From a bacterium (GTDB lineage Bacteria > JAGOBX01), in the NCBI GenBank assembly GCA_029551925.1, contig JAKPEO010000063.1, forward strand, positions 1 to 33,266: a DNA stretch of 33,266 bases, read 5' to 3'. The notes below the pieces were generated by a model. That model was not told the DNA's origin and ran no database searches. It saw nothing but the letters and a program-made list of their open reading frames with translations. Positions 1 to 33,266 of this stretch are shown piece by piece. The translations under genes were made by a program, and so were the position numbers. The number at the start of each line of letters is the position of its first letter. The first letter of the stretch is position 1.

Positions 1-58
1 TAGATATTAAAACTAATACACAGGACACGCCAATGCCTATAAAAGTTCCAAAATCCAT
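1..58 (-). CDS. motA: Flagellar stator protein MotA, N-terminal fragment
   Basis: Only the first 19 codons lie in the window and the gene continues past the left edge. The reading is MDFGTFIGIGVSCVLVLIS, a short start followed by a hydrophobic first membrane segment, as in MotA. A strong Shine-Dalgarno sequence, TTGGAGG, sits just upstream of the ATG. MotA forms the cytoplasmic-membrane proton (or sodium) channel of the flagellar motor with MotB. The flbD-motA order with a 25-nt gap is the usual order in spirochaete and clostridial flagellar operons, and this carries much of the identification because so little protein is visible. Confidence 0.75.
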   Translation of the reverse strand, partial: MDFGTFIGIGVSCVLVLIS

Positions 59-83
59 TTACCGCCTCCAACAAAAAATAATT

Positions 84-305
84 TTAACTTTGATGTTCTC
101 TTATTAAAATATTAGTATCATCTATTCTATATATTTTTTGCCTATACTCAATAATTTTTTTTACAATTTCTTCTGCTTTATCTTTTAATATAATTTTTTT
201 GCCAGTCACAAGAGTAATAACGCAATCCGGCGTTTCTTCTATCATTTCTATCTGATGTGGATTCAGATATATTTTAGTATCATTCAATCTGCTAACAATA
301 ATCAT
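84..305 (-). CDS. flbD: Flagellar protein FlbD (SwrD family)
   Basis: This 73-residue protein matches the small FlbD/SwrD family found between flgE and motA or fliL. The conserved N-terminal pattern is visible: MIIVSRLN, then YLNPHQIEMIEETPD and VITLVTGKKIILK. The known member SwrD of Bacillus increases flagellar motor power; here the role is inferred from family and position. The start is fixed by the conserved first residues. No Shine-Dalgarno sequence precedes it, and a strong promoter at 315-343 would start the mRNA only about 3 nt before the ATG, so the message is probably leaderless. motA follows after 25 nt and is likely co-transcribed. Confidence 0.9.
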   Translation of the reverse strand: MIIVSRLNDTKIYLNPHQIEMIEETPDCVITLVTGKKIILKDKAEEIVKKIIEYRQKIYRIDDTNILIREHQS

Positions 306-314
306 AACTTAAAA

Positions 315-343
315 ATTATACTATTTAAAAAAAATAAAGTCAA
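315..343 (-). promoter_or_regulatory. Sigma-70-type promoter for flbD-motA
   Basis: On the minus strand TTGACT (338-343) is followed after exactly 17 nt by TATAAT (315-320). The expected start site is the G at 308, three bases before the flbD ATG at 303-305. The same TTGACT -35 box occurs before mdcA and before the TPR/LysM gene in this window. Confidence 0.7.
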
Positions 344-365
344 TATATTTTAATTATTTTTTTCA

Positions 366-423
366 AAAAATTAATAGATGTTTTTTTGGCATTTTAAAGG
401 TTAAAATGCCAAAAAAACATCTA
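366..423 (-). terminator. Perfect 23-bp hairpin terminator after flgE
   Basis: The arms 375-397 and 401-423 are perfectly complementary over 23 bp and leave a 3-nt loop. On the minus strand the hairpin is followed by TTAATTTTTTG, a U-rich tail, 22 nt after the flgE stop. It precedes the flbD promoter, so it probably separates the flgE and flbD-motA transcripts. Confidence 0.75.
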
Positions 424-444
424 CATTAACATTAATTCAAACTA

Positions 445-3400
445 TTAGCGTTTGAGCGTTAATAATTCCTGAATCATCTGGTCTTCTGTCGTGATAGTTC
501 TAGAATTTGCTTGAAATCCGCGCTGTGTTGTTATCATTGTAGTAAATTCGTATGCTAAATCAACATTCGCTTGTTCTAAATTGCCAGACGCTACGGTTCC
601 GCGACCGCCTGTGCCAGATACTCCAATACGCGCTTCACCGCTATTGCTTGTAGTACGATATAATGAATTACCGGCTTTTAATAAACCAGCTTCATTATTA
701 AAATTAGCGAGCGCTATCTGCGCTATATCGCGAGAATAACCATTATCATATAAACCTGTAATTATACCAAATTGATTAATTGCAAATTCTGTCAATGTTC
801 CTTTTGCATAACCATTCTGATGATACAATTCAGCATCACTCGTAGAAGCATATTGCACTAACTGCGAAAAATCCGGCATTATCATTACTGGATTAGCGCC
901 TTCCGGCGGTATTGGCGCTCCGCCCCAATCTGACGGATCAAAGAATATTCCCGGATAAACTATTGGACCAGTAACGCCGCCAGAACTCAAACCTACTTGC
1001 GAATTAAATGTAATAGACGCAGCAGGATCATACGACCCGTCCGCTCTGAACGCTATTAATCCGTAACCAGCGAGAGATACATTATTCGGATCTTTCGGAC
1101 ACGGGTCTTTTACTGACCACATCCATAAATTATCGCTTTTGCGTTCAAATGTAATCGGAATATTATGCGCTCTGCCAAGCGAATCATAAACATTTATATT
1201 GGTCACATATTGAAAATCATTAACTTTATTCATCGTAGCAGTTACAGGCGCACCGCTGATTGCTAAGCCCACTCGCGTTGTGCCAGCATTATAAGAAGTA
1301 GTAAAACTCGTATCTGATGAAGTAGAAACTTCGCTGGTATTCGGCTGAAATGTAATTGGATCTGCGCCTGTCAAACTGCCGCTCGGCACAAATATTTCCG
1401 TGATTCTGCCACTTGCATCTTTTACTCTAATATAATCACGATGGCCCGGTTCTTCTGATACTGATTTATGCGTATCAAAATAAAATGTATCATTAGCAGC
1501 AAATGGCCCAGACCAGTTTGTCCACGGGATTTTAATTGTTTCATCAGCAAGCGCAGAATTATAATTTGGATCATTTGGATCAGTATAATTAGTAGCTCCA
1601 GCAGAAATTATATTTTTTTCCAAATCCAAATCATTTTCTATATTCTGCCCCACAACAACATTTATCCAACTTTGAGTAGTAGTATCATATTTTTCTAAAT
1701 TATAAGTAGTAGCATCAGTAAATACAACACGGTAATTTGCAGGCGCTGGGTTTATCTGTGTAGTTGTAAAATCAACATATTTGCCTGCCGGCATATTTGT
1801 TGGATCCAACCATGCTTCGCGTTTTATATAAATACCTAATGAATTGAAATCTTCTTTAACATTACCTGTTGCAATTATTACGCCATTAGTATTAACAATA
1901 TTGAAATATGGATTTGTATCATAATTATAATCAGATGGTATCTGAATTCTATATGTAACTGCTGGCAATACAAAACCGTCAACTGCCGCTTCGCTAAAAT
2001 CAAAATACTGTGTGCCTAATGTGCTACCTTCATATACTGATTGCGCATCAATTAATTCCGCAGCCATAGCATTAACTGCGCCAGTGCCATTGCTGCCTGT
2101 TGCTGTATAAGCAGAAACTAATGCTCTTGCGTTTACATCGCCATTAATAGCGTTTATTACTTGCTGCGCTGTTGTAACGCCATCAGTAATACCAACGGTA
2201 ATAACTCCGCCTGCTATTGTTATTGTCGGCGGATTTGCGCCTGTATTTGAATATTCTATTGAAACATTACCTGCGCCGGCTTTAGTTCTGAATGTAATCG
2301 CAGAATTGCCTGCGCCGATTGTTTCTTCACTCACTTCAGCAGGCGGTACTAATCTTACAGAACGATTAACGCTTACCGCTTGCAATGAGCCACTATTCAA
2401 ATTATTAGTATTCGCTGCAACCGGCTTTGACGCTACCATAACAGGCCAGTCATCTTCTTCTTTTGGCATTTCTATATTCAAATTTAACATTTGCGCATAT
2501 TCTGCTACTGTATCGCTTTTACCTGTCTGAAATGTAATAACATCTCCGCGCTGCGCTGTGCCTTTCCAATCAGACGCTAATATTGTCAATTGCCCATACA
2601 TTTTTCTATTTGCCGCATCTGAACCAGTAACATATGTGAAAACAGTATTAGTATAAATGCTTGCTACGCCTGCTGCCACATCATTATTATTCGCATCTTT
2701 TACACTTTCGCCTGCGTCATCGCCTACTAAATTCCAACTCGAACCATTATCAGTCGATACCCATAATGTATATTTAGTGGTATCAGATTGATCAAATCTA
2801 ACTTGCCACAATGCCGCTTCAACATTAAATTGATTGCGAACATCTACTTTGCCTAAACTTATATTTCCTTTATTCGTAACAGATGAAACAGGAACACTCG
2901 CATTAGCGACCCACGGACGATTAGTATTAACATAATTTCCAATAACTTTGCCATTACTATCAAGTTCTACAATACCTTCAGCTTGGGATCCGGTATTTTC
3001 ATCTATTACTGCATCGCCTACTTTATAACCAGCCGGAGGATTTTCTGCCCAAACTGCACGCCAAATAAAATAATTTTTGTCTGGCGATACATGTTCGAAT
3101 TCCATTTTTACTTTGCTAACTGTATATGAACCCTCGCCGCCTGTTATCCATTCTACTACTACCGGCTCAATCGCTGTCTTATTTAATGAATTCAAATTGC
3201 CTATTAATTCTACTGATGTTGTTGCTTTTGCAGGAATAATATCGCCAACTTTTATTTGAATATTGCCAATCGGCTGAGTTGACGAGTTAATCGTATATTC
3301 GCCAGTTAGAGAATCTATCTGCGCTTGCCAACCTTGAACTTTCATACCATTAGAATAAACAAGCGTGCCCTGCGCATCTAACTGAAAACTACCATTGCGC

Positions 3401-3738
3401 GTATAATATAATGCATCGCCATCACGCACTATAAAAAAACCGCTGCCTTGAAGCGCTAAATCCAATGTTCTGTCAGTGCGTTGCAATGCGCCTTGCGTAT
3501 GATCGCGCAGCATACTGCCAATATTCACGCCTAAACCTATTTGCTGCGGACCTGTGCCGCCTTTATTTCCTTGCGGTCCGTGAGCGATTTGTTTTAATTC
3601 GCTCATAAAATCAGTAAATACTACATCGCTTCGTTTGAAGCCGACTGTATTAATATTCGCTATGTTGTCACCGATTACATCCATCTTAACTTGATGAACT
3701 TGCAATCCGCTGACACCAGACCATAATCCTCGCATCAT
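445..3738 (-). CDS. flgE: Flagellar hook protein FlgE, greatly enlarged
   Basis: FlgE polymerises outside the cytoplasmic membrane to form the flagellar hook. Residues 1-35 are a typical rod/hook N-terminus (MMRGLWSGVSGLQVHQVKMD, DNIANINTVGFK). Residues 70-180 carry the conserved GSGFFIV and YTRNGSF motifs, VYDSLGRAH at 850-858 is the usual domain after the core, and residues 1050-1097 are the C-terminal rod/hook segment. FlgE usually has about 400-460 residues; this one has 1097. About 650 extra residues lie between 190 and 840, and part of them (roughly 466-563) resembles the beta-rich repeats of adhesins and tail proteins. The only cysteine is Cys880, 13 residues after Lys867. The SD is GAGAAGGAG, and the start is the first of two adjacent ATGs. 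A structured leader precedes the gene. Confidence 0.95.
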   Translation of the reverse strand: MMRGLWSGVSGLQVHQVKMDVIGDNIANINTVGFKRSDVVFTDFMSELKQIAHGPQGNKGGTGPQQIGLGVNIGSMLRDHTQGALQRTDRTLDLALQGSGFFIVRDGDALYYTRNGSFQLDAQGTLVYSNGMKVQGWQAQIDSLTGEYTINSSTQPIGNIQIKVGDIIPAKATTSVELIGNLNSLNKTAIEPVVVEWITGGEGSYTVSKVKMEFEHVSPDKNYFIWRAVWAENPPAGYKVGDAVIDENTGSQAEGIVELDSNGKVIGNYVNTNRPWVANASVPVSSVTNKGNISLGKVDVRNQFNVEAALWQVRFDQSDTTKYTLWVSTDNGSSWNLVGDDAGESVKDANNNDVAAGVASIYTNTVFTYVTGSDAANRKMYGQLTILASDWKGTAQRGDVITFQTGKSDTVAEYAQMLNLNIEMPKEEDDWPVMVASKPVAANTNNLNSGSLQAVSVNRSVRLVPPAEVSEETIGAGNSAITFRTKAGAGNVSIEYSNTGANPPTITIAGGVITVGITDGVTTAQQVINAINGDVNARALVSAYTATGSNGTGAVNAMAAELIDAQSVYEGSTLGTQYFDFSEAAVDGFVLPAVTYRIQIPSDYNYDTNPYFNIVNTNGVIIATGNVKEDFNSLGIYIKREAWLDPTNMPAGKYVDFTTTQINPAPANYRVVFTDATTYNLEKYDTTTQSWINVVVGQNIENDLDLEKNIISAGATNYTDPNDPNYNSALADETIKIPWTNWSGPFAANDTFYFDTHKSVSEEPGHRDYIRVKDASGRITEIFVPSGSLTGADPITFQPNTSEVSTSSDTSFTTSYNAGTTRVGLAISGAPVTATMNKVNDFQYVTNINVYDSLGRAHNIPITFERKSDNLWMWSVKDPCPKDPNNVSLAGYGLIAFRADGSYDPAASITFNSQVGLSSGGVTGPIVYPGIFFDPSDWGGAPIPPEGANPVMIMPDFSQLVQYASTSDAELYHQNGYAKGTLTEFAINQFGIITGLYDNGYSRDIAQIALANFNNEAGLLKAGNSLYRTTSNSGEARIGVSGTGGRGTVASGNLEQANVDLAYEFTTMITTQRGFQANSRTITTEDQMIQELLTLKR

Positions 3739-3750
3739 AAAAAATCAACT

Positions 3751-3834
3751 CCTTCTCAATTTATCAAAAAATTATTTTCGTCGTCTCCATCGCTCGACGA
3801 CTGAGAAGGGCTCCTCTTAAACGAGTCCAGCCCT
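3751..3834 (-). promoter_or_regulatory. Structured leader RNA of flgE with anti-SD switch potential
   Basis: In the RNA sense there are two hairpins. P1 has AGGGCU/AGCCCU (3829-3834 with 3807-3812) enclosing GGA, a CUC/GAG stem and a GUUUAA loop. P2 is GUCGUC/GACGAC (3796-3801 with 3780-3785). The segment CCUUCUCA (3802-3809) is exactly complementary to the flgE SD region UGAGAAGG (3751-3758). It shares three bases with the P1 stem, so the two pairings exclude each other. P1 and its GCUGGACYCG sequence recur upstream of fliK at 6788-6841. I do not recognise it as a known riboswitch class. Confidence 0.5.
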
Positions 3835-3886
3835 AATATAAATAAAAAACAATTAACTTTTTCTAAAAAATCTTTATACATTCACA

Positions 3887-3906
3887 TTACTGCGCAAACG
3901 CAGTAA
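3887..3906 (-). other. Short GC-rich hairpin after the TIGR02530 gene
   Basis: TTACTGCG and CGCAGTAA form a perfect 8-bp stem with a 4-nt loop, 10 nt after the preceding stop codon. No U-tract follows on the minus strand, so it may be an RNA-stability or pausing element rather than a terminator. Confidence 0.45.
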
Positions 3907-3916
3907 ATTCCATATT

Positions 3917-4318
3917 TCACGCTAATACAGCGCTGTCAATATTTGTAAATACATTTTCTTTAAGCGTATCGCCAGTCATAACAGTAATCACAGTATTATT
4001 CTTCACGCTCACTACCATTGCAATATCGTCTAACATAACTAATGTTTCTTTGGCGCCTTTTGCGCGAGCGCGTTCTACCGCATTGTTCAATCTTTCCATC
4101 TTCTCGCCGTCTAATTCAACATTCCTATTAATTATCCGTTCTTTTGCATGACCTGAAAACTTAATCTTACTTTCTTCTAATAAATTCTGTAAAATATTAC
4201 TAAATTCTTCCGATACCGCTCCTGCTGCTTTCTTCTGTGCGCTGCTTACTTCGGAACTTATCGGTTTTGTAATTATTGGTTGATACGCATTAATATTCAA
4301 TCGTTCACCATTTATCAT
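3917..4318 (-). CDS. Flagellar operon protein, TIGR02530 type
   Basis: The 133-residue product has the family signature in its central part: FSGHAKERIINRNVEL, then AVERARAKGAKETLVMLDD and IAMVVSVKNNTVITVM. Such proteins are encoded between flgD and flgE in many flagellar operons and are thought to help hook assembly; the molecular role is not established. It has no signal peptide or membrane segment, so it is expected in the cytoplasm. The ATG at 4318 follows GGAGGTG, which lies inside a hairpin (4332-4360). A candidate promoter overlaps the end of flgD, so this gene may be expressed separately from flgD. Confidence 0.85.
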   Translation of the reverse strand: MINGERLNINAYQPIITKPISSEVSSAQKKAAGAVSEEFSNILQNLLEESKIKFSGHAKERIINRNVELDGEKMERLNNAVERARAKGAKETLVMLDDIAMVVSVKNNTVITVMTGDTLKENVFTNIDSAVLA

Positions 4319-4331
4319 AAATTATTTTCAC

Positions 4332-4360
4332 CTCCAAAAATCAAATTCAATTTTTTGGAG
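4332..4360 (-). promoter_or_regulatory. Hairpin covering the Shine-Dalgarno of the TIGR02530 gene
   Basis: On the minus strand CTCCAAAAA (4352-4360) can pair with TTTTTGGAG (4332-4340), a 9-bp stem with an 11-nt loop. The right arm includes the GGAG of the ribosome binding site, so read-through mRNA from flgD would have a masked site. A transcript starting at about 4352 would lack most of the left arm. Confidence 0.45.
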
Positions 4361-4389
4361 TATAGCAATCTGACTCTTCAAACTGTCAA
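4359..4389 (-). promoter_or_regulatory. Candidate promoter for the TIGR02530 gene
   Basis: TTGACA (4384-4389), a full consensus -35 box, is followed after 19 nt by TATACT (4359-4364) with an extended TGC just before it. It lies between the flgD stop and the next start. The 19-nt spacer is longer than optimal. Confidence 0.45.
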
Positions 4390-4391
4390 AA

Positions 4392-4850
4392 TTACTGCAA
4401 TTCCGCAGTATTCGGCACACGCGTAGTTTTCACTTCGCTCAATTTTACAGTTTTGCCTTGCATTGTCGTTAGTTTCGGTTCAGAACCGCTTAAATCAATA
4501 GATACTACTACGCCTGAAACTTTTTCAATAGTAGTATTGCCTTGAACAGTTGTTACAATTTCGGCATCTATCGAAGTGCCGAGTAAATTCAACACTCCTA
4601 AACTTCCTGAGCTCTGCACATAATTAGTCATTGTCTTATTCAAATTTTGCATTTGTTCTAATGAACTAAATTGCGCCATTTGAGCAATAAACTGATCGTT
4701 AGACATCGGATTTAAAGGGTCCTGATACCGTAACTGTGTAGATAATAACTGCAAAAACTGGTCTTTACCGAGCGCTGAAGCGTCATTAGATTTTGATGTT
4801 GAGTTGCCCTGCGACATATACTGATACGCATTTGCTCCCATTATTTGCAT
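4392..4850 (-). CDS. flgD: Hook-capping protein FlgD, short form
   Basis: FlgD forms the scaffold on which FlgE subunits assemble. The family N-terminal block is clear at residues 25-75: DQFLQLLSTQLRYQDPLNPM, then FIAQMAQFSSLEQM. At 152 residues it is a short form, with a small beta-rich tail (about 95-150) in place of the larger C-terminal domains of the enterobacterial protein. The start at 4850 is supported by GGGAGG nine bases upstream; the internal Met4 has no better site. The gene follows fliK with a strong hairpin (4886-4927) over the fliK stop codon. Confidence 0.93.
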   Translation of the reverse strand: MQIMGANAYQYMSQGNSTSKSNDASALGKDQFLQLLSTQLRYQDPLNPMSNDQFIAQMAQFSSLEQMQNLNKTMTNYVQSSGSLGVLNLLGTSIDAEIVTTVQGNTTIEKVSGVVVSIDLSGSEPKLTTMQGKTVKLSEVKTTRVPNTAELQ

Positions 4851-4885
4851 ATTATTCTGCCTCCCAGTTTTAATTAAAATTCAGA

Positions 4886-4927
4886 TATATAGCGAAATCG
4901 ACATTATTATATCGATTACGCTATATA
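4886..4927 (-). other. Hairpin overlapping the fliK stop codon
   Basis: The arms 4886-4901 and 4912-4927 pair over 16 positions with a single mismatch and a 10-nt loop. The stop codon of fliK lies inside one arm. There is no good U-tract, so a role in mRNA processing, stability or translational coupling to flgD is more likely than termination. Confidence 0.5.
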
Positions 4928-6631
4928 ACTGATTGTGCTGTAACGACGGTCAATATAATCTGACGCGCCGCTCGCCGCTGTTCCAGATTCATTGATATTT
5001 TCTAAATTTTCAATTTCATCTGAATCTGAGTTACTCAACTCGCCGCTTCCTCTACGCTTGCCGCGACTGTCTAATTCGCCGCGATTGCTATACTGATTTT
5101 CCTGATTAACTGACACTTCAAAACCAGCGATTTTCAAGCCCTGTTCTTCAAGCGCTGATTTTAATTGACTAATATTGCTTTCGAGTAATTGTTTCGCTTG
5201 TTCATTTTCTGAAACAAACCGCGCTACTACGCTGCCATTTTCCATCAGCAAATCAATTTTAACCTTTCCTAAATGCTCGGGTCTTAATTGAATTTCAACT
5301 TGTTTTACAGCAGCATCGCTCAATATTTTAATCTGCTGTATCATCTGTTCAAATGTCTGACGATAAACAGTAGTAGTATAAGACGATTGCTGCATTGCCG
5401 GTTGACGCAATAAATTACTCATTTTAGCGCTGCCACTTTCCTGTCCGCTGTTTTGATTAAACATAAAACTATTTGCATTTTGGTTATTTGCAAATTTCGG
5501 CATTGAATTTTGCGCAGCTTCTAATTTCGATGATGCGTCGATTCCTAATTTCATCATACTTTCTGATTTAACTGATGTTGATAATTTGTTAGAATTATCT
5601 AACTTTTGCGGACCAGCCGCAATATTCGATAATAACGCATTTTTTATCTTGTCAGTTAACTCGGAATTATTAGAAAAATTAGCAGCCGCTTTATTATCAT
5701 CAGGCGCTTTCATCGCATCGCGCAAATTTTCCGCTCTTTTCAATCGCTGTAAATTATTAAGTTTTTCTTTTAATGCCGCTAATTCGTCATTAGACAAAAG
5801 TTCGCGGTCTTTACTCAATAATTCTGCATCAGTTATCTGGATTTTCGCTTCCTCTTGATGTTTAACTACTTTTTTAGTTTCTAATTTTTCTGAATTATCG
5901 CTTTTAATATTTGCAAATTCAGTATTCGCTGATTTTTCAAATTCTGATTTTGCTGAATCAACAGATTGTTTGCCCTCGTCTTGCGACTGAATCTGTTGTT
6001 TCGCAGAATTATCAGTTTTTTCAGCGTTTGTTTTTTTAGCATTCGCAGATAATTCAGAAATCTTCAACGCTAACTGCTTCATAATTTGAGAAGATTTAGC
6101 GCTGTCGTTTTCCTCTAACGCTGCTTTGACTTTGCTTAAATCTATGCCCTCTTTTTTAAGCATCGTCTTTAACTGGTCAATTGACAAATTCATTAATTCT
6201 GCAATTTCCGCTATTAATCGCTCAACATTTTCACTTTTGCGTTCTTTTGAAAGTTGACGCAATTTTTCTTGAAGTTCCGCTTTATTTTCGCTATCTGCCG
6301 CAGTTGTTTTCTTTTCGGATTGCTGAACATTTGATTTTTCCGCAGTTTCAGCAGACATTTTTTCAGCTTTTTCATTTTTCAATTCAAATTGCGAAACGTT
6401 TTCGTTTAAAATATCGAACCCATTAGTCATAGAATTTTCATTTGTTTCTAAATTCAAAAACTTCGACGAATTTCTGTCTATCGCAGAATCATCTATCTGT
6501 TTCTGATTCATCTGCTGCATAGCCATAAATACATTATTAAACGAAACTGTCTCGTTCATAGATAATTGCAGTCCTGAGTTTTTCAACAATTTACCAGTTA
6601 AATTAATTCCACTCACCGCTTCGATTTTCAT
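4916..6631 (-). CDS. fliK: Flagellar hook-length control protein FliK
   Basis: FliK measures the hook and switches the export substrate from hook to filament proteins. The conserved C-terminal domain is at about 440-513 of 571 residues, with VEIQLRPEHLGKVKIDLLME and a following long helix. The region before it is a long, charged and low-complexity ruler rich in Glu, Lys, Ser and Asn. I place the start at 6631 (MKIEAVSG) because it has an excellent SD, AAGGAGGTGA. An upstream in-frame ATG at 6676 would add 15 residues but has no site. A candidate promoter and a structured RNA lie in the 271-base gap before it. Confidence 0.92.
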   Translation of the reverse strand: MKIEAVSGINLTGKLLKNSGLQLSMNETVSFNNVFMAMQQMNQKQIDDSAIDRNSSKFLNLETNENSMTNGFDILNENVSQFELKNEKAEKMSAETAEKSNVQQSEKKTTAADSENKAELQEKLRQLSKERKSENVERLIAEIAELMNLSIDQLKTMLKKEGIDLSKVKAALEENDSAKSSQIMKQLALKISELSANAKKTNAEKTDNSAKQQIQSQDEGKQSVDSAKSEFEKSANTEFANIKSDNSEKLETKKVVKHQEEAKIQITDAELLSKDRELLSNDELAALKEKLNNLQRLKRAENLRDAMKAPDDNKAAANFSNNSELTDKIKNALLSNIAAGPQKLDNSNKLSTSVKSESMMKLGIDASSKLEAAQNSMPKFANNQNANSFMFNQNSGQESGSAKMSNLLRQPAMQQSSYTTTVYRQTFEQMIQQIKILSDAAVKQVEIQLRPEHLGKVKIDLLMENGSVVARFVSENEQAKQLLESNISQLKSALEEQGLKIAGFEVSVNQENQYSNRGELDSRGKRRGSGELSNSDSDEIENLENINESGTAASGASDYIDRRYSTISYIA

Positions 6632-6787
6632 ATTCTTTTTCACCTCCTTTTTGCAAAATTTAAAAATTTCAAACATTAAAATTCAAAAAATAAATTTTAA
6701 TGTTTTATATAAAACAAATAATTCTACAAAAAAATTATTTGCTTTTTTTAATTATTTTTAGCAGTGAAGAAAATAGGTATTCATTCA

Positions 6788-6841
6788 GGCGAAATCAATC
6801 AGTCATTCGCCAGTAGATATGCCTCCCTTGCGGGTCCAGCA
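6788..6841 (-). promoter_or_regulatory. Structured RNA element upstream of fliK, related to the flgE leader
   Basis: In the RNA sense UGCU-GGA-CCC-GCAA-GGG-A-GGCA (6820-6841) forms an outer and an inner stem separated by a GGA bulge. A second hairpin GGCGAA/UUCGCC (6806-6811 with 6788-6793) follows. The first hairpin matches the flgE leader in sequence (GCUGGACYCG) and layout, with different stem bases that still pair. It lies about 157 nt upstream of the fliK ATG and about 13 nt after the predicted transcript start. No anti-SD for fliK was found. Confidence 0.45.
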
Positions 6842-6860
6842 ATTTTACTTTTTTCTCCAC

Positions 6861-6890
6861 ATTATATTTTTTATGCGCAAAAATGCGCAA
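6861..6890 (-). promoter_or_regulatory. Candidate promoter for fliK
   Basis: TATAAT (6861-6866) is preceded after 18 nt by a weak -35, TTGCGC (6885-6890). The -35 region overlaps a small hairpin, TGCGCA-TTTT-TGCGCA (6874-6889), just after the flbB stop. The start site would fall near 6854 and place the structured RNA element at the 5' end of the message. Confidence 0.35.
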
Positions 6891-6902
6891 TCAACTAAAT
6901 AA

Positions 6903-7490
6903 TCATCTTGACATCTTTCTCAATAATTCGCTCGCTTTGACTTTATCCATTTTCATAAAAATAACAGCAACTGTTTTCTGGTCGCTCATATTTTTTAATA
7001 TTTTAATCACTAATTCTTCTGGCATATTTTCTAAAATTTTCGCTGATTCATCCGGTTTCATACTCGCAAAATAAAATGCTAATTTCTTTATTTTTTCAAG
7101 TTCGCCTTCCGCTGTCTCCTGTTTATTTATAAACGCTTTTTCTTTATCCATAAAATCCTGTTCTTTTTGTTCCAGCGCTATTAAACGATTTTTTATATCT
7201 TCTTCTTTTTTCTTTAAATCCTCATCGAATTTCTGTAATTCCTGCTCTTTGCTATTCAAAAATTCTTCGCGCTGCTTTAATATTTCGCTTTCTAATAATG
7301 CGCCTGTTACTGGCTGAACTTTCTTAACTATTCCAACTTTTGCTAACAACGGATAAAAAGTTTCTTTCATACTCAATAAGCCTACCGCTTCCGCTAAATA
7401 CAGCATTCCAAATATCGCACCAAATAATATAATCACTAATACAATTATCAAAAGTATATTCGTTTTTCCACTATTACCGTATTTTATCAC
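6903..7490 (-). CDS. flbB: Flagellar protein FlbB (MotE/YlxF-like)
   Basis: The 195-residue protein has one membrane segment (about 11-33), a charged coiled coil (about 65-130) and a C-terminal MgtE-N-like domain (about 135-195, ending MKMDKVKASELLRKMSR). This is the layout of spirochaete FlbB, a periplasmic collar component of about 200 residues needed to assemble the stators, and of MotE/YlxF in other phyla. The position before fliK is the usual one. The start is GTG at 7490, with AGGA upstream inside the end of the previous gene; the two genes are 4 nt apart and probably translationally coupled. Confidence 0.85.
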   Translation of the reverse strand: MIKYGNSGKTNILLIIVLVIILFGAIFGMLYLAEAVGLLSMKETFYPLLAKVGIVKKVQPVTGALLESEILKQREEFLNSKEQELQKFDEDLKKKEEDIKNRLIALEQKEQDFMDKEKAFINKQETAEGELEKIKKLAFYFASMKPDESAKILENMPEELVIKILKNMSDQKTVAVIFMKMDKVKASELLRKMSR

Positions 7491-7494
7491 AATA

Positions 7495-8187
7495 TCACAT
7501 TCCTAAAATTTTTTTTATACTCTCAACATAATTTTGCGTTTCTTTAAATGGCGGAATACCATTATACCTATCAACACTTGCAGGACCTGCATTATACGCG
7601 CTTAATGCTAAATCTAAATTATTACCATATTTTTTTAATAATTGACTTAAATATCTGCTGCCGCCTTCAATATTTTCAGCAATATCAAAAGGATTATTCA
7701 CTCCAAGTTCCGCTGCGGTCATTGGCATTAATTGCATCAAGCCCATAGCGCCTTTTGGCGATACCGCATTTGGATTGAAATTTGATTCCGCTTTAATTAC
7801 TGCTTTGATTAGATTTTCATCTAATCCGTATTTTACCGCCGCGCGCGAAATGATTTCATTTAACGCCGAATTATTATCTATATCCATTTTAATATTAGGA
7901 CGATTATAATTTTGAACATTCTGATTTTTTTCGGTTTTTATAGGATTTATAGTCTGCTGATTCATAGTGTTTTCATCTGTCTGAATTATATAATTATTGT
8001 CTATTGCTTTTGTAAATTCCGCTTGAAATGAATTATTACTCTGTGGTGGTGGAGTTTCCGTTTTATCAGAAATCTGCATTGTCCCCATCAATGAAGAAAA
8101 TCTCTTCATTTTTGAAGTGTAAATACTATTGATGCGCGTCTCTATCTCGCCCATCCGATCTATTGCTTTTCTGACATTTTCTATCAT
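7495..8187 (-). CDS. Lytic transglycosylase, SLT type, flagellar cluster
   Basis: The C-terminal half (about 110-230) is an SLT lysozyme-like domain that cleaves peptidoglycan glycan strands. The catalytic glutamate is Glu134 in [11 protein letters not shown], followed by [10 protein letters not shown] and ALSAYNAGP. The first 110 residues are hydrophilic, with no signal peptide or membrane segment. That fits a flagellum-dedicated enzyme exported through the flagellar apparatus, but export is inferred only. It stands directly before flbB, where fliJ often lies. I see no good Shine-Dalgarno for the ATG at 8187. The 112-base gap upstream is T-rich and holds no convincing promoter. Confidence 0.88.
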
Positions 8188-8299
8188 CTACAAAGCAGTC
8201 CTATACCTAAACTTTTTTTTAACTTGCTTATAATATCGACAAAAAAAGAAAAAAACTTGAATATTTTTTCCTAATCTTTTATTTTTCAAAACATTAGTT

Positions 8300-9379
8300 T
8301 TATGAACGGCAAAATTTTAAAATGAATATTTCAAATGCGGTTTCTGTATAATATTGCGGTCGACTCTTAGAATAACTTTCCATTTCTATCAATAATTTTA
8401 ATGCCTTTTTTATTGACTGCTCGTCATATTTATTTTTCAATTTCAAAAATTCGGTTTTTTCATAATAATTCAATAAAATACGGTGCTCTTTTAAAATCAA
8501 TTCGCCTACTTTATTTATATCAGGCGCTTTAATTTTTTTGGCAGTTTCTATGAAATATATTAATTTATTCAGACGTTCTGTTATATTAAAAATTATGATT
8601 GTAATATTATTTTCTTTTTGGTTCAATAATTGCCTATAAAAAATTATTGATTTGTCATAATCCTTATTTAATAAAGCATCTATAAATTTGAAAATATTTT
8701 TTTCATCGTATGACTGAATAACTTTATTTATTAATTCTTCTGTTATATTTTTTCCCTGTAAATCATAAAGAAAAATTTTGGTTAATTCGTTTTTAATTAA
8801 GCCGATACGCTCGTTACATAATACCATCAATTTCCGTACCGCCGAATATTCTATTTCGCGATTATTTTTCTGAACATAATCCATAATCCATTGCTCGACA
8901 GATTGTTCGCGCAGCAAAAATGTAAACACTCTAATAATTATACTTTTTAAAAATTCTGTGATTTTTTTTTCTGATAATCTTTCATTAACAATAAACAAAT
9001 AGGTATCTTCAATATTTTCTTCTAAAACCTCATAAAATTTCTCGCAAAAATTTTTATTCCGTTTTTGCTGACATTTATTTATTTCTTTAATCACAAACAA
9101 TCTGCGCTCGCTGAATAACGGCTGCGTAGAATAATCATTAATAAATTGCGGAATATCCAATTCCGCGCCTGAATAGACAAACACATTGTTTTCAGGAACA
9201 TTTATTTTTTTCTTTAAAGCATCTAAAAACTCGTCAATATTGGCATTTTCAATATCAGAATACAATAAGCACATTTTTTTAGGTGCTGTTTTTTCTATAT
9301 GCTTTTCAAATTGTTTGACATTAAAACGCGTATTTGGATAAACAAATTTTTCTTTTTCTATTGTCTTTTTTGCGTTCAT
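8300..9379 (-). CDS. holA: DNA polymerase III subunit delta
   Basis: The delta subunit opens the sliding clamp within the clamp-loader complex. The 359-residue length fits the family. The N-terminal part holds a degenerate AAA+ fold (PLFSERRLFVIKEI). The middle has the typical helix LREQSVEQWIMDYVQKNN and IGLIKNELTKIFLY, and the C-terminal domain begins near IFKFIDALLNKDYDKSI. Overall similarity to well-studied HolA is weak, as is normal for this subunit. The ATG overlaps the lptE-like stop codon as ATGA, so the two genes are translationally coupled. Confidence 0.85.
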   Translation of the reverse strand: MNAKKTIEKEKFVYPNTRFNVKQFEKHIEKTAPKKMCLLYSDIENANIDEFLDALKKKINVPENNVFVYSGAELDIPQFINDYSTQPLFSERRLFVIKEINKCQQKRNKNFCEKFYEVLEENIEDTYLFIVNERLSEKKITEFLKSIIIRVFTFLLREQSVEQWIMDYVQKNNREIEYSAVRKLMVLCNERIGLIKNELTKIFLYDLQGKNITEELINKVIQSYDEKNIFKFIDALLNKDYDKSIIFYRQLLNQKENNITIIIFNITERLNKLIYFIETAKKIKAPDINKVGELILKEHRILLNYYEKTEFLKLKNKYDEQSIKKALKLLIEMESYSKSRPQYYTETAFEIFILKFCRS

Positions 9380-9885
9380 TTAAAAGTATCTACAATGCTA
9401 TTATAAATCTTGACAGATAAAATATTTAATAATCTGTCAACAGCGTCTTTTTCGCTTTCAGCAGTATTCGCTATTTCGCTGTAAATTGTCGAAGCATTCA
9501 GCAAAAATATCAGCGGTTCGATATTTTCTTTGTTATTTATAATTTTCAGTTCGCAGTCAATAGTTATTTTATACATTTGAATTTTATCTCTGTCAGTGTA
9601 AATTTCAGGATTCTTGGAATAGTTTGTTATAACGCCAATAAATATAAAATCAGCAGTTTCGCGAATATTAGATAAATTAAATTGAGCATTATTAATTAAT
9701 AGATTATTTAATTTATTTGTGAGTTCTTCATTTATCGCCGGCTTATACGAATTATTACTGAAAAATGGAAGATAATAATTTATCGGTTTTGAATAGTTTA
9801 TTATTTTATATTTTTCTGTTGTTCGACAACTTACACACAATAAAAAACTAAAAATTAATAAAATAGCAATTTTTTTTTTTGTCAT
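9376..9885 (-). CDS. LptE-like LPS-assembly lipoprotein
   Basis: This 169-residue protein starts with a lipoprotein signal (KKKIAILLIFSFLLCVSC, lipidation expected at Cys20). The rest resembles the LptE/LPS-assembly lipoprotein family: an N-terminal strand region (about 25-50), a helix with NEELTNKLNNLLI, an ADFIFIGVITNYS strand and a C-terminal helix (AVDRLLNILSVKIYNSIVD). LptE plugs the LptD barrel that places LPS in the outer membrane. A position between trmB and holA is common for lptE near holA. The sequence is divergent, so assignment rests on architecture and neighbours. AGGA precedes the ATG. Confidence 0.6.
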   Translation of the reverse strand: MTKKKIAILLIFSFLLCVSCRTTEKYKIINYSKPINYYLPFFSNNSYKPAINEELTNKLNNLLINNAQFNLSNIRETADFIFIGVITNYSKNPEIYTDRDKIQMYKITIDCELKIINNKENIEPLIFLLNASTIYSEIANTAESEKDAVDRLLNILSVKIYNSIVDTFK

Positions 9886-9898
9886 ATAATCCTTTTTT

Positions 9899-10552
9899 TT
9901 ATTTACGAATATAATATGTATAATTAATTTTTATCCCATCTTTTCTAAATAATGTCTCGTATAATGTCTGCGGATAATTTTCTAATTTGTCTAATACTCC
10001 ATAATTTTCAACTCCGCATATAAAATAATTATTCATTTTAAATTGTTCTATCGAATAAGTCAAATACTCAATATTATCTGTCACAAAAAATAATTTAGCA
10101 TTTTTTTTCATCTTTTCAGCGATTTTATTTAAAAAATCTTGATTTATCAAGCGCCGTTTATGATGACGCTTTTTAGGCCAAGGATCAGGAAAATTTATAT
10201 ATACACTTTGCAAAAAGTCAGATGGAAAATATTCTAAAAAATTATTAATATCTCCAACTAAAAATACTAAATTTTCTAAATTATTTATTTGCGCTTTTCT
10301 AATTACTTTTTTCATTATCTTCAATTTCAGTTCATTCGCTAAAAAAAATATATTTGAATTATCTGTCGCCTTTTGCGTGATAAAATGCCCACAGCCGCAA
10401 CCGATTTCTAATTCGACATCTAAGTTTTTTAAATTTTCTAATAACGCTATTAGCTCGTTTTTTTTGTCAGAATTAAGTAAACGCAATTCAAAAAATTTTT
10501 TTATAGTTTCTATATCTACATCTTTTTTACGGCTACGATATCTTGAATTCAT
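9899..10552 (-). CDS. trmB: tRNA (guanine-N7)-methyltransferase
   Basis: TrmB methylates G46 of tRNA with S-adenosylmethionine. The 217-residue protein has the SAM-binding motif LEIGCGCGHF and the hallmark INFPDPWPKKRHHKRRLI, followed by a FVTDN strand and the C-terminal YETLFRKDG segment. Length and motifs match the family. It probably heads an operon with the lptE-like gene and holA, 13 nt downstream. No clear Shine-Dalgarno precedes the ATG at 10552, and only 82 bases separate it from ugd. Confidence 0.95.
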   Translation of the reverse strand: MNSRYRSRKKDVDIETIKKFFELRLLNSDKKNELIALLENLKNLDVELEIGCGCGHFITQKATDNSNIFFLANELKLKIMKKVIRKAQINNLENLVFLVGDINNFLEYFPSDFLQSVYINFPDPWPKKRHHKRRLINQDFLNKIAEKMKKNAKLFFVTDNIEYLTYSIEQFKMNNYFICGVENYGVLDKLENYPQTLYETLFRKDGIKINYTYYIRK

Positions 10553-10580
10553 TTTTTTTAGCGGTGATATGTATAAAGTT

Positions 10581-10622
10581 AAAAGAAAAAAGCAACTGCC
10601 CCAAAAAACAGAGCAATCGCTT
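10581..10622 (-). terminator. Intrinsic terminator after ugd
   Basis: On the minus strand AAGCGATTGCTC (10611-10622) pairs with GGGCAGTTGCTT (10590-10601) over 12 bp, three of them G-U, with a 9-nt loop. TTTTTTCTTTT follows directly. It lies 13 nt after the ugd stop. Confidence 0.85.
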
Positions 10623-10635
10623 TTTCAATAAAATA

Positions 10636-11955
10636 TTATTCTGCTATAATCGGCGGATGCCCGACACTGAAATAAGTAAAATTATATTTTTTGATTTCGT
10701 CTCTATCTAATAAGTTTCTACCGTCAAATATCACTGATTTTTTTAGATTTTTCTTGATTCGTTCATAATCTGGACTTCTAAATTCATTCCAATCGGTCAC
10801 AATAATTAATGCGACCGCTCCCTTTAATGCATCGTATTGATTATCAACAAGTGTAATTTTCCTGCCAAATATTTTTTTTGCTTCCGCCATTGCTTCTGGA
10901 TCGTATGCTGCTATTTCTGCGCCGCGAGCCAGCAGTTCGTTTATCATCTCAATTGACGGAGCTTCGCGCATATCATCAGTTCGCGCTTTAAACGCTAAGC
11001 CCCAAACTGCAAATTTTAAATCTTCAAGTTTTGTACCGAATACCCTTTCTATTTTTGGAATTAATATCTTTTTCTGACGCGCATTCACTCGTTCAGTAGC
11101 GTCTATTACTTCCATTTTCAAACCATATTCTTCCGCTGTTTTTATCAATGCCTTCACATCTTTTGGAAAACAACTGCCGCCATACCCGCAGCCCGGAAAT
11201 AAAAAACTCTTGCCTATACGCGAATCCGAACCTACGCCGTGTCTGACCATCGTAACATCTGCGCCGACCTCTTCACAAAAATTAGCTATTTCATTCATAA
11301 ATGATATTTTCGTTGCTAACAACGCATTTGACGCATATTTTGTAACCTCTGCGCTTTTATTATCCATTATTAAAATAGGCGCGCCTGTCCGCACAAGCGG
11401 AGCGTATAATTTTTTCATTTTTTCAGCGGCGCGCTCTGTCGCTACACCTACTACTATTCTATCCGGCTTCATAAAATCTTTTATCGCATCGCCTTCTTTT
11501 AAAAATTCAGGATTGGAAATTACATCGAATTTATAAGAAGTATGCTGTTTTATTGTTTTTCGCACTAAATCAGAAGTTCCGACAGGCACAGTGCTTTTTA
11601 TGACAATATATTTAAAATCATTCATATTTTTAGCAATATCTTCTGCTGCAGCTAACACATGCTTCAAATCTGACGACCCGTCTTCGTTCGGCGGCGTGCC
11701 AACTGCAATAAATATTATTTCGCTCTTTTTAACATTAGCGCCTAAATCAGTAGAAAATGTCAACCTTTTTTCATTGACATTGCGAATCACTAATTCTTCT
11801 AATCCCGGCTCGTAAATAGGAATTATATTTTTTTTTAATTTATCAATTTTGCTTTTGTCTTTATCCACGCATACAACCTGTGCGCCTAACTCGGCAAAAC
11901 AAGTGCCTGCTACTAATCCGACATAACCGCTGCCTATAACGCATACCTTTTCCAT
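10636..11955 (-). CDS. ugd: UDP-glucose 6-dehydrogenase
   Basis: The enzyme oxidises UDP-glucose to UDP-glucuronate with NAD, providing uronic acid for surface polysaccharide. The NAD-binding motif is GSGYVGLVAG at 8-17. Lys206 in TKYASN and the catalytic Cys262 in GYGGSCFPKD are both present, and the C-terminal UDP-binding domain contains WGLAFKARTDDMREAPS. At 439 residues it is full length. A strong SD, AGGAG, precedes the ATG. A neat terminator follows. The closest homologous function would be a UDP-mannose or UDP-N-acetylhexosamine dehydrogenase, but the motifs fit UDP-glucose best. Confidence 0.93.
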   Translation of the reverse strand: MEKVCVIGSGYVGLVAGTCFAELGAQVVCVDKDKSKIDKLKKNIIPIYEPGLEELVIRNVNEKRLTFSTDLGANVKKSEIIFIAVGTPPNEDGSSDLKHVLAAAEDIAKNMNDFKYIVIKSTVPVGTSDLVRKTIKQHTSYKFDVISNPEFLKEGDAIKDFMKPDRIVVGVATERAAEKMKKLYAPLVRTGAPILIMDNKSAEVTKYASNALLATKISFMNEIANFCEEVGADVTMVRHGVGSDSRIGKSFLFPGCGYGGSCFPKDVKALIKTAEEYGLKMEVIDATERVNARQKKILIPKIERVFGTKLEDLKFAVWGLAFKARTDDMREAPSIEMINELLARGAEIAAYDPEAMAEAKKIFGRKITLVDNQYDALKGAVALIIVTDWNEFRSPDYERIKKNLKKSVIFDGRNLLDRDEIKKYNFTYFSVGHPPIIAE

Positions 11956-12016
11956 AACTAAATTAACTCCTCGCTATATTTTTTTATTATTTACATTTTT
12001 TAAAATTTCAAAAGTA

Positions 12017-13657
12017 TTATTCCGCTGAAATACTCGATGGTATTTCATATAAGCCCTTTGAAATTTTTACTATATCTTCTAATGACTGCGCCGCAAGCAA
12101 TTTCCGCGTCGCTTCTTTTTCATCTATGCCTAAATCTTTCGGATATTTTACTTTCCCGGCTTTTCTTAATATTTCAGTCTGCTTTTTGTTTTCCTTTCTG
12201 CCGACAGGCGTATCGCCGGCAATCGCTTTTATCGCGTCCATTCGCTCTTTTAGATTCGCGCATCTATCTAAATACGCTATGCCTTTTTCTGTCACTATAT
12301 GAGTCATTTGATTATGCGCTATCATTATCGGCGGCGCATCGAATAATCCTTCTTTGTATAAACTCATCGCGTCTAATTCTTCTAAAAATACCGGTATCTG
12401 TTTTTTCGAACTTAATGTTGGCGTCACTTGAACAACTAATTTTTTACCTGCAAAACAATTATTTTCAAATTTGCCAGCTAATTTAAAAGTGTCTGTTATA
12501 TGCCGTCTGCCCGGCGGTGTGCCGCCTAAATTTGGCGCGCCGCCAAATCCGGCTATTCTGCCTTTTATCGCAGTTGAACTATTGCCGTATTTATCTATCT
12601 GCATCGTCGCTCCGACAAATGCGTCTATCGCATATAAACCGGCAATATGAGCATAACATCTATTTGAACGCATATTGCCGTCTGGACCTATTGGAAATAT
12701 GTCTTTTCGCGCTTTGACATATTTTTCCATTCCTACTTCTCCGCCAAATGCAAAAATATTTTGCACTATTCCCGCTTCTATTGCAGGTATCAATGTCGGA
12801 TGCGGATTTAAAGCCCAATGCGTGCAATATTTTCCTTTTATGCCTAATTTCATTCCGTATGTCGGCAATAATAATTCAATCGCAGCTGTTGGAAAGCCCA
12901 ATCCGTGATTTAATGTCTTTACGCCGTATTCGCAATATATGCCCTTTATAACAAGCATAGCCATTAATATATGCTGGTCTGTTATCTTCTGCGGGTCGCG
13001 GGTAAATAACGCTTGATTATGATACGGCTCATTTGTTTCTATTATAAAATCCACCCAATCGCCAGGAATATCCACTCTGCTTAATGTCTTAATTTTTTTT
13101 CTAACTTGCGCAATGACTATGCCATTTTTAAATTTCGTCGCCTCTACTATTAACGGCGTATCTTCTGTATTAAAACCAGTATATAAATTTCCTTTATCAT
13201 CGCAATAATCAGCAACCACCAAACTCACGCGCGGAGTTAAATCTAAAACATATCTGCCGTATAATTCTAAATATGTATGTATCGCGCCGACTTTAACTTG
13301 ACGATTTTTTACTACCTCATATAATTGTTTTGCCTGCGGACCAGAAAACGCAAAATCCACTTTATTAGCAATACCTAATTTAAAAAGGTCAGTGTGTTCA
13401 TTCAATACTAACGACGACTGCACTAAATGCAAATTATTTATTTTTTTTGGATTTACTTGACAAAGACAGCGCGCTAAAAAATCCGCTTGCTTTTGATTAT
13501 TTCCTTCTAAACATACTATATCTTTTGATTTTATGACAGTTTCAAGTAATTGCGTAGTCTTTTCTTTTGGCACAAATTTATTTTTTATTGATAATTTTGT
13601 TTTTGCCGCTGCGAGCCGTTTGCAATAATCATCATATAATTTTTCATATTTTTTCAT
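12017..13657 (-). CDS. mdcA: Malonate decarboxylase alpha subunit (malonyl CoA/ACP transferase)
   Basis: MdcA exchanges the acetyl group on the enzyme's acyl carrier protein for malonate, the first step of biotin-independent malonate decarboxylation. The match runs the full 546 residues, with family blocks such as LEGNNQKQADFLARCL, GAIHTYLELYGRY, NTEDTP, HWALNPHPTLIPAIEAG, QIDKYGNSSTA and GRIAGFGGAPN. None of the partner genes (mdcB, C, D, E, G, H) is near, which is unusual. The real start is the ATG at 13657, with GGAG six bases upstream; an in-frame TTG at 13669 overlaps that site. It seems to have its own promoter. The protein may act as a stand-alone acyl-CoA transferase. Confidence 0.88.
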   Translation of the reverse strand: MKKYEKLYDDYCKRLAAAKTKLSIKNKFVPKEKTTQLLETVIKSKDIVCLEGNNQKQADFLARCLCQVNPKKINNLHLVQSSLVLNEHTDLFKLGIANKVDFAFSGPQAKQLYEVVKNRQVKVGAIHTYLELYGRYVLDLTPRVSLVVADYCDDKGNLYTGFNTEDTPLIVEATKFKNGIVIAQVRKKIKTLSRVDIPGDWVDFIIETNEPYHNQALFTRDPQKITDQHILMAMLVIKGIYCEYGVKTLNHGLGFPTAAIELLLPTYGMKLGIKGKYCTHWALNPHPTLIPAIEAGIVQNIFAFGGEVGMEKYVKARKDIFPIGPDGNMRSNRCYAHIAGLYAIDAFVGATMQIDKYGNSSTAIKGRIAGFGGAPNLGGTPPGRRHITDTFKLAGKFENNCFAGKKLVVQVTPTLSSKKQIPVFLEELDAMSLYKEGLFDAPPIMIAHNQMTHIVTEKGIAYLDRCANLKERMDAIKAIAGDTPVGRKENKKQTEILRKAGKVKYPKDLGIDEKEATRKLLAAQSLEDIVKISKGLYEIPSSISAE

Positions 13658-13683
13658 AATTTTCTCCAAAAAATATTTTGTCT

Positions 13684-13712
13684 ATTTAATTAAATTTTTG
13701 CTAAAAAGTCAA
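13684..13712 (-). promoter_or_regulatory. Candidate promoter for mdcA
   Basis: TTGACT (13707-13712) is followed after 17 nt by TTAAAT (13684-13689), a four-of-six match to the -10 box. It lies between the eamA stop and the mdcA start and would give a leader of about 20 nt including the SD. Confidence 0.45.
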
Positions 13713-13725
13713 GAAAAACTATCAA

Positions 13726-14571
13726 TCACTCGCATTTTTTAAATTTAAAATTTACTAACGTCGAACTAAATAAAATTAAAAATGCGCCAATCGCTATTCG
13801 CAAATTCATCGGCTCTTTTAAAAATAATATTCCCAGCATAATCGCTCCGACCGGCTCGATATAACCAATAATACCAACAATCGAAGCGTCAACTTTTGTT
13901 AGCGATTTAAAAAACAATATCGCAGCGAAAAAAATATTGAAAATACCGAATGTAGTTAAATAAAATAATGATTGCTGGTCAAAACTAAAAATATTCCAAT
14001 CACAAAAAAAACTCATTACAAACACGGCAATGCCGGACTGCGCAATAATATAATTCAGCGGATTGATATTTGTTTTGATATATCGTCCGATAATTATTAC
14101 TACCGCATACGCTACGGCAGAAATCAAGCCGGCGATAATTCCATAAAAATCATTGCTTTTAAATTGTAATTTTTGCGGGTCTATAATAATAATCAAACCT
14201 AAAATAGATAAAACTAATGCAGTAAAAATTATAAATGTAAAACGCTCTTTCAAAAAAAACGGCGCTGCAACCGCTACCATCACCGGCGTCATATAATGCG
14301 TCATTAAAGCATTAGCAATTGATGTATTTTTGATAGAATAAAAATATGTTAATCCATTTATTAACGCGCAAATGCCTACTGATAATAAAACAAATTTATA
14401 TTCAAAGAAAATTTTTATATATTTTTTTCTTTCTCTAAATGCAAAAATAAATGCAAATACTAACGCTATAAAATTAGACCAAAATAAAATATTATAAAAA
14501 TTTACGCTTATTAGCCGCACTTGTATAGCGGTTGTTGCCCATATCAGCATCGCGGAAATTGCGTATATCAT
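13726..14571 (-). CDS. EamA/DMT-family membrane transporter
   Basis: The 281-residue protein consists of about ten hydrophobic helices in two repeats of five, the pattern of the drug/metabolite transporter superfamily. The second-repeat signature is visible near the end: DASIVGIIGYIEPVGAIMLGILFLKEP, followed by one more helix. The family exports amino acids, nucleosides or other small metabolites. The substrate cannot be read from the sequence. The start at 14571 has AAGGTG upstream. The gene follows murG after 21 nt and probably shares its transcript. Confidence 0.88.
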   Translation of the reverse strand: MIYAISAMLIWATTAIQVRLISVNFYNILFWSNFIALVFAFIFAFRERKKYIKIFFEYKFVLLSVGICALINGLTYFYSIKNTSIANALMTHYMTPVMVAVAAPFFLKERFTFIIFTALVLSILGLIIIIDPQKLQFKSNDFYGIIAGLISAVAYAVVIIIGRYIKTNINPLNYIIAQSGIAVFVMSFFCDWNIFSFDQQSLFYLTTFGIFNIFFAAILFFKSLTKVDASIVGIIGYIEPVGAIMLGILFLKEPMNLRIAIGAFLILFSSTLVNFKFKKCE

Positions 14572-14592
14572 TTTAATCGCACCTTGAAATAA

Positions 14593-15633
14593 TCAATAGA
14601 TACTTTCAATTATCTTTTGCGCTATAAAATCCGCTGGATTTTTAGTTGTTTTCGATTTTATATTTTTCGGTTCAGCTAATAACTTTCTGATTTTATTTTT
14701 CAAAATTTCGACATTTAAATCTTTTTCTAATATTATATCGCCACAGTATTCTTTAATATAACTCAACGCATTGTAATATTGATGGTTATGCGTAGCAGCT
14801 TCAAATGGAATAAATAAAACTTTCTTATTTAATATTGAATATTCGGCAATCGATGTAGCGCCGGCGCGCGAAATGATTAATTCTGATTCCGCTATTAATT
14901 TATAAATATCGCTGCGATAAGCAAATATTTTTATATTTTCTGTTTCTAATGATTTATATTTATCATAAAAATTCGCGCCTGTTATCCAATTTACATTTAA
15001 TGATTCTTTTTTTAAAAAATCTATTAATTCCGCCACTATTTCATTTAATTTTTTTGAGCCCTGACTGCCGCCGATAATTGTCAAAGTTTTTGGTTTTTCT
15101 ATAAGATTACCAGTTTTTTCGATAAAATCATCGCGAACAGGAGTAATTGATAAAATAATTTTTTCACTATCGATTTTTAAATAATTTTTAGCTTCGGGAA
15201 AAGCAATAAACACATATTTTGCGGCAAATGCAAATAATCGAGTAGTAATACCGGGATAAGAATTTTGCTCTTGAATATATATTTTTTTTCTTAATATCAC
15301 CGCTGCGGTTAATGACGGCAAACTCACATAGCCGCCGGCCGCCACTACTGCATCAACTTTATTTTTTAAAAAAAAATACAAACAATAGAGTATCGAATAA
15401 AAATTTAAAATAATCGCTTTGATTTTATCAAAAACAGATTTGCCTATAAAACCGCGCGCTTTTAATAATCTATAATTAAGATTTAATTCAGCAACTAATT
15501 TTTTTTCTATTCCGTAATCGCTGCCAAAATAGTATATTTCCGCTATCTTGCCGCTATTTTTCAATTTTTCGTATAAAATATAAGCAGGATAAAAATGTCC
15601 GCCTGTGCCGCCGCCTGTTACAACTACATTCAT
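14593..15633 (-). CDS. murG: MurG, lipid II-forming N-acetylglucosaminyltransferase
   Basis: MurG adds N-acetylglucosamine to lipid I on the inner face of the cytoplasmic membrane, the last cytoplasmic step of peptidoglycan precursor synthesis. Signature motifs are the N-terminal glycine-rich loop VVTGGGTGGHFYPA, the second loop IIGGSQGSKKLN, and the UDP-GlcNAc site SRAGATSIAEY followed by FIPFEAATHNHQYYNA. At 346 residues it is full length. It lies 7 nt after the secreted TPR/LysM gene, away from the usual mur/fts cluster. The ATG at 15633 has no clear SD. Confidence 0.95.
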   Translation of the reverse strand: MNVVVTGGGTGGHFYPAYILYEKLKNSGKIAEIYYFGSDYGIEKKLVAELNLNYRLLKARGFIGKSVFDKIKAIILNFYSILYCLYFFLKNKVDAVVAAGGYVSLPSLTAAVILRKKIYIQEQNSYPGITTRLFAFAAKYVFIAFPEAKNYLKIDSEKIILSITPVRDDFIEKTGNLIEKPKTLTIIGGSQGSKKLNEIVAELIDFLKKESLNVNWITGANFYDKYKSLETENIKIFAYRSDIYKLIAESELIISRAGATSIAEYSILNKKVLFIPFEAATHNHQYYNALSYIKEYCGDIILEKDLNVEILKNKIRKLLAEPKNIKSKTTKNPADFIAQKIIESIY

Positions 15634-15640
15634 AAAAAAA

Positions 15641-18600
15641 TTATAAACGATTAGCTTGCTGCTGCGCTTTGATGTATATATCAGAATTAGGAGACGCTAA
15701 TTTCATTACTTCAATAAATTGAAAAAATGCTTGATTCTCGTTGTTTAATTTTAAATAGACCATTCCGTAATGATAATACACATTTGCAAGCGCTTCTTTG
15801 TCATTAACAGGAATTAAATCTATAGCATTCGCAATAAATTTTAAAGCGTTTTGATAATTGCCCTGTTTATAATATATCCAGCCAAGCGTATCGTAATAAT
15901 AGCCGCGGTCTGCTGAATTTAATGAAACCGCTTTATTTACCAGATCAATCGCTATATCTAATTTTTTATCGTCATATTCAGCATACAGCATAGCAAGATG
16001 ATTATAGGCATCAGCATTATTTGGATCTAATTCTATCGCTTTACGATAATTTGATTCTGCCGTCTTATAATCTCCACGATTTTTACTTATTATTCCGCGA
16101 GCAATAAAATCACGCGCTAATTTTTTATTATTTTCATCAACCTGAACAGTTTGAATATTAGAAGATGCCAATTGTTCTTGACCTCGATCTGAAGCAGTTA
16201 ATTGCTGCGGTCTTGTAATCTGCTGGTCTATATTAGAAGGTAAAACTATTTTTGAGAGTGGAGATGCTGGTTGCTGCAATTGTTTTTCTTGCGGTCTTTG
16301 TGTCTGGGACGCAACAACTGCAGCTGCTATTTCTTCTGATGTTCGCGCTGGTTGCGACACTGACGAAACATCGGAAATTGGAGCAGTGCGAATTTGTTCT
16401 TTTTGCAAATCCAAAATCTTTTTCTGCAATTCTACTATTTGCGAATTAAGTTTTTCATTTGAATCTTTTAATTTTGTAATTGTTTCATTTTCAGCGCGAC
16501 CTATATCACTTCTCAATTTTTTCATTTCATTCTCGCGCAGCGTTAAATTTTCTTTTAAATTATTATTTTGTTGCTGGATAAATGCCAATTCCTGACGCAA
16601 TTGTGAATTTTCATTTTGTCTTTTTAATAAATCAGCGTTTAATTTTTCAATCATTATCGTATATTGCTGTAATTGTGAATCTAACATTTCTTTTTGTTTA
16701 ACATTGATTTTATCTATATTCATAAGATTTTCATTTTGTAATTTTTGAATTTGCGTCTGTAATTGAACTATTGTTTGATTAGATTTTGCTTGTTCTTCTA
16801 ATAATCTCTTTTTCAACTCTTCTTCCGCTTCTAATTTTTTACGCAAAATAGTAATTTCATCGCCGCTCAATATTTTTTCGTTTTGCAATTTTTGCAAATC
16901 AGAATGCATTGTAATTATGTTTTGATTTAATCTGCGCTGTTCTTCTTTTAAAGCATTGTTATTTTTACGTTCTATTTCCAACTCTTCTTGCAGTCTTTTC
17001 ATTTCATTTACATTTTTAAATTGTTCGCTCTGCAATTGCTGTATCTGCGTTTGCAGCGCTATAAGATTTTGATTCGTTTTCGTTGCCTCATCTTTCATAG
17101 ATTGATTCGTTTTCTGGAGATTTTCTAATTGCGTCTTTAAAGCAGCAGATTCGCTTTTTGATTTTTTTAATTCTTCTTCATATTCTTTTATTTTTTTGTT
17201 CGCTTGTTCGGTATTTAACGCATATTCCGCTGTTAATTTAGTCAATTGCCCAGTTAATTCTGCTATTGTTTTATCTGCATTAGCATTTTTTTCTATATAT
17301 ACTGCCGACTGCTTCTGTAATTCTAATACTCTATTTTTTAAATTTAAAATTTCATCATTAAGCGTCTGTCTATCTTTGGATAAATTTTGGATAGTTAATT
17401 CCAATTCTTTATTTTTCATACCGGCTTTTTCAATATTGGCGCTGTATTCAGATTTTATCAGTGTCAATTCTCTATTTATATCGTCAAGAGTTTTTGTTAA
17501 ATTTGACACTTCATTTTCTTTTTGTCTTAATTTATTAATAAATTCATTTTTTTCTTTTTCTAAATTTTGCTTTTCTGTTAATACATTATTATATTGAGAT
17601 TGCAATGTGGCAATATTATCAGCCAATCCGGCTCGCATAGTTTGCAGTGTTTTTATTTCAGTTTCTAAATCAGCAATTTTTTTATTACGTTCTGTATATT
17701 GCGTCTGATAAAAAATAATAGAATCTGCCATATTTTTAGTTGCAGCGCTTAATTTTTTATTTTCTTCTTCTACTTCTAATATTCTTCTATTTTTATCTAT
17801 GATTTGCTTTTGAGTATCGATTAACTTTGCGCGCAGCCCTTCGGTTTCATCTAAACTTTGACGCAGTCTTTCTATTTCTTTACGTAACGCTGAATTATCA
17901 GCATCTAAATTCTGAATTTTAATATTTAGTTGATTTATTAATACGCTCGCCTGTGCTAACTGCTGTTCGCGCTGCGCTAATACTTCATCTGTTTTTTTCG
18001 ATTCCAATTCTTTACGCAAAACATTATATTTATTTGTCAATTCATCTAATTCTTTTTGCATCTTCAAAACATCTGCTTTACTTTTTGCTTCTTTCACTAT
18101 ATCACGTTGAGTCTGTATTTTTAATTTTTCAGTTAATTCTTGATTTGTTTTCTCTGTATCTGCAAGTTTATTTTTTAATTCTTGCAATGAATTCAAATTA
18201 TTTTTGTATGTCTCAATTTCCAAAGTCATCCTTGAAATCTGCATCTCTAATGTGCGTATTTTATCAAGTAGATGCTTGCGTTTTTCTTGTTCGATATTTA
18301 ATAAATTTTCATAATGTTTTCTATCACGCTCTAATTTATAACTATAAATATAAGCGTCATCTGTACTTTTTATACGCGTGCCGCTTGATTTTTCCTCGAT
18401 ATTTTCAAGCGCGGCTTCTTCGCTTTCTTTTATTGGAAATCCCGATAAAGCCCGCACATCTCTCTGCGGAGTAGCTACACTTTCTTCAACAGGTATTATT
18501 ATAGTTTCGCCAACTTTTAATTTCGTAGGATCGGCAATATTATTATAATCCGCAATAATAGTATATAAATTAAAATCGCCATAAAATTTTTCAGCTATTG

Positions 18601-19504
18601 ATGTCAATGTATCTTCTGGTCTTATAATATATTTCTTTTCAGTTATTTTTTTTTCAACTGCCTGCTGTTCCTGCGGACGAGCGCTTGTAAAAATCGTTGG
18701 ACGCGGAGTAAATTCTATTCTTTGCTCTACTTTTGGCTGCTCGGCGACTTGCTGAACTGCTGACTGCTGCGGCGCAGTTTGCTCTTTCTTTTCTTCTGCC
18801 AATGTTATTGTTTTTTCTTGACTTAAATCAGGCGCTTTTATTACTGGCAAATTTTGTGGTATTTGCTGCGGCTGAACTATCGGAATATTTGCTGATTGCC
18901 GCACGCTGACAGATGATGCAGGAGTAGATACGGTTTCACGTAACTGTTGTTGCGCCGCAATCGCTGGCTGCTGTGGCTGCAGCAGTGGCTGTTGAATTAC
19001 ATTTGCTCTTTTATTTTCTTCTTGAACAACTTGCGGCGTTGCTGACGCGCTGCTCGCTGTCCGATAACCACTTAATTTTTTTATTTTTTCACGAGATTGC
19101 AATACCAATATACTATTAGAATATTGCGCTATTAGTTTTTCATAATTAGTTATAGCATTATTAAATTCGCCTAATTTTTCATAACATTCGCCTAATCTAA
19201 ATAATGCATCATCTGCAAAACTGCTATTCGGATATTCATCTACTATTTTGTTATATACAATAATTGCATCTTTAAAATTTTCAAGTTCAAAAAAACTGCT
19301 GCCCAGTCCAAATAAAGCATTGTCTATATAAATACTTGTCGGATACTTATTTACTATCTCACGAAATTGTCTTATCGCATTTATATAATCTTTTTTAAAA
19401 TAATAATTATTCGCTTCTTGAAATATGTCCGAAGCATTATCAGCAAAAGAATTTGAATATATTACTAATAAAAAAATAAATATTAATACTGCATTTTTTT
19501 TCAA
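15641..19504 (-). CDS. Secreted TPR / LysM / long coiled-coil protein
   Basis: I do not recognise this 1287-residue protein as a named one. A signal peptide (1-21, cleavage after NSFA) is followed by three TPR-like repeats (22-145) similar to the BamD/CpoB type. Next come a Gln/Pro-rich linker (150-290), one LysM domain (about 291-339, IRPEDTLTSIAEKFYGD) that should bind peptidoglycan, and an uninterrupted coiled coil of roughly 650 residues (385-1050). A second Gln/Pro linker and C-terminal TPRs (1126-1287) complete it. It could span the periplasm or tie peptidoglycan to other complexes. Translation starts at TTG, fixed by a strong GGAGG nine bases upstream and no nearby in-frame ATG. murG follows after 7 nt, suggesting a cell-wall role. 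Confidence 0.88.
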   Translation of the reverse strand: MKKNAVLIFIFLLVIYSNSFADNASDIFQEANNYYFKKDYINAIRQFREIVNKYPTSIYIDNALFGLGSSFFELENFKDAIIVYNKIVDEYPNSSFADDALFRLGECYEKLGEFNNAITNYEKLIAQYSNSILVLQSREKIKKLSGYRTASSASATPQVVQEENKRANVIQQPLLQPQQPAIAAQQQLRETVSTPASSVSVRQSANIPIVQPQQIPQNLPVIKAPDLSQEKTITLAEEKKEQTAPQQSAVQQVAEQPKVEQRIEFTPRPTIFTSARPQEQQAVEKKITEKKYIIRPEDTLTSIAEKFYGDFNLYTIIADYNNIADPTKLKVGETIIIPVEESVATPQRDVRALSGFPIKESEEAALENIEEKSSGTRIKSTDDAYIYSYKLERDRKHYENLLNIEQEKRKHLLDKIRTLEMQISRMTLEIETYKNNLNSLQELKNKLADTEKTNQELTEKLKIQTQRDIVKEAKSKADVLKMQKELDELTNKYNVLRKELESKKTDEVLAQREQQLAQASVLINQLNIKIQNLDADNSALRKEIERLRQSLDETEGLRAKLIDTQKQIIDKNRRILEVEEENKKLSAATKNMADSIIFYQTQYTERNKKIADLETEIKTLQTMRAGLADNIATLQSQYNNVLTEKQNLEKEKNEFINKLRQKENEVSNLTKTLDDINRELTLIKSEYSANIEKAGMKNKELELTIQNLSKDRQTLNDEILNLKNRVLELQKQSAVYIEKNANADKTIAELTGQLTKLTAEYALNTEQANKKIKEYEEELKKSKSESAALKTQLENLQKTNQSMKDEATKTNQNLIALQTQIQQLQSEQFKNVNEMKRLQEELEIERKNNNALKEEQRRLNQNIITMHSDLQKLQNEKILSGDEITILRKKLEAEEELKKRLLEEQAKSNQTIVQLQTQIQKLQNENLMNIDKINVKQKEMLDSQLQQYTIMIEKLNADLLKRQNENSQLRQELAFIQQQNNNLKENLTLRENEMKKLRSDIGRAENETITKLKDSNEKLNSQIVELQKKILDLQKEQIRTAPISDVSSVSQPARTSEEIAAAVVASQTQRPQEKQLQQPASPLSKIVLPSNIDQQITRPQQLTASDRGQEQLASSNIQTVQVDENNKKLARDFIARGIISKNRGDYKTAESNYRKAIELDPNNADAYNHLAMLYAEYDDKKLDIAIDLVNKAVSLNSADRGYYYDTLGWIYYKQGNYQNALKFIANAIDLIPVNDKEALANVYYHYGMVYLKLNNENQAFFQFIEVMKLASPNSDIYIKAQQQANRL

Positions 19505-19544
19505 TTTTCTTTACCTCCGAACAAAAACATAATTCAAATTGTTA

Positions 19545-19573
19545 ATTTTATTTAAAATCTTTTATAAAGTCAA
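19545..19573 (-). promoter_or_regulatory. Sigma-70-type promoter for the TPR/LysM-murG unit
   Basis: TTGACT (19568-19573), then 17 nt, then TAAAAT (19545-19550): five of six matches in each box. The start site would lie near 19538, giving a leader of about 34 nt that ends in the GGAGG site. Confidence 0.6.
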
Positions 19574-19595
19574 GAAGTAAAAAATTTTTCTTTTA

Positions 19596-21791
19596 TTATA
19601 TAATCTTCAAATTTGCGACTTTTGTCGCTAATAATTTCACTCCGATGCTTGGAAATGAAACTTTTATTTTTTCACCGCGGTCGTCTATCCATACTACTTT
19701 GCCTACGCCGTATTTATTATGTCTTACTTTCTTTCCAACTGATAAATCGCCATTACTGACATCGCTTGATATTTTTTTACGCGTATCATATTTTACAAAT
19801 TCAATATTTTTTGTTTTTTTATTTAAAATTTTATCTGTTTCATTACACTCAGAAAAATCGCGGCTGTCCGCTGTATATTCAGGAAATGCCTCTAATATAA
19901 ATCTCGAAACTTTAGGATAATAATAATCATTGTATTTATAACGCCGCGCAGTATGTGTTAAATACAATATATCCTTTGCTCGCGTTATGCCTACATAACA
20001 TAACCTGCGCTCTTCTTCAATAGCTGCTTCGTCTTCTGACACAATAGAAATAATATGCGGCAATATATGTTCTTCTACTCCCACCATAAACACAACAAAA
20101 AATTCCAAGCCCTTTGCGCAATGATAAGTCATTATATTAACATAATTTTTTGAAGCATCAATTTTATCCGTCTCGCTAAACATAGTTATTTTTTCTAAAA
20201 ATGCGACGGTAGTAGGATTTTCCTCATTTTTTGCGACAAACTCGCAAGCGGAATTTATAAGTTCGTTGATATTATCTATTCGTGAACTGTCCTTTATATC
20301 ATCTGATTCTTCCAATGCCTTGCGATAACCAGTGTCGTCAATTATATCCGTTATTATTGTTTCCACACTTTCAGTTTTAGCGCGATTAATAAAACCATTC
20401 ATTAAATTTGTAAATGCCTTTATTCGTTCGCGAGCGCTGCTGTTTATTTCTTTTATCTCATCTATTCTTAGGCAAGCGTCAAACAAACTGATTTTATTGA
20501 TATTAGCAAACATACTAATTTTTTCTATTGTTGTATCGCCGATATTGCGTTTCGGAGTATTAATAATCCTTTCCAAACTTACGCTATCTGACGGATTGAC
20601 TATAAATTTTAAATACGCTATTACATCTTTTATTTCTTTGCGGCTATAAAAACTCACAGCGCCAATTACAATATATGGAATATTCGCATATCTTAATTTT
20701 TCTTCAAATAATCGCGTCTGATTATTAGTTCGAACAAATATCGCAAAATCTTTGTATTTGTATTTTCCTGTTTTTATCAACTCTTTTATTTTATCTACTA
20801 CATATTGCGCTTCGGCATAATCGTCCACTAACATTTTAATAATCGGCGGAACGCCAAATTTCCGCTCTGTATATAATGTCTTATCGGCACGCAATCTATT
20901 ATTTTTTATAATAGTATTTGATAATTCTAATATCTTTTGAGTCGAACGATAATTCTGTTCTAATTTTATAACTTTTGTATTCGGATAATCTTTTTCAAAA
21001 TTCAAAATATTCATCATTATGGCGCCGCGCCAAGAATATATGCTCTGGTCGTCGTCGCCTACTACGCAAATATTATTGTGCTCTGAACTCAATAACTTCA
21101 ACAATTCATATTGCGCGGCATTTGTGTCTTGAAATTCATCGACCATTATATACTCATATCTTTTCTTTATTTTTAATGATGTTTCATTATTTAATTTCAA
21201 TAATTCTATCGACTTAATGATTAAATCCGCAAAATCCAAAGCATTATTTATTTTTTTCAACCTCTCGTATTCTTCATAAACTTCAAGTTCTAACGGTAAA
21301 CTCAATAAATCATCATTATTTTTTATATATTCCATTGAATACATATTATCTTTGTATCTATTAATTTTATTTTGATATGAAGACGGCTTGTATTTCTGAT
21401 GGTCAATATTCATATTTTTCAAAACTTTTTTAATTAATTGCTCTTGATCTGCTTCGTCATATATCACAAAATCTGATGAAATATTCAATTCTTTTGAATA
21501 GTATCTCAATAGTCTCAAACCAAAAGAATGAAATGTGCTGATTTGACAATTTGTATTATGCTCTAATAACTCTTCTACACGCTCTTTCATTTCATTTGCG
21601 GCTTTATTAGTAAATGTTACAGCAAGTATCGACGAAGGATAAATATTATGATTTTTTATTAAATTATATATTCGATAAGTTATCACCCGCGTCTTACCGC
21701 TGCCGGCACCTGCAAAAATCAATACCGGCCCATTTACAGTCATTACAGCTTCTAACTGCGATTTATTTAATTCTTTCGCTAAATCAATCAT
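19596..21791 (-). CDS. pcrA: ATP-dependent DNA helicase PcrA/UvrD
   Basis: A superfamily 1 3'-5' helicase for nucleotide excision and mismatch repair and for clearing RecA or stalled replication. Helicase motifs appear in order: the Q motif near LNKSQLEAV, Walker A AGAGSGKT (27-34), AVTFTNKAANEM, the DExx box VDEFQDTN, GDDDQSIYSWRGA, EQNYRST, and motif VI YVGITRAKDILYL. The C-terminal Tudor-like domain (about 685-731, VGKKVRHNKYGVGKVVWID) that binds RNA polymerase in PcrA is present. The length, 731 residues, is typical. Its start overlaps the previous gene's end by 8 nt, so it is probably translationally coupled. Confidence 0.95.
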   Translation of the reverse strand: MIDLAKELNKSQLEAVMTVNGPVLIFAGAGSGKTRVITYRIYNLIKNHNIYPSSILAVTFTNKAANEMKERVEELLEHNTNCQISTFHSFGLRLLRYYSKELNISSDFVIYDEADQEQLIKKVLKNMNIDHQKYKPSSYQNKINRYKDNMYSMEYIKNNDDLLSLPLELEVYEEYERLKKINNALDFADLIIKSIELLKLNNETSLKIKKRYEYIMVDEFQDTNAAQYELLKLLSSEHNNICVVGDDDQSIYSWRGAIMMNILNFEKDYPNTKVIKLEQNYRSTQKILELSNTIIKNNRLRADKTLYTERKFGVPPIIKMLVDDYAEAQYVVDKIKELIKTGKYKYKDFAIFVRTNNQTRLFEEKLRYANIPYIVIGAVSFYSRKEIKDVIAYLKFIVNPSDSVSLERIINTPKRNIGDTTIEKISMFANINKISLFDACLRIDEIKEINSSARERIKAFTNLMNGFINRAKTESVETIITDIIDDTGYRKALEESDDIKDSSRIDNINELINSACEFVAKNEENPTTVAFLEKITMFSETDKIDASKNYVNIMTYHCAKGLEFFVVFMVGVEEHILPHIISIVSEDEAAIEEERRLCYVGITRAKDILYLTHTARRYKYNDYYYPKVSRFILEAFPEYTADSRDFSECNETDKILNKKTKNIEFVKYDTRKKISSDVSNGDLSVGKKVRHNKYGVGKVVWIDDRGEKIKVSFPSIGVKLLATKVANLKII

Positions 21792-23904
21792 TTTTTATTC
21801 CTTCAATAACTGGTATATTTTTAAAAAATCCGCTTTCTTCTATCATATTCATAATTTTTTCTACTGCGCAAACAATAACTAATTTCTCTTTTAATTCAGG
21901 ATTATGAAGCAAAAATTCATAGATTTTCTTAAAATGTTGTAATCTAATATCTGTCACATCTGATAAATTTACATATATTCTTTTGGTCGGCTCTTTTTTA
22001 GCTATCAAAATCAAACTATTTTTTAATCGCACAATATGGTCATCATTGATATTTCCTAAAAGTATAAACATTACTTTATCTTCATAATTTATATTAGGTA
22101 TAATATCGTTTTCTGTTAATTCATCAATTTTAATTTCCTCAGTTTTATGTTTGCTTTTTTTTTCGCGGTGCTTGCTGTATTTTCCGCGCAATTGCTTTAA
22201 TATCGGTTCAGCGGTATTTTTTTCACCGGCATTATATAAAGCAAGCGCCGCTGATATTCTTAAATCTATTGAGATCTGATTATCATACAATATTTCCTTC
22301 AATTGCTCTATGGCAATTTCGCCGCCTATCATTCCTAATGCCCAAATAATCTGTTCTTTAAGCGTTTCCGTTGGATTTTTCAAAAAATTAACAAGAATCT
22401 TTACACTAGCAAATGATTTTAAATTGCCTAATTCTATTATTGCCTGCGTTCTAATATTATCATTAAAATGTTTATTTGCTATTATATTTTGCAGTTTTTC
22501 AATTTTATTCATATCTTTACTTTTTGCTAATTTCTTTATCATTTCTATTGCGCGCGATTGAAAAATATTGTCTAATTCTGTCTTATTTAATGTGCGATAC
22601 TCTTTTAATTTTTCGCGTAGATTTTTCAGTATTTCTTCGGTTTCTTTTTTAAACCCCAATTCATATAACCCTAATGCCGCAGCAATCCGCCATTCTATTC
22701 GTTCTGCATTATCCATTAAAATATTGTTCAATTCTTTATAAACCTTTACATTGCCTATTGCCGCTAATGCCCAAATAACTTGTTCTTTCAGTGGCTCATT
22801 TTTATCTTTTAATCGCTCTATTAAAAAATCTATGCTTCTGACGCTTTTCATTTTTCCTAATTGAATAATCGCTTCGCTGCGAATATAATTATTTAAAAAT
22901 TTATTTTTTATTATGGTTTCAAGTTTTTCTGAACTATGCGCATCTTTTGGATTTGCCGCAATTTGTCTGATTATTTTTATAAATTCGTTTATCTTCTGCT
23001 GCTCGCTCGATTGCGGCGCGCTAACTTCTTTTTCTTTTTGCTGGTCAATGCTTTTTTCTTCACCCGCTTTCTTTATTTGCTTGCTCTTTATCTGTTCGCG
23101 CAATTTTTTCAATATCGGCTCTGTTTCTTTTTCAAAGCCAAGTTCATACAATCCTAAAGCGGCAGCTATACGCAATTCCATTTTTTCGTTCGTATTTACT
23201 AAAATTTTATTTAATATCGAATATACGGATTTATCTCCGAATGCTGCTAATACGCTGATAATTTCTTCTTTCAAATTTTCATTTGGGTCATTCAATAATC
23301 CTATTAAAAAATCTTTGTTTGACGAATCTTTAAACTCGCGCAACGCCTTTAATGCGCTACTGCGAATATAATTATTAAAATATCTATTTTTTATTATATT
23401 TTGCAATTTTAAACTTCTATCTGGCGCTGAACTTTTTAATAAATTTCTTATAGCTTCTATAATTTTTGAATTGTCAGAAATAAATATATCTTTTGTAATC
23501 TTTCGCTTTTCTCTTAATTGTGCGCGTAATTTTTTTAATATTTCTTCGGTTTCTTCATGATAGCCCAATTCAAATAATGCAAGCGCGGCGGCGATTCTTA
23601 AATCTATACTTTGCTTTTCATCATCAAGTATAATTTTTAAATTAAAATACGCGCTTTTATCGCCAATCGCGCCAATAGCGCTGATTATCTCTTCTTTTAG
23701 ATCTTCATCTTCTTTTTTTAATCGCGCAATTAAAAATTCTAATGCGTTTTTATCCTTTATTTTTCCCAATTCAATTATAGCGCAGCTGCGGATTATATTT
23801 TTGAAATATTTATTATTTATTATTCCAATTAATTTCGAGATCTTATCCGGCTCAGCGCTTGCAGCTATATCTTTTATAGATTTTATTAATTCTGATTGGT
23901 CCAT
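21784..23904 (-). CDS. HEAT-repeat protein with C-terminal STAS-like domain
   Basis: I do not recognise a named homologue. The 706-residue protein has four similar modules of about 125 residues at 6-130, 147-275, 306-437 and 451-580. Each contains HEAT-type helices such as IRSEAIIQLGKMKS, LKEQVIWALAAIG and LRIAAALGLYELGF. A charged linker leads to residues 605-704, which resemble a STAS domain (KRIYVNLSDVTDIRLQHFKKI). The usual DS phosphorylation site of anti-sigma antagonists is replaced by DI-R, so ordinary serine switching is unlikely. No signal peptide is seen, so the protein is cytosolic and probably a scaffold. It overlaps pcrA by 8 nt and follows the coiled-coil gene by 10 nt. Confidence 0.82.
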   Translation of the reverse strand: MDQSELIKSIKDIAASAEPDKISKLIGIINNKYFKNIIRSCAIIELGKIKDKNALEFLIARLKKEDEDLKEEIISAIGAIGDKSAYFNLKIILDDEKQSIDLRIAAALALFELGYHEETEEILKKLRAQLREKRKITKDIFISDNSKIIEAIRNLLKSSAPDRSLKLQNIIKNRYFNNYIRSSALKALREFKDSSNKDFLIGLLNDPNENLKEEIISVLAAFGDKSVYSILNKILVNTNEKMELRIAAALGLYELGFEKETEPILKKLREQIKSKQIKKAGEEKSIDQQKEKEVSAPQSSEQQKINEFIKIIRQIAANPKDAHSSEKLETIIKNKFLNNYIRSEAIIQLGKMKSVRSIDFLIERLKDKNEPLKEQVIWALAAIGNVKVYKELNNILMDNAERIEWRIAAALGLYELGFKKETEEILKNLREKLKEYRTLNKTELDNIFQSRAIEMIKKLAKSKDMNKIEKLQNIIANKHFNDNIRTQAIIELGNLKSFASVKILVNFLKNPTETLKEQIIWALGMIGGEIAIEQLKEILYDNQISIDLRISAALALYNAGEKNTAEPILKQLRGKYSKHREKKSKHKTEEIKIDELTENDIIPNINYEDKVMFILLGNINDDHIVRLKNSLILIAKKEPTKRIYVNLSDVTDIRLQHFKKIYEFLLHNPELKEKLVIVCAVEKIMNMIEESGFFKNIPVIEGIKND

Positions 23905-23914
23905 TTATATATTA

Positions 23915-25549
23915 CTACTTTCTGTATTTTTCTAATTCTTTTGTAGTCAACTCTAATTCGGTCTTTAAATTAGCGTTTAATAATTCTAACTGCTTTACCT
24001 TTTTTTCTTGTTCAACCTGCTGATTTTTTAAATTGGCAATTTCGGTTTTTGAGGTTTCCAATAATTTAGTTTGATTTCCAAATTTTTCAGTTTCTGCCAA
24101 TAAATCTTTTTTTAAGACATTTATCATATCTTCAAAATTTTTCATTGCCTTATTATTCGCTTCTAAATCATTTTTCAATTTTTCATTTTCTTTTTTCAAT
24201 CTATTCAGTTCTTCTCTATCGCCGCCGTCGATTCGTCTATCGTCTAAAAATTTCTTATATGTATCCTGAATTGTCTTGATTTGTTCTGACAACAAATAAT
24301 TTTTATCTTTTAAATCTTGATTCTGCTCGCGTAATTTTTGGTTTTCCGCTAAATACAAATCTGTCTTGTTATCGCGCAGTTCCATAATTTCTTCTTGCTT
24401 CTTCAACACCAAATCATTAAGCATATTCATTCTATTTTTTGCGTCTTCTAACATTTTGATGTATTTATTCAATTCTTCACGCGAAATAGTATTTGCTTTT
24501 ATTTTTTCATCTAATTCCTTATTCCGATTTTTTTCCGTTTCTAATTGATTAGTTAAATTTTCGATTTCTACGCCTAATCTTTTACTTATGTTGGTCTGTT
24601 CTAAAAATTGATTTTTATAAATTTCAAGCATTTTCAATAAATTTTCATTATCATTTTTAATTTTATCGTATTGTTCTTTTAATGTTTTTAGTTCTTGCTG
24701 TGATTTTTCATCTGTTAATGTTATCTGTCGAGTATCAACTATATCCGGTGTTTTGGCATTCAGTTTTGCCAATAACTCTAAAATAGTCTTTTCATAATTA
24801 TCAGAAGAATCCTTTAATTTCTGATTTTCTGATTTGAGTGTGTTATTTTCATCTATAAAATTTTTTAGTGATATTTTCTGGTTAGCCAATTCATTCAATA
24901 ATTCAGTGTTTTTATTTAATGCAATTTGAAAATCATTTTTTACCTTTGTCAATTCATTAAAAATATCTTGACTTTCTTTTTTTAATTTTTCATTTTCAAG
25001 CAGCAGATTTGTATCCGGCTGCATTATAATCTTTTCTTCGATTTTTGTGATTACTATCGTTTCTGATTGACTTGCTCTTTTATTATATTCTTCGGATAAT
25101 TTTGTTAATTGTTGATTCAATTCATTATTTGTTTGCATTAGTTCTTTCAAATTATTTTTGTAAATATCTATTATCTTCATTAATTCTCGGTTTTCAATAT
25201 TCTTTTTTTCATATTCGACTATCATTATCTTCAATTGTTCTTTCAATGCAGTTAATTCAATCGCAGTAGTGTCTGTCTTTACTTCTCGTTTTTTCGGCTC
25301 GTCAATTTGCTTTTTTTGCTCTTCGATTTTTAGCGTTTTCTCACGCGGCTCAATATACTTTTTTTCTATCACTTCCTGCATTTTTTTTATTTCAACGCTT
25401 GTCCGCTCTATTTCAGAAATCAAACGTTCATATTCAGCGGCATCTAAAATTAAAATTTCATTTTCTACATTAACATTAGCATAGCCAAAATTATAATAGA
25501 AAAAAATTGTCAACAAACAAATAAAATAATAAATGTTTTTTTTCAGCAT
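23915..25549 (-). CDS. Secreted coiled-coil protein of unknown function
   Basis: The 544-residue protein has a signal-type hydrophobic N-terminus (NIYYFICLLTIFFYYNFGYA) and is then almost entirely charged heptad-like coiled coil from about residue 30 to the end, with a short break around 75-90. No enzymatic motif is visible. It is probably periplasmic. I choose ATG at 25549 because it gives a compact signal peptide and has GGAT about nine bases upstream. An in-frame TTG at 25588 and an ATG at 25558 are less well supported. It lies between a beta-barrel candidate and the HEAT protein and resembles the coiled coil of the 1287-residue protein only in composition. Confidence 0.78.
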   Translation of the reverse strand: MLKKNIYYFICLLTIFFYYNFGYANVNVENEILILDAAEYERLISEIERTSVEIKKMQEVIEKKYIEPREKTLKIEEQKKQIDEPKKREVKTDTTAIELTALKEQLKIMIVEYEKKNIENRELMKIIDIYKNNLKELMQTNNELNQQLTKLSEEYNKRASQSETIVITKIEEKIIMQPDTNLLLENEKLKKESQDIFNELTKVKNDFQIALNKNTELLNELANQKISLKNFIDENNTLKSENQKLKDSSDNYEKTILELLAKLNAKTPDIVDTRQITLTDEKSQQELKTLKEQYDKIKNDNENLLKMLEIYKNQFLEQTNISKRLGVEIENLTNQLETEKNRNKELDEKIKANTISREELNKYIKMLEDAKNRMNMLNDLVLKKQEEIMELRDNKTDLYLAENQKLREQNQDLKDKNYLLSEQIKTIQDTYKKFLDDRRIDGGDREELNRLKKENEKLKNDLEANNKAMKNFEDMINVLKKDLLAETEKFGNQTKLLETSKTEIANLKNQQVEQEKKVKQLELLNANLKTELELTTKELEKYRK

Positions 25550-25577
25550 AATTTTCATATCCAAAAAAAATATTTTT

Positions 25578-26303
25578 TTAAAAGCCAAAACCGACCATTA
25601 AAGAATAAACTGGTATTTCGTAAAACATTGCAGATGCATTGATATTTATCAAGCCCAACGAAATTTTTGCGCCTGCGCCATAATTAAATTGCGATTTACT
25701 CTTTGATTCTACGCTTGATCCTGAAATCTCAATATCAGAAATTTTTGTGCTGTTCATACCAGCTGCAATATACGGAGTGATTATCGGAAAACCTTTGCTC
25801 ATAGAAATCGAACAATTCAAATCTTCTGCTTTAAAATTCGTTTTTTTTACAGTCGTAGAATACGCTGCGCGCAAAGCAAACGCCGGCATTATTGCGCTGC
25901 CTTCAATAAATGACCACTTTACAACAGCGCCGCCAACCGCTATATCCGCATCCAATATCGGCATATACATTACTGATACATCTATATCCAGCGGCAGCCC
26001 CTTGGTTATCTGCAATTGCGGATATATTAATCTGTTATTTATTTTTGTTGTGGCATTTTGCCAATAATTTTTATTTTCATTTATATCTACAATTTTCAAA
26101 TTCGCGCAAATATCAAAACCAATTAATCCTAAACTTTCAGCAGGCAGCGTCTGCGAATAACTTACCAGCGCTCCAAACTCTTTAATAAATTTCGCATATT
26201 CAATGTCATTAACAACATTATTAGTCAAGACAATTTTATCTAATGCTGATACCTGCAAAAAACTAACTAAACAAAAAATAAAAGTTATAATAAGTTTCTT
26301 CAT
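25578..26303 (-). CDS. Probable outer-membrane beta-barrel protein
   Basis: The 241-residue product has a signal peptide (MKKLIITFIFCLVSFLQVSA). Its remainder alternates hydrophobic and polar residues in many short strands (GALVSYSQTL, ALRAAYSTTV, PYIAAGMNSTKI, FNYGAGAKISLGLININASAMFY). It ends in an aromatic residue, GFGF, as BAM-assembled barrels do. A longer reading to 26393 would add 30 residues before the signal peptide; the ATG at 26303 has AAGG upstream and is preferred. The function is unknown. It lies 28 nt before the coiled-coil gene. Confidence 0.7.
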   Translation of the reverse strand: MKKLIITFIFCLVSFLQVSALDKIVLTNNVVNDIEYAKFIKEFGALVSYSQTLPAESLGLIGFDICANLKIVDINENKNYWQNATTKINNRLIYPQLQITKGLPLDIDVSVMYMPILDADIAVGGAVVKWSFIEGSAIMPAFALRAAYSTTVKKTNFKAEDLNCSISMSKGFPIITPYIAAGMNSTKISDIEISGSSVESKSKSQFNYGAGAKISLGLININASAMFYEIPVYSLMVGFGF

Positions 26304-26322
26304 AGAATTTTTCCAACCTTTT

Positions 26323-27126
26323 TTATTTATAAAATTTAAAATCAGTTGTTTCTGCTTCCGGCGGTAATTGCATAATCGGTAAATTCGGAGCAACTTTATT
26401 TAATATCTTCTGCGTCGGGCTCATAAATATCATTTGTAAAAATACCGATGTTATTATAAGAAAAAAACTCACTAATAAATGTTTCAAAATTTTACGCTTT
26501 TCTAATTCAAAATCCATTATCCAATATAAAAAAAAACTTGATAATGACATTATCAAATATAAAAACGCTATTATTTTGAGAATATTCCAGATTTCTAAAC
26601 TCATAATAAACGCTGTAAATTCGTCCATACTATTCAAAACTAATACGCCTGAATAATATCCCATTTTCGCTAATTCGCGCGATATAATTAAAAGACCAAT
26701 TAATCCGCCGCTCGCTAATGACGATATTCCTATCAAAAAATATTGACCAAATGTAGAACTAACAAAATCTTTATTCCAAGACAAATCATCGTATTTTATC
26801 CATTTGAATTTATTATTCGCATAAACTGATGAATGTATAACGGTTTGCTTGACAGTTTCTTCATCATTTAATGTCATAAAAAAAATTGCGATTATGTAAA
26901 GTATCGACCACCAAATTAAATGCTTTACGCCATTTTCAAATTTTCCTAATTTCACTGCGAATAATAGCGGCAGATAAACGGCAAACGGCGCAAAAAATGG
27001 CAGTGTATATGCCGAAGATGTGAACATTCCAGTATATGCCGCTAATATTGTGCATACTGCTATTATCGGATAAGCAAGCCAAGTTTCAAATGATGACTTA
27101 AATAAATGCTCGCCGTGTTTATACAA
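26323..27126 (-). CDS. Multi-pass membrane protein, possibly Yip1-like
   Basis: The 267-residue protein has five or six hydrophobic helices (about 18-36, 42-58, 68-85, 128-150, 185-205, 220-240) and an amphipathic N-terminus. The layout is reminiscent of bacterial Yip1-family proteins, but I see no motif that proves it. No catalytic residues are evident. There is an in-frame TAA two codons upstream, so translation must start at TTG (27126), which has GGTGAT at a good distance; the next internal ATG would remove the first helix. It ends 20 nt before the beta-barrel gene and follows a long inverted repeat after metK. Confidence 0.7.
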   Translation of the reverse strand: MYKHGEHLFKSSFETWLAYPIIAVCTILAAYTGMFTSSAYTLPFFAPFAVYLPLLFAVKLGKFENGVKHLIWWSILYIIAIFFMTLNDEETVKQTVIHSSVYANNKFKWIKYDDLSWNKDFVSSTFGQYFLIGISSLASGGLIGLLIISRELAKMGYYSGVLVLNSMDEFTAFIMSLEIWNILKIIAFLYLIMSLSSFFLYWIMDFELEKRKILKHLLVSFFLIITSVFLQMIFMSPTQKILNKVAPNLPIMQLPPEAETTDFKFYK

Positions 27127-27161
27127 AATTTATCACCATTTTTTTTGTTTTATTTCTGCAT

Positions 27162-27236
27162 ATAGATACAATCGCAAAATTTTAACTTTTTGAGCGCTTC
27201 CAAAATTAATTATTAAAATTTTGCGATTGTATCTAT
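27162..27236. repeat. Perfect 24-bp inverted repeat with 27-nt loop
   Basis: The arms 27162-27185 and 27213-27236 are perfectly complementary over 24 bp. The element lies between metK and the membrane-protein gene, 24 nt after the metK stop. No U-tract follows on the minus strand, so it is not a classic terminator. It could still stabilise the metK mRNA end, block read-through, or be a short inserted palindrome. It is unrelated in sequence to the 23-bp hairpin after flgE. Confidence 0.7.
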
Positions 27237-27260
27237 TTTGAGTTATAAAAATTTTCTAAT

Positions 27261-28421
27261 TTATTTTTTTAATAAGCTCTTCAATTCTTCAACTTTATCG
27301 GTTTTTTCCCAACTGAACATACTTCTGCCAAAATGCCCATAACTTGCTGTCTTTAAAAATATCGGCTGTTTTAATTTCAATGTTTCAATTATTCCGCGCG
27401 GAGTTAAATCAAATATAGACATTACTGCTTTTTCGATTTTTTCTTCTTCGATTTTATTAGTGCCGAATGTGTTTACATAAACAGAAACCGGTTTAGCCAC
27501 CCCAATAGCGTATGCCACTTGCACTTCGCATTCTTCCGCTAATCCAGCGGCAACAATATTTTTCGCTACATAGCGAGCCATATATGCCGCAGATCTATCT
27601 ACTTTTGACGGATCTTTGCCTGAAAATGCGCCGCCGCCGTGACGACCTTTTCCGCCGTATGTATCAACAATTATTTTTCTGCCAGTCAATCCGCAATCGC
27701 CATTCGGACCGCCTATAACAAATCTGCCTGTTGGATTAACATGGATTTTTAAATTTTTATCAATTAATTTTTTTGGCAATACTTGATATATCACTTTTTC
27801 AGTTATTTCTTTTTTTAATTTTTGCAATGACACGCTTGGTAAATGCTGCGTTGAAATAACAACAGTATCTACTTTCAATAATTTTCTGCCTTCATACAAA
27901 CAAGTAACCTGCGATTTGCTGTCAGGTCCAATAAACGGCAACTTTTTGCTTTTTCTTAACGATGCTAATTTTTCAAGTAATAAATGAGCATACATTATCG
28001 GAGCCGGCATCAATTCCTTAGTTTCGTTTGTAGCATAACCGAACATCATTCCTTGGTCGCCTGCGCCTTGTTCTTTATGCAATCCTTGACCTTCTGTCAC
28101 GCCTTGCGAAATATCCGGCGACTGCTTATCTAATACCACAGCTACGCCGCAAGCATCAGCATCAAATCCATACGCTTTATCTGTATAACCAATATTCCGC
28201 ACTACATCACGCGCAACACTCTGATAATCTATAACCGCATTCGTAGTAATTTCTCCGGCTATCGTTATAAAACCTGTTGTTATTAATGTTTCGCACGCAA
28301 CTCTGCTATTTTTGTCTTTTGCTATCAATGCGTCTAAAATACCGTCAGATATTTGGTCTGCAACCTTATCTGGATGCCCCTCACTCACTGATTCTGATGT
28401 AAATAAATATCTTCTTGTCAT
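27261..28421 (-). CDS. metK: S-adenosylmethionine synthetase
   Basis: MetK makes S-adenosylmethionine from methionine and ATP. Signature motifs are [19 protein letters not shown] near the N-terminus, [12 protein letters not shown] in the middle, [22 protein letters not shown] at about 260 and the closing FGRSMFSWE. Its 386 residues fit the family. GGAGG lies upstream of the ATG. The leader (28422-28647) is shared with the divergent fmdB gene. It has a possible -10 box (TATAAG) with only a weak -35 and no visible SAM riboswitch. Confidence 0.96.
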
Positions 28422-28565
28422 TTTAACTTTTCCTCCAAAAAAATTTTAATAATTCAAAGTGTGAATTTTATATCAATTTTTCTTATAAAACAAGTTTTTT
28501 TTTCAATCCAATAAAATTTAATTTATAATTTTCTGAATTTTACTAAAAAAAATAACAAAAAAAAC

Positions 28566-28593
28566 TTGAATATTTTTTTATTTTAAATATAAT
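28566..28593 (+). promoter_or_regulatory. Promoter for fmdB-recA
   Basis: TTGAAT (28566-28571), a 16-nt spacer and a perfect TATAAT (28588-28593). The start site would be near 28600 and the fmdB ATG follows at 28648 with a GAGGA site. Confidence 0.6.
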
Positions 28594-28647
28594 TAATACT
28601 TTAATAAAAATCTAAAATATAAATTAATCAAAAGCGAGGAAAAAAAT

Positions 28648-28893
28648 ATGCCGATATATGAATATATCTGCAATAATTGCAAAAATGAATTTGATTTATT
28701 AATATATGGCAATGAAAATGCGCAATGTCCGAAATGCGAATCATCTAATTTATCAAAAAAATTTTCAGTATTTGCAGTAGGCGGCGCAAACAATAGTATG
28801 AGTTGCGCTGATACTTGCGCATCTGCAAATTATTGCCCATCAGCTGCGGCTGGCGGCGAATTACCCGGCTGTTGTCCCGGCTGTCATTCATAA
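28648..28893 (+). CDS. FmdB-family zinc-ribbon protein
   Basis: The 81-residue protein starts with the family pattern MPIYEYICNNCKNEFDL and has two CxxC pairs, CNNC at 8-11 and CPKC at 27-30, that would bind one zinc ion. After residue 45 the tail is rich in Cys, Gly and Ala and ends CCPGCHS, so it may hold a second metal. The family is regulatory in name only; its role is not settled. A GAGGA site lies 10 nt before the start, and recA follows 38 nt downstream, so the two are probably co-transcribed. Confidence 0.9.
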   Translation: MPIYEYICNNCKNEFDLLIYGNENAQCPKCESSNLSKKFSVFAVGGANNSMSCADTCASANYCPSAAAGGELPGCCPGCHS

Positions 28894-28931
28894 AATTACA
28901 AAATAAAAAAAATTTGAAGGAGTAAAATATA

Positions 28932-29981
28932 ATGGCAAAAAAACAAAATGAAAACGAAAATGTGGGAGTAAATAAAGAAAAAATAAAGGTATTAGAAAGC
29001 GCAATTGCCGGAATAGAAAAAAAATACGGTAAGGGCTCAATAATGAAATTAGGAGATAAAGAGCATATCAAAACGCCTGCGATATCTACTGGTATTCTAA
29101 CTCTTGATGTTGCTACCGGTATTGGCGGCGTGCCGCGCGGTAGAATAATAGAAATTTATGGTCCTGAATCCTCCGGAAAAACAAGTTTAACTTTAAGTAT
29201 AATTGCAGAAGCGCAAAAAACTGGCGGAATAGCTGCGTTTATTGACGCAGAACATGCATTTGACCCAAATTACGCTGAATTATTAGGAGTGAATGTTGAA
29301 GATTTATATATATCCCAACCTGATGACGGCGAACAAGCATTAGAAATAGCAGAGCAATTGGTACGCTCCGGCGCTGTTGATATAATTGTAATTGATTCGG
29401 TTGCCGCGCTTACTCCGCGCGCTGAAATAGAAGGTGAGATGGGCGATTCGCATATGGGCTTACAAGCGAGATTAATGTCGCAAGCGCTTAGAAAATTAAC
29501 TGGTATAATAAGCAAATCAAATACTACCGTCATATTTATAAATCAAGTGCGGATGAAAATCGGAGTGATGTATGGAAACCCAGAAACTACTACTGGCGGC
29601 AATGCTCTAAAATTTTACGCTTCTATGCGAATGGAAATACGCCGCGTAGAAAATCTCAAAAAAGGCGAAGATATAATAGGTATAAAATCGCGTGTGAAGA
29701 TAGTAAAAAATAAAATGGCATCGCCTTTTAAAACTGCTGACTTTGATATAATATACAGCGAGGGAATATCAAAATTAGGTTGTATTTTAGATGCCGCTAT
29801 TGAATTAAAAATAATAAATAAAAGCGGCGCTTGGTTTTCGTATAATGACCAAAAATTAGGGCAAGGCAAAGAAATGGCTAAACAAACTCTCGCTGATAAT
29901 CCTGAACTTATTGAAGATATAAAACAGCAAATATATAAAATACTTGATTCGCAAGCGGTCGAAGAAAAAGAAAATCAATAA
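28932..29981 (+). CDS. recA: Recombinase RecA
   Basis: RecA forms filaments on single-stranded DNA, performs strand exchange and triggers the SOS response. The 349-residue protein has Walker A GPESSGKT at 77-84, the DNA-binding loop region [26 protein letters not shown], the L2 segment [28 protein letters not shown], and a moderately acidic tail. GAAGGAG lies 8-10 nt before the ATG. No SOS box could be confidently identified between the promoter and the start. It is followed by fapA after 39 nt. Confidence 0.98.
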
Positions 29982-30020
29982 TTTTTTATAATTTATATTT
30001 TTTTGTAATTTTTTCATTAT

Positions 30021-32105
30021 ATGTCTGTTGAACTGAAATTAATTGTAGATTTAGAATATTTATATATAGAAAAATTATGCCTGTGGCTTGTCGAAAGATT
30101 AAAAGATCCAACACAAGGCGACGACATTGTATTATTAACCGAAGTTTTATATTTTCTAACTGACAGAATTTTTTTTGATGTCATAGATGAAAAAAACGCA
30201 GTTAATTGCTTTGTTAATTTTGACAATAATAATATCACTCTTTTATTTTCAAAAATACCCTCTGAAATTTTAAAACATAAAAGAAATGAATTATTAGCAA
30301 TAAAAAAAAAAATCGATAAAATTGAATATAACGAAAAAGAAGAAACTTTAATAGTCAACAAATATTTTTTTGTTGAAGATTCGGCATTTGACCAAGAATT
30401 AAACAGCGCGATAAAAGATATACAAGAAGTATCGGTACAGTCGTCTGATAATATTGATGATTCATTTATGAGTTTGAATGCTGCTGACGCTGAGAATATC
30501 ATAAACAGATTAAAAAATTTTGATAAGCGGAATCTGTATTGTTTTGATAGATTTATTTATGATTATAGTTCTACTGACATTTTAAAAAATCTATTTTATT
30601 TTAGACGCGCGGTAGCCGGTCAGTTATTAGCCGCAACGCAATTACCTATAATAAAAAGTAAAGTATTCAAAGAAATAATCGCAGGCGAAAATATAGCAAG
30701 TTCAAAAGACCGCAAAGCGTATTATTCAAAAATTTCAGGCAGAGTGCGTTGGCAGGGCGAGACATTAGAAGTCAATGCTGTGAAATCAATAGACCAGACA
30801 TTAAAAAACTATGTTCAGCCGCTGAAAATAGATAATGCTACTTTAATTGTAAACGGCAGCTTAATGAGTTGCGCAAATATAGTAGTTGAAAAAGATTTAT
30901 ATGTATTCGGCAATATAATAGATACTAATATTGATGTGAAAGGCAATATTTATGTGGCAGGTCGCATAGAAAATTGTAATGGCGCAAAAAGTGTTAAAGC
31001 AGGCGGCGATATTATAGTTTTAGCGATATACAATTCAATTGTAAATACAGAATCAAATTTATTAGTAAGCGAAGAAATAATAAATTCTGACATTAATGTC
31101 GGCGCTGACATTTTACTTGACGGCGAAAATAGAAAAATTATCGGTGGCTCGATAAAAGCAGGGCGAGCAATAACTTGTTCGATTTTAGGAAATGGCGAAA
31201 CTGAAACAAAAATTTTGTTATCTGCAGATTCGCCTGCAAATAGCGAGCGCAAGCAATTAATAAAAATGCGAGAAGAATACGAAAACGCATTAAAATCGCT
31301 AATGTTCAGATTGCGCGAATTAACTGAATTTCGAGATAAAGGCATTGCCACAAAAGAACAGCAGTTTGAAATTCGCGAAATAACGCAAAAAAAAATTAAA
31401 TATGAAAAAAACATTGAACTTCTAAACAAAAAAATTGACGAATTAAATACAAGCGGCAGTCGTTCGGATAATCAGCAAATTAATTTGCGGTTGTCTGTTA
31501 AAGATACTATATATCCTAAAACATATATACAGATGAATAATGCTTCAAAAGAAATAATTGAAGAGCAAAAAGAAATTTCATTTATCTATTTCAAAGATAT
31601 GATAAAATCAGGACAATACACTTCAACAAGATTATTTGAAAATGTAACGGCAGCTGCGCAAAATAAATCTAATAAAACAATTGAATCAATCGATACAAAT
31701 AGTATTAGAAGAGTAATGGCAATTGATACAAAAGATATTAATTCTGGTATTGAAACCGCAAAAAAATTTTTAGGACTTCCTGACGAAAAAATGATAGTTG
31801 AACAAATAGCGCAATATAAAAATTCTATTAAAATAATAGTTGTTGAAAAAAAAGAAAATGATAAAGACTCTGAATTTTTAAAAAAATATATTCCGATAAA
31901 ATTTGAAAAAAAAGAAACTAATATATCAGCCAAATCAACCGCCAAAAAAACTATAGACGGTAAAACATTAGAAGAATGTTTAGCGAAAGCATCCGATTTA
32001 TTAAAAATAGAGCCGACCAAAATAAAATATAAAATATTACAGCAGTCAAAAGCCGGAGTATTGGGTATTGGCGCGAAAAAATGTATAATTGAAATTGAAA
32101 CTTAA
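30021..32105 (+). CDS. FapA-family protein (DUF342) with C-terminal Jag-N domain
   Basis: The FapA/DUF342 core is the right-handed beta-helix at about 270-400, built of short repeats such as IVVEKDLYVFGNII and NIDVKGNIYVAGRIENC. A charged coiled coil (405-475) follows. The last 50 residues (643-692, GKTLEECLAKASDLLKIEP and GVLGIGAKKC) form a Jag-N domain, found on RNA-binding and cell-division proteins. Residues 570-610 look like a second, degraded copy. FapA of Vibrio affects flagellar pole placement; here the role is unknown. The N-terminal 265 residues are poorly conserved. There is no Shine-Dalgarno before the ATG, which follows recA by 39 nt. It is convergent with the hydrogenase gene. 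Confidence 0.85.
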   Translation: MSVELKLIVDLEYLYIEKLCLWLVERLKDPTQGDDIVLLTEVLYFLTDRIFFDVIDEKNAVNCFVNFDNNNITLLFSKIPSEILKHKRNELLAIKKKIDKIEYNEKEETLIVNKYFFVEDSAFDQELNSAIKDIQEVSVQSSDNIDDSFMSLNAADAENIINRLKNFDKRNLYCFDRFIYDYSSTDILKNLFYFRRAVAGQLLAATQLPIIKSKVFKEIIAGENIASSKDRKAYYSKISGRVRWQGETLEVNAVKSIDQTLKNYVQPLKIDNATLIVNGSLMSCANIVVEKDLYVFGNIIDTNIDVKGNIYVAGRIENCNGAKSVKAGGDIIVLAIYNSIVNTESNLLVSEEIINSDINVGADILLDGENRKIIGGSIKAGRAITCSILGNGETETKILLSADSPANSERKQLIKMREEYENALKSLMFRLRELTEFRDKGIATKEQQFEIREITQKKIKYEKNIELLNKKIDELNTSGSRSDNQQINLRLSVKDTIYPKTYIQMNNASKEIIEEQKEISFIYFKDMIKSGQYTSTRLFENVTAAAQNKSNKTIESIDTNSIRRVMAIDTKDINSGIETAKKFLGLPDEKMIVEQIAQYKNSIKIIVVEKKENDKDSEFLKKYIPIKFEKKETNISAKSTAKKTIDGKTLEECLAKASDLLKIEPTKIKYKILQQSKAGVLGIGAKKCIIEIET

Positions 32106-32131
32106 AATCTAAAATCGAGTATTAATTGTTT

Positions 32132-33266
32132 TTATTTTAACAATTCATCAAGCAATTTTTTTGAAATTGACGGTTTGGCAATAACTCCCGGTCCTGCGAT
32201 ACAGCCGCCTTCACAACACATACCTTCAATAAAATCAAAATCATATTTGCCGAAATTTGCAGCTTTCAAAATCTTTAAATTTTCTTTATTAATACCGTCA
32301 ATTAATTTTGCTGAAAAATTCAAATCTGTATTTTGTTTTATAGTATTAGAAATTGCTGTTGTTACGCCATTAGCAATTGCAAACATTCTGCCTTTGGCAG
32401 TTGCTGAATTTGCTAATTCCGCAGGCGTTAATGACGCCACATCTATTTTTTTAGCGGCAAACAAACAGCCCAATTCTTCAAATGTTAATACAAAATCCAC
32501 TAATCCGCCGCTATCTTTTGCTTCTTTCTTTTTACTCAAACAAGGACCGATAAACACTATTTTTTTAGATGAACTATTAATTTGTTTATTTTTTAACATC
32601 TGCGCAAGTTGTATCATTGGCGAAGGCGTGTGCGAAATATTTTCTTTTATATTAGAAAAATGTTTTTTTATACAATAAACAAATGACGGACAGCACGAAG
32701 TAGTAAGAAATTTCAATTTTTTAGTTTTCAAAACTTTTTCTATTAATTCCTGCGTTTCCAATTCAGCGACAATATCAGCGCCTTCCGCTACTTCATAAAT
32801 ATTGCGAAATCCAAGCAATTTCAAGCCTGCGGCAATTTGCTGTAATGACGCTTTCGGCGAAAACTGCCCCACTACCGCAGGCGCTAACATCACATCAATT
32901 TCAACTTTATTTTTTAGCGCAACTAATAAATCTTTAACATCGCTAATTTCGACAATTGCGCCAAATGGACAACTTAACAAACATCTGCCGCATAATATGC
33001 ATTTATCTAAATCTATTTCGGCAATATTATCTTCATTTGTTTTTATCGCATTTACTGGACAGGCGTTTTCACAAGGGCGACGCACTTCTATTATTGCATT
33101 ATACGGACAAACTTTCGCGCACATACTGCATTCTACGCAAAGTTCTTCGTTTATCATAGCGCGCTGCGCTTGGATAGTTATTGCTTGTTTCGGACAATTA
33201 AGTTTGCAAGGATGCGCTATGCAATGCTGACACGCTTCTGTAATATAATATCTTTTTTGAGGACAT
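32132..33266 (-). CDS. [FeFe] hydrogenase, group B-like, partial at the right edge
   Basis: The frame is open to the window edge (first full codon at 33265), so the N-terminus is missing; an ATG at 33157 is internal. The visible 378 residues start with CPQKRYYITEACQHCIAHPC, one iron-sulfur motif, followed by CVECSMCAKVCPYNAI, CENACPVNAI and CILCGRCLLSCPFGAI. The catalytic H-cluster motifs are TSCCPSF, GPCLSKKKE and EGMCCEGGC, which retain the expected cluster ligands and the proton-shuttle cysteine. The pattern fits the monomeric group B enzymes of anaerobes, usually about 500 residues. It evolves or oxidises hydrogen; the direction and partner are not visible here. A sensory role is possible. 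Confidence 0.85.
   Translation of the reverse strand, partial: CPQKRYYITEACQHCIAHPCKLNCPKQAITIQAQRAMINEELCVECSMCAKVCPYNAIIEVRRPCENACPVNAIKTNEDNIAEIDLDKCILCGRCLLSCPFGAIVEISDVKDLLVALKNKVEIDVMLAPAVVGQFSPKASLQQIAAGLKLLGFRNIYEVAEGADIVAELETQELIEKVLKTKKLKFLTTSCCPSFVYCIKKHFSNIKENISHTPSPMIQLAQMLKNKQINSSSKKIVFIGPCLSKKKEAKDSGGLVDFVLTFEELGCLFAAKKIDVASLTPAELANSATAKGRMFAIANGVTTAISNTIKQNTDLNFSAKLIDGINKENLKILKAANFGKYDFDFIEGMCCEGGCIAGPGVIAKPSISKKLLDELLK

Follow-up and report, generated by a model that had tools for sequence, protein, structure and literature searches.

The hook protein gene flgE in a stretch of bacterial DNA of 33,266 nucleotides (contig JAKPEO010000063.1, hereafter the window) is preceded by a compact RNA element of two hairpins, P1 and P2, whose pairs covary and which recurs in the same place, ahead of the same gene, in Clostridia and in many other bacterial families. 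We lean towards reading it as a widespread, undescribed cis-regulatory RNA in which an exchange of pairing between P1 and the Shine-Dalgarno (SD) region gates FlgE synthesis, the factor involved being a protein that reports on flagellar export or assembly.

The flgE leader and its gene context

The leader sits inside a flagellar operon, in the gap of 178 nt between flgE and the gene upstream of it. Read 5' to 3', P1 (3834-3807) comes first; a short linker separates it from P2 (3801-3780), after which come A/U-rich sequence, the SD region and the start codon. The features are as follows; R1 and R2 are covariance models built from 3 and 12 sequences, respectively.

445..3738, minus strand: flgE, hook protein, 1097 aa (Pfam Flg_bb_rod, LlgE_F_G_D1, FlgE_D2, Flg_bbr_C)
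3738-3736, minus strand: flgE start codon ATG, 3' of the SD region
3751..3758, minus strand: flgE SD region UGAGAAGG, read directly from the sequence
3776..3835, minus strand: whole conserved two-hairpin element of the flgE leader (R1 68.5 bits, this leader being one of the three sequences from which R1 was built; R2 53.5 bits)
3780..3801, minus strand: hairpin P2, stem GUCGU/ACGAC, 12-nt loop CGAGCGAUGGAG of the pattern N-GA-NN-GA-NN-GA-N (from covariation)
3802..3809, minus strand: anti-SD CCUUCUCA, overlapping the 3' strand of P1 and running into the P1-P2 linker
3807..3834, minus strand: hairpin P1, outer stem AGGGCU (3834-3829)/AGCCCU (3812-3807), inner stem CUC/GAG, loop GUUUAA (from the sequence)
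3917..4318, minus strand: flagellar operon protein gene, directly 5' of the flgE leader (Pfam Flagellar_put, E 2.1e-12)

The predicted fold of the 178-nt leader together with 19 nt of flgE beats that of 199 of 200 shuffled sequences (z -3.3). The FlgE encoded in the window has several hundred extra residues between its D1 and D2 domains, compared with hook proteins of roughly 300-500 aa elsewhere.

Structure and covariation of the two hairpins

Support for the structure grows with the number of sequences compared. A plain MAFFT alignment of three sequences, which like the flgE context is independent of any fitting to a covariance model, has 6 of 14 pairs altered on both sides, and 97.6% of its cells pair. 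MAFFT alone misaligns the diverse sequence set, and covariance-model alignments, which are fitted to the model, were therefore used for the larger sets: with 12 sequences covariation extends to 13 of 14 pairs (95.7% paired, against at most 44.8% when slid), and with 85 distinct sequences to 14 of 14, every P1 pair included (96.0% of cells pair). The covariation score of the latter set is 0.79, compared with 0.26 when shuffled and at most 0.18 when slid, and within P2 all six modelled pairs covary (97.6% paired). The initial annotation of this DNA had named a lack of compensatory changes in homologous leaders as refuting its proposal of a switch-like RNA; such changes are abundant. That annotation made no mention of hairpin P2, the site of the other conserved element.

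Conservation among the 85 sequences is higher at unpaired positions than in the stems. P1 contains an internal loop, formed in the window by GGA (3828-3826) facing G (3813), in which the GG is invariant while the third base is A in 77 of 85 sequences and C or U in 7; the facing base is A in 76 and G in 9, hence the designation GGA/R loop. The P2 loop is 12 nt long in 82 of 85 sequences, and GA stands at positions 2-3, 6-7 and 10-11 in at least 82. Loops that stay constant while their stems change suggest that a specific partner binds the element. Judged from the sequences, it is the P1 GGA/R internal loop and the 12-nt GA-GA-GA loop of P2, rather than the anti-SD at 3802-3809, that make up the broadly conserved features.

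Two variants of this architecture were observed. A Clostridia subgroup (L033, L034 and L035, at about 4920-4970) keeps P1 and has a P2 loop of only 5 nt (CGAAU or CUAAU) rather than 12 nt. In another genome, a single flgE leader contains two tandem copies of the element (L154, 1501-1556 and 1617-1671; G573:C82).

Copies in the same genome and family

The window itself contains a second copy, ahead of the hook-length control gene fliK.

4916..6676, minus strand: fliK, hook-length control, 3' of the second element copy (Pfam Flg_hook, E 1.5e-25)
6785..6844, minus strand: second element copy, upstream of fliK (R1 34.7 bits, whole-genome E 5.7e-6; R1 was not trained on it)
6788-6811, minus strand: P2 of the second copy, GGCGAA[UGACUGAUUGAU]UUCGCC (from the sequence)
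6820-6842, minus strand: P1 of the second copy (GCUGGACCCGCAAGGGAGGC) (from the sequence)

A third copy in this genome, found by a pattern search, precedes a flagellin gene (L036; Pfam Flagellin_N, 5.7e-40). The nearest relative, JAGOBX010000341 (L032; genome G001), belongs to the same family and has a FlgE 67% identical to that of the window; before its flgE the sequence reads GGCUGGACUCGAAAGAGAAGCC - UUCUCA - AUACCGG[CGAUUGAUUGAA]CCGGUAU. P1 and the same 8-bp SD/anti-SD pair are kept there, with compensatory changes, and the P2 stem differs in sequence but keeps its pairing through compensating changes, around an unchanged loop pattern; the rest of the leader is mostly poorly alignable.

The flgE leaders of the window and of this relative, together with the flagellin copy, are the three sequences from which R1 was built. 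Its further matches in the family lie before the fliK of the window, before the fliK of the relative (L042), between two flgG/flgF-type genes (L043) and on contig G001:C456, and R2 added a copy before flgG in the relative (L158). The gene in L042 is named fliK because of where it lies and because its N-terminal part is rich in lysine and glutamine; its first 330 residues have no Pfam match. The copy on G001:C456 (L167, around 330-444) lies about 300 nt 5' of the start of a flagellin-like ORF at the contig end, a call based on 38 residues (Flagellin_N E 2.8e-4, below the Pfam cut-off). The family targets are thus flgE, fliK, flagellin and flgG. Hook, ruler, distal-rod type protein and flagellin are all proteins that pass through the flagellar export apparatus.

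Some further features of these loci may be recorded here. The L167 copy is followed, before the flagellin-like ORF, by a GC-rich hairpin and a U run resembling an intrinsic terminator, on account of which the element may act on transcription at this locus. Just 3' of the relative's flgE is a long, near-perfect inverted repeat (L032, 4377-4454) with weak matches to miRNA models, which is probably a terminator. The record of the relative is labelled Candidatus Dependentiae, yet it bears flagellar genes, which are unexpected under that label; the taxonomic label may be doubtful.

Distribution beyond the family

A DNA search with the leader in 60 relatives gave a convincing match only in the same-family genome, the others being short and mostly A/T-rich. 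Three Clostridia flgE leaders share P1 with the window; a whole-genome R1 search in three named Clostridia missed their flgE copies, which have a short P2, and local scoring detects them. When the P1 pattern was searched for in the class of one of these Clostridia, many chance matches were returned along with five leaders directly 5' of flgE. All five have a P2 with the 12-nt GA-GA-GA loop, and R1, trained on its own family only, scores them at E 3e-7 to 2e-5.

R2 matched in 44 of 391 genomes of the Clostridia class and in 37 of 386 diverse genomes. The covariance models together gave 87 places (85 distinct sequences), and later 35 more; where contexts were read, nearly all matches with E <1e-4 are directly upstream of flgE. 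A FlgE_D2 gene is present in 79 of the 391 Clostridia-class genomes, 23 of which are among the R2 genome-scan matches. Because the genome scan is insensitive, the regions upstream of flgE were fetched from the FlgE_D2-positive genomes it had missed, 38 of them usable. The element is found in 35 of these regions, each time directly before the FlgE start, and three have no such structure before the start codon, which brings the total to 58 of 61 hook-positive Clostridia-class genomes examined. Among the diverse genomes, the element stands before flgE in about 25 families outside its own, by our count of family labels. Its distance from the start codon has a median of 29 nt and exceeds 100 nt in some leaders. 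The element is absent from the flgE region of E. coli K-12 (L171), where the gap between flgD and flgE is 24 nt.

Six matches before non-flagellar genes (L128, L129, L161, L163, L164 and L165) were dropped, with E values of 0.001-0.005 and a number in keeping with the false positives expected. L127 (E 1.6e-4), with a good P2 and a poor P1, is considered doubtful.

Three loci with other downstream genes were also noted. A strong copy of 47.7 bits (L168, 2619-2676; G514:C57) precedes a proline-rich protein of 298 aa far from the flgE of that genome; this protein has no credible Pfam match and is possibly an unrecognised co-regulated or exported protein. In L169 (G264:C40), two copies (3407-3462 and 4498-4567) precede two short ORFs with like starts, M-G/A-I-N-G-I-S-T-G-Y; the first ORF is apparently frameshifted, and neither has a Pfam match. 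A 39.7-bit copy about 190 nt 5' of a sigma-70-type factor gene (L170, 1999-2053; G654:C67) is the only well-scoring one whose target looks non-flagellar.

Pairing between P1 and the Shine-Dalgarno region

The initial annotation had described 3802-3809 as an exact eight-base complement of the flgE SD region with three of its bases in P1. Both statements are borne out: on the minus strand, 3809-3802 is exactly complementary to 3758-3751, and the shared bases are 3807-3809, or two (3808-3809) if the terminal A3834-U3807 pair is excluded. The window leader thus contains two competing pairings, and of 3000 dinucleotide-shuffled leaders only 0.13% have an equally long complement to the SD segment (p 0.0013). 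The further claim that P1 formation and SD masking are mutually exclusive stands for the window and for L032, but the exact anti-SD is common to these two alone and is conserved only within the family. No anti-SD is obvious in the copies before fliK, flagellin and flgG.

The 5' strand of P1, too, can lie opposite the SD, and in leaders that lack the exact anti-SD, P1 retains a likeness to one. In a set of 65 flgE leaders, the energy of the P1-SD duplex is better with the native SD than with the SDs of other leaders, and the excess persists when close relatives are removed (p <=0.002 with 17-40 representatives, also without the window and L032; permutation p-values are approximate, as the leaders are phylogenetically related). 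Complementarity to P1 peaks at the SD (z -4.7) and declines downstream, and P2, used as a negative control, has no comparable excess. Co-adaptation of P1 and SD is therefore supported statistically.

The energetics of a switch were modelled in 61 leaders by comparing states with P1 formed and with P1 broken, P2 being held. The two states have almost the same energy, the median difference being -0.2 kcal/mol, and at least half of the SD is paired in 43 of the 61. Swapping P1 between leaders reduces the advantage of the masked state (p 0.0115), while SD pairing in the P1-broken fold is no higher than in swapped leaders. Predicted SD accessibility at equilibrium is the same with native as with shuffled P1. 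On these models an SD switch in flgE leaders is a plausible, partly supported candidate mechanism; of the control logic proposed in the initial annotation, the structured RNA and the excess P1-SD complementarity speak in its favour, whereas the expected effect on predicted SD accessibility was not seen.

Comparison with known RNAs

The leader, which the initial annotation did not know as a described family, is not a described Rfam family either, the window having no match at gathering thresholds to any of 4227 Rfam 15 families. When element copies of the window, of its family, of Clostridia and of other groups were scanned permissively against Rfam 15, the matches were weak, none above the gathering score or to a plausible bacterial leader family; the c-di-GMP-I and c-di-GMP-II aptamer models, Termite-flg (RF01729) and flg-Rhizobiales (RF01736) did not match in these scans. 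The last two are likewise conserved RNA motifs named after flagellar genes, and are listed only from termite hindgut and only from Rhizobiales, respectively (PMC2864571). Literature searches and discovery papers yielded no description of the element; supplements and the 2017 set of 224 candidate RNAs lay outside their scope, so that an earlier unnamed listing is possible.

By analogy only, the element resembles autogenous leaders such as those of ribosomal-protein genes, which are structured RNAs of one structural gene and can mask the SD; the binding protein of the flgE element, however, is only postulated. Hook-protein synthesis that responds to assembly has a precedent in Salmonella, where, going by the title cited in PMC4032328, the stage of assembly regulates FlgE posttranscriptionally (Bonifield et al. 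2000), although the flgE region of E. coli is without the element.

Alternative explanations and proposed mechanism

CsrA-controlled flagellin leaders (C. jejuni flaA, B. subtilis hag) share with the element a structured flagellar leader, a GGA near or at the SD and a tie to assembly state. A CsrA dimer might bridge the GGA of P1 and that of the SD, repressing flgE until FliW frees it, as in flagellin mRNA. Of 56 genomes that carry the element, 51 have a CsrA scoring above the family cut-off, among them that of the window, where fliW-csrA is present, and a C. jejuni CsrA pull-down shows enrichment of flgE mRNA, with values of 68-fold and 7-fold in two different data columns (PMC4894983). However, CsrA is common in flagellated bacteria anyway, and it has no match above the cut-off in the other five genomes (possibly owing to assembly gaps). 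The GGA of the C. jejuni flaA 5'UTR lies in hairpin loops (PMC4894983), whereas that of P1 lies not in an apical loop but in an internal one closed by a covarying inner stem, and its third base varies, with CsrA present, where checked, in the genomes of the seven sequences with C or U. These GGC/GGU variants and the geometry of P1 rule out a universal apical-loop CsrA site. Neither does CsrA explain the invariant P2 loop, which has no counterpart in the flagellin leaders, and the gene controlled here is that of the hook protein; we regard this explanation as improbable. About equally improbable is a riboswitch for a metabolite or second messenger, with P1 and P2 as a small-molecule aptamer and the P1-SD exchange as its expression platform. 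The compactness of the RNA, its strictly conserved unpaired bases and competing pairings, and the tandem copies in L154, an arrangement known from some riboswitches, would fit, and structured RNAs do control flagellar genes in Clostridia, as does the c-di-GMP-I riboswitch of the C. difficile flgB operon (PMC3649979). The c-di-GMP riboswitches nevertheless have a different operon position and no sequence or structure match to the element, no other Rfam riboswitch matches it, and near-confinement to one structural gene would be an unusual regulon, since the targets of metabolite riboswitches usually include enzymes or transporters.

A role in RNA processing or stability, in which the hairpins stabilise a processed flgE mRNA or set its 5' end and so increase hook protein with neither ligand nor switch, agrees with the position of the element between operon genes in the window and, generally, some 30 nt from the start codon. 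Simple stabilising stems, though, have no need of an invariant 12-nt loop and a GG internal loop over so many families, and the co-adaptation of P1 and SD counts against a pure stability role, which we rate slightly below the two preceding explanations. That the hairpins and the SD complement arose by chance and have no function has next to no probability: the low complexity of the A/T-rich leader is the sole point in its favour, and it is refuted by covariation and fixed gene context, with the rarity of such complements in shuffled leaders also against it.

In the P1-SD exchange that we favour, we infer control at the level of translation. The SD would be free as long as P1 and P2 are folded, a state that a bound factor might maintain; once P1 opens, one of its strands (in the window, the anti-SD at 3802-3809) would pair with the SD and FlgE synthesis would fall. 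The factor would most likely be a protein reporting the state of flagellar export or assembly, given that flgE is nearly always the gene behind the element, joined in its own family by fliK, flagellin and flgG. Counting against the exchange, besides the accessibility results, are the confinement of the exact anti-SD to the family, the leaders with more than 100 nt between element and start codon, and the terminator-like hairpin of L167. Extended to exported subunits, the RNA might be a widespread checkpoint of flagellum building, read by a factor and gating subunit synthesis by the same exchange, a wider reading that we put forward tentatively and with somewhat less than even confidence.

Implications

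How bacteria other than enterics match hook-protein synthesis to assembly is poorly understood. With this element there is a defined RNA for mutation, pull-down and probing, and a covariance model for mapping it; as a marker, it may also lead to more proteins that are exported or co-regulated. Its near-universal presence in the hook-bearing Clostridia-class genomes examined, and its occurrence at the same place before the same gene in the other families, imply that flagellum assembly has a control step that is old and conserved; cells may widely tune the production of hook protein through a so far undescribed RNA.
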